DNA of 64,000 nucleotides. It comes from Ralstonia sp. A12. Lineage in GTDB: Bacteria; Pseudomonadota; Gammaproteobacteria; Burkholderiales; Burkholderiaceae. Below are positions 1 to 64,000 of this stretch, in pieces. The translations under genes were made by a program, and so were the position numbers. The notes under the pieces are model-generated. The model had not been told where the DNA came from and did not search any database. It was given only the letters and a program-made list of their open reading frames with translations. Location of the stretch: assembly GCF_000801955.1 (NCBI RefSeq), contig NZ_JSZO01000033.1:1-64000 (forward strand). The letters are read 5' to 3'. Each line of letters starts with the position of its first letter. Positions within the stretch are counted from its first letter, which is position 1.

Positions 1-20
1 AAGCCACCCGCAGGTGGCTT
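1..20 (+). terminator. Hairpin terminator of a gene upstream of the window
   Basis: Perfect 8-bp stem (1-8 with 13-20) around a 4-nt loop, followed by the T-rich stretch CTTGCTTTCT. It probably ends transcription of a plus-strand gene lying before the window and separates it from the DAHP synthase gene. Confidence 0.6.
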
Positions 21-128
21 CTTGCTTTCTGCTACGCATGATGTCGCTGGTTTAACGGTAGTCATCCCGCTAGTCCGAGTTTTCCTGCAACATGCAGAGG
101 GACGAACGTTATTCAACAGGTGGCCTCC

Positions 129-1247
129 ATGACTCGTATCGACAACCCCCAGCATGACCAAGAGGTTGGCGTGGCAGACGCCACGCAGGACACAACCCGC
201 ATCGATGACGTGCGGATTGGTGCAGTTCGTCCGCTCATCTCCCCGGCGCTTCTTCTGGATGAGCTGCCCGTGTCACCCGATGTGCAGGCGCATGTTGAGG
301 TGAGCCGGGCGGCGATCACAAAGATCCTGCAGGGGCAGGACGATCGACTGATCGCGGTGGTCGGCCCATGCTCGATACATGATCACGACCAGGCCATGGA
401 ATACGCCCATCGGCTTGATGCGGCTGCGCAGCGCATGCGCGACGATCTATTGATCGTCATGCGCGTCTACTTTGAAAAGCCGCGGACTACCGTTGGCTGG
501 AAGGGCTACATCAATGACCCGCGGCTCGACGGCAGCTTTCGGATCAACGAAGGGTTGCGTCGGGCGCGCGAACTGCTGCTGGAGGTCAATGCGCTTGGGT
601 TGCCCGTTGCCACCGAATTTCTGGACTTGCTGAGCCCGCAGTACATTGCCGATCTTGTTGCCTGGGGGGCGATTGGCGCGCGAACGACTGAAAGCCAGAG
701 CCATCGCCAACTCGCCTCGGGGCTGAGTTGTCCGATCGGATTCAAGAACGGTACGGATGGCGGCGTTCAGATCGCGGCGGATGCGATTCTGGCTGCGCGC
801 TCAAGCCACTCGTTCATGGGCATGACGAAGATGGGGATGGCTGCGATTTTTGAAACACGTGGCAATAGCGATGCACATGTCATTCTTCGCGGCGGCAAGA
901 AGGGGCCAAACTACGACGCGTCGGCGATTGAAGACTGTTGCGCGATTCTCCGAACGGCTGGGCTGCGCGAGCAGGTGATGGTCGACTGCTCGCACGCGAA
1001 CTCAGGTAAGTCGCACGCTCGTCAGGTCGACGTGGGGTATGACCTGGCGCACCAACTGTCTTCGGGAGAGCGACGCATCATCGGTGTCATGATCGAGAGC
1101 CATCTGGAAGAAGGGCGCCAGGACTTGAAGCCCGGTGTACCGTTGCTGCGCGGCGTGTCGATTACCGATGCCTGCCTTGGCTGGTCCCAGACTGAACCGT
1201 TGCTGGAGACGCTTGCTGCGGCCGTGCGCACACGACGACGCGGTTAA
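129..1247 (+). CDS. aroG: 3-deoxy-7-phosphoheptulonate (DAHP) synthase, class I
   Basis: Cytosolic enzyme that condenses phosphoenolpyruvate with erythrose 4-phosphate, the first step of aromatic amino acid synthesis. The protein (372 aa) has the family length and carries the GPCSIHD motif near residue 80, the KPRTTVGWKG segment, and the GPNYDASAIE and DCSHANSGK motifs that hold substrate and metal residues. The ATG at 129 is preferred to an in-frame GTG at 120 because AGGTGG lies five bases before it. The N-terminal stretch of about 40 residues before the barrel is where feedback control sits in AroF/G/H enzymes, but which aromatic amino acid inhibits this one cannot be read from sequence. 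It stands alone; no other aro or trp gene is adjacent. Confidence 0.95.
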   Translation: MTRIDNPQHDQEVGVADATQDTTRIDDVRIGAVRPLISPALLLDELPVSPDVQAHVEVSRAAITKILQGQDDRLIAVVGPCSIHDHDQAMEYAHRLDAAAQRMRDDLLIVMRVYFEKPRTTVGWKGYINDPRLDGSFRINEGLRRARELLLEVNALGLPVATEFLDLLSPQYIADLVAWGAIGARTTESQSHRQLASGLSCPIGFKNGTDGGVQIAADAILAARSSHSFMGMTKMGMAAIFETRGNSDAHVILRGGKKGPNYDASAIEDCCAILRTAGLREQVMVDCSHANSGKSHARQVDVGYDLAHQLSSGERRIIGVMIESHLEEGRQDLKPGVPLLRGVSITDACLGWSQTEPLLETLAAAVRTRRRG

Positions 1248-1367
1248 GCGGCATACCCTGTAGGCCGGGGCGAGAAGGATAATCAGGGTTGTCGTGGACT
1301 TCGCTCGCGAGAAAGCGGGCGATCTTGATGTGCCGCACGCCGACAGCCAGTAACCACGGAAAATTCG

Positions 1368-1652
1368 ATGATCCGCAAGATGCTCAATGCGTCCCGGCTG
1401 CGGGACGAGGTAAGCCGCCGCATACATCGCATTCACGAAGTCGTTGAAGACGGCGTGAAGATTCATGTACCTCGTCCGCAACTGCAAGAGCCTGACGAAA
1501 CGGGCTGTAACTGGACCATGAAGCATTTCGGTAACGCCGCCGGCCATGAGCGGGACATCGCCGCGGTGCTTAAAGCGGTGCGTGCTGAATACAATCTTTC
1601 CGGCGAAGCAAAGATCCCCGACAACCCCTTCGGGGATATGCCGGGCAACTGA
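1368..1652 (+). CDS. Small conserved hypothetical protein (94 aa)
   Basis: I recognise this as the type of small conserved protein found in Burkholderiaceae, but no function is known to me. It is hydrophilic, with a basic N-terminus, an acidic middle and the segment CNWTMKHFGNAAGHE, which looks like the conserved core. There are no membrane segments, signal peptide or cysteine clusters (one Cys only). It starts at ATG 1368, without a strong ribosome-binding site, 120 bases after aroG, so it could be read from its own promoter. It is followed by a pntB fragment. Confidence is in the gene being real, not in a role. Confidence 0.65.
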   Translation: MIRKMLNASRLRDEVSRRIHRIHEVVEDGVKIHVPRPQLQEPDETGCNWTMKHFGNAAGHERDIAAVLKAVRAEYNLSGEAKIPDNPFGDMPGN

Positions 1653-1796
1653 GGTCTAGGAAAAACAGCGAATGCAGCCACCGTATGAGCGACTAGTGCT
1701 GCTGCTTGATGAGGTAACTGAACACCGTCACGTGTACCGTGCTCGCCAGGGTATGTTCAGCATCTTCAACTTCCGAAGCGGCAATTTCGAGCGACG

Positions 1797-2072
1797 GAGG
1801 AAGACATCAACAGCGAGTTCGGCCAATCTGACGTCGTACTGGTGCTGGGCGCCAACGACGTGGTCAATCCCGCCGCGAAGACCGATCCGAAATCGCCGAT
1901 TGCCGGCATGCCAATCCTGGAGGCCTACCAGGCCAAGACCATCATCGTAAACAAGCGCTCGATGAACGCTGGCTATGCCGGGCTCGACAACGAGCTGTTC
2001 TACATGGACAAGACGATGATGGTCTTCGGTGATGCCAATAAGGTAGTCGAGGAAATGGCTAAGGCGGTCTGA
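1797..2072 (+). pseudogene. pntB: 3' remnant of pntB (NAD(P) transhydrogenase beta subunit)
   Basis: From 1797 the frame reads [21 protein letters not shown] and continues to the TGA at 2070-2072, about 91 residues. This matches the NADP-binding C-terminal end of PntB, including the [26 protein letters not shown] and FGDA elements. Upstream of 1797 the same frame is open but no longer resembles PntB, and the membrane domain (some 370 residues) and pntA are missing. The end is intact and well conserved, so either loss is recent or the fragment is still translated from the GTG at 1842 as a 76-residue peptide. A stand-alone NADP-binding peptide cannot form a transhydrogenase. A full pntAB elsewhere in the genome is likely. 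Confidence 0.7.
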
Positions 2073-2111
2073 CCTCACCTGTCCGCGTGAGGCATCAGCA
2101 CGTTCGGGTGG

Positions 2112-2148
2112 GCGATGGCGGTCACGGCACAGCAGCGACCGCCATCGC
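2112..2148. terminator. Hairpin between convergent genes
   Basis: Perfect 12-bp inverted repeat (2112-2123 with 2137-2148, 13-base loop) in the gap between the pntB remnant (plus) and the diguanylate cyclase gene (minus), which converge here. It has no T-run on either strand, so termination is suggested by position and stem strength only. Confidence 0.45.
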
Positions 2149-2157
2149 ACTGAACCG

Positions 2158-3666
2158 TCACGGGTTCAGGCGCTCTTGCACTAACGTCGCGGCAACCCGA
2201 TTCCTGCCACTGTGCTTGGCTTCGTACAACGCGACATCGGCCGCTTTGACCAACGCATCAAGCGACGCGGCAGACGAGCGTCGTGCGGTCGCGCAGCCGA
2301 CGCTGACGGTGAAAGGGGCAAGCTGCGGGTCTCTGTGCGCATGCTCGACTTCCGCACGTATCGCTTCGCCGATGTGAGCGGCCCCCGCCTCGTTCGTATC
2401 CGGTAGCACCACCACGAACTCTTCTCCGCCGTAGCGCGCGGCAAGGTCACCACGCCGTCGTGCGTGTTTGCCAATGCATCCGGCAAGGTGCTGAAGCGCG
2501 GTATCGCCCAGTGCATGGCCGTGGGCATCGTTGTATCGCTTGAAGTTGTCTGCGTCGACAAAGAGGACGGAAAGGCAACTGCCGTTGCGCTGCAGGCGAT
2601 CCCACTCGCTCTCCAACGCTTCATCGAGTGCACGCCGGTTCTTGAGGCCAGTCAGCGGATCCGTCTGCGTGAGTTCCCTCAGGTGACCTTCTGCCGCCAC
2701 ACGATCTCGCAACGCAAACGCCAGCAGCCATACGACCGCGCAGAAGGCGATGCTGACCGACACCGCAGCGAGTCCGACGATCCAGGATAGCTGCCTCCAT
2801 GACGCTAGCGCATCGCTTAGCGCCGGGGCAACCACGGCAATGAACGGGGTGCCTGCAACGCGCTGGAACGTATATAGGCGGAGCACGCCATCGCTCGATG
2901 ACGGAGCCACATAGAAGCCGGAATCACGGTTCACCATGCGTGGAAAGGTTGGCGACTTGCTGTAGTTCGGGGCTTGCGCGAGCGGGAGGGCCGGATTTCG
3001 AGCGACCAGGTTGCCATCTTCACGGACGATTGCCGTGACGCCGAGCGGCCCGACATCAAGCTTTTCCAGCAACTGCTTGAAGTAGTCGAGATCGATTGCG
3101 ACCAGTGCGGTGCCGGCGAAGGACCCGTCAGGCCGGTTCATGCGCCGGCTCAGTGCAATGGCCTCAACGCCGTCACGCGATCGTGCTCGATAGGCTGCCG
3201 ATACATAGAGGCCAACGTTTGCGGAATCGCGATGAACGATGAAATAGTCGCGATCGTGGAAATCCCACCGGTGCGTACTGGAGCAGCAGCCGTCGATCAG
3301 GCGCCCTTGATCGTCGGTGACGCCCATGCCGGTGACATAGCGGGCGGCGGCTGTCTGGCTGAAGAGCAACGCGTGCCGAAGCTCCGGATCCATGTTTTGG
3401 ATCCCCGGTTTGTTCAACACGGCGATGAGCATGAGCAAAGACTGATCCGATGATTCGATGGTCCGGGAAATGTGGCTGGCCAATACGTTAGCGACGTTTC
3501 TGGACATCTCATGCGCATGCTTGATTGCGGTCTCGCGAGCGGCCCACAGCGTCAGTACGCTGATCGACAGCGCGACGAGTGTCAGCAGTGTCCCCAGCGA
3601 GCCAACAATCAAAGGGTGGCGGCCAGCCAATGTGGCCACATTGCGAGCGGAGATTCGAGTGGACAC
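2158..3666 (-). CDS. Membrane diguanylate cyclase with periplasmic sensor domain
   Basis: Makes cyclic-di-GMP from two GTP. Domain order in 502 aa: short cytoplasmic N-terminus; membrane segment at about 20-42; periplasmic sensor of about 250 residues resembling the double-Cache/PDC type (FSQTAAARYVTGMGV, YFKQLLEKLDVG); second membrane segment at about 300-325; GGDEF domain from about 340. The active-site motif is GGEEF at 413-417. An RxxD inhibitory site (404-407) sits exactly five residues upstream, so product feedback inhibition is expected. The start is a GTG at 3666 with no clear ribosome-binding site, so the true start is uncertain. No EAL domain is present. The ligand is unknown. Confidence 0.88.
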   Translation of the reverse strand: MSTRISARNVATLAGRHPLIVGSLGTLLTLVALSISVLTLWAARETAIKHAHEMSRNVANVLASHISRTIESSDQSLLMLIAVLNKPGIQNMDPELRHALLFSQTAAARYVTGMGVTDDQGRLIDGCCSSTHRWDFHDRDYFIVHRDSANVGLYVSAAYRARSRDGVEAIALSRRMNRPDGSFAGTALVAIDLDYFKQLLEKLDVGPLGVTAIVREDGNLVARNPALPLAQAPNYSKSPTFPRMVNRDSGFYVAPSSSDGVLRLYTFQRVAGTPFIAVVAPALSDALASWRQLSWIVGLAAVSVSIAFCAVVWLLAFALRDRVAAEGHLRELTQTDPLTGLKNRRALDEALESEWDRLQRNGSCLSVLFVDADNFKRYNDAHGHALGDTALQHLAGCIGKHARRRGDLAARYGGEEFVVVLPDTNEAGAAHIGEAIRAEVEHAHRDPQLAPFTVSVGCATARRSSAASLDALVKAADVALYEAKHSGRNRVAATLVQERLNP

Positions 3667-4127
3667 GATGCGGTCTTTGCGGAGGGAATGCGCTGTACGT
3701 CCGCCTTCTGGCGATCGCTGACGGTATGAATAAGCAGGGTAGGGTCAAGCGTTTCATTTTGGCCGGCAACCTGCGGCAGCCATCTTATCGGCAGAGACTG
3801 GGAAAAGTTCAGCATTCGGCCTCCGCTTGACAGCCGTCGGAGAGATTTGGGCGTTCAGCAGTAGTGCGACGATGCCGATCTGGACACAATGAATGGCTGT
3901 TACAGGGCCATTCGCAAGAAATTGCAGGCACTTTTACCAAGTCGGAACAATGAGGCAACCCGAGCTGACCTCAAGTGAATAGATTTGCTTCCGTTCGCCA
4001 GGAATCTCTGGGTATCTGCTCAATCATTGTATTTAACATAAGATACATTATGAGTAAAAATGATGGGAACCAAGTACCAGTGTCCGGTTCCCATCACAAG
4101 GCCAAGTCATCTCATCTGCGTTCAATA
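3667..4127. other. 461-bp gap without a convincing gene
   Basis: Lies between the divergently read diguanylate cyclase and MscS genes. A 68-codon minus-strand frame (3609-3815) has an ATG but overlaps the cyclase start and has no recognisable features. The part around 4020-4060 is AT-rich and is the likely MscS promoter area. I see no strong hairpin, tRNA or repeat here. Confidence 0.5.
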
Positions 4128-5015
4128 ATGGAAAACCTTCACGCTTACCTTGACCCCATCCTCTGGGGAACCTTCAGCCATTTCGCGATCAGCCTGTGTA
4201 CCGCGCTGCTGATTCTCTTTGGTGGCTGGTGGCTGTCAAAACTCATTGGCCGCTGGCTGAACCGGCTGATGAGCCGTCAGGCCCATCTTGATGCCACGCT
4301 CACGCCGATCCTCTGCGACATCAGCGTTTGGGGCATCCGCACTCTTGCCGTCATCGGGGCGCTGTCCCGGCTTGGCATTGAAACGGCCAGCATCATTGCG
4401 GTGCTGGGTGCGGCGGGTCTTGCGATTGGCCTAGCGCTGCAGGGCACGCTCCAGAACATCGCGGCCGGCATCATGCTGCTGGCGCTGCGTCCGTTCCGGG
4501 TGGGGGACTATATCGACGGCGGCGGTGGCGAGGTGGCCGGCACGGTGGAAGAAGTCAGCCTGTTCATGACGCGCCTGACCAAGCCGGACGGTATCTGCGA
4601 ATACGTGCCGAACAGCGCACTGTGGAGCCACACCGTGCGCAACTACACGCGCAATCCGACCCGCCGGCTAGACCTGGAAACCGAAGTTTCGCTGCACGAC
4701 GACATTTCCGGCGCCATCGAGGCGCTCAAGGCGCTGGCCGCCAGCGAGCCGCTGGTGCTGCCCGAGCCGGCGCCCATGGCAATGGTCATGCGCTTTGACG
4801 ACAGCGTGGCTGTGCTGAACCTGCGTGTCTGGGCCAAGACCGAGAACTTCTGGGAAATGCGCTGGAAGCTGGCGCAGCAAGTTCGCACGACGCTGAAGGA
4901 CGCACGCTGCACCCTGCCCGTCCGCATGCGCGAGCTACATATCGTGCATGACGCAACGCAAGGCACCGACGATGTACCAATCAAGCGCAACGGTGAGGCG
5001 GTGGCAAGTCGATAG
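4128..5015 (+). CDS. MscS-family small-conductance mechanosensitive channel
   Basis: Inner-membrane channel that opens when membrane tension rises in hypo-osmotic shock. With the start at 4128 it is 295 aa, close to the 286 of E. coli MscS. Two hydrophobic helices (about 15-37 and 60-80) precede the pore helix TM3, whose Gly/Ala-rich run IIAVLGAAGLAIGLALQGTL and the following NIAAGIMLL are diagnostic. The beta domain begins with RPFRVGDYI and contains the FMTRLTKPDG and PNSALW elements. The reading frame is open further upstream (ATG at 4050 and 3975), but that extension is hydrophilic and unlike the family, so 4128 is chosen despite a weak ribosome-binding site. Confidence 0.9.
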   Translation: MENLHAYLDPILWGTFSHFAISLCTALLILFGGWWLSKLIGRWLNRLMSRQAHLDATLTPILCDISVWGIRTLAVIGALSRLGIETASIIAVLGAAGLAIGLALQGTLQNIAAGIMLLALRPFRVGDYIDGGGGEVAGTVEEVSLFMTRLTKPDGICEYVPNSALWSHTVRNYTRNPTRRLDLETEVSLHDDISGAIEALKALAASEPLVLPEPAPMAMVMRFDDSVAVLNLRVWAKTENFWEMRWKLAQQVRTTLKDARCTLPVRMRELHIVHDATQGTDDVPIKRNGEAVASR

Positions 5016-5123
5016 ATTGCTGCACTGCAGGAGTGCCAGCGCGCAACACTTCCTCTGTGCATTCCCATACGCATTGCCTAGACTCACTTTCCAAGTGCGA
5101 AGCGTTCTAAAGGCAGGTGCATC

Positions 5124-6008
5124 ATGTGTCGCTGGCTGGCTTACTCGGGCAACCCCATTCAGATGGAGACGGTGCTGTTCCGGCCGACGCATTCGCTGAT
5201 CGACCAGAGCCTGCGATCCCGCCTGGGGCACACCACCACCAACGGCGACGGGTTCGGCATTGGCTGGTATGGCGGCCACTCCGAGGTGCCTTTCCGGTAT
5301 CGGTGCCTGCACCCCGCCTGGAATGACACGAACCTGCGCGAAGCCGCCCGCGCCATCCGATCGCCATTGTTTGTGGCACATGTCCGCGCGGCCACCGACA
5401 CCCCCACGCAGGAAACCAACTGCCACCCGTTCCGCTATGGCCGATGGCTGTTTGCCCACAACGGGCTGATCCGTGAATACCCGACACTGCGGCGTGACCT
5501 GATGATGGAGGTCGCGCCCGAGCTGTTTCGCTGGATCGAGGGCTCAACGGATTCTGAAGTCATGTTCTTCCTCGCGCTCACGTTTGGGCTGCAGCGGGAG
5601 CCTTGCGGCGCCTTGGAGCAAATGGCGGGACTGATCGAGCACGTCGGCCACCGGCACGGCGTTGAACACCCGCTGAACATGACCGTCTGCGTGACTGACG
5701 GCGAGCAGATCATCGCGGCGCGCTATTCCAGCGAGCGGGATTCGCGGTCCCTCTTCCACAGCACGTCGTTCCGGCATCTGCAGCACCTCTACCCGGACAA
5801 TTCCCGGATCACGGATGCGGGCGACGAGGCGGTTCTCGTGCTGTCCGAACCCCTGGTCGACCTGCCCGACGCCTGGGATGAGATTCCGGAAGAGACCCTG
5901 GTGGTCGCCAAGAGTGGCGTGATCGAGCGCCATCGGTTCACCCCCCGGCTGCCCGTGTCTGAAGTGTCGGGCAAGCAACAATCCTCCTACGGGCTCGCCG
6001 CAGGCTGA
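5124..6008 (+). CDS. Class II glutamine amidotransferase (YafJ-like)
   Basis: An N-terminal nucleophile amidohydrolase fold. After removal of the initiator Met, Cys2 of MCRWLAYSG would be the nucleophile that releases ammonia from glutamine. Other family marks are GHTTTNGDGFGIGWYG (about 37-52), FVAHVRAATDTPTQETNCHPF (about 88-108) and the FAHNGLI segment (about 115). Length (294 aa) fits the stand-alone YafJ group, which has only the glutaminase domain and no synthase partner; the acceptor is unknown. The start is fixed by the need for Cys at position 2. Neighbours (mscS upstream, uvrA downstream) give no clue to its role. Confidence 0.88.
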   Translation: MCRWLAYSGNPIQMETVLFRPTHSLIDQSLRSRLGHTTTNGDGFGIGWYGGHSEVPFRYRCLHPAWNDTNLREAARAIRSPLFVAHVRAATDTPTQETNCHPFRYGRWLFAHNGLIREYPTLRRDLMMEVAPELFRWIEGSTDSEVMFFLALTFGLQREPCGALEQMAGLIEHVGHRHGVEHPLNMTVCVTDGEQIIAARYSSERDSRSLFHSTSFRHLQHLYPDNSRITDAGDEAVLVLSEPLVDLPDAWDEIPEETLVVAKSGVIERHRFTPRLPVSEVSGKQQSSYGLAAG

Positions 6009-6050
6009 TCGGGCGCTCTCGCCCTCTCCAACTTTCTTCCCCACTGAAAC

Positions 6051-6074
6051 CTCCTGACAAAACGGTGTCAGGAG
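6051..6074 (+). terminator. Weak hairpin after the amidotransferase gene
   Basis: Perfect 8-bp stem (6051-6058 with 6067-6074) with an 8-base loop, 43 bases after the stop codon. No T-run follows, so it is only a candidate transcript end. Confidence 0.4.
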
Positions 6075-6228
6075 CCTTGCGGTAACCTCGCGCCCGCGAT
6101 TTGTGCCGTCAGTGAACCGGATCTCAAGAATCCGCTACAGTTTACGGCCCGATTTCTGATTGCCGGCCGGTGCCAGTTTGGCTACCCGTGCCGGCATCTC
6201 CCCCTACGTTCTCCAAGGACCACCCCTC

Positions 6229-9200
6229 ATGTCTTCCGGTGTCATTCGCCTGCGCGGAGCCCGTCAGCACAACCTCAAAAACCTCGATCTGGACCTGCGC
6301 ACGGGCGAAATGACCGTGGTGACCGGGCCGTCAGGTTCCGGCAAGTCGAGCCTGGTGTTCGACACCCTCTATGCCGAGGGCCAGCGCCGCTACGTCGAGA
6401 CCTTCAGCGCCTACGCGCGCCAGTTCCTGGATCGCATGGACCGCCCGCAGGTCGACCATGTGGAAGGCGTGCCGCCGGCCATCGCCATCGACCAGACCAA
6501 TCCGGTGCGCAGCTCACGCTCGACTGTCGGCACGATGACGGAGCTGAACGACCACCTGAAGCTGCTGTTTGCGCGCGCGGCCCAACTATTCGATCGGGAT
6601 ACCGCACTGCCGGTACGCCATGACACGCCGGAAACCATCTACAACGAGCTGCTGGCGCGCACGCGCGAGGCTGATCCGCGCCTGGTGGTGACTTTTCCGG
6701 TGGAGCTGCCGGCCAATACCAGCGCGGATGAAGTTGCGCAGTGGCTTTCCGTCAGCGGCTATACGCGCGTGCAGGCCGAACGTGTCAGTGGTGAACGCAA
6801 ATTGCTCGACGTGGTGGCCGACCGCTTTCGCCTGCAGGGCACTGAGCGTGTCCGTGCGCTGGAGGCCATCGAGTCGTCGCTCAAGCGCGGCGGCGGTCGT
6901 GTCAACGTGTACGTGCTGCCCGCCGACGAGGCTGCCGAACCTGAGATCTGGCGCTTTTCCACCGGCCTGCACTGCCCAGAGAGCGATCTGCGCTATGCCG
7001 ATCCGCAGCCCGCGCTGTTTTCATTCAACTCGGCCTACGGTGCGTGCGATGCATGCCGTGGCTTTGGCCGCGTGATCGGCGTCGACCTTGGCCTGGTGAT
7101 TCCGGACGAGCGCAAGACCCTGCGCGAAGGTGCCATCAAGCCGATGCAGACTCCGGCCTGGAAGGAATGCCAGGACGACCTCATGCGCTATTCGGCGGCG
7201 GCCGACATCCCGCGCGACACGCCGTGGGCCGAGTTGACCGAAGCACAGCGCCACTGGGTCATCAACGGCGACCCGACCTTCAAGCGCGGCGGCTGGAACA
7301 AGCAGTGGTACGGCGTGCGCCGCTTCTTCGACTACCTGGAGTCGAAGGCGTACAAGATGCACATCCGCGTGCTGCTCTCCAAGTACCGCAGCTATACGAC
7401 GTGCGAGACCTGCGGCGGTGCGCGCCTGAAAACCGAGTCCATGCAATGGCGCCTGGGCAGCAAGGAAAATGCCGACGCTGTGCTGGCACCGGAGCACCGC
7501 TTCATGCCGCGCGGCGTGAAATGGAGCCGCGCCCAGCTCGAAGCCCTGCCCGGTCTGACCGTGCACGACGTCATGCTGCTGCCCATCGCACGCATCCGCC
7601 GGTTCTTTGACGAGCTGACGCTGCCCTCCACCCTGCTCGACGATGCGCTCAAGCTGCTGCTGGACGAGGTGCGCACGCGCCTGGCCTACTTGTGCGACGT
7701 CGGCATCGGCTACCTGACACTGGACCGCCAGAGCCGCACGCTTTCCGGCGGCGAAGTGCAGCGGATCAACCTGACCACGGCGCTGGGCACATCGCTCGTC
7801 AACACACTGTTCGTGCTGGATGAGCCGAGCATCGGTCTGCATCCGCGCGATCTGGATCGCATTGTGGAAGCCATGCAGCGCCTGCGCGATGCGGGCAACA
7901 CACTGGTTGTCGTGGAGCACGATCCCTCCGTCATGCTCGCTGCCGACCGCCTCATCGACATGGGCCCCGGCCCCGGCGAGCGCGGCGGCACCATCGTGTT
8001 CGACGGTACGCCCGCTGCCATCCGAAAAGCCGACACGCTGACTGGCGCCTATTTGTCCGGCCAGCGCCGCGTGGCCAACGCCACCGACTGGCAGGCCCGC
8101 CCCATCAACGGTGCACCGCGTCTTGTGCTTGAGGGTGCGAGCCAGCACAACCTGCAGGACGTGACGATCGAAGTGCCGTTGCAACGGCTGGTGTGCGTGA
8201 CGGGCGTGTCCGGCTCTGGCAAGTCGACGCTCATCCAGGACGTGCTCCACCCCGCCCTGGCGCGCCATTTCGGCAAGGCGACGGAATCGCCTGGCGCGTT
8301 TCGCGCACTGCGCGGTGCGGACCAGATCAGCGATGTGGTCTTCGTCGACCAATCCCCGATCGGCAAGACCGCGCGCTCGAACCCGGCCAGCTACGTGGGC
8401 GCGTTTGACGAGATCCGCAAGCTGTTTGCCAAGGTGCCAATGGCGCTGCAGCGCGGCTACACGGCCGGCACGTTCAGCTTCAACTCGGGCGATGGGCGTT
8501 GCCCGACCTGCGGCGGCTCGGGCTTCGAGCACGTGGAGATGCAATTCCTCAGCGACATCTACCTGCGCTGCCCGGATTGCGATGGCACGCGCTACCGCGC
8601 GGAAATTCTCGAGGTGAAGCTGGAGCGCGGCGCGCACAAGCTATCAGTGGCAGACGTGCTGGAGCTGACGGTGAGCGAAGCCGCCAGCGTGTTTGCCGAC
8701 GACGCTGACGTGCTGCGCGTGCTGCAGCCCATCGTCGACGTGGGTTTGGAGTACGTGAAACTCGGCCAGCCGGTGCCGACGCTTTCCGGCGGCGAAGCGC
8801 AGCGCCTGAAGCTCGCGGGCTTCCTGGCCGAAGCGGCGCAGGCGGCCCAGGCCGCCGCCCGCAAGCGCGTCAAGCAAGACGTGCCCGCCAACGCCGGCCG
8901 CTTGTTCATGTTCGACGAGCCCACCACGGGTCTGCACTTTGACGACATCGCCAAGCTGATGCGCGCGTTCGGCAAGCTGCTCGACGCTGGGCATTCGCTG
9001 ATCGTGATCGAGCACAACCTCGATGTGATCCGGGCGGCCGACTGGATCATCGATCTCGGCCCCGAGGGCGGCGATGCGGGCGGCCTGCTGGTGTGTGCCG
9101 GTACGACCGAGCAGGTGAAGGCCTGCGCTGCTTCGCATACCGGTGCCGCGCTCAAACAGTACGAAGCGAGCATCGGTCAACCGCAAGCTGCCGATGAAGG

Positions 9201-12057
9201 CGTGCCGCTGCAAAGCGCACTGGCTGCTCGCCGCGCGCAGCGCGCTGCCGTGGCGGAAGTCCAGGGCGAGAACGTGGTGCGTATCGTCAACGCGCACGAG
9301 CACAACCTGAAGGCAATGAACGTCGATATTCCGCACGGCAAGTTCAATGTCGTGACGGGGGTATCGGGCTCGGGCAAATCAACGCTGGCGTTCGACATCC
9401 TGTTCCACGAGGGGCAGCGGCGCTATCTTGAGTCGCTCAATGCCTACGCGCGTTCAATCGTGCAGCCGGCGGGCCGGCCCGAGGTGGATGCGGTCTACGG
9501 TATTCCGCCCACGGTCGCCATCGAGCAGCGCCTGTCGCGCGGCGGCCGCAAAAGCACGGTAGCGACGACCTCCGAGGTCTGGCACTTCCTGCGTCTGCTG
9601 TATGTGAAGCTGGGCGTGCAGCATTGCATCCACGACGGCACGCCGGTGTCGGCGCAGAGCCCCGAGGCCATCTTTGCCCAACTCATGCGCGACCACCGTG
9701 GCGAGCACATCGGCCTGCTCGCCCCGCTGGTGGTGAACCGCAAGGGCGTGTACACCGACCTCGCCAAATGGGCCAAGGCGCGCGGCTATACGCACCTGCG
9801 TGTCGATGGCGAGTTCCTGACCGTTGACCCGTGGCCCCGTCTGGACCGCTTCCGCGAGCACACGCTGGAACTGCCGGTGGGCGATATCGTTGTCTCCCCG
9901 GAAAACGAAGCCGCACTGCGCACGTTGATGGAGCAGGCGCTGGAATACGGCAAGGGCATCATGCACGTGCTCGCCCCGTTGGACGGCCTGCAGAACGCCA
10001 TGCATAGCGGCGGCACCGCGCACGTCGGCAACGTGAAAGTGTTCTCGACCAAGCGCGCGTGCTCGACCTGCGGCACTAGTTACCCCGAGCTGGACCCGCG
10101 CATGTTCTCGTACAACAGCAAGCATGGCTGGTGCCCGAGCTGCGTCGGTACGGGCCTGGCGCTCACGCGCGAGCAGCGCGCCGCGTTTGACGACACCGTG
10201 CTCGGCGGCGATGATCGTGGCCGTGAGCAGACACTGCCCTCGGAAGAAGTCGATCCGGACGGCATGACCGACTTGCCCTGCCCCGATTGCCACGGCACGC
10301 GCCTGAACCCGACGGCGCGCGCGGTGACCTTTGCCACCAAACCCATCGTCGACATTGCGCAGTGGACCGTCAGCCAGACCCGCCGCTGGGTGGAAGGCCT
10401 GGACCTGACTGGCCGCGATGCCGACATCGCGCGCGATGTGGTGGCCGAGATCCACAGCCGACTGTCGTTCCTGGAAGAAGTCGGCCTGGGCTACCTGAGC
10501 CTGGATCGCGCCGCACCCAGCCTGTCGGGCGGCGAGGCGCAGCGCATTCGCCTGGCCGCGCAGCTCGGCAGCAACCTGCAGGGCGTGTGCTACGTGCTGG
10601 ACGAGCCGACCATCGGCCTGCATCCGCGCGACAACCAGATCCTGCTGGATGCCCTGCGCAAGCTGGGCGACAAGGGCAACACGCTAGTGGTGGTCGAGCA
10701 CGATGAAGACACCATCCGCCGTGCCGACCACATCATTGACATCGGCCCCGGCGCCGGTAAACGCGGCGGCACCCTTGTCGCGCAAGGCGGCGTGCAGGAC
10801 TTGGCCGCGCAGCCGGATTCGCTCACTGGGCGTTTCCTGTCGCAGCCGATCGAGCACCCGCTGCAGCCACGCCGCGAGGTCGTTGCACCGCGCGCAGGCG
10901 CGCAGCCCGTGCCCGAGCAGTGGCTGACGGTGCATGGCGCCAAGCTGCACAACCTGCGCAACGTTACGGCCACGATGCCGTTGTCGCGTCTGGTGGCGAT
11001 TACGGGCGTGTCCGGCTCCGGCAAATCCACGCTGGCGCGCGACGTGCTCATGACCAACCTGTTGGATGCGGTGGGTCGCTCGGTCTTGTCGTCGCCGGCC
11101 ACGCGCCGTGCACGCAAGGCTGCGCAGGCTGAGGTGCCTGATGCGAAGATGCCTCGCAAGCTCGACGTCAAACACGACTGGCACGGTTGTGACGGCGTGA
11201 CCGGCTGGGAAGCCATCGACCGCGTGCTGGAAGTCGACCAGACCCCGATCGGCAAGACGCCGCGCTCGTGTCCAGCCACGTACATCGGCGTGTGGGACAC
11301 CATCCGCAAACTCTTTGCCGACACGCTGGAAGCGCGCGCACGCGGCTACACCGCCTCGCGTTTCTCGTTCAACACTGGCGACGGCCGCTGCCCGGCCTGC
11401 GAGGGCCAGGGCGTGCGCACCATCGCCATGAGCTTCCTGCCCGATGTGAAGGTCGCATGCGACGTGTGCCATGGCCAGCGCTTCAACCCCGAGACGCTGG
11501 CCGTCACCTGGCGCGGCAAGAACATCGGTGAAGTGCTGACCATGGAGATCGACGAAGCAGTCGAGTTCTTCGGCGCGATGAACAGCATCGCGCACCCGCT
11601 GCAGTTGATGAAGGACGTGGGCCTGGGTTACCTGACGCTGGGCCAGCCTTCGCCCACGCTGTCTGGCGGCGAGGCGCAGCGCATCAAGCTTGTCACCGAG
11701 TTGTCGAAGGTGCGCGATGACGTGACCCGCCGTGGCCAGAAGGCACCGCACACGCTGTACGTGCTGGATGAGCCGACCGTCGGTCTGCACATGGCCGACG
11801 TGGCCAAGCTGATCCGCGTGCTGCATCGCCTGGCGGATGGCGGCCACAGCGTGATCGTGATCGAGCACGACCTTGACGTGATTGCCGAGGCGGACTGGAT
11901 TCTCGATCTGGGCCCCGAGGGTGGCGATGAGGGCGGCACCATCGTGGCAGCATGCGGACCGGAGGCGCTGGCGCGGGTCAGGACCAGCCATACCGGGGCG
12001 GCGCTGGTGCCGGTGCTGGCACGCGGGAAGCAGGAGGAGAAGCGGCGCACCGGCTGA
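6229..12057 (+). CDS. uvrA: Double-length UvrA (excinuclease ABC subunit A), two fused copies
   Basis: UvrA is the ATP-driven damage sensor of nucleotide excision repair; normally about 940 residues acting as a dimer. This protein is 1942 aa with four Walker A motifs, at about residues 33-40, 659-666, 1044-1051 and 1593-1600, and four ABC signatures of the LSGGE(V/A)QR type, each followed by a DEP(S/T)xGLH Walker B. So it is two complete UvrA units (about 1-1010 and 1011-1942) in one chain, a covalent dimer. Cysteine pairs of the zinc modules are present in both halves (for example CDACRG with CETCGG; CPTCGG with CPDCDG; CPACEG with CDVCHG). The ATG at 6229 is preferred to a GTG at 6160. The halves differ clearly, so the duplication is old. 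The organism presumably also has a normal uvrA; this copy may have a specialised role. Confidence 0.93.
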   Translation: MSSGVIRLRGARQHNLKNLDLDLRTGEMTVVTGPSGSGKSSLVFDTLYAEGQRRYVETFSAYARQFLDRMDRPQVDHVEGVPPAIAIDQTNPVRSSRSTVGTMTELNDHLKLLFARAAQLFDRDTALPVRHDTPETIYNELLARTREADPRLVVTFPVELPANTSADEVAQWLSVSGYTRVQAERVSGERKLLDVVADRFRLQGTERVRALEAIESSLKRGGGRVNVYVLPADEAAEPEIWRFSTGLHCPESDLRYADPQPALFSFNSAYGACDACRGFGRVIGVDLGLVIPDERKTLREGAIKPMQTPAWKECQDDLMRYSAAADIPRDTPWAELTEAQRHWVINGDPTFKRGGWNKQWYGVRRFFDYLESKAYKMHIRVLLSKYRSYTTCETCGGARLKTESMQWRLGSKENADAVLAPEHRFMPRGVKWSRAQLEALPGLTVHDVMLLPIARIRRFFDELTLPSTLLDDALKLLLDEVRTRLAYLCDVGIGYLTLDRQSRTLSGGEVQRINLTTALGTSLVNTLFVLDEPSIGLHPRDLDRIVEAMQRLRDAGNTLVVVEHDPSVMLAADRLIDMGPGPGERGGTIVFDGTPAAIRKADTLTGAYLSGQRRVANATDWQARPINGAPRLVLEGASQHNLQDVTIEVPLQRLVCVTGVSGSGKSTLIQDVLHPALARHFGKATESPGAFRALRGADQISDVVFVDQSPIGKTARSNPASYVGAFDEIRKLFAKVPMALQRGYTAGTFSFNSGDGRCPTCGGSGFEHVEMQFLSDIYLRCPDCDGTRYRAEILEVKLERGAHKLSVADVLELTVSEAASVFADDADVLRVLQPIVDVGLEYVKLGQPVPTLSGGEAQRLKLAGFLAEAAQAAQAAARKRVKQDVPANAGRLFMFDEPTTGLHFDDIAKLMRAFGKLLDAGHSLIVIEHNLDVIRAADWIIDLGPEGGDAGGLLVCAGTTEQVKACAASHTGAALKQYEASIGQPQAADEGVPLQSALAARRAQRAAVAEVQGENVVRIVNAHEHNLKAMNVDIPHGKFNVVTGVSGSGKSTLAFDILFHEGQRRYLESLNAYARSIVQPAGRPEVDAVYGIPPTVAIEQRLSRGGRKSTVATTSEVWHFLRLLYVKLGVQHCIHDGTPVSAQSPEAIFAQLMRDHRGEHIGLLAPLVVNRKGVYTDLAKWAKARGYTHLRVDGEFLTVDPWPRLDRFREHTLELPVGDIVVSPENEAALRTLMEQALEYGKGIMHVLAPLDGLQNAMHSGGTAHVGNVKVFSTKRACSTCGTSYPELDPRMFSYNSKHGWCPSCVGTGLALTREQRAAFDDTVLGGDDRGREQTLPSEEVDPDGMTDLPCPDCHGTRLNPTARAVTFATKPIVDIAQWTVSQTRRWVEGLDLTGRDADIARDVVAEIHSRLSFLEEVGLGYLSLDRAAPSLSGGEAQRIRLAAQLGSNLQGVCYVLDEPTIGLHPRDNQILLDALRKLGDKGNTLVVVEHDEDTIRRADHIIDIGPGAGKRGGTLVAQGGVQDLAAQPDSLTGRFLSQPIEHPLQPRREVVAPRAGAQPVPEQWLTVHGAKLHNLRNVTATMPLSRLVAITGVSGSGKSTLARDVLMTNLLDAVGRSVLSSPATRRARKAAQAEVPDAKMPRKLDVKHDWHGCDGVTGWEAIDRVLEVDQTPIGKTPRSCPATYIGVWDTIRKLFADTLEARARGYTASRFSFNTGDGRCPACEGQGVRTIAMSFLPDVKVACDVCHGQRFNPETLAVTWRGKNIGEVLTMEIDEAVEFFGAMNSIAHPLQLMKDVGLGYLTLGQPSPTLSGGEAQRIKLVTELSKVRDDVTRRGQKAPHTLYVLDEPTVGLHMADVAKLIRVLHRLADGGHSVIVIEHDLDVIAEADWILDLGPEGGDEGGTIVAACGPEALARVRTSHTGAALVPVLARGKQEEKRRTG

Positions 12058-12195
12058 ATCGAAAGCGTCACAGCAACCGATCGGGGGCGCGCCTTCCCGC
12101 ACTTTTAAGCGGCGGGCGCCACCCGTTCGGCGCATTGCTTTCAGCACCTGAACGACTAGTGTTGGACTATGGCATGGCAAGCAAAGGAGGCCGCC

Positions 12196-13671
12196 ATGAG
12201 CATGGTCCAAGTGGAACCCGGCAGCTATCGCTTCACCCCATTGAAGAACGCGGGCGAGGTCATCGACCTCATCAGGCAGCGCGCCATCCAGGTGGTTGAC
12301 CTCCGCTTCACCGATCTGCCCGGCCAGTGGCAACACTTCTCGATCACGCTTCCGGAAGTCAATGACGATCTGTTCGAGGCCGGCATCGGCTTTGATGGCT
12401 CGTCGATCCGCGGCTTTCAGGAGATCCACGAATCCGACATGCTGGTGCGGCCCGACCCGACCACCGCATTTGTCGACCCGTTCTGCGCCGCGCCCACGCT
12501 GGCGTTGATCTGCGACGTTCTGGACCCCGTGCGCAAGGCGCTGTACTCACGCGACCCGCGCTACGTTGCAAAGAAGGCAGAGATGTACCTGCGGCAGACC
12601 GGCCTTGCCACCACCTGCTACTTCGGCCCCGAGCTGGAGTTCTTCATCTTCGATTCCATCCGCTTCGGGCAAGACCAGCATTCCGGTTACTACCACGTGG
12701 AATCCGCCGAGGGCGAGTGGACATCGGGCCGCGATGAAGGCGCCTACGGCGGCGGCAACCTTGGCTACAAGCAGCTCTACAAGGGCGGCTACTTCCCTGT
12801 ACCGCCGCACGACACGCTGCAGGACATCCGTTCCGAGATCGTCCTGGCGCTGATGCAGGCAGGCGTGCGCGTCGAGGTGCATCACCACGAGGTGGCGACA
12901 GCCGGCCAGTGCGAGATCGACATGCGCTTCGCCTCGCTCACGCGCATGGCCGACAACGTCATGATCTACAAGACCATCTGCAAGAACGTGGCGCGCAAGC
13001 ACGGCAAGGTGGCGACGTTCATGCCCAAGCCGCTGTTTGCCGACAACGCCAGCGGCATGCACTGCCACCAGAGCCTGTGGAAGGACGACGAGAACCTGTT
13101 TTACGACGCGAGCGGCTGGGCACTCACGTCGCAGATGTGCCGCTGGTATATCGGTGGGCTACTGCGGCACGCACCGGCGTTGATGGCGTTCTGCGCGCCG
13201 AGCACGAATTCCTACAAGCGACTGGTGCCGGGCTACGAAGCGCCAGTCAATCTGGCGATGTCGCAGCGCAACCGCTCGGCGGCGGCGCGGATTCCGATGG
13301 TTTCCGATTCACCCGCCGCGCGGCGCGTGGAGTTCCGCTGCCCTGACCCATCGGCCAACGCGTACCTCGCTTTCTCCGCAATGCTGCTGGCAGGCCTGGA
13401 CGGCATCGAAAACAAGATGGACCCCGGTGAGCCGCTCGACAAGAACATCTACGATCTTCCGCCGGAAGAGGCGGCCAACATCCGTCAGGTGCCCGGTTCA
13501 CTCGAAGAATCCCTCGCTGCGCTGGAAGCCGATTCAGCCTTCCTGCGCAAGGGCGATGTCTTTACGGAAGATGTGATCCGCACCTGGATCGACTACAAGC
13601 GCACGCACGAGATCGCGCCATTGAAATTGCGGCCCCATCCTTGGGAGTTCCATCTGTACTTCGATATTTGA
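12196..13671 (+). CDS. glnA: Glutamine synthetase, type I
   Basis: Forms glutamine from glutamate, ammonia and ATP; a cytosolic dodecamer in this family. The 491-residue protein has the GFDGSSIRGF loop (about 56-65), the metal-binding GPELEFF (about 146-152), the MHCHQSLW segment, and NRSAAARIP with the downstream EFRCPDPSANAYL. The adenylylation loop KNIYDLPPEE is present with its Tyr at residue 419, so control by GlnE-type adenylylation is possible. It is somewhat longer than the usual 468-471 residues. Start chosen at 12196: AAAGGAGG lies five bases before it; an ATG at 12169 is less well placed. No ntrBC or glnK is adjacent, so it may be a second, accessory glutamine synthetase. Confidence 0.92.
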   Translation: MSMVQVEPGSYRFTPLKNAGEVIDLIRQRAIQVVDLRFTDLPGQWQHFSITLPEVNDDLFEAGIGFDGSSIRGFQEIHESDMLVRPDPTTAFVDPFCAAPTLALICDVLDPVRKALYSRDPRYVAKKAEMYLRQTGLATTCYFGPELEFFIFDSIRFGQDQHSGYYHVESAEGEWTSGRDEGAYGGGNLGYKQLYKGGYFPVPPHDTLQDIRSEIVLALMQAGVRVEVHHHEVATAGQCEIDMRFASLTRMADNVMIYKTICKNVARKHGKVATFMPKPLFADNASGMHCHQSLWKDDENLFYDASGWALTSQMCRWYIGGLLRHAPALMAFCAPSTNSYKRLVPGYEAPVNLAMSQRNRSAAARIPMVSDSPAARRVEFRCPDPSANAYLAFSAMLLAGLDGIENKMDPGEPLDKNIYDLPPEEAANIRQVPGSLEESLAALEADSAFLRKGDVFTEDVIRTWIDYKRTHEIAPLKLRPHPWEFHLYFDI

Positions 13672-13698
13672 CGCGCCCATGCAAACCGGACGGGCGCG
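13672..13698. terminator. Hairpin between convergent glnA-like and mdtP genes
   Basis: Seven-bp GC stem (13672-13678 with 13692-13698) filling the 28-base gap between the two convergent stop codons. No T-run; probably a shared end point for both transcripts. Confidence 0.45.
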
Positions 13699-13699
13699 C

Positions 13700-15256
13700 T
13701 TACCAGCCGGGCTGGGTTGATGCGGCGCCAATCGATCCTGTGGCCAGCGCCAGCGTGGCGGCAGCCGTACGCGCGCCGCTGTAGGTATCGACGTAGGCGT
13801 TCTTGGCCAGCAGCAGCTGGTTCTGCGCCATCAACACATCGGTAATCGATCCGACGCCGTGGCGATACGCCGCCAGCGCCGCGTCGTACGTCGTCTGGGC
13901 GGCAGCCACCAGCGCCTGCGCCGCCTCATGCGAAGTCAGGCTCGTCTGCAGCGTGTTCTGCCCCGCCACGATCTGGCGCACCGCCTCCTGCGTGGTGCGT
14001 ACGCGTTTGGCCGCAGCGCTTTCAGCATCGTTGCGCGCCTGTGCCAGCACGGCGGAACGCAAACCGCCGTCATACAGCGGAATGGTCACGCCCACAAAGG
14101 CGCCTACACCATAGTGGGTGCCATTGAGGTTCACCGTCGGTGCCTGCTGGCCGACGGGCGGGATGGCCGTGACGGCCGCTCGCCCCGAGTTGTACGACGT
14201 GGAGGCCGAGACAAACACTTTCGGCATGAATTCCGCTTCCGCGGCCTGGATCTTCGACTGGCTGGCCTTTTCGGCGGCATAGGCGCTCAGCACATCGGGT
14301 CGCCGGGCGATGGCATCGGCGACGATCTGGTCGACCGGGGTGCGCAATGCCGGATTCAGCGTGCGGATGGGCAGGTCGGCAATCTTCGGCTTCGACAACG
14401 GCGAGATGCCCACCGCAGAGAGCAGCGACAGATACCGGTCACTCTCCGCGCCCTGGGCCTGGACTTGCGCCAGGTTGGCCTGCGCACGGTTTTGCGTGGC
14501 CTGTGCGACTTCGACCACCGTACCGATACCCTGCTTGAAGCGCGCCTTGGCGGCCGCCAGGATCGCCTCGGCATTGTTCAGACCTTGCGCCGCAGTCACG
14601 GTCCGGGCGCGTGCCGCCTCATACGCGTAGAACGCGACGGTCACGTCATAGATCACCTGTTGGTGCACCGCCGTGAAACCGATGTTGGCGGCAACCGACA
14701 ACTGCTCGGCGGCATCCACGCGCGCCGCGCGGCCACCAAAGTCGAACAGCAACCATTGCAATGACAGCACCGACACGGTTCCGTGCACCGTGGTATCCGT
14801 GCCGGCCGTACCGAGCGGCGTCGACGACGAACCGTGCCCCGTCTGGTACCCAGCCATGGCTGTGGCAGAGAGATACGGCAGATAGGCGCTCTTTGCGATC
14901 CCTGCCATGAGCGCGGCATTGCGCGCATCGTTCCAGGCGACTCGCGTGAGTGGGTTGTTCGATTCGGCAACGTCGATCAGCTCGGGCAGCGCGTAGGCGT
15001 GTGCGGCGTCGAATGCGGCAGCGGGCGGGATCGTCGCCGCAGCGGTGTTGGCCGGCAACGTGTAGCTGGCATTTGCACCGTTGGAAGACGTCGGCTGTGA
15101 TGGCGCGCCCGGGATGATCTCGCCTGTATCCGTCGTGCGCGGCTGCCACGGGCGGTCAGCACGCTCCGGTGCCATGTCCAGCGCAGACGTCGCACACCCG
15201 GCCGTGACGGTGACAGCCAGGCTGAGGAAAACGGCCAACAGATCAGGCTGGCGCAT
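13700..15256 (-). CDS. mdtP: Outer-membrane efflux lipoprotein, TolC/MdtP family
   Basis: Outer-membrane channel of a tripartite exporter. The 518-aa protein starts with a lipoprotein signal (AVTVTAGC, acyl Cys at 21), followed by a low-complexity linker (about 22-85), then two OEP repeats with long helices rich in Ala and Gln, such as EVAQATQNRAQANLAQ and QEAVRQIVAGQNTL. The strand segments include the GVGAFVGVTIPLYDGG motif near residue 385, typical of the family. The start codon overlaps the end of the mdtO-like gene by 14 bases, so the two are translated together. The substrate is unknown; E. coli MdtNOP has been linked to export of sulfa drugs and similar compounds. Confidence 0.9.
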   Translation of the reverse strand: MRQPDLLAVFLSLAVTVTAGCATSALDMAPERADRPWQPRTTDTGEIIPGAPSQPTSSNGANASYTLPANTAAATIPPAAAFDAAHAYALPELIDVAESNNPLTRVAWNDARNAALMAGIAKSAYLPYLSATAMAGYQTGHGSSSTPLGTAGTDTTVHGTVSVLSLQWLLFDFGGRAARVDAAEQLSVAANIGFTAVHQQVIYDVTVAFYAYEAARARTVTAAQGLNNAEAILAAAKARFKQGIGTVVEVAQATQNRAQANLAQVQAQGAESDRYLSLLSAVGISPLSKPKIADLPIRTLNPALRTPVDQIVADAIARRPDVLSAYAAEKASQSKIQAAEAEFMPKVFVSASTSYNSGRAAVTAIPPVGQQAPTVNLNGTHYGVGAFVGVTIPLYDGGLRSAVLAQARNDAESAAAKRVRTTQEAVRQIVAGQNTLQTSLTSHEAAQALVAAAQTTYDAALAAYRHGVGSITDVLMAQNQLLLAKNAYVDTYSGARTAAATLALATGSIGAASTQPGW

Positions 15257-17234
15257 GCGTCAGCGACTCCTTGGATACAGCATCGGGGACTTCTCGTGCA
15301 ATGCGGGCAAGGCGCTCATCAACCAGCGCCAACAGCGCATCGCGCATGGTATCGGGGGTGGCGATGGACCCGCTGTCGGTCGCCAGCCCGCTCACGCCGG
15401 CACGCTCGGCCGCGCTACGCAATCGCGTCTGCACGGCCGCATCACCGGGTGCACGCTCGGCGATCAGGAACAACGGACCTTCGAGCGCTTCAAGCTCGGT
15501 CAGTGCGCGGCGGCGCTGCGCGATCCATTCCGGCACGGGGCGTACCCAGGCGGGTTCGTACCGGAGCAGCGCAACGTTCGCTTCCAGCGCGCCTTGCTGC
15601 GCCATCGCCTGAGCAGCCAATGTTCGCCTTTGGCCTGTGCGCACTGCTCGCGTGACCGCCTCCCACTGGCGCAGCAATGCGGCCAACGCCACATCTGCCT
15701 GCCCCGCAATGCTCACCGGCCAGACCCGCGTGAACATCAGGTACACGACCACATTGCCCAACAGGATGCCGATGATGCGGTCCCGCGCGATGGTCAGGTC
15801 AAATGCCGGTGCAGCCCCTTGCAGCACGCACAGCAGAAACGCGAAGGCAATCTGGAACCCCGCATACGCAATACGCGGCGAGCCCTGCGCAACCCATGCC
15901 GACAGCCACATGCCGACAAACATCAGCGCCATCAGCTCGGTAATGGACGTCATGGCCGGCAGTACCCACACGAGCGTCGCAATACCCAACGCTGCCCCCA
16001 CCAGACAGCCGGCGATACGCAGCGTCAGCTTTTCGACCGTCTCCGCCGCGCTGCTCAACGACACCACGTAGCACGTGATGAAGCAGGTGTGGATGCCTGA
16101 CCAGTCGAGCTGCATGTACAGCAGGTAGCAGAACATCGCCGCGGCGGTGGTCTTCAGGGCGTAGCGCAGGTGGGCGGGGTTGGTGCGGGCGTCCGGCAAG
16201 AAGAAACCGCCGCGCGCTTTGGGCGGTGGCGCCTCGGCTTGCGCCGGCTTGCCTTCCACGACTGCAAAGTGAGCGATGGCGGATTGCAGCTCCGCTGCTA
16301 CAGCGTTTGCCAGCGGCGGCAATGTAACGCCCGCGGGCAGCGTCAGTTCAATGTCGACTGGATAACCGCCCTGCTCGAGCATGCCTGCCATGGCTTGCAG
16401 CGCCTCGATGACAGGGGTGGCGACGGATACGGGCAGGCGCGCCTTCGGTTCGCTGGCAGCCAGGTCAACCGCCATCAGGATGGCCGTGGTGGACGCCACC
16501 GCCTGCTGCAGCGCCGCCAGATCGGCCGACGAGGTCGAACCCTCTACCTTCGACAGCCGCAGCCACGTGGCAATCTGCTGGCTGCCTTCGCGCAGGCATG
16601 CGGTGAGCGCGGTGCGGTTGGCACCCGCCTGGCCCAGGTGTTGTGCCGCCAGCCGCAAGCGCCGCGCTAACGCCTGACACGCCAGCTTGCGCGGGGATGG
16701 CCCCATCACGAGATTCACTACGATGACCACCCCCACCGGAATCGCCACCATCAGCCACGCATAGAGCAGCGCCCGCGTCGCCAGCTCACCCACCGGGGCA
16801 ATCCCGAGTTCGTCCAGCCCATACCCGACAATCATCGCCAGGATCGCCCCCACCGGGCGCAGCTTGCTGGCCGATGTCAAAAACAGCAGGCTCACCGACA
16901 GCACGACCATCCACACCACCCGCCATAGCGGGTCGTCCATGCAAAAGATGGCGATGACGATGATCAGCCCGAGCACCACCGTCACCAGCAGCAACATGGC
17001 GATCGACAGCACGATGCTGGTCACGCGATCGGGGCGGATCATGAAGAACACCACGTAGGCCGAGATGGCGGCCCAGGGTGTGGTGACGATGCTGGTGACA
17101 AGCGCGGTCAACGCGCAGATGACGGCGATGCGGGTGGTGATCTCCGCCCTGCCAGGCGTTGGCGCCAGTAGCCGGAACACCTCGCCGGGGCGAGGCCAGA
17201 TGCCCCGTGCGATGTCACCGGCAGGCGGCGCCAT
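15243..17234 (-). CDS. mdtO: FUSC-family inner-membrane exporter, MdtO/AaeB-like
   Basis: Inner-membrane pump of the exporter. Of 663 aa, hydrophobic bundles occur at about 35-180 and 370-510, separated by and followed with soluble helical regions, the usual FUSC (fusaric acid resistance) layout of two half-units. Recognisable stretches are YVVFFMIRPDRVTS near residue 53 and DWSGIHTCFITCYVVSL near 385. The ATG at 17234 is chosen over a TTG at 17249. It overlaps the upstream fusion-protein gene by 20 bases and the downstream mdtP by 14. Members of this family export aromatic carboxylates such as p-hydroxybenzoate or fusaric acid; the real substrate here is not evident. Confidence 0.88.
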   Translation of the reverse strand: MAPPAGDIARGIWPRPGEVFRLLAPTPGRAEITTRIAVICALTALVTSIVTTPWAAISAYVVFFMIRPDRVTSIVLSIAMLLLVTVVLGLIIVIAIFCMDDPLWRVVWMVVLSVSLLFLTSASKLRPVGAILAMIVGYGLDELGIAPVGELATRALLYAWLMVAIPVGVVIVVNLVMGPSPRKLACQALARRLRLAAQHLGQAGANRTALTACLREGSQQIATWLRLSKVEGSTSSADLAALQQAVASTTAILMAVDLAASEPKARLPVSVATPVIEALQAMAGMLEQGGYPVDIELTLPAGVTLPPLANAVAAELQSAIAHFAVVEGKPAQAEAPPPKARGGFFLPDARTNPAHLRYALKTTAAAMFCYLLYMQLDWSGIHTCFITCYVVSLSSAAETVEKLTLRIAGCLVGAALGIATLVWVLPAMTSITELMALMFVGMWLSAWVAQGSPRIAYAGFQIAFAFLLCVLQGAAPAFDLTIARDRIIGILLGNVVVYLMFTRVWPVSIAGQADVALAALLRQWEAVTRAVRTGQRRTLAAQAMAQQGALEANVALLRYEPAWVRPVPEWIAQRRRALTELEALEGPLFLIAERAPGDAAVQTRLRSAAERAGVSGLATDSGSIATPDTMRDALLALVDERLARIAREVPDAVSKESLTHAPA

Positions 17235-18264
17235 GCTTAATCTCGACAATCGCGCTGGCGCCGACCCGGACCAGCCTGTCAGCCGGTTCCTCCAGACGGA
17301 TGCGCACCGGGAAGCGCTGCGCCACCCGCACCCAGTTCACCGATGGCTGGACGATGGGCAACGTGCGCGGCAGGTTCACCCGGTCCGTATCGGCGATACC
17401 GGCGCCGATGCTGTCCACCTTGCCCTGGATGGGTTGGCTGCGGTCGATCATGGAGAACACCGTGGCGCAGTCGCCCACCTGGATGGCGGAGAGCGTCGTC
17501 TCCCGGAAGTTGGCCACGGCAAACCACTCGCCTGAGTGGATCAGCGTGAAGATCGACTGGTTGGGGGCGACGGTCTCGCCCGCCAGCACGGATAGGCCTG
17601 TGACCCAGCCATCGTGCGGCGCGCGTACCACGGTGTCGTCCAGCGCGTGCTTGGCGCGCGCCAGTGCGGCCTCGCGGGCGTGCAGCATGGCAATGGCATC
17701 GGCTTCGTCGCCAATGGTCTGCGCGCTGGCGCGCTTCTGTTCGTTGGCCTGCTGTAGTGAGATGGCGGCGTCGCGCTGTGCCACCTGCGCCTGATCCAGT
17801 TGCTGGGCAGGCACATACCCCTGGGCCGCCAGCGGGGCCAGCCGGTTGACGGTGCGGGAGGCCAGCGCGTAGTTGTGCTCGGCACGGCTGCTCTGGTCTG
17901 CGGCGATGCTGGCTTTGGAGCGCTCACCGATCAGCGACCGGCGCCGCGTGTCGAGTGAAGCCTGGGCCAGCTCCACATCGGCTTGTGCTTGCGCAACGGT
18001 CAGGCGATACGGTACGGGATCGATCTCGAACAGCAGGTCGCCCTTCTTGACGTGCTGGTTCTCGGACACAACCAGTTTGACGATGCGCCCGCCCACCGGC
18101 GTGGCAACGTGCACGACATCGGCATCGATGGTGGCATCGTCTGTGGAGGGATAGCGCGAGGTGTGGACGTAGGCATAAACCGCCACCGCCACACCGATGA
18201 GGATAATCGCCAGCGCGATCAGGTAGCCGCGCAGCACGGGCTTGTGCAGGCCGGCCATTTTCAT
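17215..18264 (-). CDS. mdtN: Membrane fusion protein, HlyD/EmrA/MdtN family
   Basis: Periplasmic adaptor between the FUSC pump and the outer-membrane channel. The 349-aa protein has one N-terminal membrane anchor (about 10-32), then the DDATIDADVVHVATPVGGRI segment, a lipoyl-type half (ENQHVKKGDLLFEIDP), a coiled-coil hairpin rich in Ala, Gln and Arg (about 90-190), and the second lipoyl half (VVRAPHDGWVTGLSVLAGE). The start ATG at 18264 is part of an ATGA overlap with the ytcA-like stop, which fixes it against a longer frame beginning at 18483. Confidence 0.9.
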   Translation of the reverse strand: MKMAGLHKPVLRGYLIALAIILIGVAVAVYAYVHTSRYPSTDDATIDADVVHVATPVGGRIVKLVVSENQHVKKGDLLFEIDPVPYRLTVAQAQADVELAQASLDTRRRSLIGERSKASIAADQSSRAEHNYALASRTVNRLAPLAAQGYVPAQQLDQAQVAQRDAAISLQQANEQKRASAQTIGDEADAIAMLHAREAALARAKHALDDTVVRAPHDGWVTGLSVLAGETVAPNQSIFTLIHSGEWFAVANFRETTLSAIQVGDCATVFSMIDRSQPIQGKVDSIGAGIADTDRVNLPRTLPIVQPSVNWVRVAQRFPVRIRLEEPADRLVRVGASAIVEIKHGAACR

Positions 18265-18563
18265 AGGAAGTGCCCCGAGCCAGACAGCCAGACGACCACG
18301 GCAACCATCACTCCAATCGCCACACACACAGAAAGCTGGAGCGGTATCCAGCTTGCCCACCCCGTCATGACGAAGATCCGGTGCGCAATCAGCGCACCTG
18401 CCGCGCCAATCAACCCGCTCAGCAGCCAGAGGGGGAAGTACGCGCCGAAGATGGCGTACGAAGGCGCGCCATGCGTGCTGCAACCTTGAAGTGCCAACCC
18501 CAAGCCCGCCAGGGCAGGAACCAGCAGAACGCGCGTCGGAATGGGCAGGTTTCGGCGTGGCAT
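18261..18563 (-). CDS. ytcA: YtcA-family small membrane lipoprotein
   Basis: A 100-residue protein with a lipoprotein signal (basic MPRRNLPIPTR then LGLALQGC, acyl Cys at 28) and two further hydrophobic segments. YtcA is the uncharacterised gene directly upstream of mdtNOP in E. coli, and the same order is kept here, which supports the naming of all four genes. Its stop overlaps the next start as ATGA. An earlier ATG at 18590 exists, but the later one gives a more normal signal peptide. The role is unknown; conserved position suggests it helps the pump. It is the first gene of the operon; the 141-base gap to eutC should hold the promoter. Confidence 0.75.
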   Translation of the reverse strand: MPRRNLPIPTRVLLVPALAGLGLALQGCSTHGAPSYAIFGAYFPLWLLSGLIGAAGALIAHRIFVMTGWASWIPLQLSVCVAIGVMVAVVVWLSGSGHFL

Positions 18564-18704
18564 CGATGTCTCGGCGCCGCCCGCCAGCATGGCGCTGACT
18601 GGCTCGACGATGGATCAGGGCCGAGCCACTTTATCAGCACACTTTGTTCTTGACCAGTTGTAACAAACTACGCCGGTGCCCCCTGTCCCGAAGGCCGATA
18701 CGCC

Positions 18705-19505
18705 TTATTCCTTCAGTTGGGGGGTACTTGACGCGGCAATGAGGCTGGCAACGGGAGTGTCGTCCTTCAGATCAATGCCGCTGCGGCCGAGCGCCAGCGC
18801 GCCCTTGAGCAGGAACACGAGTTTGTCCGCTGCATGGTCGTAACCCAGTCCAGCGGGACGAACGTTCGAGATGCAGTTGCGCTCGGCATCCGTTCGGCCA
18901 ACGCGCGGCGCATGGGTGAGGTAGATGCCGAGGCTGTCGGGCGAACTCAGGCCGGGGCGCTCACCAATGAGCATGACCACCTGGCGCGCGCCCAGCAGTT
19001 CGCCAATCTCATCGCCCAGTGCCACGCGGGATTGCTCGGCAATGACGACGGGGCCAATCGACCAGTCCTCCGGCAAGCGCTCGCGCACGCTGCGCAGGAG
19101 CGGCACACCATGGCTCTGCGCAGCCAGAGCCGAGAGACCATCGGCAATCACGAAGATGGTGTCGACCGGCTCGGTTGGCCGTGCCGCCGCAAGGCTTGCG
19201 CGGCTGGCATCGCTCAGGCGCCGGCCCAGATCCGGCCGGCACAGATACTGGGCCCGGTCTGCGGCGGCGCTATGCGCGCTCAGGCTGGCGAAGCCCGCTT
19301 GCTCAAGCGCCGCCGCCACGGCTGCGCTGTCTAGCGGCTGATGCACGGCATCGCGGGCTTGTGCGTGCGCCAGGCCAAAGGCGAGCACGGCGTCGGTCGT
19401 CTGGCTGTTGCCAACCCGGCCCAATGCAATACGTGCATCGGTGAATGCACGCAAGTGCGCCCAGGGATTGGACTGAACGAGATTTCGCGTCGGCATGGAA
19501 GGCAT
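18705..19505 (-). CDS. eutC: Ethanolamine ammonia-lyase, small subunit
   Basis: With EutB forms the adenosylcobalamin enzyme that splits ethanolamine into acetaldehyde and ammonia. The 266-aa protein shows the family features PWAHLRAFTDARIALGR at the N-terminus, LCRPDLGRRL (about 90-99), FVIADGLSALA (about 123-133) and LIGERPGLSSPDSLG near residue 190. The ATG at 19505 overlaps the eutB stop as TAATG, fixing the start over an open frame reaching 19598. Somewhat shorter than enterobacterial EutC (about 295). No microcompartment genes, reactivase or ethanolamine permease lie next to it. Confidence 0.95.
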   Translation of the reverse strand: MPSMPTRNLVQSNPWAHLRAFTDARIALGRVGNSQTTDAVLAFGLAHAQARDAVHQPLDSAAVAAALEQAGFASLSAHSAAADRAQYLCRPDLGRRLSDASRASLAAARPTEPVDTIFVIADGLSALAAQSHGVPLLRSVRERLPEDWSIGPVVIAEQSRVALGDEIGELLGARQVVMLIGERPGLSSPDSLGIYLTHAPRVGRTDAERNCISNVRPAGLGYDHAADKLVFLLKGALALGRSGIDLKDDTPVASLIAASSTPQLKE

Positions 19506-20899
19506 TACAGCGTGTGGGCCAACTGCAGCAGCGGCTGGCGTGCGGTGGCGTCTTGCAGGCGGCCGGCCATGTCGATAATGCCCATGCTTTGCAGCCATGC
19601 CTCGAACTCCGGGGCCGGCCGCAGCCCCAGCGTATCGCGCAGGTAGAGCGCGTCATGAAACGACGTGCTCTGGTAGTTCAGCATGATGTCGTCGGCACCC
19701 GGCACGCCCATGATGAAATGAATGCCCGCCACGCCAAACAGCGTCAGCAGCGTATCCATGTCGTCCTGGTCCGCCTCCGCATGGTTGGTGTAGCAGACAT
19801 CGCAGCCCATGGGCAGGCCCATCAGCTTGCCGCAGAAGTGGTCTTCCAGCCCGGCACGGATGATCTGCTTGCCGTCGTACAGGTATTCGGGCCCGATAAA
19901 GCCAACCACCGTATTGACCAGCAGCGGTGAGAACGCCCGCGCAACCGCATAGGCACGCGCCTCCATCGTCTGCTGGTCGACGCCATGATGTGCGTTGGCT
20001 GACAGCGCGCTGCCCTGCCCGGTTTCGAAATACATCACGTTGTTGCCGACGGTGCCGCGCACCAGGCTTTGCGCGGCGTCATGCGCCTCCGCCAGCAGCG
20101 CAAGGCTGATGCCGAACCCCGCATTGGCCTGCTCGCTACCCGCGATGGACTGGAACACCAGATCCACCGGTGCGCCCTGCGCGATGGCGCGCACCGTATT
20201 GGTGACGTGGGTCAGCACGCAGGATTGCGTGGGAATGGCATAGCGGTCTCGCAACTCATCGATCAACTGCAGCAGCGAGACGATGGCGCCGAGGTTGTCG
20301 GTGGCTGGGTTGATGCCGATGGTCGCGTCGCCACAGCCGTAGAGCAGCCCATCGATGATCGACGCGGCAATGCCCTTGGGGTCATCCGTGGGGTGGTTGG
20401 GTTGCAACCGAACCGACAGGTGGCCGGGCAAGCCGATGGTGTTGCGAAAGCGCGTGATCACGCGGCACTTGCGGGCAACCGCAATCAGGTCTTGATTGCG
20501 CATCAGCTTGCTGACCGCCGCGGCCATCTCTGGCGTAACGCCGGGCGCGACCTTTGCCAGGGCGGCACTGTCGGTCTCGTGCAGGAGCAGCCAGTTGCGG
20601 AATTCCCCCACCGTAAATGACGCGATGGGTTTGAAGGCCTGTGTGTCATGGCTGTCCAGAATCAGGCGTGTGACCTCGTCATGCTCATAAGGCACGAGCG
20701 CTTCACTCAGGAAAACCGACAGCGGTACATCCGCCAGCGCCATGCGGGCGGCCATGCGCTCGGCTTCGCTGGTTGCCGCCAAGCCGGCAAGGTAATCGCC
20801 CGAGCGCGCCGGGCTGGCCTTGGCCAGCAGCGTCTTGAGATCGTTGAACACGTGGCGCTGTGCGCCGACGGCGTGGGAAAAGTGCATGATGGGATACAT
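19505..20899 (-). CDS. eutB: Ethanolamine ammonia-lyase, large subunit
   Basis: Catalytic TIM-barrel subunit that binds adenosylcobalamin and ethanolamine. The 464 aa compare with 453 in E. coli. Visible elements are GDYLAGLAA near the N-terminus, KLMRNQDLIAVARKCRV, GLPGHLSVRLQPNHPTDD, YGCGDATIGINPATDN, YFETGQGSALSANAHHGVDQ and CDVCYTNHAEADQDD. Ethanolamine would serve as nitrogen and possibly carbon source. It diverges from fliD; the 283-base region between them (20900-21182) must contain both promoters, but I could not identify convincing boxes. An ATG at 20887 is an alternative start. Confidence 0.96.
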   Translation of the reverse strand: MYPIMHFSHAVGAQRHVFNDLKTLLAKASPARSGDYLAGLAATSEAERMAARMALADVPLSVFLSEALVPYEHDEVTRLILDSHDTQAFKPIASFTVGEFRNWLLLHETDSAALAKVAPGVTPEMAAAVSKLMRNQDLIAVARKCRVITRFRNTIGLPGHLSVRLQPNHPTDDPKGIAASIIDGLLYGCGDATIGINPATDNLGAIVSLLQLIDELRDRYAIPTQSCVLTHVTNTVRAIAQGAPVDLVFQSIAGSEQANAGFGISLALLAEAHDAAQSLVRGTVGNNVMYFETGQGSALSANAHHGVDQQTMEARAYAVARAFSPLLVNTVVGFIGPEYLYDGKQIIRAGLEDHFCGKLMGLPMGCDVCYTNHAEADQDDMDTLLTLFGVAGIHFIMGVPGADDIMLNYQSTSFHDALYLRDTLGLRPAPEFEAWLQSMGIIDMAGRLQDATARQPLLQLAHTL

Positions 20900-21182
20900 T
20901 CATGAGGCCGCCGCCTTGGAAGGGCGGGCCATTGCAATGTCTACTGTCTCACTTTAGGCGCCGGCGGTCCCAGCGCTGATTGACGCTGTGGAGTGGGCTC
21001 TCACCCGCTTGAAACGGTCAGCACCCTCCTTTGGGTCCAGCCGCCCCCCCCTCGTTTTCTTTCGCTTTCCTGATGAAATCCGCACAAAAGAGTCTGCCTA
21101 GACAGGGTTGGCCCTAAAGAAGTGCGCTTGGCTGCCGTCACATTGTGAAGAAACAACCGTTTGCGCGCGCGCGTTCTCACCC

Positions 21183-23210
21183 ATGGCGACGACCAACACC
21201 TATATCCCACCGATCTCCATCCCGGGCATCGGCACGAACATCGACGTCAACACCCTGGTCACCAAGCTGATGCAGGCTGAAGGCAAGGGAATGGTGGTTC
21301 ACCAGAACCAGCAGAGAGTCTTTCAGGCGCAGCTTTCTGCGGTGGGCTCGCTCAAGAGCGCGCTGTCGACCTTCCAGACGGCGATGGCCAACCTGGCCAA
21401 TGCCGATACCTTCAGCGGCATGAAGGCCAGCGGGCACGACACGTCGATCCTGAACGTGAACGTAGGTAGCACAGCGCCGTCGGGCACGTACAACGTCAAG
21501 GTGACGCAGCTTGCACAGGCGCAGGTGCTGAGCGCGCAGGGCCAAGCGTCCAACAAGGTGCCGGTGGGCAGCGGCGCGCCCACCACGATCTCGTTCTCGT
21601 TCGGCACGGTGTCGGGCGGCACCTTTGCCGACGGCAAGTACACCGGCGCCACGTTCACGCAGAACGGCAACCTGCCGGGCGGCTCCATCAAGATCGATGC
21701 GTCCAACAACACGCTGTCAGGCATTCGGGACGCTATCAACTCGGCCAACCTGGGCGTGTCGGCCAGCATCGTCAACGACGGCAGTGGCAACCCCTACCGC
21801 CTAGTGCTGACCTCCACTGCCGGCGGCGCCAATTCGGAGATGAAGATTTCGGTGTCGGGCGATTCGACGCTGCAATCACTGCTGGCGCACGATCCGTCCG
21901 GCACGCAGAACATGACCGAAGTGGCCACGGGCCAAAACGCCTTGGCCAACGTCAACGGCATCAATGTGCAAAGCCCCACCAACACCCTCACGGATGTGGT
22001 GGATGGCACGTCGTTCACGCTGTCCAAGACCGGCAACACGACGGTGACAGTGGGCAACGATGCGGGCCAGGCAAGCCAGTCTGTGCTGAACTTCGTCAAG
22101 GCATACAACGCGTTGCGCATCCAGCTCAACTCGCTGACCAAGTTCGATACCGCCAATGCCGCCAACAACGGCGCGCTGGCGGGGGATGTCAGCACCAAGG
22201 CGCTGATCAACCAGGTAACGGACGTGCTGGGCCAGGGGATCGGCAACGGCGCATTCCAATCGCTGGGCAGCATTGGCGTGACGATGGACAAGGAAGGCAC
22301 GCTGTCGATTGACGACAGCAAGCTCACCGCGGCCCTCAAGAAATCGCCGGGCCAGGTGGCAGCTCTGTTTGCGGGCACCGGCACGGCAACGGACTCGATG
22401 CTCAAGGTCTCGGCCTTCTCCAAGACCACGCAGGCCGGCAACTACGCCATCAACGTGACGCAGCTGGCCACGCAGGGCTCGCTCAAGGGCTCGGCGGCAG
22501 CCAATACGACGATCCAGAGCGGCGTGAACGACAGCCTGTCGGTCACGCTCAGCGGCATCACCACCAGCATCAAGGTGCCGGCTGGCAGCTACACGCCGCA
22601 AAGCCTGGCCGCCCAGGTGCAGAGCCAGATCAATGCATCGCCGGATCTACAGAAAGCCAAGGTGGATGTTGCGATTACGGCGGATGCCAGCGGCGTGCTG
22701 ACGTTCACGGACCGCCAGTACGGCTCGATGTCGACGGTGTCAGTGACGGGCAATGGCGCTGCATCGTTGCTGGGCGGCAGCCCCACGGCCACGGCTGGGC
22801 GCGACGTGCAAGGCACCATCAACGGTGTGGCAGCCACCGGCTCTGGGCAGAACCTGCACGGCGCCAACGGCTCGGCAGCTGAAGGCCTGACCGTGCAGGT
22901 GATGGGCGGTGCGCTGGGGGACCGCGGCAGCGTGACGGTTCAGCGTGGCTATGCGGCACAGTTGCATACCGTATCGACCAATCTGCTGGCCGATAAGGGC
23001 ATGGTGCAGAACGCCACCGATGCCATCAACAGCTCGCTCACCACGTTGTCCAGCCGGATGACGCAGATGCAGCGCCAGTTGGACGCCAAGCAGGCGCTCT
23101 ACTACGCGCAGTTCAATGCGCTGTCGAAGGTCGTGGCCGGCATGACGAACACCAGCAACTACCTGACGCAGCAATTGGCAATTCTGCAGAAGCAGCGTAC
23201 GGGCGGCTAA
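21183..23210 (+). CDS. fliD: Flagellar filament capping protein FliD
   Basis: Caps the growing flagellar filament and folds exported flagellin. The 675-aa chain opens with the FliD_N segment (SIPGIGTNIDVNTLVTKLMQAE), has a Gly/Ser/Thr-rich middle with repeated beta elements (the NYAINVTQLA copy near 425 echoes GTYNVKVTQLA near 105), and ends in the coiled-coil FliD_C region containing MTQMQRQLDAKQALYYAQFN. No signal peptide, as expected for type III export. There is no cysteine and codon use looks normal. No other flagellar gene (fliC, fliS, flaG) is in the window, so this copy is isolated from the usual cluster. ATG 21183 chosen; a frame from 21108 is open but unlike FliD. Confidence 0.92.
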   Translation: MATTNTYIPPISIPGIGTNIDVNTLVTKLMQAEGKGMVVHQNQQRVFQAQLSAVGSLKSALSTFQTAMANLANADTFSGMKASGHDTSILNVNVGSTAPSGTYNVKVTQLAQAQVLSAQGQASNKVPVGSGAPTTISFSFGTVSGGTFADGKYTGATFTQNGNLPGGSIKIDASNNTLSGIRDAINSANLGVSASIVNDGSGNPYRLVLTSTAGGANSEMKISVSGDSTLQSLLAHDPSGTQNMTEVATGQNALANVNGINVQSPTNTLTDVVDGTSFTLSKTGNTTVTVGNDAGQASQSVLNFVKAYNALRIQLNSLTKFDTANAANNGALAGDVSTKALINQVTDVLGQGIGNGAFQSLGSIGVTMDKEGTLSIDDSKLTAALKKSPGQVAALFAGTGTATDSMLKVSAFSKTTQAGNYAINVTQLATQGSLKGSAAANTTIQSGVNDSLSVTLSGITTSIKVPAGSYTPQSLAAQVQSQINASPDLQKAKVDVAITADASGVLTFTDRQYGSMSTVSVTGNGAASLLGGSPTATAGRDVQGTINGVAATGSGQNLHGANGSAAEGLTVQVMGGALGDRGSVTVQRGYAAQLHTVSTNLLADKGMVQNATDAINSSLTTLSSRMTQMQRQLDAKQALYYAQFNALSKVVAGMTNTSNYLTQQLAILQKQRTGG

Positions 23211-23227
23211 CTGCCAGCCGGACTGCG

Positions 23228-23842
23228 CTAACCGGCGCGTTGCACGGCGCCTGCGTTGCCGATGTGCGCCAGTACCGCTTTCAGCTCCGGCGGCGGCGTA
23301 AGTTGGGCCAGCAGCCATTGCACGGCGCTGGCCAGTTCGTCTCGGTTGTAGTCGGCGGCAAAGCTGTGCAGCGTTGCGCCATGCAGGAACAGACGCAGCG
23401 CCAGCAATTCGGGTTGCGGCGGGCCATTCGGGTCTTGTCCGAACAGCCGTTCAGGCACGGTCGCCAGCAACGGGCCGACGGCCTGGGCCAACCGCTCGTC
23501 GCCGCGCGACGCCATCCACACCTCCAGAATCGCCAGCGACGTATGCCGCTGGCGCCGTTGCACCAGCATGTGCAGCATCAAGTGCATCCGCACATTGGCC
23601 GATAGCGGCCCCAGCGCCGCCAACTGCGCCAATTCCCGATCCAGCAGCGATGCCACCATCGCCGGTAGCAAGTCGTATCGCCCTTCTGGAAACTGATGCC
23701 GCAGCGAGCCCCGGCTGATGCCGGCGAGTTCGCACACCCGCGCCTCGCCAAAGGCTGCGTAGCCCTGTTCGATCAGCAATTGGGTGGAGGCATCGATCAG
23801 CGCCTGCCTCGTGGCGGTGGTGCGTTCTGCTTGGGTGGCCAT
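23228..23842 (-). CDS. TetR/AcrR-family transcriptional regulator
   Basis: A 204-residue repressor-type protein: helix-turn-helix at about 25-65 (GEARVCELAGISRGSLRHQFPEGRYDLL), followed by a ligand-binding helical domain containing LEVWMASRGDERLAQ. It diverges from the secreted phosphoesterase gene. A perfect palindrome lies about 70 bases from both start codons (23912-23933), so it probably represses itself and the phosphoesterase. The ligand is unknown. It ends 17 bases after the fliD stop, convergent with it. Confidence 0.88.
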   Translation of the reverse strand: MATQAERTTATRQALIDASTQLLIEQGYAAFGEARVCELAGISRGSLRHQFPEGRYDLLPAMVASLLDRELAQLAALGPLSANVRMHLMLHMLVQRRQRHTSLAILEVWMASRGDERLAQAVGPLLATVPERLFGQDPNGPPQPELLALRLFLHGATLHSFAADYNRDELASAVQWLLAQLTPPPELKAVLAHIGNAGAVQRAG

Positions 23843-23911
23843 GGGCGCAATTGTAAATAAGTCCGCCCGTGATACCGCTTATTACGGAGCTCCTGAAGCA
23901 TTTCTGTCACA

Positions 23912-23933
23912 AAACAAACATACAAGTTTGTTT
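23912..23933. promoter_or_regulatory. Palindromic operator for the adjacent TetR regulator
   Basis: Perfect 8-bp arms, AAACAAAC and GTTTGTTT, around a 6-base centre, in AT-rich DNA midway between the divergent tetR (start 23842) and phosphoesterase (start 24005) genes. Size and placement are those of a TetR-family operator. Assignment to this regulator is inferred from adjacency. Confidence 0.65.
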
Positions 23934-24004
23934 ATATCGTGCGCGCACCGGCGGACCGAGCCAAAGCGCTGGCGCGTCATACCCACAAGATAAGGACAAA
24001 GTCG

Positions 24005-25297
24005 ATGTTCAAGCTTCCCCGAGCGGGCTGGCTGGCGGCCTCATGCGCGGCCGCTGCCACCGCACTCCTCGTTGCGGCCTGCGGCACTGGCGATGGTGGC
24101 AACACCAACACCGCTGCAGCGAACCCTGCTCCCGCCACCCCTGCCGCCAAGACCATCCAGTCGATCAAGCACGTGTTCGTGATCACGCTGGAAAACCAGA
24201 ACTACGCGACCACGTTTGCCGCCAACTCCAAGGCGCCCTACCTCTCGCAAACGCTGGTGAGCCAGGGTGCCCACCTGCAGCAGTACTACGGCACCACCCA
24301 CGTGAGCCTGGGCAACTACGTCGCCATGCTGAGCGGCCAGGCCGTTACGCCCGACACGCAGATGGACTGCATGGTCTACAAGGATTTCTCGCTCTCGGGC
24401 ATGGCAGACCACGGCCAGGCCATCGGCACCGGCTGCGTGTACCCGGCTTCCATCAAGACGCTGCCCGACCAGCTCAAGGCCGTGGGCTTGACCTGGAAGG
24501 GCTACATGGAAGACATGGGCAACGACCCGGCGCGTGAAGCCGCCACCTGCGGCCACCCGGTGCTGAACACACAGGACAAGACGCAGTCGGCACAGGCAGC
24601 CACGGCAGGTGGCACGCCGGCCGACATGTACGCCACGCGCCATAACCCGTTCGCGTACTTCCATTCGATCATCGACTCGCCGGATTGCGCGACCAACGTG
24701 GTCAACCTGAATGGCCTGGCGAACGATCTGAAGTCGATTAACACCACGGCCAATTTCACCTTCATCACGCCCAACCTGTGCAACGACGGTCATGATTCGC
24801 CGTGCGTGACGGGCGCGCCGGGCGGGCTGGTGTCGGCGGATGCCTTCCTGCAGAAGTGGGTGCCGCTGATCATGGCATCGCCGGCGTACCAGCAGGATGG
24901 CCTGCTCATCATCAACTTTGATGAAAGCGCCTATGCATCGCAGACGATGGACACGACCACCACGCCGCCGACGCTGACCATGACCTTCACCGGTCAGACC
25001 TGTTGCAACCAGCAACCGGGCCCGAACGTGACGTTCCCGATCACGCAGAGCTTCCCGGCATCGGTGTCGCACTACCCATACAACATCAACCTGGTGACGC
25101 AGAGCCACGGTGGAGACCGCACGGGCGCGGTGCTGCTCTCGCCGTTCATCAAGCCGGGTACGGTGTCGACCACGCAGTACAACCATTACGCGATGCTCAA
25201 GACACTGGAAGACATCTTCCAGGTGGGCGGCTACCTCGGCTATGCAGCCCAGGATGGCTTGCAATCGTTCGGCAACGACGTGTTCACCAACCTTTGA
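24005..25297 (+). CDS. Secreted phosphoesterase lipoprotein (acid phosphatase family)
   Basis: Member of the phosphoesterase family within the alkaline-phosphatase-like superfamily, which includes AcpA acid phosphatase and phospholipase C. The 430-aa protein has a lipoprotein signal (ALLVAACG, acyl Cys at 26), a short Ala/Pro/Asn linker, then the catalytic-start motif KHVFVITLENQNYATTF (about 57-73), HVSLGNYVAMLSG (about 99-111), and the later metal-site segments INFDESAY (about 302) and SHGGDRTGAVLLSPFI (about 366). The start has AAGGA eight bases before it. It would act in the periplasm or on the outer membrane. It is followed by a di-haem peroxidase gene beyond a hairpin. Confidence 0.85.
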   Translation: MFKLPRAGWLAASCAAAATALLVAACGTGDGGNTNTAAANPAPATPAAKTIQSIKHVFVITLENQNYATTFAANSKAPYLSQTLVSQGAHLQQYYGTTHVSLGNYVAMLSGQAVTPDTQMDCMVYKDFSLSGMADHGQAIGTGCVYPASIKTLPDQLKAVGLTWKGYMEDMGNDPAREAATCGHPVLNTQDKTQSAQAATAGGTPADMYATRHNPFAYFHSIIDSPDCATNVVNLNGLANDLKSINTTANFTFITPNLCNDGHDSPCVTGAPGGLVSADAFLQKWVPLIMASPAYQQDGLLIINFDESAYASQTMDTTTTPPTLTMTFTGQTCCNQQPGPNVTFPITQSFPASVSHYPYNINLVTQSHGGDRTGAVLLSPFIKPGTVSTTQYNHYAMLKTLEDIFQVGGYLGYAAQDGLQSFGNDVFTNL

Positions 25298-25329
25298 TTG
25301 GCTGCGGCCCAGCCGTTTAGCAAGCATGA

Positions 25330-25357
25330 CCGCCGGGGTTTGCGCCCCAGCGGTTTT
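25330..25357 (+). terminator. Intrinsic terminator after the phosphoesterase gene
   Basis: Nine-bp GC stem with one mismatch (25330-25338 with 25345-25353), six-base loop, then TTTT. It lies between the phosphoesterase stop and the peroxidase start, so it either separates them or acts as a partial attenuator. Confidence 0.6.
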
Positions 25358-25366
25358 GTCATTTCC

Positions 25367-26617
25367 ATGACCGACTTCACTGCACGTTCGACGCGCGTTG
25401 GCATCGTGGCCGGTGCGCTGCTCCTGGCCTTGCTGGCCGGTTGCCAGCAGAAAGACGCATCTTCCACATCTGCCGCACAGGCCGTCCGCATGCCGGATGC
25501 CGCCACGTTGGCCCAACTGGGCAAGGCGATGTTCTTCGACCCGTCGTTGTCGGCCTCGGGCCGGCAATCCTGCGCAAGCTGCCACGACCCCGCGCATGGT
25601 TACGGGCCACCCAATGCGCTGGCCGTGCAGCTCGGCGGACCGAACCTCGACCGCCAGGGCAAGCGCGCCACCCCCAACCTGACCTACACGCTCAACCAGA
25701 CGCCGATCTGGCACAAGGTGCAGGCAGCCAGCCTGACCGAGCGATTGACCGAAACCGATAGCCCGCCCACCGGCGGCCTGATGTGGGATGGCCGCTTCAA
25801 CTCGTTGCGTGATCAAGCGGCTGGACCGATGCTCGACCCGGACGAGATGGCCAACGAGAGCCGCGCGGCCGTCGTTGAAAAGCTCAAACGCGCGCCTTAT
25901 GCGGATGCATTCCGCGCAGCGTTCGGCACCAGCGCATTCGACAACCCGGATCAAGCGTTCGACCACGCCATGCGTGCGCTGGAACGCTTCGAGCTGGACG
26001 ACCCAAGCTTCCACCGCTACGACAGCAAGTTCGACGCATATCTGGATGGCAAAGCAACACTGAGCCCTGCGGAGCAACGCGGCCTGCAGCTTTTCGCCAA
26101 CCCGGACAGGGGCAATTGCGCGTCATGCCACCTGATCGCCAAGGGCGCCGATGGCTCGCACCCGCTGCTGACCGATTACCAGTTCGCTGTGCTGGCTGTG
26201 CCGCGCAACCCCGAGATTGACGCCAACGCTGACCCGGCTTACTACGACCTCGGCCTGTGCGGCCCGAAGCGGCAGGACCAGGCGCACCAGACCGCGTACT
26301 GCGGCATGTTCAAGACGCCGAGCCTGCGCAACACCGCCAAGCGCGGCGCGTGGTTCCATAACGGCCGGATGCACAGCCTGGAAGATGCCGTGCGCTTCTA
26401 CGTGGAGCGCGACCTGAAGCCCGCGAAGTGGTACAGCCGCGATGCCAGCGGCAAGACCGTCGCCTATGACGATTTGCCGCCGGCCCTGCGCGGCAACATC
26501 GATGATGTGGACCCGCCGTTCAACCGCCGCGCTGGAGACAAGCCAGCCCTGGGCGATCAAGAAATCCGCGACGTGGTGTCCTTTCTGCAGACGCTGGACG
26601 ACGGGTATCGGCCCTAG
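25367..26617 (+). CDS. Di-haem cytochrome c peroxidase-like lipoprotein
   Basis: Belongs to the CcpA/MauG superfamily: reduces hydrogen peroxide or carries out long-range oxidations in the periplasm. Of 416 aa, a lipoprotein signal (ALLAGC, Cys 26) is followed by two haem-binding sites, CASCH at 69-73 and CASCH at 251-255. The MWDGRF segment near 139 and FKTPSLRNTAKRGAWFHNGRM near 315-335 are family hallmarks. It is longer than classical CcpA (about 320 aa) and nearer the MauG-like group. The ATG at 25367 is preferred to an earlier alternative start at 25298. Pairing with a phosphoesterase lipoprotein recurs in betaproteobacteria as far as I recall, but the functional link is unclear. Confidence 0.87.
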   Translation: MTDFTARSTRVGIVAGALLLALLAGCQQKDASSTSAAQAVRMPDAATLAQLGKAMFFDPSLSASGRQSCASCHDPAHGYGPPNALAVQLGGPNLDRQGKRATPNLTYTLNQTPIWHKVQAASLTERLTETDSPPTGGLMWDGRFNSLRDQAAGPMLDPDEMANESRAAVVEKLKRAPYADAFRAAFGTSAFDNPDQAFDHAMRALERFELDDPSFHRYDSKFDAYLDGKATLSPAEQRGLQLFANPDRGNCASCHLIAKGADGSHPLLTDYQFAVLAVPRNPEIDANADPAYYDLGLCGPKRQDQAHQTAYCGMFKTPSLRNTAKRGAWFHNGRMHSLEDAVRFYVERDLKPAKWYSRDASGKTVAYDDLPPALRGNIDDVDPPFNRRAGDKPALGDQEIRDVVSFLQTLDDGYRP

Positions 26618-26679
26618 CCCCGGCAGACTGAGGCCAGCGCGGAGGCTAGTCGCATCACCGTGGTTAGCGGCCCGACCGA

Positions 26680-26706
26680 TGTCACATTCGGGATGGCTGA
26701 TCCGTC
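26680..26706 (+). promoter_or_regulatory. ECF41 sigma-factor promoter
   Basis: TGTCACA (26680-26686), exactly 16 bases, then CGTC (26703-26706). This is, as I recall it, the published target consensus of group ECF41 sigma factors. It points at the hydrolase-ECF41 operon starting at 26809, implying self-activation. Confidence 0.8.
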
Positions 26707-26808
26707 ATCAAGGTGTCGTGTCGTCATCGTCACGGCAAGCGAAGATGCGGCTGATCGGATGTACGCAGTGGGCCGCATCACTCCAACAACCCAGATGCGC
26801 CAGTTCCG

Positions 26809-27855
26809 ATGCCTCTCCCTCTCGAATCGTCCTCGACGCCGCCGCGCCGGTGGCAAACTCACCGGCGCTTGCGCGCCGCTCTCGCCGTGCTTGGCGGCCT
26901 GCTCGCCCTTGCCGCAGGCGGCTGTGCTTGGCAACACCGGCGGGACGTCGTCGCCACCGAGCACGCGCCACCCGGCCAACGCGTAGTGGTCGGCAACAGG
27001 CATCTGCACCTGTACTGCACCGGCCAGGGCGGGCCCACATTGGTGCTAGAGGCAGGCATGGCAGGCTGGTCGCAGGACTGGGCCTGGGTCCAGGACGCCT
27101 TGGCGGCCGGCGGGCGCGTCTGCAGCTATGACCGCGCGGGTTACGGCTGGTCGGATGCCGTGACGCCGCCGCGCCTCGGCATGCAGGCGGTCGACGATCT
27201 GCGAACTGCCCTGGTTGCTGCGGGCGAGGCGCCACCGTGGTTGCTCGCAGGTCACTCGATGGGCGGCCTGCTGGTCGGCATGCACGCACGCGCCTACCCG
27301 GCCGACGTGGCTGGCCTGGCCTTCATTGACGCGGTTGGGCGCGACTATGTGGCGCAGTTTCCGCCTGACCGCTACGCGCGTTTCCGTGCAGGCCTTGACC
27401 GGCTGCTCACACTCAGCGATACGCTGGCCCCCCTGGGGGTGTTGCGGCTGGCGGATCAACCGGCCTCGCTTGTCGTCCGCCGCTTGCCGGAAGCACAGCG
27501 CGCCAGTGCGGTTGACTGGTCGTTCTCCGCGCGCCACTACCGGACCTTGCACGATGAAAATGCCGGCTTCGACGCCGTACTGGAGCAAGCGCGTGCACTG
27601 CCGCCCTTGCCGCGGGTGCCGACCGTGGTGCTCAGCAGCGCTGTGATGCGTGACTTTCCCGCCGGCCTGGAAGACGAGACCATGCACGCCGCCTGGCAAG
27701 GCAACCAGCGGAGCATCGCGCAGGAGGCCTGCGTCTCGCCAGTCGTGCTGGCAGGCAGCGGCCACTACCTGCACGTAGACGCGCCCGACCGTGTGGTAGC
27801 GTTGCTTTCGGCTTGGCGCGAAACCGCGCGCCACCGCCTGGAGACCCTCCGATGA
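26809..27855 (+). CDS. Alpha/beta hydrolase, membrane-anchored or exported
   Basis: Serine hydrolase fold of 348 aa. The N-terminus is basic then hydrophobic (about 20-38), ending AAGGC, which could be a lipoprotein site or a membrane anchor. The nucleophile elbow GHSMGG is near residue 148; GGPTLVLEAGMAGWS forms the oxyanion region and the C-terminal SGHYLHVDAPD supplies the catalytic His. Related proteins include epoxide hydrolases, lipases and haloperoxidases; the substrate is unknown. Its TGA overlaps the ECF41 start as ATGA, and the ECF41 promoter lies 100 bases upstream, so it is very likely the main target of that sigma factor. No strong ribosome-binding site is seen. Confidence 0.85.
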   Translation: MPLPLESSSTPPRRWQTHRRLRAALAVLGGLLALAAGGCAWQHRRDVVATEHAPPGQRVVVGNRHLHLYCTGQGGPTLVLEAGMAGWSQDWAWVQDALAAGGRVCSYDRAGYGWSDAVTPPRLGMQAVDDLRTALVAAGEAPPWLLAGHSMGGLLVGMHARAYPADVAGLAFIDAVGRDYVAQFPPDRYARFRAGLDRLLTLSDTLAPLGVLRLADQPASLVVRRLPEAQRASAVDWSFSARHYRTLHDENAGFDAVLEQARALPPLPRVPTVVLSSAVMRDFPAGLEDETMHAAWQGNQRSIAQEACVSPVVLAGSGHYLHVDAPDRVVALLSAWRETARHRLETLR

Positions 27856-28796
27856 GCGCACCGCAAGCCGATGCCGAATATGCCACCGGCGCGCATCTGT
27901 GCCTTTTTGAAGCGCAGCGAGCACGCCTGCTGGCGCTGGCCTGGCGCATGCTTGGCGCACGCAGTGAGGCGCAGGACCTCGTGCAGGCGCTCTGGCTGCA
28001 GTGGCAGAACACTCCGCTGGCGGGCTTGCAAGAACCCGCGGCCTACCTGACACGCATGGCCACCCACGCCTGCATAGACCAGCTGCGCAGCGCACAGCGC
28101 CTACGCGAGCACTACGTTGGCGTGTGGCTGCCCGAGCCCGTGCTCGAACAGGCCAGCCTGGATGCGGCGGATGAAACGGGCGGCGCAGATCCGCTGGCCC
28201 GCTTGTCCTATGCCGAAGATGTCTCCACCGCCTTTCTGCTGGCACTCGAACGCCTGACGCCGCTGGAGCGCGCCGCTTTTCTGCTGCACGACGTGTTCGA
28301 GGTGCCCTTCGACGAGGTAGCAGCCCGTCTGGGGCGCGATACGGCGGCTTGCCGGCAACTTGCCGCGCGGGCACGGGGGCATGTGCGGCGCGAATACGTA
28401 CGCTGCGAGCTTGGCCCGGCGCAGGTGGATACCCTGTTGCAGGCTTTCGAGGCGTCATTGCAGACGGGCAATTCCAACGCCTTAGCCGCACTGTTGTGCG
28501 ATGAGGCGACCTTGATGAGCGATGGTGGTGGGCGCGTGGCCGCCATTCCTCGTCCGGTGCGTGGCAATGCGGCAGTTGCCCGGGTGCTGTACGGATTGCT
28601 GGAGAGCTGGCGCCGCCGCGAGACTGGGGGGCGATTGCAGCGCGCGCGGATCAATGGCCAGCCTGGCTATCTGCTGCACAATGCCGATGGCCGCCTGGAG
28701 CTTGCCGCTGCGCTGCACTGGCAGGCCGACGGCCGTCTGGCCGCCATCCACCTGGTGCGGAATCCAGACAAGCTGGGTGCCGGCCAGCACCGTTGA
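27852..28796 (+). CDS. ECF41-group RNA polymerase sigma factor
   Basis: Redirects RNA polymerase to specific promoters. The 314 aa comprise sigma region 2 (about 15-85), the linker motif WLPEP near 96, region 4 (about 130-185, LTPLERAAFLLHDVFEVPFDEVA), and a C-terminal SnoaL-like domain of about 110 residues with both ECF41 hallmarks, DGGGRV near 222 and NPDKL near 304. In this group the fused domain replaces a separate anti-sigma factor. Usual partners are carboxymuconolactone decarboxylase-like proteins, oxidoreductases or epimerases; here it is an alpha/beta hydrolase. The ATG at 27852 is set by the ATGA overlap. Ends convergent with the cupin gene. Confidence 0.93.
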   Translation: MSAPQADAEYATGAHLCLFEAQRARLLALAWRMLGARSEAQDLVQALWLQWQNTPLAGLQEPAAYLTRMATHACIDQLRSAQRLREHYVGVWLPEPVLEQASLDAADETGGADPLARLSYAEDVSTAFLLALERLTPLERAAFLLHDVFEVPFDEVAARLGRDTAACRQLAARARGHVRREYVRCELGPAQVDTLLQAFEASLQTGNSNALAALLCDEATLMSDGGGRVAAIPRPVRGNAAVARVLYGLLESWRRRETGGRLQRARINGQPGYLLHNADGRLELAAALHWQADGRLAAIHLVRNPDKLGAGQHR

Positions 28797-28805
28797 GCGG
28801 TGCAA

Positions 28806-28836
28806 CGCCGGTCTGCGGCATCGCGTCTAACCGGCG
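28806..28836. terminator. Hairpin between convergent ECF41 and cupin genes
   Basis: Seven-bp GC stem (28806-28812 with 28830-28836) spanning the end of the cupin gene and the gap after the ECF41 stop. No T-run; weak candidate. Confidence 0.35.
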
Positions 28837-29162
28837 CCGTAGTGGACGGCCAGCCAGATCGTCGGCCGACCGGCGTCGGTCCACGCGACCCGGTGCCGGC
28901 AGTGCGCGGGGAGGTGTAGCCAGGCCCCCGGCTGAAGCAGTCGCGGTGCGGCCTCCCCTTCGATCTGCACCGCCGCGCTGCCTTCGACCAACAGCACCCA
29001 TTCCTCCTGGGCACTGTCGTACCAAAAGCCGGGCGGACTGGCTTGCCCGTTGGAGACGATGCGCTCGATCTTCAGTCCGGGGCGTTCCAGCAGCGCGGTG
29101 AAGACTTCTTCGGAGGCGCCGGCTGGCACATCGGTGAAGAGGCTGCCTTGGTTCTCGCCCAT
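28827..29162 (-). CDS. Small cupin-domain protein
   Basis: A single cupin barrel of 111 residues, with motifs recognisable in the EEWVLLVEGSAAVQIEG and PGAWLHLPAHCRHRVAW segments. The first His pair of classical metal cupins is not obvious, but HLPAHCRHRV supplies candidate ligands. The role is unknown; similar proteins are isomerases, dioxygenases or sugar-binding proteins. The ATG at 29162, preceded by GGAGA, is chosen over a TTG at 29192. It begins 26 bases after the ftsK stop, so it may be read through from ftsK. Confidence 0.75.
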   Translation of the reverse strand: MGENQGSLFTDVPAGASEEVFTALLERPGLKIERIVSNGQASPPGFWYDSAQEEWVLLVEGSAAVQIEGEAAPRLLQPGAWLHLPAHCRHRVAWTDAGRPTIWLAVHYGAG

Positions 29163-29188
29163 CGCTTGTCTCCATGCACCGGCGGTGC

Positions 29189-31960
29189 TCAATCGCCGCC
29201 GCCAGGCGCCAGCACTTCGCGTTGGCCGTTGCGGCCCATGGGCGATACCAGCCCTGCTGCTTCCATCTGTTCGATGAGCCGCGCGGCACGGTTATAGCCA
29301 ATGCGCAGTTGCCGCTGCACCGACGAGATCGATGCGCGACGTGTGTTGAGCACAAACGCCGCAGCTTCGTCGTAGAGCGGATCGGCTTCCGCCTCACCAC
29401 TCTCGCCGCCGAACAGGTCGCCGCTGGCGGCCGCCTCGCCGGGGTCGCCGGCCAGGATGGCCTCGTCGTACTCGGGCTCGCCGAATTGCTTCCAGTGCTC
29501 GACCACGCGGTGCACTTCTTCATCGGCCACAAAGGCGCCGTGCACGCGTTGCGGATACCCGGTGCCCGGCGGCAGGAACAGCATGTCGCCTTGGCCAAGC
29601 AGCGATTCCGCGCCCATCTGGTCGAGAATCGTGCGCGAGTCGATCTTGGACGACACCTGGAACGCCACGCGCGTCGGAATGTTGGCCTTGATCAGGCCCG
29701 TGATGACGTCGACCGACGGCCGCTGCGTCGCCAGAATCAAGTGGATGCCGGCCGCGCGAGCCTTCTGCGCCAGACGTGCGATCAACTCTTCGATCTTCTT
29801 GCCGGCCACCATCATCAGATCGGCCAACTCGTCGATCACCACCACGATCATCGGCAGCGTGGAGAGCGGCTCCGGCGCATCAGGCGTGAGCGAGAATGGG
29901 TTCGGCACCTTGCGGCCCGCCTGCTCCGCCGCGCGAATCTTCTGGTTGTAGCCGGCCAGATTGCGCACGCCCAGGGTCGACATCAGGCGGTAGCGTTTTT
30001 CCATCTCGCCCACGCACCAATTGAGCGCGTGCGCGGCCTGCTTCATGTCGGTCACCACTGGCGCAAGCAGATGCGGAATGCCCTCATAGACGGACAACTC
30101 CAGCATCTTCGGGTCGATCATGATCATGCGCACGTCGTCGGGCGTGGCCTTGTACAGCATCGACAGGATCATCGCGTTGACGGCCACCGACTTGCCCGAG
30201 CCCGTTGTGCCGGCCACCAGCAGGTGCGGGGCGCGTGCCAGATCGGTCACGACCGGGTTGCCGGTGATGTCTTTGCCCATCGCCAGCACGAGGTGCGAGG
30301 CGTGCGACTGGAAATCCGCCGCATTCACGACTTCCGACAGGCGGATCATTTCGCGGCGGGCGTTGGGCAGCTCCAGGCCCATGCAGGTCTTGCCGGGAAT
30401 GGTCTCGACCACGCGAATGGAGGTGACGCCCAGCGCGCGCGCCAGGTCCTTCATCAGGCCGACGACTTGTGCGCCACGTACGCCGATGGCCGGATCGACC
30501 TCGAAGCGCGTGATGACCGGACCAGCCGAAGCACCCACGACCGTCACGGGCACCTTGAACTCGGCCAGGCGCTGGGTGATCAGGTTGCTGGTCTCTTCCA
30601 GGTGCTCGGGGGAGACGGACTCAGTGTTGGCTGAAGCGGCAGTCAGCAGCGCGGCGCCCGGCAGGCGGTAGTCCACATGGCGCGGTACGACAGGGGCCGG
30701 GGCTGGGGTGGGCGCAGGTACGGCGACAGCTACAGCAGCAGCCTGCGGTACGGCGCGCGAGACCACGTTGCCCACCACGGCGGGCAGAACGATGCGAGGC
30801 TTCAGCGTGGGGGCTACCGCAGGCAATGGATCCATCTCGTCCAAAACCGGCTCGATGATGGGCGCGTCAGGTGTTGGCAGCGCCTCGGCAACCGGCTCCG
30901 GTTCGACGGCGTCAATAGCTTCGATAGCGGTCGGCATCGGCTCGGGCGCCATGGTTGCGGGTGCTACCAGACCTCGAAGTTCCGCCAGTAGTGCCTCGGC
31001 CTCCTGGCGCACGGCTTCGAGATCCACCGTCTGCACTTCAGGCGCTGCTTCCGGCGTCTCAATGGCCTCCACCTCCGGCGGCGTCGTCACGATGGCTTCG
31101 ACCGCGGGTTCCTCGGCAGTCTCTGGGGGCGCAGGAGGTGCCTCCACTTGCGCGACTGCGGGCGCCGGTTGAGCTTGCGGACGCAATCCGAGCTGGGGTT
31201 GATGGAACGGGCTGCTGACGATCGTGGCGCGCGGCTTGGGACGGGCTGGTGCGGCGGCAGGCGCTGGTGCCGGAGACGGTGTCGCCACCGCTACCGGTGC
31301 GGCGGCTGACGCCGCCTTTGCATCTGCGGGGGCATTGCCATCCGCGGCCTTCTGCGCATCGAGCAGCGGCCAGATTTCACCAGGCTGCGGTGGCGACGGA
31401 CGCGTACGCGGTGGCGGTTGCCACGTCGGCTGGCGGCGCGCAGAAATGGCTTCGATACCGCGATGCCGCACCGTCGGCTGCGCGGGGCCGGTGCTGCCGG
31501 TCCAGCGTGCTTGTGCAGCACCGCCCAGGCCAAGCGCGGTTGGCTTCAGGCTTTCGTCGTGCGGTTCGTCATGATCTGGAGTGGGTTCGCCAGGTGCGTC
31601 TTCCTGCACAGTGCGGCTGCGTTTGAATACCTGCCGCCACGATCGCCCAAACACCATGGGCGCCACCCAGACGAGCACGCCGAGCATCAGCAGGAAGGCA
31701 CCCGTCCAGCCCAGCATGTGTGAGAACAGCGACGACAGCGCGCGCCCTGCTGCCCCACCCGCCTTGTCCTGTGGGTCAGCGCCCGAGGTGAGCGCTTCGA
31801 GCGCCGCGCTTGTGCACAGCGCTACGAGCGTGACCAGCCAGAGCCGCACGGTGCCCCGGCCCTTGAGGAAGCCCCGCTCCCCCGCCAGTGCCCGCGTTGC
31901 ATACCGCCACACCATCGGCAGCAGCCACACGGTAGAAATGCCAAACCAGCCAAGCCCCAT
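29189..31960 (-). CDS. ftsK: DNA translocase FtsK
   Basis: Septum-located ATPase that pumps chromosome ends apart and activates XerCD at dif. Of 923 aa: N-terminal membrane domain with about four segments within 1-150; a Pro/Ala/Glu-rich linker (about 160-440), shorter than in E. coli; then the motor (alpha and beta subdomains, about 455-830), Walker A GTTGSGKS at 584-591 and Walker B in the [13 protein letters not shown] region. The final winged-helix gamma domain (about 860-923, [23 protein letters not shown]) reads polar KOPS sequences. The ATG at 31960 is preferred to 32044. Burkholderiaceae often have two ftsK genes; this could be either. Confidence 0.95.
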
Positions 31961-32021
31961 TTCGAAATGCCATCTGCGAATCCAAGCCCGCGATTGTAGC
32001 GGGCGCGGGCGGGCAGAATGA

Positions 32022-32056
32022 AAACGCCCAGCCAAAAAATACATGGCTGGGCGTTT
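32022..32056. terminator. Strong terminator between the MHYT gene and ftsK
   Basis: Perfect 13-bp stem (32022-32034 with 32044-32056) with a 9-base loop and T-rich flank on the minus strand, 18 bases after the MHYT stop codon. It ends the MHYT transcript and separates it from ftsK; the stem is symmetrical enough to work in both directions. Confidence 0.8.
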
Positions 32057-32074
32057 GGTATGACGGTGTTGCGG

Positions 32075-32860
32075 TCAGCGCGTGCCGCTTGGCACTGCGG
32101 TGCGGGCACTGGTTGTGCTGCGCGTGGCCTCGATCAGCAAGATGATCATCAGGATTGTGCCGGCCAGCGCAAACACGGCATAACCAATGTTGCCGCCCTC
32201 AATGGCGAGCAGCGAAGGTGAGTAGCTCCGCCCAGTGCAGATCATGGTGCCGGCGGTCATGCCGGTGTAGTGCATGCCGCAGACGGCCACACCCATGATG
32301 AGCGCGGCTCCAAACTGCTGCCCGCGTGTCTTCACGGTTGTAGCCAGCCACAGCGCTACCACAGACACCACCACGGCGATCAACGCAGAAAACCCGATCA
32401 CGGAGATGTTCCAGTCGAACGTGCTGTTGGTATGCACTGCGGCCATGCCGGTGTAGTGCATGACCACCACGCCCAGACCGGTTACGACGCCGCCTTCGCC
32501 AATGTTCTTCATGCGGTTGCCCGTGGAGCGCGAGGCCAGCACCAGCCCGGCCCCGGCAAACACCATCACCACCAGCAACGACAGCACAGTCAGAAAGAGG
32601 CCGAACTCGATCCGCACCGGGGTCCGGTACGCGGCCATGCCGATGAAGTGCATGGACCAGACGGCGCCGCCGCCCAATGCCACGCTCGCGCAGATGAGCC
32701 GGTCCGTATCGATACCGCCGTTCTTGTTGCGGATGCGTCTGGACCATCGTAAGCCCACATACGCACCCACGACTGAGATGAGATACGACAGCCCGACCAT
32801 CGGCCAGTCGTATTCGTAGGGCACGATCGCGCCCGGCACCGCTTCAAAGCCGTAGAACAT
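32075..32860 (-). CDS. MHYT-domain integral membrane sensor
   Basis: Seven predicted membrane helices in 261 aa and three MHYT-type motifs: MHFIGM near 70, MHYTGM near 134 and MHYTGM near 198. MHYT domains are thought to bind copper and sense oxygen, CO or NO. Usually the domain is joined to GGDEF/EAL or another output; here it stands alone, with only a short polar tail, so any signal must pass to a separate partner. No obvious partner lies next to it. The upstream region (32861-33158, about 300 bases) has no gene; it contains the hairpin described at 33102. Confidence 0.85.
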   Translation of the reverse strand: MFYGFEAVPGAIVPYEYDWPMVGLSYLISVVGAYVGLRWSRRIRNKNGGIDTDRLICASVALGGGAVWSMHFIGMAAYRTPVRIEFGLFLTVLSLLVVMVFAGAGLVLASRSTGNRMKNIGEGGVVTGLGVVVMHYTGMAAVHTNSTFDWNISVIGFSALIAVVVSVVALWLATTVKTRGQQFGAALIMGVAVCGMHYTGMTAGTMICTGRSYSPSLLAIEGGNIGYAVFALAGTILMIILLIEATRSTTSARTAVPSGTR

Positions 32861-33101
32861 GGCACACCCTCCCGTTTCAATACCAGAAAGCCGCCTGATT
32901 GCCGGGCGGCGTCGGCTGGCTTCCCGGTGCGCTGGGCAGCCACGTTTTCGTTATGTCTTTGTTGGAATTGAATGGCCGCTGTGGGTCGCGATGCAGCCGT
33001 CGGAGGGCAGTATGTCGAGGCGATTTTGCCTAGCCAATCACCTGATCTAGGTAACTTTTGGGGCGCGTGGGCGATTGCCGTGCGCCATGAGAAACGCGTT
33101 T

Positions 33102-33131
33102 CGCGGCAAGCTGGTTTTCAGGCTTGCCGCG
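33102..33131. terminator. Hairpin at the end of the aldarate operon
   Basis: Perfect 10-bp stem (33102-33111 with 33122-33131), 10-base loop, 28 bases after the last gene of the uronate/aldarate operon (minus strand). The T-run (CGCGTTTT) follows on the plus strand rather than the minus, so termination in the operon direction rests on stem strength. Confidence 0.55.
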
Positions 33132-33158
33132 CGCGTTTTAGAGGACGTTTTCAACCAC

Positions 33159-34469
33159 TCAACTGCCCAGCGCACCTGCAGCAGAACGTTGATCGTCACG
33201 CTGCATGGGGATGGGTTGCGCCTGCCCATCGTTCAGCATCGTCCACACCACGATGGCCGCGATGATGTCGAATACCGCCAGTGCGACGAACAGCGGGTTG
33301 TAGCCGATGGTGGTTGCCAAGGTGCCCACGGCCAGCGAGAACAGCATGCCGCCCAGCCAACCTGACATGCCCGTCAACCCAACCGCAGTGCCCACCTCGT
33401 GCCGACCAAACATGTCGGAGGTGAGCGTATATAGGGCACCCGACAGCGTCTGATGCGCAAAACCGCCGATGCAGAACAGCGCAATGGCCGTGTAGGGGCT
33501 CGTTGCCAGCCCGATGCAGGCCGGGCCGATCATGCAGACGCAGCCCGTCACCATCACCAGCTTGCGCGAGGTCACGAGCGATACCGCGAAGCGCTTCTGG
33601 AACCACGGTGCAAGGTATCCGCCCAACACGCAGCCGATATCCGCCGCCAGAAACGGGAGCCACGCAAAGAACGCGATCTCCTTGAGATTCATGTGTCGCT
33701 CGGTCGCGAGGTAGAGCGGAATCCAGAAGTTGAACGTCTGCCACGCCGGTTCCGACAGAAAGCGCGGAATGGCAATGCCCCAGAAGCGACGGCTGCTGAC
33801 GATGCTGCCCCACGAAGGCTTGGGCGCATTCGAGCTGTCTCCCGGCATTTCCTGGCCGGCACGGATGTAGTCGTGCTCCTCCCCCGACAGCCGCGGATGC
33901 TTGGCCGGCACGCGATACAGGACGAACCACAACACGCTCCATACCAACCCGAGCGCACCAATCAACGCAAAGGCGAAGCGCCAATCACCGTGCAAGATGC
34001 ACCAGACCACCAGCGGCGGTGCCACCACCGCCCCAACCGACGAGCCGATGTTGAACCAGCCCGTGGCAATCGAGCGCTCCTTGGCCGGAAACCATTCGGA
34101 GGTGGCCCGTAGTGCCGACGGAAAACCCGCCGCCTCTGTCATCCCCAACATTGCACGGAATGCGGCCAGTGAGAGCCAGCTACCCGCCGTACTGTGCAAG
34201 AGGCACACCACCGACCACGCCGCAGCAAACAACGCAAAACCCAGCTTGGTGCCAAGCACGTCAAGCACGTAGCCGGCCACGGGTTGCATCACCATGTACG
34301 CCGCCTGGAATGCGGCCACGATGTAGCCGTACTGCTGCGTGGTGATGTTCAACACCTTGTTGACTTCGGGTGCCGCTACCGCAAGCGCGTTGCGCGCGAG
34401 GTAGTTCATGATCAGGCCGCTCAGGACGAGCCCGATCATCCACCAGCGCAAGCCTTTGATGGGTTTCAT
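33159..34469 (-). CDS. MFS transporter, hexuronate (ExuT-like) family
   Basis: A 12-helix major facilitator of 436 aa. The anion:cation symporter features are RWWMIGLVLSGLIMNYLARNALAVAAPEV at the N-terminus, GMTEAAGFPSALRATSEWFP near 112-131 and the long loop rich in charged residues between helices 6 and 7. Similar to galacturonate/glucuronate permeases. It is the last gene of the aldarate operon and probably imports uronates, with the other permease (39344-40696) taking aldarates. The ATG at 34469 has AGGAGA nine bases upstream. Confidence 0.85.
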   Translation of the reverse strand: MKPIKGLRWWMIGLVLSGLIMNYLARNALAVAAPEVNKVLNITTQQYGYIVAAFQAAYMVMQPVAGYVLDVLGTKLGFALFAAAWSVVCLLHSTAGSWLSLAAFRAMLGMTEAAGFPSALRATSEWFPAKERSIATGWFNIGSSVGAVVAPPLVVWCILHGDWRFAFALIGALGLVWSVLWFVLYRVPAKHPRLSGEEHDYIRAGQEMPGDSSNAPKPSWGSIVSSRRFWGIAIPRFLSEPAWQTFNFWIPLYLATERHMNLKEIAFFAWLPFLAADIGCVLGGYLAPWFQKRFAVSLVTSRKLVMVTGCVCMIGPACIGLATSPYTAIALFCIGGFAHQTLSGALYTLTSDMFGRHEVGTAVGLTGMSGWLGGMLFSLAVGTLATTIGYNPLFVALAVFDIIAAIVVWTMLNDGQAQPIPMQRDDQRSAAGALGS

Positions 34470-34525
34470 GGTGTGTTTGTCTCCTAGACGCCCCGTGTTG
34501 TTGTGGTGTGGGGCTCGTACTGCGG

Positions 34526-35407
34526 TTAGAGGTGCATGGCAGGTTCCGGTAATCCGGTCACGCCCGGGCGCACGGCAAACGTGGCGCCCGAGAGCGTGTC
34601 GTCGTCGATGCGGATCGACGTGACGAACAGGGTGTCCAGCCCAGGCCCGCCGAAGGCGCACATGGCGGGTTTGGCAGCGGGAATGGCGATGCTGCGATCG
34701 AGCTGGCCGTCGGGCGTGAAGCGGTGGACGAGGCTGGCATCGTTGCCGCAGATCCAGTAGCAGCCGTCGGCATCCACGGCAGCGCCATCGGGGCGACCGG
34801 GATGGGCGCGCATGTCGATGAAGACACGGCGATTGTGCGGCGTGCCGGTGTCGATGTCGTAGTCGAACGCCCAGACGGTCTGGCGGCTGGCGTGTGAATC
34901 CGACAGATACATCGTGCGGCCATCGGGGCTGAAGGCCAGGCCATTCGGGACGATCAGGTCGTCGATGACGGCTTCCACACGGCGCGCGGCTGTATCAAGG
35001 CGATAGAGCTTGCCGGCAGGCACGCCCAGCGTGGTGTCGAACACCATCGTGCCCGCCCAGAGACGGCCTTGGCGGTCGCAACGGCCGTCGTTGAAGCGCA
35101 TGTCAGGCCGGGCGTGTTCCACCGTGGCGAGGCGTTCAAGCGGCGCAAGCTCGATGCCTGCCTTCGGCTGCTGCGCGCGAAAGACGCCGGTCTCCATGGC
35201 CAGTGCCCAACCGCCGGCAGTCATGGCGATGCAGCCGGCCATTTCGGGCAACGCCCATGCGTCACAATCGCCTGCGGATGCATTCCAGCGCCACAACGTG
35301 CGCCCAGGAATGTCTGTCCAGTACAGCGCCTGTTCGCCGGCATGCCACACTGGGCTTTCACCGACGCCGCAATGCATGGTGCCGATGCGTTCCACAGTTG
35401 CGTGCAT
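34526..35407 (-). CDS. SMP-30/gluconolactonase-family uronolactone hydrolase
   Basis: A six-bladed beta-propeller lactonase of 293 aa. Metal-ligand motifs are visible: GESPVW (Glu near 17), FNDGRCDRQGRLWAGTM (Asn/Asp near 100-116), PNGLAFSPDG near 150 and PDGAAVDADGCYW near 205. Its place directly after uronate dehydrogenase indicates that it opens the aldarolactone made by that enzyme to galactarate or glucarate, as described for UxuL-type lactonases. The ATG at 35407 lies four bases after the udh stop, so the two are tightly coupled. Confidence 0.88.
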   Translation of the reverse strand: MHATVERIGTMHCGVGESPVWHAGEQALYWTDIPGRTLWRWNASAGDCDAWALPEMAGCIAMTAGGWALAMETGVFRAQQPKAGIELAPLERLATVEHARPDMRFNDGRCDRQGRLWAGTMVFDTTLGVPAGKLYRLDTAARRVEAVIDDLIVPNGLAFSPDGRTMYLSDSHASRQTVWAFDYDIDTGTPHNRRVFIDMRAHPGRPDGAAVDADGCYWICGNDASLVHRFTPDGQLDRSIAIPAAKPAMCAFGGPGLDTLFVTSIRIDDDTLSGATFAVRPGVTGLPEPAMHL

Positions 35408-35411
35408 CGGG

Positions 35412-36266
35412 TCAGTCTCCGAACGGGCCGGCTTTGACGAAGGCACCGCCTTGATACCGCGCGGCCGGGTCGTCCGCGGGCAGTGGTGGTTGCGCCTCAA
35501 CCTGCGTGCGGAAGATCTCGCTGGTCTCGGTGGGCACGTAGCCGAGATGGGCGGCATTGCGGTTGTCCCACCAGCGGTCTCGGTTGGCCGACATGCCGTA
35601 GACCACCGTAAAGCCAACGTTTGGTACGAACACGGCGCGGCGGATCAGTTGTTCCAGGTCGTCGTAGCCAAGCCACGTGACCAGCATGCGGCGGTCGCGG
35701 GCCTCAGCAAACGACGAGCCAATGCGGATGGCCACTGTTTCAATGCCGTAGCGATCGAAATAGAAGCTGGCGAGCTGCTCACCAAAGACCTTGCTCAACC
35801 CGTAGTAGCCATCGGGCTTGGTCGGCACGGTGTTGTCGATGACGTCGCCCTGCTTGTAAAAGCCGATGGTGTGGTTCGAGCTGGCAAACACGATGCGGCG
35901 CACGCGGTGACGGCGCGCAGCCTCATACAGGTTGTAGACGCCCTGAATGTTGGCCGGCAGGATCTCTTCAAATGGGCGCTCAACCGAGACGCCACCCAGA
36001 TGCACGATGGCATCCGAGCCCGCCACCAGTGCGTCAACGGCTTGGGGATCGGCCAGGTTGCACAGGGTGACCTCTTCGCCCGGGCGTGTGGCGCCCAGGT
36101 CCGAGATGTCGGAAATGCGCAGTACGTCGGCGTACTTGGGCAGGCGCTCACGCAGCACCTTGCCCAGGTTGCCGCCTGCGCCCGTCAAAAGCAGGCGGTG
36201 GCAGCGGGTGGTGATGCCTGCCAGCGGATCAGTCTGTGCAGGCGTGTCGGTATTGGTGACGGTCAT
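35412..36266 (-). CDS. udh: Uronate dehydrogenase (NAD-dependent)
   Basis: Oxidises D-galacturonate or D-glucuronate to the aldarolactone. A short-chain dehydrogenase of the extended type, 284 aa, with the nucleotide-binding motif GAGGNLGK (about 30-37), SSNHTIGFY near 128-136, and the catalytic pair in YYGLSK (Tyr near 154, Lys near 158). The C-terminal VYGMSANRDRWWDN segment is characteristic of Udh. A roughly 20-residue N-terminal extension precedes the fold. The gene starts one base before the garD stop, on the minus strand, within a compact operon. Confidence 0.93.
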   Translation of the reverse strand: MTVTNTDTPAQTDPLAGITTRCHRLLLTGAGGNLGKVLRERLPKYADVLRISDISDLGATRPGEEVTLCNLADPQAVDALVAGSDAIVHLGGVSVERPFEEILPANIQGVYNLYEAARRHRVRRIVFASSNHTIGFYKQGDVIDNTVPTKPDGYYGLSKVFGEQLASFYFDRYGIETVAIRIGSSFAEARDRRMLVTWLGYDDLEQLIRRAVFVPNVGFTVVYGMSANRDRWWDNRNAAHLGYVPTETSEIFRTQVEAQPPLPADDPAARYQGGAFVKAGPFGD

Positions 36267-36267
36267 A

Positions 36268-37869
36268 TCAGGTTACGGGGGCGGGGTTGAACAGCGCGAG
36301 CGCATTATGCAAGCCGAGCTTGTCTGCGCAGACCTGCTTGCGGCCGCTGGCCACGTCGAGGATCAGGTGGAACAGTTCCCAGCCGATGTCGGCGATGCTG
36401 GCCTCACCCGTGGCGATGCGGCCTGCGTCGAGGTCGATCAGGTCATGCCAGCGCTCGGACAGCGCCTTGCGCGTCGACACCTTGATGACGGGCGCCATGG
36501 CCAGGCCGTAAGGCGTGCCGCGCCCGGTGGTGAACACCTGCAGGTTCATGCCTGAGGCGAGCTGCAGCGTGCCGCATACAAAGTCGCTGGCCGGCGTGGC
36601 GGCAAAGATCAGGCCCTTGCGGCGCACTTTCTCGCCGGGGCCGAGCACGTCGACGATGGGCGTGCTGCCTGATTTGACGATCGAGCCCAGCGCCTTCTCC
36701 ACCACGTTGGACAAGCCGCCCTTCTTGTTGCCTGGCGACGGGTTGGCACTGCGGTCCGTCTGGCCGCCGCTCAGGTAGTCGTCGTACCAGGCCATTTCGC
36801 GCAGCAACGCGCGGCCGACGTCTTCGTCGATGGCGCGTGGCGTGAGCAGGTGGATCGCGTCGCGTACCTCGGTCACTTCCGAGAACATCACCGTGCCACC
36901 CGCACGCACGATCAAATCGGCCGCAAAACCGACCGCCGGATTGGCGGTCACGCCCGAGAACGCATCGCTGCCGCCGCATTGCACGCCGACCACGAGGTCG
37001 GATGCCGGGCAGGTCTCGCGCTGGCGCTTGTTCAGGTGTTCAAGACGTCGCTCGGCCATCTCCATGATGGCATCGGTCATGCCCATGAAGCCGTCAAAGG
37101 CCTCGTCCTGCAGGCGCAGCACGGGCGAATCTGCCGTACCTGCAACCTCAATGGGAATGCGGCCGCCCGGGGCAAGCTTTTCCGGCACGAGGCGCTCGGG
37201 CACGAGCTTCTCGCAGCCCAGGCCGATCACCATGATCTCGCCGCCAAAGTTCGGGTTGAGCGCCAGGTTTTGCAGCGTGCGGATCGGCACGATGGCCGCC
37301 GGGGCGTTGATTGCCACACCGCAGCCATAGACGTGATTGAGCGCAACCACATCGTCCACGTTGGGATACTTGGGCAGCAGTTCGCGCTTGATGCGGCCGA
37401 CCACGTAGTCCGTTACGCCAGCCACGCACTGCACGCTGGTCATGATGCCGAGCACGTTTTTCGTACCGACCGTGCCGTCTGCGTTGCGGTAGCCCTCGAA
37501 GGTGTAGCCCTCGAGCTTTGCCAGCTTGGGGTCGGGGCGCGTCGCCAGGGGTAGCTCATCCAGCGCAGGCGCGGACGGCAGCTTCACGGCATGCTCGTTG
37601 ATCCAGCTGCCGCGCGGCAACGGTTTGACGGCATAGCCGATCACCTCGCCGTAGCGGATGACGGCATCGCCTTCGGCCAAGTCGGCCAGTGCCACCTTGT
37701 GCCCCTGCGGCACGCCTTCGACCAGCACGGTGCCATCGGCCAGCGCTGTGCCTGCGGGTAGACCGCGCGCGTTGACCACGATGGCGACGTTGTCGCCGTC
37801 ATGCACGCGGATCGTCAGCGCCTTCTCGGTTTCAGTGCTGGCCTCGGCGGCCAGCGTGGATTCGGACAT
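36268..37869 (-). CDS. garD: Galactarate dehydratase
   Basis: Dehydrates D-galactarate (mucate) to 5-keto-4-deoxy-D-glucarate. The 533 aa compare with 523 in E. coli GarD. An N-terminal SAF domain (about 20-105) is followed by the UxaA/GarD catalytic part with [15 protein letters not shown] (about 137), NHVYGCGVA (about 183), GLGCEKL and [16 protein letters not shown] near 305-320. ATG at 37869 chosen; a GTG immediately before it is less likely. The stop almost touches the udh start. Confidence 0.94.
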
Positions 37870-37914
37870 CACAGACTCCGGAATTGGGTGGTGCGCATCA
37901 AACAGCTCAGCAGT

Positions 37915-39324
37915 TCAACGCCTCAGGCTCGGGCGCTTGGGGTCGTACGTCCAGCCCGGCACGAGGTACTGCATGGCCATGGCATCGTCGCGCGCGCCCG
38001 GTCCAAGGGTTTTGTACAGGGCATGGGCCGCCATGACGCGCTCCATGTCAATCTCGATACCCAGGCCCGGGCGATCAGGCACCGCCACGTGGCCGCCCTG
38101 GATGCGCAGCGGCTCGCGTGTCAGGCGCTCTTCGGCTTCCTGCCAGATCCAGTGCGTGTCGATAGCGGTGATGTTGCCAGGCGCGGCAGCCGCCACGTGC
38201 GTGAACATCGCCAGCGAGACATCGAAGTGGTTATTGGAATGCGAGCCCCACGTGAGGCCCCATTCATTGCACAACTGCGCGACACGCACGGAGCCCTGCA
38301 TGGTCCAGAAATGCGGATCGGCCAGGGGAATGTCGACGGCTTGCAGCGGGATCGCGTGGCCCATCTGGCGCCAGTCGGTGGCGATCATGTTGGTGGCGGT
38401 CGGGATACCGGTGGCGCGCTTGAACTCGGCCATGATCTCGCGCCCCGAGTAGCCGGCTTCCGGGCCACAGGGGTCCTCTGCATAAGCCAGCAGGTGGCCT
38501 TGCCCCTTGCACAGCGCAATCGCCTCGTTGAGCGACCAGGCACCGTTCGGGTCCAGCGTGACGCGTGCTTGCGGGAAGCGCGCCTTGATGGCGGCAATTG
38601 CCTCCATCTCTTCTGCGCCGCGCATCACACCGCCTTTGAGCTTGAAATCGGCAAAGCCATAGCGCTCGGTGGCGGCTTCCGCCAGACGGGCGATGGCGTC
38701 CGGCGTCATTGCGGCTTCGTGGCGCAAACGTAGCCAGTCATCCGCACCGCTTCCACCCTCCAGATACGGCAGATCGGTCTTGCGACGATCCCCTACGTAG
38801 AACAGGTAAGCGAGCATCGGCGCCGAATCGCGCTGCTGCCCGGCACCCAGCAGTTCTGCCACCGGCACTTCCAGAAACTGGCCGAGCAAGTCCAGCAGCG
38901 CCGCTTCCACCGCGGTGATGACGTTGTCCATGCGCAGGTTGATCTCGTGCGGCTGGCGCAGCACGGCCGCTTCCGAAGCGGACGTCACCTGATGCACCGT
39001 CGCCTGATGCGCCGCGTTGCCGCCGCCGGCCAGCGCGCGGCGGATGCTGTTCAGCACCCCATTGGTGCGACCAACGGATTGCCCCACCACCAGCGGAATC
39101 ACGCGCTCCAGCGCTTGGCGAATGCCCTCCCCGCCCGGTACCTCGCCCACGCCGGTGCGCCCGGCGTTGTCCTTGAGGATGACGAGGTTACGGGTAAAAA
39201 ACGGGGCGTGCGCGCCGCACAGGTTCAGCAGCATGCTGTCCCGCCCACCGACAGGGATCACTTGCATCTCCGTCACACGCGGTGTGTGCGTACGTGCGCC
39301 GGATTCGATCGATTGCAACGTCAC
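37915..39324 (-). CDS. gudD: Glucarate dehydratase
   Basis: Enolase-superfamily enzyme that dehydrates D-glucarate to 5-keto-4-deoxy-D-glucarate. The 469 aa carry the catalytic KxK in DFKLKGGV, metal ligands in TLDPNGAWS and AEDPCG, and the [12 protein letters not shown] segment with the catalytic His. Start taken as the GTG at 39324, six bases after AGGAGAC on the minus strand; there is no ATG in the proper place and a longer frame to 39477 runs into the upstream permease gene. Having both GudD and GarD lets the pathway take both stereoisomers. Confidence 0.95.
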
Positions 39325-39343
39325 AACTACGTCTCCTGTTGTC

Positions 39344-40696
39344 TTACAGCGGCTTGAGTTCCACGCGCTTGATCTCGCCCACCATGACCAGGTAGCAGAG
39401 GATGGCCACCGCGGCATGGATACCCACATACACCAGCGCGCCGTTGAACGAACCCGTGGTGTTGACGATGTAGCCAATGGCGATGGGTGTGGTGATGCTC
39501 GACAGATTGCCGAAGGTGTTCATCAGCGCGCCCGACAGGCCGGCGATCTGCTTAGGTGCCGTGTCCGAGTTGACGGCCCAGCCCAGGGCACCCAGGCCCT
39601 TGCCGAAGAACGACAACGCCATCACCGCCACCACGATGGATTGGGCATCCACGTAGTTGCAGATCACCATGCTCATGGAGAGCAGCATGCCCAGCACGAT
39701 CGGCACCTTGCGCGCCACCGACAACGAGGCGCCGCGGCGCAGCAGCGCATCGGAAATGATCCCGCCCAGAATGCCGCCCAGGAAGCCGCACACCGCAGGA
39801 ATCGACGCCACGAAACCGGCCTTCAGGATGGACATGCCACGCGCCTGCACCAGGTACACCGGGAACCACGTGATGAAGAAGTAGGTGAGCGCGTTGATGC
39901 AGTACTGCGCGATGTACACGCCCATCAGCATGCGGTTGCGAAGCAGTTGCTTGACGTAGCCAAGGTTCGGGCCTTCGGTCTTGGCTACGCCGGCACGGTC
40001 CATGTTGACCAGGCCGCCGCCGGCTTCGATGTACTCGATCTCGGCGCGGTTGATACCGGGGTGGTCCTTCGGGTCGTGCACGAAGGTCTTCCACACGAAG
40101 GCCATGACAATGCCGATCACGCCCATCACGATAAAGACGTGGTGCCAGCCAAACTCGTGCACCAACCAGGCCATCAACGGCGCAAACACCACCGTGGCTG
40201 CGTACTGCGCCGAGTTGAAGATGGCGGATGCGGTGCCACGTTCATTGGCGGGGAACCATGCAGCGACGATCCGGCTGTTGGCCGGAAAGGACGGCGCCTC
40301 AGCCGCGCCCACCAGAAAGCGCAGGCAGAACACCATGACAATGGCGGTCATGCCGGTAAAGAAACCGATGGCACCCTGCGCCAGCGTGAACAACGACCAC
40401 AGCAGGATGCTGAACGTGTACACGCGCTTGGAGCCGAAACGGTCCAGCAGCCAGCCCCCCGGAATCTGCGAGATCACGTAGGCCCAGCCGAAGGCCGAGA
40501 AGATATAGCCGAGCGACACGGCATCGATGCCGAGTTCCTTCTGCATGGCCGAGCCGGCCATGGAGATCGTCGCGCGATCGGCGTAGTTGATGGTCGTCAC
40601 GATAAACAGCATCGCGAGGATCACGAAGCGCACGCGGCTCATGCGCTCGGTGCGCGGCACGCTTTGCGCGCCAACAGTTGGGGCTTTGATATCCAT
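39344..40696 (-). CDS. gudP: MFS permease for glucarate/galactarate (GudP/GarP-like)
   Basis: Major facilitator of 450 aa with 12 membrane helices. N-terminal features [26 protein letters not shown] and [21 protein letters not shown] are typical of the D-galactonate/glucarate branch of the anion:cation symporters. The gene starts with GGAGGAGA eight bases before the ATG, one of the best ribosome-binding sites in the window. It sits directly before gudD. Proton-coupled import of aldarates is inferred from family and operon. Confidence 0.9.
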
Positions 40697-40740
40697 TGTC
40701 TCCTCCTAGGTCCGGCGTCATGCGCGCCTGGGTTCAAGCT

Positions 40741-40767
40741 GCCGGGTCCTGTGCGGCCCGGCTTTTT
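40741..40767 (+). other. Hairpin with T-run inside the aldarate operon, on the opposite strand
   Basis: GCCGGG (40741-40746) pairs with CCCGGC (40757-40762), followed by TTTTT on the plus strand. It lies in the 92-base gap between the aldehyde dehydrogenase and permease genes, which are read from the minus strand. As a terminator it would act on antisense transcripts; on the operon mRNA it is a plain stem that might affect stability between segments. Confidence 0.4.
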
Positions 40768-40788
40768 ATGTGCTTGTTGACGACCTGA

Positions 40789-42360
40789 TTACTGCCACTG
40801 CCCGTCGACCAGGCGACGCAGCTTGAGCGGGTTCGCGTCTTGCAGTGCCTGCGGCAGCAGTTCTGCCGGCAGATCCTGGTAGCACACCGGGCGCAGGAAG
40901 CGCTCGATGGCAGCCGTGCCGACGGAGGTCGTGCGCGAATCCGTCGTCGCGGGCCACGGGCCGCCGTGCACCATGGCCTGGCACACCTCAACACCGGTCG
41001 GCCAGCCGTTGGCCAGGATGCGGCCTGCCTTGCGCTCCAGGGTTGGCAGCAGCGAACGGGCGATCGCCGTATCACCGGTATCCAAATGCAGCGTGGCCGT
41101 CAACTGGCCCTCGAGCGATTCGGCCAGCGTGCGCAGTTCTTCTGCGTCACGGCAGCGAACGACAAGGCCGGTAGCGCCGAAGATTTCGTCGTGCAGCGTC
41201 GGTTGTGCCTGGAAGCTCTTGGCATCGGTGGTGTAGAAACCGGCCTGCCCGCGATTGGGTTGATCGCTGTCTTGCCCGCGCGCGACGCAGCGTACGTTGG
41301 CTTCACCAGCCAGCTTGTCGACACCACGTGCGTACGCGGCGTGAATGCCGGCAGTCAGCATCGGCTGCGCGGGCGCTTGGCCCATGGCTGCAGCTGCGGC
41401 GGCTTCAAATGCGTCAAGATCCGGCCCATCGATGGCCAACAGCAGGCCTGGGTTCGTGCAGAACTGACCCGCGCCCATCGTGAGCGAGGCCACATACTGC
41501 TGCCCCAGCACAGCGGCACGCTTGGCCAGCGCGTCGGGCAGCAGGAAGACGGGGTTGATGGCACTCAGTTCGCCATACACGGGAATCGGCTGCGGACGCG
41601 CCTGCGCAATGCGCAGCAATGCCTGACCGCCAGCGCGCGAGCCGGTAAAGCCCACGGCCTGGATGCGCGGATTAGCCACGAGTGCGCCCGCCACATCGTT
41701 GTCCGCCAGGATGAGCGAGAACACGCCTTCCGGCAGCCCGCACTGGGCAACGGCTGCCTGGATGGCACGGCCGACCAGCTCCGACGTACCCGGATGTGCC
41801 GGATGCGCCTTCACCACCACCGGGCAGCCAGCCGCCAGCGCCGATGCGGTATCGCCGCCCGCCACTGAAAACGCCAGCGGGAAATTGCTCGCACCAAACA
41901 CGGCCACCGGGCCCAGCGCGATGCGGCGCAGGCGCAGGTCGGAACGCGGCAGCGGCTTGCGTTCGGGCAGTGCTGAATCGAGGCGCGCGCCCACGGCGTC
42001 GCCGGCACGCACCACGTTCGCAAACAAACGGAGCTGACCGCACGTACGGCCACGCTCGCCCTCCAGGCGGGCACGCGGCAGCGCTGATTCCGCCATGGCA
42101 CGTTCGATCAGCGCATCGCCCAGCGCTTCGATCTGACTGGCGATGGCTTCAAGGAACGCGGCGCGCGCTTCCGGTGCGGTCTCGCGGTAAACGTCAAAGG
42201 CCGCGGCGGCCAGTTCAGCGGCACGCGCGGCATCGGCCTTGGAGGCCAGGGTAAATTCGGGTTCGAGCCATTCCCCGGTGGCGGGGTTCATGGCGCGAAC
42301 CGTGCCGGCACCGCCCGCAACGCGGGCAGCACCCAGCAGCAGTTCGCCGCTCAAGTACAT
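40789..42360 (-). CDS. 2,5-dioxovalerate (2-oxoglutarate semialdehyde) dehydrogenase
   Basis: NADP-dependent aldehyde dehydrogenase that makes 2-oxoglutarate, the last step of the aldarate route. The 523 aa place it in the long, NADP-using group. Catalytic Glu lies in [12 protein letters not shown] (about 264-275) and catalytic Cys in [10 protein letters not shown] (about 299-308); [16 protein letters not shown] (about 153) and [10 protein letters not shown] (about 230) are the binding-loop motifs. It starts 25 bases after kdgD, with AAGGAA before its ATG. Its function follows from the preceding enzyme, whose product is its substrate. Confidence 0.92.
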
Positions 42361-42385
42361 GGTGGGTTCCTTATTCGGGTTGAGC

Positions 42386-43324
42386 TCAGGCGGCCAGTTT
42401 TTCGACTTCGGCCACGCGCGACACCAGCGCTGCCAGCTCGGCCACTTCTGCGTCGGTCAGGTCCGTCAACGGTGCGCGCACCGGGCCGGCGCTGCGGCCG
42501 ACGACCTTCATGCCAGCCTTGACGATCGACACTGCGTAGCCACGCTTGCGATTGCGCAGCTGGATGTACGGCAGCACGAACTCATTGAGCATCTTGTAGA
42601 CCTTGGCGTTGTCGTACGCGCGCACGGCGGCGTAGAACTCCAGGGCGAACTTCGGCACGAAGTTGAAGATGGCCGACGAGTACGTCGTCACGCCCATCGT
42701 CAGGTACGGCAGCGCAAAGGTTTCGGCGGTGGGCAGGCCACCGATGTAGGTGAAGCGGTCACCCAGGCGGGCGTAGATGCGCGTCATCAGTTCCAGATCG
42801 CCCACGCCGTCCTTGAAACCGACGAGGTTCGGGCAGCGATCGGCCAGACGTTCCAGGTGATCGGCGTCCAGGATCTGGTTGGCGCGGTTGTAGATGATCA
42901 CGCCCAGTTTGGTCGATTTGCAGACCTGCTCCACGTGGGCGGCTACGCCATCGGCGGAGGCTTCGGTCAGGTACGGGGGCAGCAGCAGGATGCCGTCGGC
43001 GCCGGCGGCTTCAGCGGCCTTGCAGTATTCGATCGATTCAGCGGTGCCACGGCCTGCGGGGGCGATCACCGGGATCTTGCCGCCGGTCTCCGCCACGGCA
43101 GCGCGCACGACGCGGTCCGTTTCGGTCGCGGTGAGCGAGAAGAACTCACCCGTGCCGCCTGCGGCAAACAAGCCGGCGGCATCGTGGCTGAACAGCCAGG
43201 CCAGGTTCTTGCGGTACGCGTCTTCGTCAAACGACAGATCGGACGCCTTGAAGTGCGTGATCGGGAAGGACAGCAGACCGGAGCCGATCTGTTGGGCGAA
43301 TTCTTTGGGGGTATATCGGGACAT
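42386..43324 (-). CDS. kdgD: 5-dehydro-4-deoxyglucarate dehydratase (decarboxylating)
   Basis: DapA-family aldolase-fold enzyme, 312 aa, that converts 5-keto-4-deoxy-D-glucarate to 2-oxoglutarate semialdehyde with loss of CO2 and water. The Schiff-base Lys is in GFKDGVGD (about 184-191), the Tyr in VIIYNRAN (about 142-149), and the [12 protein letters not shown] loop at about 55-66. It is the first gene of the eight-gene operon and lies opposite a LysR regulator; the 337-base region between them carries AT-rich inverted repeats (43414-43448). Confidence 0.95.
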
Positions 43325-43413
43325 GTCTCGCTCTGCCTGAAGACCACTGCGGCCGTGGTCAGGTGTTGTTGATGAGCGGATTCTTGCATCGGGAACGATT
43401 CAAGTCCAAGCCA

Positions 43414-43448
43414 ATTAATAGCTCGATTAATACACGTTTTGTATTGAT
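43414..43448. promoter_or_regulatory. Overlapping inverted repeats, probable LysR-type binding region
   Basis: Within the 337-bp gap between kdgD and its divergent LysR gene. ATTAAT (43414-43419) is repeated at 43426-43431, six bases apart; ATTAATAC (43426-43433) is also matched by GTATTGAT (43441-43448), 7 of 8 bases complementary. Interrupted AT-rich dyads of this sort fit the T-N11-A sites of LysR proteins. They lie 90-125 bases before kdgD. The rest of the gap shows nothing else clear. Confidence 0.5.
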
Positions 43449-43661
43449 ACAGGGTGTTCCCCTAGCCGCCTGATCGGATGCTGCGGTTGCACATGGAGTG
43501 ACCGCCGCCTGGTGCCAAGACACGGTATCGCGCCATGTGGGTGGATCCTCAGGCTTTACCGCTGCCCATGCCGGAGGCCCGTCGTGCCGGCCAATTCTTG
43601 CGCTGCGCATCATTCCAATTCAAGATAGTTAAAGAGCCCCATCCATACCTGTCTTGAATCG

Positions 43662-44558
43662 ATGTTTGAGCTGAGCCAACTCCGTTGCTTTGTCGCTGTG
43701 GCCGAAGAACTGCACTTCGGGCGCGCCGCTGAACGTCTGCACATGACGCAGCCGCCGCTGTCGCGCCAGGTGCGTTTGTTGGAACACCAAGTTGGCACCG
43801 AGCTGCTTGAGCGCAACAGCCGTTCCGTCAGGTTGACCGCTGCCGGGCGCAGCTTCTTGCCGGATGCTTCGCGCATTCTGCGGTTGGCCGACGAGGCGGC
43901 TGCCACGGCGCGGCGTGTCGCCACAGGCGCAACCGGGTCATTGGCGATTGGCTTCACGGCAACGGTCGGTTATGGGCAATTGCCCGCGCTGGTGAGCGCT
44001 GTGCGGGCGGCATCCCCAGGGGTGCGATTGACGTTGAAGGAGATGGTGAGCGGTGCGCAGCTTGCGGCGCTCGATGCGCGTGAGATTGACGTTGGCCTGC
44101 TGCGCCCGCCCGTGGAGCACGGTGAGCTGACGGCGGTACCGTGCTCGCAGGAGTCGATGGTGTTGGCATTGCCCGAAGCCGTGGCCGATACCTGGCCGCT
44201 ACGCCCCAGCCTGCGCGACTGCGAGGGCAAACCGCTGCTGATGTACTCGCCCTACGAAGCGCGTTACTTCCACCAACTGGTGAGCGGTCTGCTCGAACGT
44301 GCCGAGGTGCTGCCCGACATCGTTGAATACGTCAGCCAGATTCACTCGATGCTGGCGCTGGTGCGTGCCGGGATTGGCGTGGCGCTGATCCCCGCAGCGG
44401 CATCGATGCTGCATTTTGAAGGCGTGGTCTACCGCCCCGTGCGGACCACCCCTGCGAAGCCGGTCGAGCTATGGCTGGCCTATCGCAAGGACAACGACAA
44501 CCCGGCGTTCCAGGTGCTGAAAGACACGCTGCGGCAGTCGCTCACCGGTGGACGCTGA
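43662..44558 (+). CDS. LysR-family regulator of the uronate/aldarate operon
   Basis: The 298-aa protein has the LysR winged helix-turn-helix at 1-60 (LSQLRCFVAVAEELHFGRAAERLHMTQPPLSRQVRLLE), then a two-lobe effector domain from about 90. The standard start ATG at 43662 gives the usual MFELSQLRCF beginning. Placed divergently from kdgD, so it most likely activates the operon in response to an aldarate or 5-keto-4-deoxyglucarate; the inducer is an inference. It ends five bases before the convergent small membrane gene. Confidence 0.92.
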   Translation: MFELSQLRCFVAVAEELHFGRAAERLHMTQPPLSRQVRLLEHQVGTELLERNSRSVRLTAAGRSFLPDASRILRLADEAAATARRVATGATGSLAIGFTATVGYGQLPALVSAVRAASPGVRLTLKEMVSGAQLAALDAREIDVGLLRPPVEHGELTAVPCSQESMVLALPEAVADTWPLRPSLRDCEGKPLLMYSPYEARYFHQLVSGLLERAEVLPDIVEYVSQIHSMLALVRAGIGVALIPAAASMLHFEGVVYRPVRTTPAKPVELWLAYRKDNDNPAFQVLKDTLRQSLTGGR

Positions 44559-44563
44559 TCGGG

Positions 44564-44932
44564 TCAGAGAACACTGCGGGCGCCCATCATGGCGCCCGCA
44601 ACATTCAGCACGACACCTGTGCCGTTGATGAGGATGGCGGCCGCCCAGGCAGCCAATGACTGATAGGCTTGCGTCGGCCCGCGACGCAGATGCGCGAGCA
44701 CCCCTCCCGCACCGAGCACCAGCACGAAGCACAGCATCGCCGCGCGGTAGGCGGCATCGAACCCGGTATGCCCTACCCACAAGGCCAGCGCATACAGCGC
44801 GAACACGCCAGAAGCGACAACGAGGTTGGTTGGCGCCAGCGGTTTCCTACCCGCCAGCGCCAGGCTGACACTCAACGCGTTGAAGGCAAGTGCAACGCAC
44901 AGGTAGGCGATCTGCAGCAGCAATATCTGCAT
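44564..44932 (-). CDS. Small four-helix membrane protein, unknown function
   Basis: A 122-residue protein almost entirely made of four hydrophobic helices (about 2-24, 36-54, 62-80, 90-112) with short basic loops (LAGRKPL, HLRRGP). I do not recognise a family. Its ATG is six bases after the stop of the M24-fold gene, so the two form an operon and are probably controlled by the TetR operator at 46181. A role as a transporter subunit or in export is possible but unsupported. Confidence 0.7.
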   Translation of the reverse strand: MQILLLQIAYLCVALAFNALSVSLALAGRKPLAPTNLVVASGVFALYALALWVGHTGFDAAYRAAMLCFVLVLGAGGVLAHLRRGPTQAYQSLAAWAAAILINGTGVVLNVAGAMMGARSVL

Positions 44933-44938
44933 GGCCGC

Positions 44939-46150
44939 TCACAGGTTCAGCGCATTGCGGACCAGACTGCGTTGCAGCCGATGACGTAGCTTGGGGCGCC
45001 CGAGCACAAGCTCGTTCAACCGTATCGGTGCCTTGGTCAGACAGCGGTAGCCGTTGGCGGTGACGAGCACGGTGTCGGAGTGACGGTATCCACCCTCGCC
45101 CGCCAGATAGATGCCGGGCTCGATGGAAATCACCATGTTCTCCTGCAGCACGTGTTCGCTGCCTTCGGCAATCCACGGTGGTTCGTGATTGCCCAGACCG
45201 AAGCCGTGTCCGCAGCGGTGCAGCCGCACGCTGTCGCCCGCATAGCCGCTACCGGCCAGGAAACGGTTGACCTGCCAGTCCAGCTCCGAGCAGTGCATGC
45301 CTGGGCGCACGAGTGAGAACGCCCGCTCGCGTGCAGCTTCCAGCAGGTGGAACAGCTCGCGTGCCCGCGGGTCGGGGCGTGTGGTGAAGAACGTGCGCTC
45401 GCTTTCTGCCGCATAGCCATTGACGCGAGTCAGCACCATCGCCACGTGCGGGCCTTCGTTCAGTGTCATGTCCAGGCGCGGAATGGCGTGCGGCTCCGCA
45501 CTCAGCGGCGCGGGCCATGCCCCGCAGATGACGCGCGTGGCCACCGGGTCCCAATCGGGAGTCTCGCGGATGATCTTGCGCGAGAGCGCCTGCCCTGGCG
45601 TAAACGTTTCGGCCACCAACGCGCCTTCTGAGGCACTGCGCAGGATTTGCTGGACGCCCCAGTCTGCATAGTGCGCGGCACGCTCGATGGCGGCAATTTC
45701 CCATGCCGACTTGATGATGCGGATGCCTTCCATCAGCTCATGTGGCTCGCCACCGGCATCGAGCAGCACTCGCGCCATCGCCAGCGGCAGGCTTGGCTCG
45801 AACGCGAACCCCGGCTGCAGCAGCCCCGTGCCGAGCAACGCGTCATGCCAGGTCGCCCCGGCAGGCGCCGGGTACTCGCGATAGGTCGAGACGCGGTCTT
45901 GTGCGCCCCATGCCTTGCCCAGGTGGTCAAGCTCCAGCGTCGGCACCACCAGCTGGCGCCCGCCGTCTGCACCGAGGATCAGGAAGAACGGTCGCTCCAG
46001 CGCATCGAAGGTGGCGCCGGTCAGATAGAACAGGTTGTCGGTGTCGGTCAGCACCAGTTGACGCAGACCCGCCGCGCGCATTGCAGCACACACTGCATCG
46101 GCACGCCTCTGGAATTCCTGGTCCTGCTCCGGTGTAAAGGCTGCTTTCAT
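44939..46150 (-). CDS. M24-family (creatinase/aminopeptidase P fold) hydrolase lacking metal ligands
   Basis: The 403 aa have an N-terminal creatinase domain (about 1-140) and a C-terminal pita-bread domain (about 150-380). GHGFGLGNHEPPW (314-326) and ISIEPGIY (341-348) are intact. By alignment, however, the first metal Asp corresponds to Met238, the second (in DxTRT) to Glu249 of AESERT, and the last Glu to Ser358 of RHSDTV. Three of five dinuclear metal ligands are therefore gone, as in creatinase, which works without metal using the conserved His. So this is more likely a metal-free amidinohydrolase-like enzyme than a proline peptidase. It diverges from a porin and an MHS permease and shares their predicted operator type. 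Confidence 0.85.
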   Translation of the reverse strand: MKAAFTPEQDQEFQRRADAVCAAMRAAGLRQLVLTDTDNLFYLTGATFDALERPFFLILGADGGRQLVVPTLELDHLGKAWGAQDRVSTYREYPAPAGATWHDALLGTGLLQPGFAFEPSLPLAMARVLLDAGGEPHELMEGIRIIKSAWEIAAIERAAHYADWGVQQILRSASEGALVAETFTPGQALSRKIIRETPDWDPVATRVICGAWPAPLSAEPHAIPRLDMTLNEGPHVAMVLTRVNGYAAESERTFFTTRPDPRARELFHLLEAARERAFSLVRPGMHCSELDWQVNRFLAGSGYAGDSVRLHRCGHGFGLGNHEPPWIAEGSEHVLQENMVISIEPGIYLAGEGGYRHSDTVLVTANGYRCLTKAPIRLNELVLGRPKLRHRLQRSLVRNALNL

Positions 46151-46180
46151 GGTGATCCCGCGTCAGTTCAAAAATAAAAC

Positions 46181-46194
46181 GTACCGAATGGTAC
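46181..46194. promoter_or_regulatory. Operator copy 1 (GTACC-N4-GGTAC), before the M24 gene
   Basis: Perfect palindrome GTACCGAATGGTAC, 31 bases upstream of the M24-fold gene start. It differs by one base from the copy at 46305. Likely binding site of the TetR regulator encoded at 48873-49475. Confidence 0.75.
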
Positions 46195-46304
46195 ACACAT
46201 GATTTGATCGGGACAACTAGGGAATCTCGCAAATACCAACTCTGCTGTTTAAGCGCATGATGCCCTTCGCGCAGAGTCATTCTTTGGCCTCTTGCGTTAC
46301 TGAT

Positions 46305-46318
46305 GTACCGATTGGTAC
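46305..46318. promoter_or_regulatory. Operator copy 2 (GTACC-N4-GGTAC), before the porin gene
   Basis: Perfect palindrome GTACCGATTGGTAC, 45 bases upstream of the porin start and 124 bases (centre to centre) from copy 1. The pair covers both divergent promoters of the module. Confidence 0.75.
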
Positions 46319-46362
46319 GTGAGAAAGAACACTCTGAGAACAGAACCAGGAGGAAGACAGCG

Positions 46363-47556
46363 ATGGGAATTGCAGGCGGCATCCGCGCGGCGGGCGTGAT
46401 CGGCCTTTCCGTGATGGGCTCGACGTATGCCCAGTCCAATGTGACGCTATACGGCACGGTTGAAAATGCCCTGTCGTACACCACGCACGTCAATGCAGCG
46501 GGCGATAGCCTATCTGGCATGTCGGCGGGCATTCTCACCACCAGCCGCTGGGGCATGCGCGGCCGGGAAGATCTTGGGCAAGGCTGGGGCGCCGTTTTCA
46601 ACCTGGAGCAAGGGTTCTCTCCGGCCAACGGCGCAACACAGCAGCAGGCATGGTCACGCGAATCGTGGGTCGGGCTGGAAGGACCGTACGGCCGCGTGAC
46701 GCTGGGCCGGACCTACGCCCCCATCCTGGAAGCCGCCTACATGGCCGACCCGCTGCGTGAAGGGACCGGCACGGCTTCGGTGGTGGCGCTGGGCCAGTTG
46801 AGCGTGCTGGCGCCCGGCAACGGTTACCGACTCGACAAGACCATCCGGTACACCACGCCTGCATCGTGGGGGCCGATCTCGGGCAGCATGCTCTACGCAT
46901 TCGGCACGCCCGGCAGCAACGTGCAGAAAAGCGATTTTGGCGCGCACCTGATGTACGGCACACCATCGCTCACGCTGGTGGCTGGCTACAACCGAGAAGA
47001 CAACCCGTGGGACGCCTCGGGCTCGATGATCAACGCCGTGGCGGCCGGTACACCGCGCCCACCCATCGCCAGCCCCGCTTACCTGAACGACTGGAAGCGC
47101 GAGACCTGGATGCTGGGTGTCAACTACACGATCAACCAGCTCAACCTGTACGCCGGTTACTCGCACGACAGTGACCGCCCCTCTTCCGGCGCAGCGCGGC
47201 GCGGATACACCACACACCTGTACTGGGCCGGTGCGGCCTACTGGTTGACCCGCAACACCGACCTGCGCGTCGGCTTCTACAAGCTGCGGGTGGAAGACAC
47301 CAATATCCACCCGTATCTGGTGGGCGCACAGCTCGGCTACTACCTGTCGAAGAACGTTGATGTGTACCTGTTGGGGGCGTTTGTCCATAACCAGGGTGGC
47401 GCGGGTACGAGCTATCCGGTCGTGGCCTTCGGCACATCGGCGGCGGCCTCGGCGTATGGCGCCAATACGCTGGCGCAATCGCTCGGCACCACCAGCAGCG
47501 TCACGCCGGGCGCCAATCAGTTTCAGGTGGCGGTGGGCGTGCGCTACCGCTTCTAA
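46363..47556 (+). CDS. Outer-membrane porin, betaproteobacterial OmpC type
   Basis: The 397-aa trimeric general porin begins with a signal peptide ending STYAQS (cleavage near residue 24), then the first strand SNVTLYGTVENALSY. Strand signatures include SRWGMRGREDLGQGW, SWVGLEGPYGRVTLGR and the terminal QVAVGVRYRF with a C-terminal Phe, needed for assembly by the BAM complex. AGGAGG lies six to eleven bases before ATG 46363, which rules out the longer frame from 46303. First gene of a plus-strand unit with an MHS permease; it probably admits the module's substrate through the outer membrane. Confidence 0.93.
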   Translation: MGIAGGIRAAGVIGLSVMGSTYAQSNVTLYGTVENALSYTTHVNAAGDSLSGMSAGILTTSRWGMRGREDLGQGWGAVFNLEQGFSPANGATQQQAWSRESWVGLEGPYGRVTLGRTYAPILEAAYMADPLREGTGTASVVALGQLSVLAPGNGYRLDKTIRYTTPASWGPISGSMLYAFGTPGSNVQKSDFGAHLMYGTPSLTLVAGYNREDNPWDASGSMINAVAAGTPRPPIASPAYLNDWKRETWMLGVNYTINQLNLYAGYSHDSDRPSSGAARRGYTTHLYWAGAAYWLTRNTDLRVGFYKLRVEDTNIHPYLVGAQLGYYLSKNVDVYLLGAFVHNQGGAGTSYPVVAFGTSAAASAYGANTLAQSLGTTSSVTPGANQFQVAVGVRYRF

Positions 47557-47573
47557 CCCCGGAGGCACGCGAT

Positions 47574-48836
47574 ATGACAACCCTTCGCCACAACCTGGTC
47601 GGCGCGGCCGTCGGCAACTTCTTCGAATGGCTCGACTTCACCCTGTACGGCTACTTTGCGCTGGCCATTGCGCGCAACTTCTTTCCAGCAGGCAACGAGG
47701 TACTTTCCACGCTGGCCGCCGTCACCGCCTTCGCCGCCGGCTTTGTCGTGCGTCCGTTCGGCGCCTGGTGCATCGGCCGCTACGCTGACCGGCGCGGTCG
47801 CAAGGCCGCCATGGTTGCCACGGTTCTGCTGATGGGCGCAGGCACGTTGCTGATTGCCGTTGCCCCGCCCTACAAGACAGCAGGCCTGCTCGGGACGGCC
47901 ATGGTGATCATGGGCCGGCTGCTGTCGGGCTTTGCGGCCTCGGGCGAAAGTGGTGCCGCTGGTGCGCTGGTGATCGAGTCCTGCCCGCCGCACCGGCGCG
48001 GCTGGTATGGCGCCGTATTCAGCGCATCCACCTATCTGGCGCTGGCAGCCGGGTCCGGCCTGGCCCTGCTGGTGTTCGGCACGCTGGGTGTGGAGCGCAC
48101 GCTGGATTGGGGTTGGCGTATCGGTTTTGTGGTGGGGCTGTGCGTGATTCCGGTGGGGGCCTATCTGCGGCGGCACATGAATGAAAGCCTGCACACGGGT
48201 GCCACGCTGGTCACCGGCGCAGAGGCACGTACGCTGCCGGCCCGCACGCTGGCCGCGCAGGTCATCATGGTCTCGGCATTGACGGGCTTCGGCTCGGCGG
48301 TGGTCTACCTGGCCATCGTCTTCATGCCGGCATTTGCCACGCAGGCGCTCAAGATCGGGCAGACCACCGGGGCGATCGGATCCACGCTGGCGGCGCTCGC
48401 CATCATTGCCGGCTCGTTGATCGGCGGGCCTTGGTCTGACCGGCGCGGGCGCAGCGGCATCATGTTGTTCGGCATCGTGCTGGCGCTGGGCCTGGGTACG
48501 CCGCTATACGAACGGCTACTCGCCAGCCCGACGCCTGGGGCGCTGTTTGCCTTCCAGGTGGCGTGTGCGCTCGGGTTCGGCCTGTTCCTGGGCGGCAGCT
48601 TTCCGTTCTTTGCGGAGCGCTTTCCGCCCGGGCAGCGCGCGCTGGGCATTGGGCTGGGCTACAACATCGGCGTGATGCTGTTTGGCGCCGCGTCGCCTGT
48701 GGTGTCCACCTATGCGCTCTCGCAAGGCATCGTCCGGGCGCCGCTCTACTACCTGCTGGCAGCGGCTGTTGTGTCGGTGGTGGCCATTCTTTGCATGCGT
48801 AAGCCACCGGCTTGGCAGCGCCCGTTGATCGCGTAG
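47574..48836 (+). CDS. MFS permease, metabolite:H+ symporter (MHS) family
   Basis: The 420-aa transporter has 12 membrane helices and the MHS-type start GNFFEWLDFTLYGYFALAIA, the DRRGRKAAM loop (about 76-84) between helices 2 and 3, and GRLLSGFAASGESGAAG (about 117-133). Family members carry citrate, proline/betaine, alpha-ketoglutarate, dicarboxylates or shikimate. It begins 17 bases after the porin with GGAGG before the ATG, so they are co-transcribed. The substrate is probably what the M24-fold enzyme cleaves. Confidence 0.9.
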   Translation: MTTLRHNLVGAAVGNFFEWLDFTLYGYFALAIARNFFPAGNEVLSTLAAVTAFAAGFVVRPFGAWCIGRYADRRGRKAAMVATVLLMGAGTLLIAVAPPYKTAGLLGTAMVIMGRLLSGFAASGESGAAGALVIESCPPHRRGWYGAVFSASTYLALAAGSGLALLVFGTLGVERTLDWGWRIGFVVGLCVIPVGAYLRRHMNESLHTGATLVTGAEARTLPARTLAAQVIMVSALTGFGSAVVYLAIVFMPAFATQALKIGQTTGAIGSTLAALAIIAGSLIGGPWSDRRGRSGIMLFGIVLALGLGTPLYERLLASPTPGALFAFQVACALGFGLFLGGSFPFFAERFPPGQRALGIGLGYNIGVMLFGAASPVVSTYALSQGIVRAPLYYLLAAAVVSVVAILCMRKPPAWQRPLIA

Positions 48837-48872
48837 ACTGGCGGGCAATCCAAGCCTCGAGCAGCATCCCGT

Positions 48873-49475
48873 ATGACCACTGCCGCACCGCGCAAGAAGC
48901 GCACCGAGACCCCGTTCACACCCAGCGAGTCTGCCGTCAAATCGCTCGATGCCGCTGTCCGCTATGTGCTCGACAACGGTATCGGCGACATGTCGTTGCG
49001 GCGCGTGGCCGAGGCCATCGGCACCAGCCACCGCATGCTGATCTACCACTTCGGCTCCGCCGATGAATTCTGGGAGATCGTGCTGCGCGAGATCCGCCAC
49101 CGCGAGCAGCTTGCGCGCGTGCGCATCCAGAACGACATCGATGACCCAGTGGCCGCCATTGAAGCCGCATGGGACCGCTACGCGTCGGATGCCTATCTGC
49201 CCATCATCCGGCTGCTGTTTGAGCTGTACGCACGCGCCATTCGCGAGCCCGAGCGCTTTCATGATTTTCTCGGTGACGTGGTGGACAGTTGGCTCGCGCC
49301 TGTCACGGCGCTGTTCGAAGCGCGGCTTGGCCTGCCCGCGGCCGAAGCCCGCGCCCGTGCTCGCATTCAGGTAGCGACGATGCGCGGGCTGCTGCTCGAT
49401 CTCGTCACCACGGGCGATCGCAAAGGCACCACCGCTGCACTGAAGCGTTTTGCGCGGATGATCACCGCGCCCTGA
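48873..49475 (+). CDS. TetR-family regulator of the M24/porin/MHS module
   Basis: A 200-aa repressor-type protein with helix-turn-helix at about 25-68 (MSLRRVAEAIGTSHRMLIYHFGS) and an all-helical ligand domain. Third gene of the plus-strand unit, 36 bases after the permease, so it would be autoregulated through the operator at 46305. The two GTACC-N4-GGTAC palindromes in the divergent region are the natural targets. It ends within a 10-bp palindrome (49473-49482) that also holds the stop of the convergent ssuA-like gene. Confidence 0.9.
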   Translation: MTTAAPRKKRTETPFTPSESAVKSLDAAVRYVLDNGIGDMSLRRVAEAIGTSHRMLIYHFGSADEFWEIVLREIRHREQLARVRIQNDIDDPVAAIEAAWDRYASDAYLPIIRLLFELYARAIREPERFHDFLGDVVDSWLAPVTALFEARLGLPAAEARARARIQVATMRGLLLDLVTTGDRKGTTAALKRFARMITAP

Positions 49476-49479
49476 GCGC

Positions 49480-50421
49480 TCAGGCCGTCAGCGGAAAGCC
49501 GGCATCGAAGGTGGATGCCACCTCCAGCTTCTGCTTGAGCAGGCCCGACTTCAGATAGAAATCTGCCGTGCGCTGCTGCTCGGCAATGAGCTGAGCATCG
49601 ATAGGCCGCCACACTGTCTGGCGCCGTGCAAACTGCAGCCGCGCGGCCTCGGGCGCAATGCCAATGATGCGCGCCAGCGTGGCCGAATAGCTGTCGACAT
49701 GCTGGTACGACCAGATCTGGGCATGCACCACACGCTGCAGGAAATCACGCAGCACATCGCGCTTCGCGGCCAAGGCGGTATCCGTAGCGGCCAGGTAGCT
49801 CAGGCCCGACCACAACCCGCGCCCGCTCACCAGCACGCGCGCATGCCCAGCGGTTTCGGCCATCGCCGTATAGGGCTCCCAGGTAGACCACGCATCGATG
49901 GAGCCGTTGACCAGGGCAAGCTTCGCGTCGGCCGGCGGCAGAAATCGGAAGTTGGCATCTTGGGCTCCAAGCCCGGAAGATTCCAGCGCCTTGAGCGCCA
50001 CAAGGTGCCCGATCGAACCCCGGTTGGTCCCGATGGATTTGCCCTTCAAGTCCGCCGCCGTCTTCAAGGGTGAATCCGGGCGCACCAGCACCGCCGTGCC
50101 ATAGGGGTCAGATCGGTTCGCGCCGATCAGCTTGATGCGCGTGCCGGCAGCCAGCGCAAAGATGGCTGGCGCATCGCCGATCGGCCCGAGATCCACGGCG
50201 CCCGCGTTGAGCGCTTCTGCCAGCGGCGCAGCCGCAGGAAACTCCGTCCACTGAATGTCGTAGGGCACGCCTTTGAGTGCATCCGCAGCTTCCAGCAACG
50301 CACGCAGTCCGCCCTTCTGGTCACCGGCCTTGAGCACAGGGCGTGACTGCGCCAAGGACAAGGCAGGTGCCGCCGCCAACATCAGCGCAGATTGAGTGAA
50401 ACGTCGTCGAGAAATCGGCAT
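49480..50421 (-). CDS. Sulfonate-type ABC transporter substrate-binding protein (SsuA-like)
   Basis: Periplasmic binding protein, 313 aa, with a twin-arginine-like signal (SRRRFTQSALMLAAAPALSLAQS). The NMT1/SsuA fold shows in GDQKGGLRALLEA, GAVDLGPIGDAPAIFALA and LKGKSIGTNRGSIGHL. The SDPYGTAVLV and NGSIDAWSTWEPY segments are typical of aliphatic sulfonate binders. It is the last gene of a seven-gene operon that already contains a second binding protein (53504-54511), so two ligands may share one permease. The ATG at 50421 is chosen because it begins the signal peptide; the open frame to 50541 overlaps the cytochrome gene. Confidence 0.87.
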   Translation of the reverse strand: MPISRRRFTQSALMLAAAPALSLAQSRPVLKAGDQKGGLRALLEAADALKGVPYDIQWTEFPAAAPLAEALNAGAVDLGPIGDAPAIFALAAGTRIKLIGANRSDPYGTAVLVRPDSPLKTAADLKGKSIGTNRGSIGHLVALKALESSGLGAQDANFRFLPPADAKLALVNGSIDAWSTWEPYTAMAETAGHARVLVSGRGLWSGLSYLAATDTALAAKRDVLRDFLQRVVHAQIWSYQHVDSYSATLARIIGIAPEAARLQFARRQTVWRPIDAQLIAEQQRTADFYLKSGLLKQKLEVASTFDAGFPLTA

Positions 50422-50426
50422 GGTGG

Positions 50427-51599
50427 TCAATGAATAAAGCCGCCTTTCACATAGCGCACCGGTTCGGCGTCCATGCGGGCGATGAGTGTGTCGAGTCCCG
50501 CTGCGCGAGGCGTTTGCTCGGCGCGAGAGGCGGAGGTGCAAAGAAAATCAGCATCGGACCAGGTGGTGCCCGGTTCACCGCGTGCGCGCAGCCAGCCATT
50601 GCGATCCGCCAGCAGTTGCATGCCCGCGAACGTTTGTGGCGTGGCACCGGCAATGGCCGCAAAGATGGGCCAGGCATCCTTGCTGTCCACTACGCAGCGC
50701 GCCCGCATGGGCGGTGGTGGCGAAGGCAGCGTGCCGTCTGGCGTGACGAGTAATGTCTGGAAGCGCGGGTCTTCAAAAGGCAGTTGGCTTGCAGATGCAG
50801 CGTCGACAGCGACAACCCGCACGCGTTGTCCATCCCGCCATGCATTCAATGGTTCGGGCGAGGCGTCCGTGCAATGCACGGACAACCCCGGCAGCGCCAC
50901 CGGCAACGGCCAGCCGCCTGCGCGCACACCGCCGCTGGCGGCCAGCACCTTCATGTAGTCGAGCACGGCCCAGACCTCGTTGTCGCTCAGCCGGTTGGCG
51001 ACGGCCGGCATGGTGACTGCGCCTCGCGCATCCCGCATGCCGTGGGCGATATGCCAGAACAGCTCGCCATCGGCATGGCGGCCGAGTAGCGGACCGACGA
51101 CGGTCGGTGGCCACCGTGTGAGTGTGGCGGCCAATGGACCCTCGCCACGACCATCTGCGCCATGGCAGCTTGCGCAAGCGGCGTTGTAGACCCGCGCGCC
51201 CTTCGCAATGGACGCCAGGGAGAACGCGGTCGGGCTGGCGTGGAAGCTGGTTGGCACGGCGGATGACAGCACCACCGCTGACGGCCACGGCGCCACCACC
51301 AATAGGCCTGCCGCAATCCCCAGCGCGACCGCACGCCAGCGACGCACCCAGATCGCCGCAAGCGCAGCAACCAATGCCAGCGCCACGGCGATCAGCGTGA
51401 TGCCCACCTGTCGCGCTTGCCCGAGGTCGATCAACAGCGTTTCACCGGCAATTCGCACGCCCCAAGGCCACGCCGGCTGACCGTGCACATCGCCCGTCAG
51501 CCCCAGCGCATGCCACAGCGTCAGCAGACCTTGCTGCGCCCACTGCAGGAAGCCAAGCAACGTGTTGAGCCAGACCGTTGGCGGCGGCGGCCCGCTCAT
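50427..51599 (-). CDS. Membrane-anchored monohaem cytochrome c, unusual in a sulfonate operon
   Basis: The 390-aa protein has hydrophobic segments near 10-30, 64-84 and 90-112, then a cytochrome c domain with haem site CASCH at 142-146 and the probable axial Met197 in AVTMPAVANRLSDNEVW. A C-terminal region of about 160 residues (230-390) has four cysteines and no family I recognise. It should lie in the inner membrane with haem in the periplasm. It sits between the transporter ATPase and a binding protein in the sulfonate operon. Possible roles are electron acceptor for periplasmic oxidation of sulfite or of a substrate; this is an inference from context only. Confidence 0.8.
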   Translation of the reverse strand: MSGPPPPTVWLNTLLGFLQWAQQGLLTLWHALGLTGDVHGQPAWPWGVRIAGETLLIDLGQARQVGITLIAVALALVAALAAIWVRRWRAVALGIAAGLLVVAPWPSAVVLSSAVPTSFHASPTAFSLASIAKGARVYNAACASCHGADGRGEGPLAATLTRWPPTVVGPLLGRHADGELFWHIAHGMRDARGAVTMPAVANRLSDNEVWAVLDYMKVLAASGGVRAGGWPLPVALPGLSVHCTDASPEPLNAWRDGQRVRVVAVDAASASQLPFEDPRFQTLLVTPDGTLPSPPPPMRARCVVDSKDAWPIFAAIAGATPQTFAGMQLLADRNGWLRARGEPGTTWSDADFLCTSASRAEQTPRAAGLDTLIARMDAEPVRYVKGGFIH

Positions 51600-51635
51600 G
51601 ACTGCACCTTCATCGTGGAATGTCCTGCACGTGCC

Positions 51636-52445
51636 CTACCAGGTCTGGCCCAAGCCGAGGTGGCCAAGCGCCTCGTGCCGCAAGGCGTTCAGGCGTGGGT
51701 CTCCGCGATGGCGTGGATAGGGCAAGTCCACCGTCAGCTCCGCCGCAATGCGTGCCGGACGCGGGCTGAAGATGATCACGCGCTGGGCCAGGAACAAGGC
51801 CTCTTCCACATCGTGCGTGACCAGCACCGTAGAGAAACGCGCACGCTGCCACAGCGCTACCAGCTCGCTCTGCATGGCCAGCCGCGTCAGGGAATCGAGC
51901 TTGCCCAGCGGCTCGTCCAGCACCAGCAACTGCGGATCGTTGACCAGCGCACGCGCCAGCGCCACACGCTGCGCCATGCCGCCCGACAGCTCGTGCGGAA
52001 ACGCGCGATGAAAGCCGTTGAGGCCGACACGCTCCAGCGCATCGTCCACGCGGTCGCGCTCCGCCTTGAGCACGCCGCGCGCCTGCAGGCCAAGGGCGAC
52101 GTTGTCCCACACACGGCGCCACGGATAGAGCGTCGGGTCTTGGAACACGACAACGCGTGAAGGATCTGGCTTGGTGATGGGCGCGTCGTCCTGCAAGATG
52201 CGGCCACGTGTGGGCGCTTCCAGCCCGGCAATCAACCGCAGCAAGGTGGATTTGCCGCAGCCGCTGGGCCCCAGCAGCGCGACAAACTCGCCGGGCCGCA
52301 CGGTCAGGTCTACGTTGTCGAGCACCTGCAGTGGGTTGTCTCGATTGCCAAACCAATGGCTCACGCCCTGCACGTCAATGCGTGCGCCCGTGGCAGCAGG
52401 TGGCACCGCTTCAACCGGCGCTTCGCGTTCAAGCACGGCTACCAT
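51636..52445 (-). CDS. Sulfonate/nitrate-type ABC transporter ATPase (SsuB-like)
   Basis: Energises sulfonate uptake. The 269 aa carry Walker A GPSGCGKST (about 59-67), Q-loop VVFQDPTLYPW, signature LSGGMAQRVALARAL (about 153) and Walker B LLVLDEPLGKLD (about 173), followed by the switch His in THDVEEAL. The SsuB/TauB/NrtD type is indicated by the short C-terminal tail. The ATG at 52445 overlaps the end of the permease gene by seven bases; a TTG at 52466 is less likely. Confidence 0.92.
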   Translation of the reverse strand: MVAVLEREAPVEAVPPAATGARIDVQGVSHWFGNRDNPLQVLDNVDLTVRPGEFVALLGPSGCGKSTLLRLIAGLEAPTRGRILQDDAPITKPDPSRVVVFQDPTLYPWRRVWDNVALGLQARGVLKAERDRVDDALERVGLNGFHRAFPHELSGGMAQRVALARALVNDPQLLVLDEPLGKLDSLTRLAMQSELVALWQRARFSTVLVTHDVEEALFLAQRVIIFSPRPARIAAELTVDLPYPRHRGDPRLNALRHEALGHLGLGQTW

Positions 52446-53476
52446 TTCAGCGTCCCCTTCTGCCAAACCAACGCACGGTCACGCACCTTGAACAGCAGGG
52501 TGATGATGCTGGAGAACAGCAGCGCCATCACAATCAGCGCCGCATACATGTTCACGTACGAAGCCCAGCCCTGCGCCCACGTCAGGTACCAGCCGAGACC
52601 GGATTTCACGCCCATCATTTCGGCCGTCACCAGCACCGTGAATGACGCGCCCAACCCCATGAACAGTCCGACGAAGACTTGCGGCAGCGCAGCCGGAATC
52701 GCCACGCGCAGCACCAGGAAGGCGTTGGACGCACCCAGCGTGCGCGCCACGTCGTAGTAGCTCTTGTTCACCCCGGCCACGCCCGACCACGTAAGTACCG
52801 CCACCGGAAAGCCCGACGCCAGCGCAATCAGGAAGGCCGCCGCCGAATAGCTCGACGGGAAGAAGTAAAACGTGATCGGCAGCAGTGCCGTGGCGGGCAG
52901 CGGCCCGAGAATGCGCAGCACCGGATGCACCCAATACCCCACCGCACGCGACCAACCGATCGACACGCCCACCAGAAACCCCGTCAGCGCGCCAAAGAAG
53001 TAGCCCAGCCCTAGCAGCTTGAGCGTGTTGACGACGCTGCCGCCCAGGCGCGCCCAGTCTTCGGTATAGACCTCGATCAACGCCTGTGGCGGGGCAAAGA
53101 ACGGTGTGGGCAGAAAGCCCGACTTGGCTGTCAGCGCTTCCCATGCGCCCAGCACGATCGGCACGGCAATGAGCCAAGGCCCGAACGGCTGCAGCGCTTC
53201 CTGTGCCGAACGCAATGGCGCAAGGTACGCACCCACCGACGCCAGCACAAACAGCGCAACGCCCACCAGCAACGCGGCGATGCCCAACTCTGCCGTAAAT
53301 GCCCAATCGCTAAAGCCAACCACGTGGTTGGGCCAGCGCCACGTAAGCAGGCCCAATGCCGCCCACGTGATCGCCGCCACCAGGCCGGTGCGCCACACGC
53401 GAACGTTGACTGCCGCATGGGCAAACGGATTGGCCAGCGCACCCGGCACTTCCAATGTCTGCGGGATGGTGCTCAT
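52439..53476 (-). CDS. Sulfonate-type ABC transporter permease (SsuC-like)
   Basis: The 345-aa membrane protein is longer than E. coli SsuC (263) because of about 80 extra N-terminal residues with two additional hydrophobic segments. The BPD_transp_1 core (about 135-335) contains the ATPase-contact EAA-type loop near ARTLGASNAFLVLRVAIPAALPQVFVG. It has about eight membrane helices. It is preceded by a binding protein gene and followed by its ATPase, with a seven-base overlap. Confidence 0.92.
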   Translation of the reverse strand: MSTIPQTLEVPGALANPFAHAAVNVRVWRTGLVAAITWAALGLLTWRWPNHVVGFSDWAFTAELGIAALLVGVALFVLASVGAYLAPLRSAQEALQPFGPWLIAVPIVLGAWEALTAKSGFLPTPFFAPPQALIEVYTEDWARLGGSVVNTLKLLGLGYFFGALTGFLVGVSIGWSRAVGYWVHPVLRILGPLPATALLPITFYFFPSSYSAAAFLIALASGFPVAVLTWSGVAGVNKSYYDVARTLGASNAFLVLRVAIPAALPQVFVGLFMGLGASFTVLVTAEMMGVKSGLGWYLTWAQGWASYVNMYAALIVMALLFSSIITLLFKVRDRALVWQKGTLKW

Positions 53477-53503
53477 GTCGATGCTCTCCTCTAATCGCGC
53501 CTG

Positions 53504-54511
53504 TCAGGCGAGCACGTTGACGTAGACGTGCTGCGCCAGCCGCTGCGGGTCGGTGGTCTTCTTGATGACGCCGATGCGACGGAAGTCCTCCGCATAGAAG
53601 GCGATCTCGTCGCGCAGGTCGATACCGGTTGGATGGTGTGTATACGTGAGCGTGGCGTAGAGCTTGCGCAGGTCTTCCGCTGCCACCTTGGGCGAGTACT
53701 TGGCAAACACCTTGGCCGCCTCGTTCGGGTTCTCGTTGACGAAATCGGTTGCCTGCACGATGGCGCGCGCCAGGCCGGAGGCCGTCTGGCGGTCATTGCG
53801 CACCAGCTCGCCGCGTGCGCCGATCACGCAGCAGACCTTGCGTGCGTACTCGCCAGAGAGGTTGGTCGCCAGTTCCACGTAGGCGCCGTTGGTGCGCTTC
53901 TCCAGCAGGTAGAGGTTCGGATCGCCGTCGGCAATGGCCTGGATCTCGCCCTTGTCCACCGCCACGCCCAACAGGTCAGCTGGGTACTGGCGCCAGGTGA
54001 TGTCGCGGTCCGGGTCAATGCCGTTCTTGGCCAGCAGGATGGTGAAGAAGTGCTTGCCCGGCGCAGCCAGGTCGCTCACGCCCACGGTCTTGCCCTTGAG
54101 CGCCTGCAGGTTGGTCACACCCGCTGCCTTGGAACCGACCAACCGCACGCAACCGCCGTGCGAGCTGCCGATGATCTTCACGTCAAAGCCCGCTTCCAAC
54201 GGCTTGAGCCAACGGTGGATCATCCCCACCGCGGCATCGGCCTTGCCGGTGGCGATGGACTCGAGCAACTGATCGGTCGATCCGCTGTAGTTGATCAGGT
54301 CGACTTGCAGGCCGTTCTTCTCGAAGAAACCGCGCTCCTGCGCCACCACGATGGGCGTCAGGCAGAACGAGTTCTGGTTCCACGCAAAGGTCAGCTTGCG
54401 CTGCTGGGAATAGGCCTTGCGGCCCAGAATCAACGCCGGTGCGGCCAGCGCCGTGGCGGCGGCCGCGTGCAGTACCTTGCGGCGCGAGATGCCCGCCTTG
54501 TCTTGGCTCAT
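53504..54511 (-). CDS. Second ABC substrate-binding protein, Tat-exported (SsuA/NrtA-type)
   Basis: The 335-aa protein begins with a twin-arginine signal (ISRRKVLHAAAATALAAPALILG) and has the NMT1-type binding fold: LTPIVVAQERGFFEKNGLQVDLINYSG, ATGKADAAVGMIHRWLKPLEAG and LKGKTVGVSDLAAPGKHFF. It belongs to the sulfonate/nitrate/taurine binder group but is only distantly similar to the other binding protein of this operon. It lies directly before the permease. Use of the Tat path suggests that it folds in the cytoplasm, although many relatives have this signal without a cofactor. Confidence 0.88.
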   Translation of the reverse strand: MSQDKAGISRRKVLHAAAATALAAPALILGRKAYSQQRKLTFAWNQNSFCLTPIVVAQERGFFEKNGLQVDLINYSGSTDQLLESIATGKADAAVGMIHRWLKPLEAGFDVKIIGSSHGGCVRLVGSKAAGVTNLQALKGKTVGVSDLAAPGKHFFTILLAKNGIDPDRDITWRQYPADLLGVAVDKGEIQAIADGDPNLYLLEKRTNGAYVELATNLSGEYARKVCCVIGARGELVRNDRQTASGLARAIVQATDFVNENPNEAAKVFAKYSPKVAAEDLRKLYATLTYTHHPTGIDLRDEIAFYAEDFRRIGVIKKTTDPQRLAQHVYVNVLA

Positions 54512-54556
54512 TGAATGCTCCCCGTATGGTGATGCGTTGGATGTGTTGTGGTCTGC

Positions 54557-55396
54557 TCAGTCAAGCACGTCCGGCTCTGCGGCAATCAGGCCTGCGTACA
54601 GGCTCTCGAACGCATGCAGCGCGCCTTCGGGGCCGCCCACCTGGCTATGCGTGTAGCGCGCGGTGGCGGCGTCAATCGGCTGCGGCTTGCCGGCGGCTTC
54701 GGCCAGCAGTTGGGTGTGCGCGGCGTTGTCCAGCGCGATGTACCACCAGGCGGCGGCCTCCACCGTCGGGCCGGCGGTGAGGATGCCGTGGTTCTTCAGG
54801 ATCACGCCCTTGTGCGTGCTGCGGTCGGGCTTGGTGAGCGCGCGTGCGATGCGCTCTCCTTCGCTGGCATCGACCACCATGCCGGTAAAGTCGTCAAACA
54901 GCGCGTGGTCTTCATAGAACGAGCAGGCATCCTGTGTGAGCGGATCAAGCGGCCGCCCCAGCGTCGACCACGCCTTGCCATACGTCGAATGCGTATGCGC
55001 TGCCGCCACGATGTGCGGGTGTGCTTCGTGAATCGCCGCATGAATGGCGAACGCTGCCTTGTTGAGCGGGCGGTTGCCAATGACCGTTTCCCCCTGCGCA
55101 TTGACGAGCAACAGGTCCGACACCTTGATACGTGAAAAATGCACGCCCAGCGGGTTCACCCAGAAGTGGTCCGGCAGCTCCGGATCACGCGCCGTGATAT
55201 GCCCCGCCAGCCCAAGGTCGAAGCCATGCCGCGCAAAGATGCGAAAGGCGGCGGCCAGACGCTCCTGCCGATGGCGCCGCTCCGCTTCGATGGACGTACG
55301 CGCGGCGGGCGGATCAAACCAGAACTTCTGTTGGGGTGATGGATTCAGCCTGAGGGAGGAAGAAGCCGGCCGCTCGATGGAGATGACTGTACTCAT
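54557..55396 (-). CDS. Class II aldolase/adducin-family protein
   Basis: A zinc-dependent aldolase or epimerase fold, 279 aa, of the kind found in fuculose-phosphate aldolase. Metal-ligand His residues are in AAHTHSTYG (about 131-139) and the later LKNHGIL (about 200). GLAGHITARD (about 62-71) is the phosphate/carboxylate-binding region, and WVNPLGVHFSRI follows. Placed between the flavin monooxygenase and the transporter, it may cleave or isomerise the carbon part released from a sulfonate. Similar genes occur beside ssu-like loci, but I know of no proven role. Confidence 0.85.
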   Translation of the reverse strand: MSTVISIERPASSSLRLNPSPQQKFWFDPPAARTSIEAERRHRQERLAAAFRIFARHGFDLGLAGHITARDPELPDHFWVNPLGVHFSRIKVSDLLLVNAQGETVIGNRPLNKAAFAIHAAIHEAHPHIVAAAHTHSTYGKAWSTLGRPLDPLTQDACSFYEDHALFDDFTGMVVDASEGERIARALTKPDRSTHKGVILKNHGILTAGPTVEAAAWWYIALDNAAHTQLLAEAAGKPQPIDAATARYTHSQVGGPEGALHAFESLYAGLIAAEPDVLD

Positions 55397-55405
55397 GCCG
55401 CGTCC

Positions 55406-56491
55406 TCAGGCCGCCTTGCGCTGTGCGTCGCGCTGCGCCACCAGCTCGCGCACACGCGGGATGAGCGTGCGGCCGTAGTCGACAACGTCTTCCAGCGGAT
55501 CAAAGCCGCGGATCAGGAAGGTCGTGACGCCCAGGTCGTAGTAGTCGAGCAGCGCGTCGGCTACCTGTTCGGGCGTGCCGACCAGTGCCGTGGAGTTGGA
55601 GCGCGCACCGGTTTCGCGGGCGATGGCCGTCCACAGGCGCTTGTCTACGCGATCGCCCTGCTCGGCCGCGGCCAGCAGGCGACGCGCGCCCTCGCTCTGT
55701 TGCGGTCCGCCACGGCTGTAGCCCTGCTGCAGGCGCAGCGCACGGGTGCGTTCGAGAATGCGTTCGGCACGGGCCCAGGCCGCATCTTCCGTGTCCGCCA
55801 GAATGGGCCGGAACGACACCGAGAAGCGGATGCTGCGTCCGTGCCTGGCCGCCTCTGCTCGCACACGCGTGGTGAGTTCACGCACCTGGTCGAGCGATTC
55901 ACCCCACAGGGCATACACATCGGCGTGCTTGCCCGCCACCTCCACCGCCACGTCCGATGCGCCGCCAAAGTAGATCGGCACGTGCGGCTTTTGCGCGGGC
56001 TTCACCTCCGAGAAGCCTTGCTCAAAGCGATAGAACTGGCCTTCGTGATCGAACGGCTCGGCCGCAGTCCAGATGCGGCGCAGGATGCCGAGGTATTCAT
56101 CCGTGCGGGCGTAGCGTTGGTCGTGGTCAAGATAGTCGCCGTCGCGGCGCTGCTCGCTGTCGGAGCCACCCGAGATGAAGTGCACCCCCAGGCGCCCACC
56201 CGTGAATTGATCCAGCGTTGCAATCTGGCGTGCGGCCAGTGTCGGGTTCGTGAAGCCGGGCCGATGCGCCAGCATGAAGTGGATGCGCTCGGTCAGTGCC
56301 GCCGCATACGAGATCGTCAACGTGGCCGATGGGCCGGTCGAATGATGCGGCACCAGAATGCGGTCGAAGCCGGCCTGCTCGTGCGCCTGCGCAAAGGCCC
56401 GCACATAGTCGCGGTCGATCACCGGTCCGCTGGGCGGATGAATTTCCGATTGCTTCTGGCTCTGGATCATGCCGATGAAATCGACGCTCAT
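55406..56491 (-). CDS. Flavin-dependent monooxygenase, SsuD-like (LLM class)
   Basis: Bacterial-luciferase-fold enzyme, 361 aa, using reduced FMN and oxygen to split the carbon-sulfur bond of sulfonates, giving aldehyde and sulfite. Typical stretches: VPHHSTGPSATLTISYAAALTERI, GRLGVHFISGGSDSEQRRDGD (about 99-119), RYARTDEYLGILRRIW and PIYFGGASDVAVEVAGKHADVYALWGE near 172-198. Length matches SsuD (381). No NADPH:FMN reductase (SsuE) is adjacent, so reduced FMN must come from elsewhere. First gene of a seven-gene operon. Confidence 0.9.
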   Translation of the reverse strand: MSVDFIGMIQSQKQSEIHPPSGPVIDRDYVRAFAQAHEQAGFDRILVPHHSTGPSATLTISYAAALTERIHFMLAHRPGFTNPTLAARQIATLDQFTGGRLGVHFISGGSDSEQRRDGDYLDHDQRYARTDEYLGILRRIWTAAEPFDHEGQFYRFEQGFSEVKPAQKPHVPIYFGGASDVAVEVAGKHADVYALWGESLDQVRELTTRVRAEAARHGRSIRFSVSFRPILADTEDAAWARAERILERTRALRLQQGYSRGGPQQSEGARRLLAAAEQGDRVDKRLWTAIARETGARSNSTALVGTPEQVADALLDYYDLGVTTFLIRGFDPLEDVVDYGRTLIPRVRELVAQRDAQRKAA

Positions 56492-56521
56492 GGTGGCTCG
56501 CTCCGCATATCGTTAGAAGAC

Positions 56522-56556
56522 TGGCGAGGCTGCGTTTGTTGCACTGCATCTCGCCA
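56522..56556. repeat. Inverted repeat in the leader of the sulfonate operon
   Basis: TGGCGAG (56522-56528) and CTCGCCA (56550-56556), perfect 7-bp arms with 21 bases between, starting 30 bases before the monooxygenase ATG on the minus strand and inside the 208-bp divergent promoter region. Could be a regulator site or an RNA stem. Confidence 0.4.
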
Positions 56557-56699
56557 CGAATGCGATTGAAGTTACGTCACCACCAGCGTTGCACTAACGA
56601 ATAAATTCAACGCTGCATATTCGGCATGGATCGTTCGCCGTGCGTGGCAACGCGGATACGCTGTACGGCAACATCACTTGCTTCGTGCGCCGTTTCGCC

Positions 56700-57887
56700 A
56701 TGTCGTCCATCCCTCTGCATCGCCTGCCCACGGCACCCGAACGGCTTGCCGAGGTGTTGGCCGCAATCACGCCGCAACTGGCTGCCACGGCCGCAGAGCA
56801 CGATGCGCATGGCACGTTCGCGCACGAGAACTTTGCGCTGCTACATGCTTCCGGATTGACCGCGCAAGTCATTCCGCAGGCACATGGTGGCGGCGGCGCG
56901 GACCTAGCCACGGCGCGCCGCATCATCGCGGCCGTTGCGTATGGCGACGCAGCAACTGCGCTTGTGCTGACGATGACGTATCTGCAGCATCGAGCGCTGG
57001 GCCGCGCCGATACGCGCTGGCCCGCGCATCTCCGCCAGCAAGTGTTCTCCACTGCGCTGAATGAAGGTGCCCTCATCAACGCATTGCGTGTGGAGCCCGA
57101 CTTGGGGACGCCCGCACGCGGCGGCCTGCCCGGCACCGTCGCTACGCGCGTTGGTGACCACTGGCGCATCCACGGCCGCAAGCTCTACAGCACCGGCAGT
57201 CCGGCGCTGCGCTGGCTGGCAGTCTGGGCGCGGACCGATGAGGCGGAGCCTCACGTCGGCATCTTCCTCGTGCCGCGCCTGCTCCCAGACACACCCGGCA
57301 TCCGTATCGAGCACACCTGGAACCACCTTGGCCTGCGCGCCTCTGGCAGCCACGACGTTGTGCTGGAAGACGTGGCCATTCCACTCGACCACGCCGTCGA
57401 CATCCGGCCTGCCGCCGAATGGGCAGACACCGGTGCGCATGTCGATCAGCAGGCATGGATGGCCGTCCTGCTCGGTAGCCTGTACGACGCCGTAGCCCAG
57501 GCCGCACGCGACTGGCTCGCGCAGTTCCTGAACACACGTGCGCCGGCCAACCTTGGTGCCCCGCTGGCAACGCTGCCGCGCATGCAGGAAGCCGCTGGTG
57601 AGATTGCTGCGGCGCTGCGCACCAACCGCGTACTGCTCGACCACGCTGCCGAGGCAGCCGATGCCGGCACGCCGCTCTCCATGACCGATAGCGGATTGCT
57701 CAAGTACACCGTCACTAGCAACGCCATCCGCGCGGTCGAACTCGCCCTGCAGCTCTCTGGCAACCACGGTCTGTCGCGCCACAACCCGCTGGAGCGCCAC
57801 TACCGTGACGTGCTCTGCAGCCGCATTCACACCCCGCAGAACGACTCGATCCTGCTGGCTGCAGGCCGCACTGCGCTCGGGGTTTAA
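56700..57887 (+). CDS. Acyl-CoA dehydrogenase-fold flavoprotein (SfnB/DszC-like group)
   Basis: The 395-aa protein has the acyl-CoA dehydrogenase three-domain fold: helical N-terminus (HENFALLHASGLTAQVIP), middle beta domain (RVGDHWRIHGRKLYSTGSPALRWLAVWARTD, about 145-175; WNHLGLRASGSHDVVLEDV, about 203-221) and helical C-terminus. The catalytic Glu of fatty-acid enzymes is not clear. Adjacent sulfur genes suggest the monooxygenase-like branch (DszC, SfnB) that oxidises sulfur or nitrogen compounds with reduced FMN. The ATG at 56700 is chosen because the fold begins there. It diverges from the SsuD-like gene. Confidence 0.83.
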   Translation: MSSIPLHRLPTAPERLAEVLAAITPQLAATAAEHDAHGTFAHENFALLHASGLTAQVIPQAHGGGGADLATARRIIAAVAYGDAATALVLTMTYLQHRALGRADTRWPAHLRQQVFSTALNEGALINALRVEPDLGTPARGGLPGTVATRVGDHWRIHGRKLYSTGSPALRWLAVWARTDEAEPHVGIFLVPRLLPDTPGIRIEHTWNHLGLRASGSHDVVLEDVAIPLDHAVDIRPAAEWADTGAHVDQQAWMAVLLGSLYDAVAQAARDWLAQFLNTRAPANLGAPLATLPRMQEAAGEIAAALRTNRVLLDHAAEAADAGTPLSMTDSGLLKYTVTSNAIRAVELALQLSGNHGLSRHNPLERHYRDVLCSRIHTPQNDSILLAAGRTALGV

Positions 57888-57947
57888 GTAGACGCGGCCA
57901 GCCAAGTCCCGCAAGATGAAGCAAAACCCCACCTCAGGAACCTGCCG

Positions 57948-58583
57948 ATGAGCACGCCTGCCCTTGCCGCTGCACCCGCGCAAACGCAGTCCATTGCGCC
58001 GCTGCGCGATTTCGTGATTGCCCTGTCCCGCCTGCTCGATCAGCAGCCGACGGAAGCGGAAATCCTCTCGCGTGCAGGCGCGCTGCTCGGCGCACTCGTC
58101 GCGCAGGACAACTGGCTGCCTGCCGAATACGCCGAGCCGCATCCCGAGCACTTCCAGCAGTTCCTGCTGCATACCGATTCCGGCGAGCGCTTCTCCATCG
58201 TCAGCTTTGTCTGGGGGCCGGGCCAGCGCACGCCCATTCACGACCACACCACGTGGGGCCTGATCGGCATGCTGCGCGGCGCAGAGTATTCGCAGCCGTT
58301 CAAGCTCGATGCCGATGGCCGCCCGCAGCCCGACGGCGCCGCCATTCGCCTGGAGCCCGGCAATGTCGAGCGCGTCTCACCGCGCGTGGGCGACATCCAC
58401 CGCGTGCACAACGCGTTTGACGACCGCACGTCGATCAGCATTCACGTGTACGGCGGCAACATCGGCGGCATTCACCGCTCCGTCTATACGGAAGACGGTG
58501 AGCGCAAGCCGTTCATCTCCGGCTATTCGAATACCCACCTGCCCAATCTCTGGGACCGTTCCAAGGACACGTCTGCCACATGA
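57948..58583 (+). CDS. Cysteine dioxygenase
   Basis: Iron cupin of 211 aa that oxidises cysteine (or a related thiol such as 3-mercaptopropionate) to the sulfinate. Two iron His residues are in PIHDHTTWG (about 95-103) and the third in DIHRVHNAF (about 147-155). The HVYGGNIGGIHR segment at about 165-176 is typical of bacterial members. AGGAA lies before the ATG. Its stop overlaps the next gene as ATGA, so the dioxygenase and the rhodanese are made together. Whether cysteine is the true substrate cannot be told from sequence. Confidence 0.9.
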   Translation: MSTPALAAAPAQTQSIAPLRDFVIALSRLLDQQPTEAEILSRAGALLGALVAQDNWLPAEYAEPHPEHFQQFLLHTDSGERFSIVSFVWGPGQRTPIHDHTTWGLIGMLRGAEYSQPFKLDADGRPQPDGAAIRLEPGNVERVSPRVGDIHRVHNAFDDRTSISIHVYGGNIGGIHRSVYTEDGERKPFISGYSNTHLPNLWDRSKDTSAT

Positions 58584-60229
58584 GTACTGCCATCGACACC
58601 CTCGACGCCACCGACTCGCCGGTTGCCGCACCGCTGGCTGAGACCCACGTCCCCACGCTCACCTATGCTGACGTGCGCGCCGCATTGCTGGCCCGCAAGG
58701 AGATCGCCCTGGTGGATGTGCGCGAGGAAGACCCCTATGCGCAGGCGCACCCGCTGTGGGCGGCCAACCTGCCGCTCTCGCGGCTGGAGCTGGAAGCCTG
58801 GTCACGCATTCCGCGCCGGGATACGTTGATTGTTCTGTATGGCGTGCACGATGGCGTCGATCTTGCACCGCACGCTGCTGCCAAACTGGCTGAACTCGGC
58901 TACACGCGCGTCTACTTGCTGGAAGGCGGCCTGGATGGCTGGCGCGCGGCCGGCGGCGAGGTCTTCCAGGACGTGAACGTGCCCAGCAAATCCTTTGGCG
59001 AATACGTGGAGGCACAACGCCACACGCCGTCGTTCAGCGCGCAGGAGGTCAAGGCGTTGCTCGACGCCAAGCGCGACGTGGTGATCGTCGACGCGCGCCG
59101 CTATGACGAATTCCAGACCATGAGCATCCCCACCGCGACCAGCGTGCCGGGGGCGGAGCTTGTGCTGCGCATCCGCGAGCTGGCGCCGAACCCGGCCACG
59201 CAGGTCATCGTCAATTGCGCAGGGCGCACACGCAGCATCATCGGCACGCAATCGCTGGTGAATGCCGGCATCCCCAACCCGGTGGCAGCGCTGCGCAACG
59301 GCACCATCGGCTGGCTGCTGGCCGATCAGGTACTGGACCACGGCATCAACCGCCCGCACCCCGCTTCTGTTTCCGCAGAGACCCGCACCCAGGCCCAGGC
59401 CGATGCACGCACCGTGGCTGAACGCGCCAACGTGCCACGCATTACCCTGGCTGACGTTGCCAAGCTGGAAGCCCCGGATCGCACGCTCTACAAGCTGGAC
59501 GTACGCACGCCCGAGGAATACGCCGCCGGCCACCTGCCCGGCTTTGCCAGCGCTCCGGGCGGGCAGCTCGTGCAGGAAACCGACCACACCACCGCCGTGC
59601 GTGGCGCCCGCATCGTGCTGACCGATGACGACGGCGTGCGCGCCGACATGACCGCTTCCTGGCTCGCGCAGATGGGCTGGGAGGTGTACGTGGTCAACCC
59701 AGTCGACGCCGGCGTGCGCAGCGCAACCGGCCCCTGGCACGCCCCCACCGCTAGCACGCCAGCCGTACGTACGGTGGATGCCCGCGCACTGGCTGGTTGG
59801 CTGGACGCCGGCGACACTGCGGTCATCGACGTCACGCGCAGCGCCAACTACGTGGCGCGGCACATTCCGGGCGCCTGGTTTGCCGTGCGTTCAGACTTGC
59901 CCGGCGCGCTCAAGCGCATTCCGCCGGTCCGCCGCTACGTGCTGACCTGTGGCTCCAGCCTGCTCGCCCGCTTTGCCGCCGTAGATCTGGCCAAGCTGAC
60001 GCAAGCGGAGGTCTGGGTGCTCGATGGCGGCACGGCAGCCTGGGTGGCAGCCGGTCTACCCGTGGAATCCGGCGAAACGCACCTCGCCTCCGAGCGTATC
60101 GACCGCTATCGCCGCCCATACGAGGGCACCAATGCCCCGCGTGCAGCCATGCAAGGCTATCTGGACTGGGAGTTCGGGCTGGTCGAGCAGCTTGGGCGGG
60201 ACGGCACGCACGGCTTCCGGGTCATCTGA
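58580..60229 (+). CDS. Four-domain rhodanese, alternate domains catalytic
   Basis: The 549-aa cytosolic protein holds four rhodanese folds at about 25-130, 145-255, 285-385 and 400-500, with a C-terminal tail. Active-site Cys is present in domain 2 (C213, VNCAGRTRS) and domain 4 (C457, TCGSSLLA). Domains 1 and 3 have GVHDG and DDDGV in that loop and so should be inactive. This looks like two duplicated inactive/active pairs. It would move sulfane sulfur from thiosulfate or persulfides. Coupled to cysteine dioxygenase by a 4-base overlap. Confidence 0.9.
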   Translation: MSTAIDTLDATDSPVAAPLAETHVPTLTYADVRAALLARKEIALVDVREEDPYAQAHPLWAANLPLSRLELEAWSRIPRRDTLIVLYGVHDGVDLAPHAAAKLAELGYTRVYLLEGGLDGWRAAGGEVFQDVNVPSKSFGEYVEAQRHTPSFSAQEVKALLDAKRDVVIVDARRYDEFQTMSIPTATSVPGAELVLRIRELAPNPATQVIVNCAGRTRSIIGTQSLVNAGIPNPVAALRNGTIGWLLADQVLDHGINRPHPASVSAETRTQAQADARTVAERANVPRITLADVAKLEAPDRTLYKLDVRTPEEYAAGHLPGFASAPGGQLVQETDHTTAVRGARIVLTDDDGVRADMTASWLAQMGWEVYVVNPVDAGVRSATGPWHAPTASTPAVRTVDARALAGWLDAGDTAVIDVTRSANYVARHIPGAWFAVRSDLPGALKRIPPVRRYVLTCGSSLLARFAAVDLAKLTQAEVWVLDGGTAAWVAAGLPVESGETHLASERIDRYRRPYEGTNAPRAAMQGYLDWEFGLVEQLGRDGTHGFRVI

Positions 60230-60241
60230 CCGGCCGCTGAG

Positions 60242-60495
60242 GCTCTGATCTCCGCCTTTGCCGTTCAGAACGCCGAAATTTGGGTTGCCCAACCCGGCGC
60301 ATGGGGTTCTGGACGCCACGGTTGCGCCTCCGAACCCCGCTGTGGGGGTTCGGAACGCCGCGTTCGAGGTTCTGAACCCCATGGTCTGGCGTTCACAACT
60401 CGACCATCCTCGTTCTGAACTCGGCGTTTGAGGTTCTGAACGCCATCGGTGGCCTTCGGCGCTTGAAAGGTGGTGTTCCAAACGTGGCGCGCCCC
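60242..60495. repeat. Degenerate array of about twelve 21-bp units
   Basis: Units begin at 60242, 60263, 60284, 60306, 60327, 60348, 60369, 60391, 60412, 60433, 60454 and 60475; spacing is 21 bases except two of 22. The conserved part is GTTCTGAACGCC, with a GTTC-N-GAAC palindrome perfect in five units (60263, 60348, 60369, 60412, 60433). The array fills the 373-bp gap between the rhodanese and the DMT transporter genes. Two minus-strand frames stay open across it, as expected when 21 is a multiple of 3, but neither looks like a protein gene. The last 100 bases of the gap (60496-60602) are free of units and should hold the transporter promoter. Confidence 0.75.
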
Positions 60496-60602
60496 AAAAC
60501 TCACGTGCTTGCTAACCCCGCTAACAACGAGCGATAACAAAACTCGTTTTGCGCATCAGCGCGCCTTGAGTAGCATCGGGACTTCCTCGCCTGGGTTCCG
60601 AC

Positions 60603-61478
60603 ATGTCTCCCTTGATCGTGGTCTGCCTGTTCATCACCTACGTGGTGTGGGGCACGACCTATCTCGCCATCCGTTTTGCGCTGACCGATCTGCCGCCCTT
60701 CCTGATGATGGGCTCGCGGTTTCTGGCGGCAGCGGCGCTGCTCGCCCCCTTGGTCCTCCTGCGCCAACGCGAACGGCCAAGCTGGCGCCAGGTGCGCAAC
60801 TGCGCGCTGATTGGCGCCTTCATGCTGGTGGGCGGCATGGGCATGACGGCCGTGGCCGAACAGACCATCTCTTCCGGCGCCACCACGGTGATGATCGCGT
60901 CGATGCCGCTGTTCTCCACGCTGTGGACGTTGCTGGCGGGCGGCCGCTTGCGTGCGTATGAGATTGGTGCGATTGCACTGGGCAGCCTCGGTATTGCGGT
61001 GCTGTTCCACGGTGCGGAGTTCCAGGCCAGCACCGCTGGCGTACTGGCACTGACCACGGCCATTGCGTCGTGGTCGTTCGGCTCGCAGCTCTCCAAGCGC
61101 ATCGATATGCCCAAGGGCACAACGGCCTTTGTGCTGGAGATGGCCTTTGGCGGCGTGGCGCTGGTGCTGCTCAGCCTGATCGTGGGAGAGAAGTGGCCGC
61201 ACAGCATCGGCCTGCACTCGGCGCTGGCGTGGGGGTACCTGGTTGTGTTCGGCTCGGCCATTGCCTTCACGGCCTATATGGCGCTGGTGGAGCGCGTATC
61301 CACCGTCATGGCGACGAGCTATGTCTACGTGAACCCACCCATCGCCCTGCTGATGGGCGCATGGCTGGCCGATGAGCACGTCGCGCCGCAAACGCTGGGC
61401 GCCACGGGCATCATCCTGGCGGCCGTGGTGGTGCTGACGGCCGGCGCCACGCGGGCGGCCCGGCGCGCAACCGCCTGA
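60603..61478 (+). CDS. DMT-superfamily exporter (EamA, YedA-like)
   Basis: The 291-aa membrane protein has ten helices formed by two EamA repeats (about 5-137 and 148-285). TYVVWGTTYLAIRFAL at the N-terminus and TSYVYVNPPIALLMGAWLADE near 239-259 are typical of the YedA branch. Such proteins export amino acids or other small metabolites; the substrate is unknown. It ends three bases before the convergent GGDEF-EAL gene, leaving no room for a separate terminator. Confidence 0.88.
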   Translation: MSPLIVVCLFITYVVWGTTYLAIRFALTDLPPFLMMGSRFLAAAALLAPLVLLRQRERPSWRQVRNCALIGAFMLVGGMGMTAVAEQTISSGATTVMIASMPLFSTLWTLLAGGRLRAYEIGAIALGSLGIAVLFHGAEFQASTAGVLALTTAIASWSFGSQLSKRIDMPKGTTAFVLEMAFGGVALVLLSLIVGEKWPHSIGLHSALAWGYLVVFGSAIAFTAYMALVERVSTVMATSYVYVNPPIALLMGAWLADEHVAPQTLGATGIILAAVVVLTAGATRAARRATA

Positions 61479-61481
61479 GCC

Positions 61482-63494
61482 CTATCCCACGAACGATGAA
61501 GGCTGCTGGTCAGAAGGTACGGCGTCGCCCTCAGGTGCGATGTCGGAGGCAGCCTCATCGATGCCATCCAAACGCCTGAGCCACTGCGTCAGCGGTGCTG
61601 CCTCCAGCGGGCGCGAGAACAGATAGCCTTGCCCCAGATCACAACCGGCACGGCGCAGCAGCGCCAGTTGTTCGGGGTCTTCCACACCTTCAGCCACCAC
61701 CTCCATCTTCAGGCTGTGGGCCATGGCGATGACCGCGCCGGCAATCGCCTCGCCGTCGCCCGGCATGCGCTGCACAAAGCTGCGGTCAATCTTGAGCTTC
61801 TGGATCGGGAAGCGCTGCAGATACGCCAGCGACGAATACCCCGTCCCGAAATCGTCGATCGACAGGCTGATGCCCGCCATATGCAGCGCTTCGAGCAACG
61901 CGATGTTGGCCTCGATGTCTTCCATCAGCACGCTTTCGGTAATCTCCAGCTCCAGCATGTGCGGCGGCAAGCCCGTCTCGGCCAGCACGTTGAGCACGTT
62001 CTGCACCAGCGCCGGATCACGTGCCTGCCGCGCCGACAGGTTGACCGACACGCGCAGCGTGGCGCCGTCTTCCCGCATCCAGCGCACAGCCTGCTCACAC
62101 GCCGTGCGCAGCACCCACAGGCCCAGCGGCACGATCAGGCCGGTTTCTTCCGCCACGGCGATGAACTCGCCCGGGCCGATCAGGCCAATCTCCGGATGGC
62201 GCCAGCGCACCAGGGCTTCCACGCCATGCACATGCGAGGTGGGAACCGCTGCGCCGTCCGTATCCAGCCCTTGCAAGCGAACCTGCGGCTGATACGCCAG
62301 CAGCAGTTCTTCACGGTCGAGCGCGCGGCGCAGGTCGGCTTCCACGCGCAGGCGGCGGCGGGCCTGCTGGTCCATCTCGGACGTGAAGCTGGCCGCAGCG
62401 TTCTTGCCACGGTTCTTGGCGTAGTACATCGCCGTGTCGGCGTTGCGCGTGAGGGCCTGCACGTCGCGGGCGTCATGCGGATACAGGCTCACGCCCACGC
62501 TGGCCGTCACGTAGATCTGGTGCAGATCCAGCGCAAACGGCGCAGCCAGCGCGGCGAGAATGCGCTTGGCCAGGCCATCAGCCAGTTCAGCGGCATCCGA
62601 CGGGGTAATCGATGCGCGCCCGGACAGCTCGGCAATGATGGCGAACTCATCTCCGCCGATGCGGCACAGCACGGCACGCAGGTTGGCTTGTTCGATGACC
62701 TCGTTCAGGCGGCGAGCCACCTGGCGCAAAAGGCGGTCCCCATTGTTGTGGCCCAGCGTGTCGTTGACCACCTTGAAGTTGTCGAGATCCAGCAACAGCA
62801 GGCCTACCGCGCCCGACTGGCCCGCGCGCTTGAGCGACACCTGCAGCCGTTCGTTAAAGGCGTGCCGGTTGGGCAGCTCCGTTACTGAATCGATGTGGGC
62901 GAGATAGTCGAGGTGGGCCTCGGCCTGCAGCACTGCCCGGCGCATGCGGGCGATCACCAGATAGGCGACGCCCATCGCGCCAATGCCTACCGATACCGTT
63001 AGCACGGCATAGCCGAGCAACTGCATGTACAGGTCGACCAGGCTGGAGCGGATTACCACGTAGCCGATCACGCGGCGCTCGGATTCCACCGACTCAACCA
63101 CCTCCAGCGTGGTCAGCGTGGAGATGTCCTCCTCCCGCAGCATGGCGGCATCGGGCGCCCGCACGGGGGCGGCCTCGCCATGCTGATACAGCGCCAGCGG
63201 CTTGCGCAGCGCTGTGAAGATGCCGGCCGCGCGCAGCGTTGGCGATGCACCCAGCGCACCCAACGTCTCTTCGGCCGCGCGACGGTCGTTGAACAGCAGC
63301 GCCGCCACGCTGTTCGCGCCGATGATGCGTGCCTGCACGTGCACATCACGCACCAGCGCCGCGTGCAATGCAATGAACTGGAACACGATCAGCAGAAAGC
63401 CGGCAATGGTGAGCGCCGCACCAGCGCCCGCCATGTTCGCCCGCACCACGGTATGCCCCAGGCGAGGCCGTTGTGTCATCAGGGCCAGGTTCAT
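61482..63494 (-). CDS. CHASE8-GGDEF-EAL cyclic-di-GMP enzyme (YfiN-like input)
   Basis: The 670-aa membrane protein has a first helix at about 22-44, a periplasmic CHASE8-type domain (about 45-155, with [24 protein letters not shown]), a second helix at about 158-182, GGDEF (about 205-365, intact GGDEF motif, no RxxD inhibitory site) and EAL (about 385-640) with [27 protein letters not shown] and KIDRSF all present. Both making and breaking cyclic-di-GMP are therefore possible. Its ATG overlaps the YfiR stop as ATGA. By analogy with YfiBNR, periplasmic YfiR would hold this enzyme inactive; YfiN itself lacks an EAL domain. Confidence 0.9.
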
Positions 63495-64000
63495 TGCACG
63501 CTCCTTGCCAGGCGCAGCAACTGCGAGCTGAGCTGCAGACCTGCCAGCCGCGCCGCGCCCGCGTCGATGTCGAATACGACCCGGTTGTCCTGCAAGGCTA
63601 GCGCAATCATCGGCGTGAGTGCGCCCTTGTGACCGTCGCCCACCGTCAGTACCGGGCTAGCCGGGTCCAGGCGGACGCTACCGGATGACTGTGCCCCCAG
63701 CACCAGCAGATGGCAGCCGGCAACGGCGCCATCGTTGATCTTTCGGATTTCCAGCCGGTGTCCGCGCACGGGTTTTCCTGTCAGTTTTTCCAAGGCTGCC
63801 TGCAACGGGTGCTCGGCAGTCACGCACACCACCATCGGGGCGCCCGCCTGCATGGCGTCAGTCGGCCAGCTGGTGAACAGCGCAAAGTTGTAGATGAAGG
63901 CCGCCTTGATCTGAACTTCGCTGGCCTGCATCTGCGCATAGGTGGCCCGCATCCATGCCACCGTTGCCAGCACCACGGCCAACACCGCGCACAGCCGGCG
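63491..64000 (-). CDS. yfiR: YfiR-family periplasmic regulator (5' end outside the window)
   Basis: Small periplasmic protein of the DUF4154 family. The signal region reads [18 protein letters not shown]; the frame stays open to the window edge, so the true start is probably just beyond 64000 rather than at the GTG 63985. The mature part has [17 protein letters not shown] near its start, then VVCVTAEHP and GCHLLVLG, whose cysteines match the disulfide pair known in P. aeruginosa YfiR, and LTVGDG and [27 protein letters not shown] at the end. It precedes, with a 4-base overlap, the CHASE8 enzyme it is expected to inhibit. Confidence 0.88.

Follow-up and report, generated by a model that had tools for sequence, protein, structure and literature searches.

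This locus raises the question of which compound would require an M24-fold enzyme, a permease and a porin under one TetR-family regulator, and whether the enzyme acts on peptides at all. In the window (the whole 64-kb stretch of DNA analysed) the genes are arranged in two divergent units (Table 1). The M24 enzyme and a small membrane protein are encoded on the minus strand; the porin, an MHS permease and the TetR protein are encoded on the plus strand. The porin open reading frame spans 46303-47556(+), and its likely start is an internal ATG. A foreign origin by composition was rejected, since the GC of the module resembles that of its flanks. No sigma-70-like site was found by a promoter scan of the divergent gap.

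Table 1. Genes and palindromes of the module, with positions in the window.
Feature	Position	Strand	Basis and remarks
Small membrane protein, 122 aa	44564..44932	-	6 bp 3' of the M24 gene; orphan; four hydrophobic stretches
M24-fold enzyme, 403 aa, clade A	44939..46150	-	Pfam Peptidase_M24 and Creatinase_N; residues at ligand positions
Palindrome 1, presumed operator of the M24 unit	46181..46194		exact palindrome; wider pattern
Palindrome 2, presumed operator of the porin unit	46305..46318		exact palindrome; wider pattern
Outer-membrane porin, 397 aa from the likely start	46363..47556	+	Pfam Porin_4; AGGAGG before the ATG
MHS-type major facilitator permease, 420 aa	47574..48836	+	TIGR00883, MFS_1 and Sugar_tr matches
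TetR-family regulator, 200 aa, presumed repressor of both units	48873..49475	+	TetR_N; palindrome variant beside orthologues

An earlier note on this DNA described two nearly identical palindromes in front of the two units. Both are indeed exact, GTACCGAATGGTAC (palindrome 1) and GTACCGATTGGTAC (palindrome 2), with one spacer base different. Their centres are 124 bp apart, the first about 37 bp upstream of the M24 start and the second about 51 bp upstream of the porin ATG. The bare core alone is without significance. With at most one mismatch it occurs twice in the 64-kb window against an expectation of 0.49, and at least two occurrences appear in 9 of 100 shuffles. In the whole genome there are 7 bare cores compared to 9 for the reversed control, which rules out genome-wide enrichment as evidence. 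What raises the palindrome above chance is comparison between genomes, not counts of the bare core. Two patterns serve for this, a wider one, TGTACCRNNYGGTACR, and a strict one, TGTACCANNTGGTACA; neither site in the window fits the strict form. The wider pattern is found in the window's genome solely at these two sites; its reversed control yields 0-3 matches per strand and genome. The reversed control of the strict palindrome has a match in 2 of 398 genomes.

The TetR orthologue and the palindrome variant are jointly present or jointly absent in all 59 Cupriavidus genomes sampled. The strict pattern occurs in 24/24 with the orthologue and 0/35 without it, counts that, like those for the g12 genomes below, are not independent because the genomes are related to each other. 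Gene order is the same in all 24 loci: TetR, palindrome variant, TctC binding protein, M24 gene. Each of the 21 Cupriavidus genomes tested has the wider pattern in one place only, adjoining the orthologous TetR gene, and 12-13 of the 15 positions of the DNA-recognition segment of TetR are conserved. The window protein itself matches TetR_N with 26.9 bits (cut-off 24). This co-presence and fixed gene order support the tie between TetR and the palindromes proposed in the earlier note, and the regulator very probably acts on these sites. Because the wider pattern has one place per Cupriavidus genome tested and only two sites in the window's genome, the module is, as far as such comparison can tell, a single-locus regulon. 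The palindrome was not found beside the TetR orthologue in genomes G005, G013 and the distant G204. The sister genome G005 retains TetR although both sites and the greater part of the module are gone, and it is without any copy of the wider pattern. Wider TetR relatives at five Streptomyces and Pseudonocardia plasmid loci have no M24 gene among the features listed.

The earlier claim of a five-gene regulon fares less well. The full five-gene set was found in the window's genome only, and neither the porin nor the small protein was found in any other intact copy of the module. The porin (Porin_4, 141.8 bits) has no close copy at E ≤ 1e-100 in the other 15 genomes of the genus. The small membrane protein, with four hydropathy peaks, has no family match in Pfam or NCBIfam at E ≤ 1e-3 and no plasmid match at E ≤ 0.01, and occurs in 2 of 398 genomes of the family, one of them a remnant. 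The association of M24 with a permease was seen more widely. An MHS gene adjoins the M24 gene in all six g12 genomes having M24, and in each of these genomes it outscores the rest of the 23-30 matches to the window permease. On the Rhizobium plasmid pMK-3 the neighbour is an MHS-like MFS gene, and in roseobacters the neighbours are TRAP transporters; the transporter type thus differs between loci. The window permease matches TIGR00883 (E 6.2e-78, 262.6 bits, below the cut-off of 443) as well as MFS_1 and Sugar_tr.

The M24 protein is recognized by Pfam Peptidase_M24 (116.1 bits, cut-off 23) and Creatinase_N (34.2 bits). M24 metallopeptidases have Asp-Asp-His-Glu-Glu at five metal-ligand positions; here these are M238, E249, H315, E344 and S358, with three altered, so that the binuclear ligand set of prolidase or aminopeptidase P is not present. 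(Spacing identifies M238, not V239 as in a first HMMER alignment, as the residue in place of the lost Asp.) The creatinase trio His232/Glu262/Glu358, by alignment with a 1chm orthologue, is retained as H221, E251 and E344, which we take to correspond to it in role. In all 43 proteins of clades A and B for which there are data, ligand positions are altered, and Glu251 is found in every one as well as in both creatinases. Clade B retains four possible metal ligands, and its enzyme may bind a single metal. Since three of five ligand positions are altered and the His/Glu/Glu trio is kept, the window enzyme is, judging from its residues, probably not a proline peptidase. That it is a creatinase-like non-peptidase is quite likely, in line with the suggestion in the earlier note of a metal-free enzyme of creatinase fold. 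The lost binuclear site and the creatinase-like active site also make a guanidino/amidino or acylamino substrate likelier than a proline peptide.

Other explanations deserve consideration. The M24 protein could be a mono-metal or altered prolidase, with the island scavenging peptides or proline derivatives under TetR. Its best solved relatives are dipeptidases (PepE, 3.7e-31; Pfu prolidase, 1.4e-30; compared to 8.8e-12 for creatinase), and a single metal might still be bound by E249, H315 and E344. However, all 16 clade A rows have a hydrophobic residue for Asp at one ligand position and Ser for Glu at another, a Glu251 of creatinase type replaces Thr/Ser, and no NCBIfam model, peptidase models included, is reached at cut-off, which leaves this explanation unlikely. 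A role in detoxification, in which a toxic compound sensed by TetR would leave through the permease or porin and be broken down by the M24 enzyme, is improbable. TetR regulators often control export, and TetR and M24 genes are also paired on L. plantarum and Rhizobium pMK-3 plasmids. In contrast, MHS proteins take up their substrates by proton symport, and in Cupriavidus the orthologous repressor precedes the gene of a periplasmic binding protein, which is a part of uptake systems.

It is very improbable that another regulator uses the palindromes and TetR governs either its own unit alone or some distant target. A LysR gene adjoins the module, and in four g10 genomes the strict palindrome is present although the 12 kb read around each contains no homologue of TetR or M24; we take these occurrences as chance or another regulator's. 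Against such a regulator stand the joint presence or absence of site and TetR in every Cupriavidus genome sampled and the single place of the wider pattern beside TetR. Moreover, no LysR gene is common to the 8 Cupriavidus loci with neighbours scanned or matched; solely TetR, TctC and M24 are conserved in most Cupriavidus loci.

Comparison with known systems helps to place the enzyme. Creatinase (creatine amidinohydrolase, PDB 1chm) shares with it, by sequence, the pita-bread fold family, the lost metal ligands and the retained trio. The two are not orthologous (E 8.8e-12 for the window enzyme versus 2.8e-201 for a real orthologue): the window enzyme lies in a separate clade, has another regulator, and lacks equivalents of Arg335 and Phe62 (alignments place Leu at position 51 and no Arg after His322-Glu323). 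The grouping of clades A and B with creatinase is weak (84/21). In genome G044 a true creatinase also adjoins an MHS gene; in G054 the neighbour of the creatinase is a serine hydroxymethyltransferase, and no MHS match occurs in the 16 kb read. The ectoine hydrolase DoeA/EutD is likewise an M24-fold non-peptidase hydrolase of catabolic clusters and retains the His at 221, but five aligned sequences have Ser and Met where the window enzyme has Glu251 and Glu344; with those differences and 24.7 bits to TIGR02993 (cut-off 613), this identity was rejected. Prolidase/Xaa-Pro dipeptidase (M24B), the nearest solved relative by sequence and the usual database label of related proteins, differs in its binuclear metal site. 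TetR-controlled catabolic operons likewise have a local regulator gene within one operon and short palindromes before operons, while the window TetR falls under all NCBIfam equivalog cut-offs. No description of this gene set, the GTACC-N4-GGTAC operator or its ligand was found in the open literature searched.

Taken as a whole, the module can with fair probability be explained as a catabolic island that a repressor controls and that handles an amidino-, guanidino- or acylamino-carboxylate. TetR would repress both units through the two palindromes until the imported compound or its product releases it. Judging by their families, the porin would let the compound cross the outer membrane, and uptake into the cell would fall to the MHS symporter, perhaps helped by the small membrane protein. 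The M24-fold enzyme would then hydrolyse it via His221, Glu251 and Glu344, with no binuclear metal site. The substrate is only tentatively put down as a small carboxylate that bears an amidino, guanidino or acylamino group, presumably neither creatine itself nor an Xaa-Pro peptide. Because the same repressor and a close site variant precede TctC and the other enzyme clade, clade B, in Cupriavidus, substrate class and inducer are probably common to both loci, with transporter and enzyme clade exchanged.

A speculative extension would see in clades A and B two families of creatinase-like hydrolases that work independently of metal and act on one undescribed amidino- or guanidino-carboxylate, with a dedicated repressor and operator fixed while enzyme clade and transporter are exchanged. 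If true, a catabolic pathway lies hidden under the "Xaa-Pro peptidase" label in Burkholderiaceae, rhizobia, roseobacters and Firmicutes. Knowing what induces one of the TetR proteins would give a lead to what both enzyme clades act on. The analysis flags a group of proteins so labelled as being without the peptidase metal site, and each of the Cupriavidus genomes tested has a single locus marked by the putative repressor-operator pair. Upstream of M24 in Bradyrhizobium, pMK-3, L. plantarum and Leisingera (5 of 6 pairs compared), nothing resembling GTACC-N4-GGTAC is among the inverted-repeat pairs listed, a weak search whose 7-base arm minimum also misses the window's own 5-base arms. Depending on the genus, one or the other of two M24 clades occurs under this same repressor; Bradyrhizobium has a gene of each, A and B, placed back to back.

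The module in the Ralstonia sp. A12 window probably works most like a creatine utilisation unit, though one that handles another substrate. Both palindromes (core GTACC-N4-GGTAC) are found within the 212 bp separating the M24 start from the porin start, with centres 124 bp apart; an earlier note on this DNA was right to place them before two divergent units. One flank of the module carries a glucarate-type KdgD/aldehyde dehydrogenase pair and a LysR gene; the opposite flank carries an SsuA-like binding protein.

Features of the window locus and strict palindromes at sites in genus g10
Feature	Position	Arrangement
KdgD (above its NCBIfam cut-off) and aldehyde dehydrogenase, glucarate-type pair	window 40789-43324	divergent from LysR gene
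LysR gene	43662-44558	
Membrane protein, 122 residues	44564-44932	leftward unit, 6 bp past M24 gene
M24 enzyme	44939-46150	leftward unit
Porin	likely start 46363	rightward unit
MHS permease	47574-48836	rightward unit, 17 bp after porin gene
TetR	48873-49475	rightward unit, 36 bp after MHS gene
g10 strict palindromes	L159:5675, L160:6276, L161:6004, L162:5867	

At the five canonical ligand positions the window M24 enzyme has M238, E249, H315, E344 and S358. Sixteen proteins of clade A, the window-type enzymes with the window's own included, have a hydrophobic residue, E, H, E and S there; 27 proteins of clade B, the M24 clade of the Cupriavidus loci, have L/I, E, H, E and D (a partial Cupriavidus protein from G429 gave no data). 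The earlier description of the enzyme as metal-free is likely to hold for clade A and is less sure for clade B, as judged from these residues. Glu occupies position 251 in 43/43 clade A and clade B proteins and in both creatinases, where it is Glu262 of the creatinase structure 1chm; in those aligned enzymes that retain all of Asp-Asp-His-Glu-Glu, the position is Thr or Ser. H221 and E344 of the window enzyme align with creatinase His232 and Glu358. Of the two creatinase relatives, one hits 1chm with an E-value of 2.8e-201 and is 89% identical to the other. Five ectoine hydrolases resemble the window enzyme in keeping His at 221 but differ in lacking Glu251 and Glu344. R53, which aligns with Arg64, was rejected as a creatinase marker because two canonical enzymes (L019, L020) also have Arg.

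Tree support is 97/94 for clade A and 100/100 for clade B. The grouping of clade A with creatinase (88/30) and that of both clades with creatinase (84/21) are weak, and the tree, from which L006 and L007 were left out, carries a long-branch warning.

A transporter gene is found in the same cluster in 11 of the 16 clade A tree rows. The partner is an MHS permease in the window and six genomes of genus g12, an MHS-like MFS protein on plasmid pMK-3, and TRAP systems in two Leisingera and Mameliella. Among the remaining rows, L112 carried no annotation, and the few neighbours scanned in L002 and L004 included no transporter. Searched with the window's permease, each of the six g12 genomes gives 23-30 matches, among which the copy beside M24 ranks first by a small margin. 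No close copy of the window's permease was detected in 60 relatives (E <= 1e-90), nor of the porin in any of the 15 further genomes from the window's genus (E <= 1e-100), and the small membrane protein is an orphan. The proposed function, outer-membrane entry and inner-membrane uptake feeding a hydrolase of creatinase fold, is backed in part: creatinase-type residues are kept and a permease adjoins M24, but the porin has no such copy.

Other partners have also been observed. The Leisingera clusters (L003:5850-14805 and L111:8947-18970) combine clade A M24 with two TRAP transporters and a HAD dehalogenase; their further genes for a class III aminotransferase and succinate-semialdehyde dehydrogenase would be in keeping with a substrate that yields an omega-amino acid on hydrolysis. 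On Rhizobium plasmid pMK-3 (L114:5232-12676), TetR, M24 and the MHS-like MFS gene lie between Tn3 transposase and recombinase genes, an arrangement like a mobile cassette. On a Lactiplantibacillus plantarum plasmid (L113:8190-10927), a clade A M24 gene lies between a divergently oriented TetR gene and, downstream, one for a YitT membrane protein. None of the TetR proteins from Leisingera, L. plantarum or pMK-3 matched the window's at E 1e-4. Four clade B loci outside Cupriavidus also hold ABC transporter genes (ABC_tran with TOBE_2), and the solute-binding proteins in the three scanned are of SBP_bac_8 type. In Bradyrhizobium the ABC genes come after the divergent clade B gene, and the solute-binding protein has a weak likeness, under cut-off, to PotD. 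Bradyrhizobium manausense (L001:6297-9140) has clade A and clade B M24 genes back to back, with an AraC gene adjoining the former. The true creatinase relative of G044 (L047:7114-9749) has an AraC gene and an MHS permease as neighbours, and that of G054 (L157:7231-9773) has serine hydroxymethyltransferase.

The window taken alone does not prove palindrome function, since about 0.5 cores (<=1 mismatch) are expected per window and the genome shows no enrichment (7 sites vs 9 for the reversed control). Comparison now backs the earlier proposal of TetR regulation through the palindrome. Among the 398 family genomes sampled, 28 have a TetR match at E <= 1e-25: the window's, 24 Cupriavidus, two congeners of the window's genome (G005 and G013), and G204 with a distant one (36-38% identity). 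The other 13 genomes of the window's genus have none at this cut-off; the C. metallidurans CH34 megaplasmid carries a match too. In 24/24 Cupriavidus loci the order on one strand is TetR, palindrome, TctC binding protein and M24 gene (the M24 match is in pieces in G429). In the recognition segment of TetR (residues 46-60), 12-13 of the 15 positions are conserved, as against 51-64% identity over the C-terminal part. The strict pattern TGTACCANNTGGTACA, which does not fit the window's own two sites, matches 28/398 genomes, namely the 24 TetR-positive Cupriavidus and four of g10, and 0/35 of the remaining Cupriavidus among the 59 sampled. The looser pattern TGTACCRNNYGGTACR was searched in 24 genomes (21 Cupriavidus, the window's, G005 and G013). 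Every Cupriavidus genome of this set has it at a single place (in G229 as two sites 23 bp apart), and the window's genome has it at both window sites, with no match in G005 or G013; Cupriavidus G424, G429 and G433, outside this search, all carry TGTACCANNTGGTACA. This comparative evidence for linkage of TetR and palindrome is strong; because the genomes are related, the 24 loci are not 24 independent events. At E 1e-4, neither a TetR nor an M24 homologue turned up in the 12 kb read around each g10 site, and the ORF layouts suggest two pairs of matching loci.

Within the window's genus, the TetR gene of G013 extends past the end of its contig, and that genome yielded no clade A M24 gene. In the sister genome G005 the flanking genes are present, as is TetR (97%), but the stretch corresponding to window 44708-48705 is missing. 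At the junction (L080:9000-11100) the small-protein tail meets the permease tail, the two aligned pieces overlapping by 5 bp, and TetR is intact. Because G005 keeps these remnants, flanks and TetR, the module probably predates the divergence from G005, where TetR is now an orphan.
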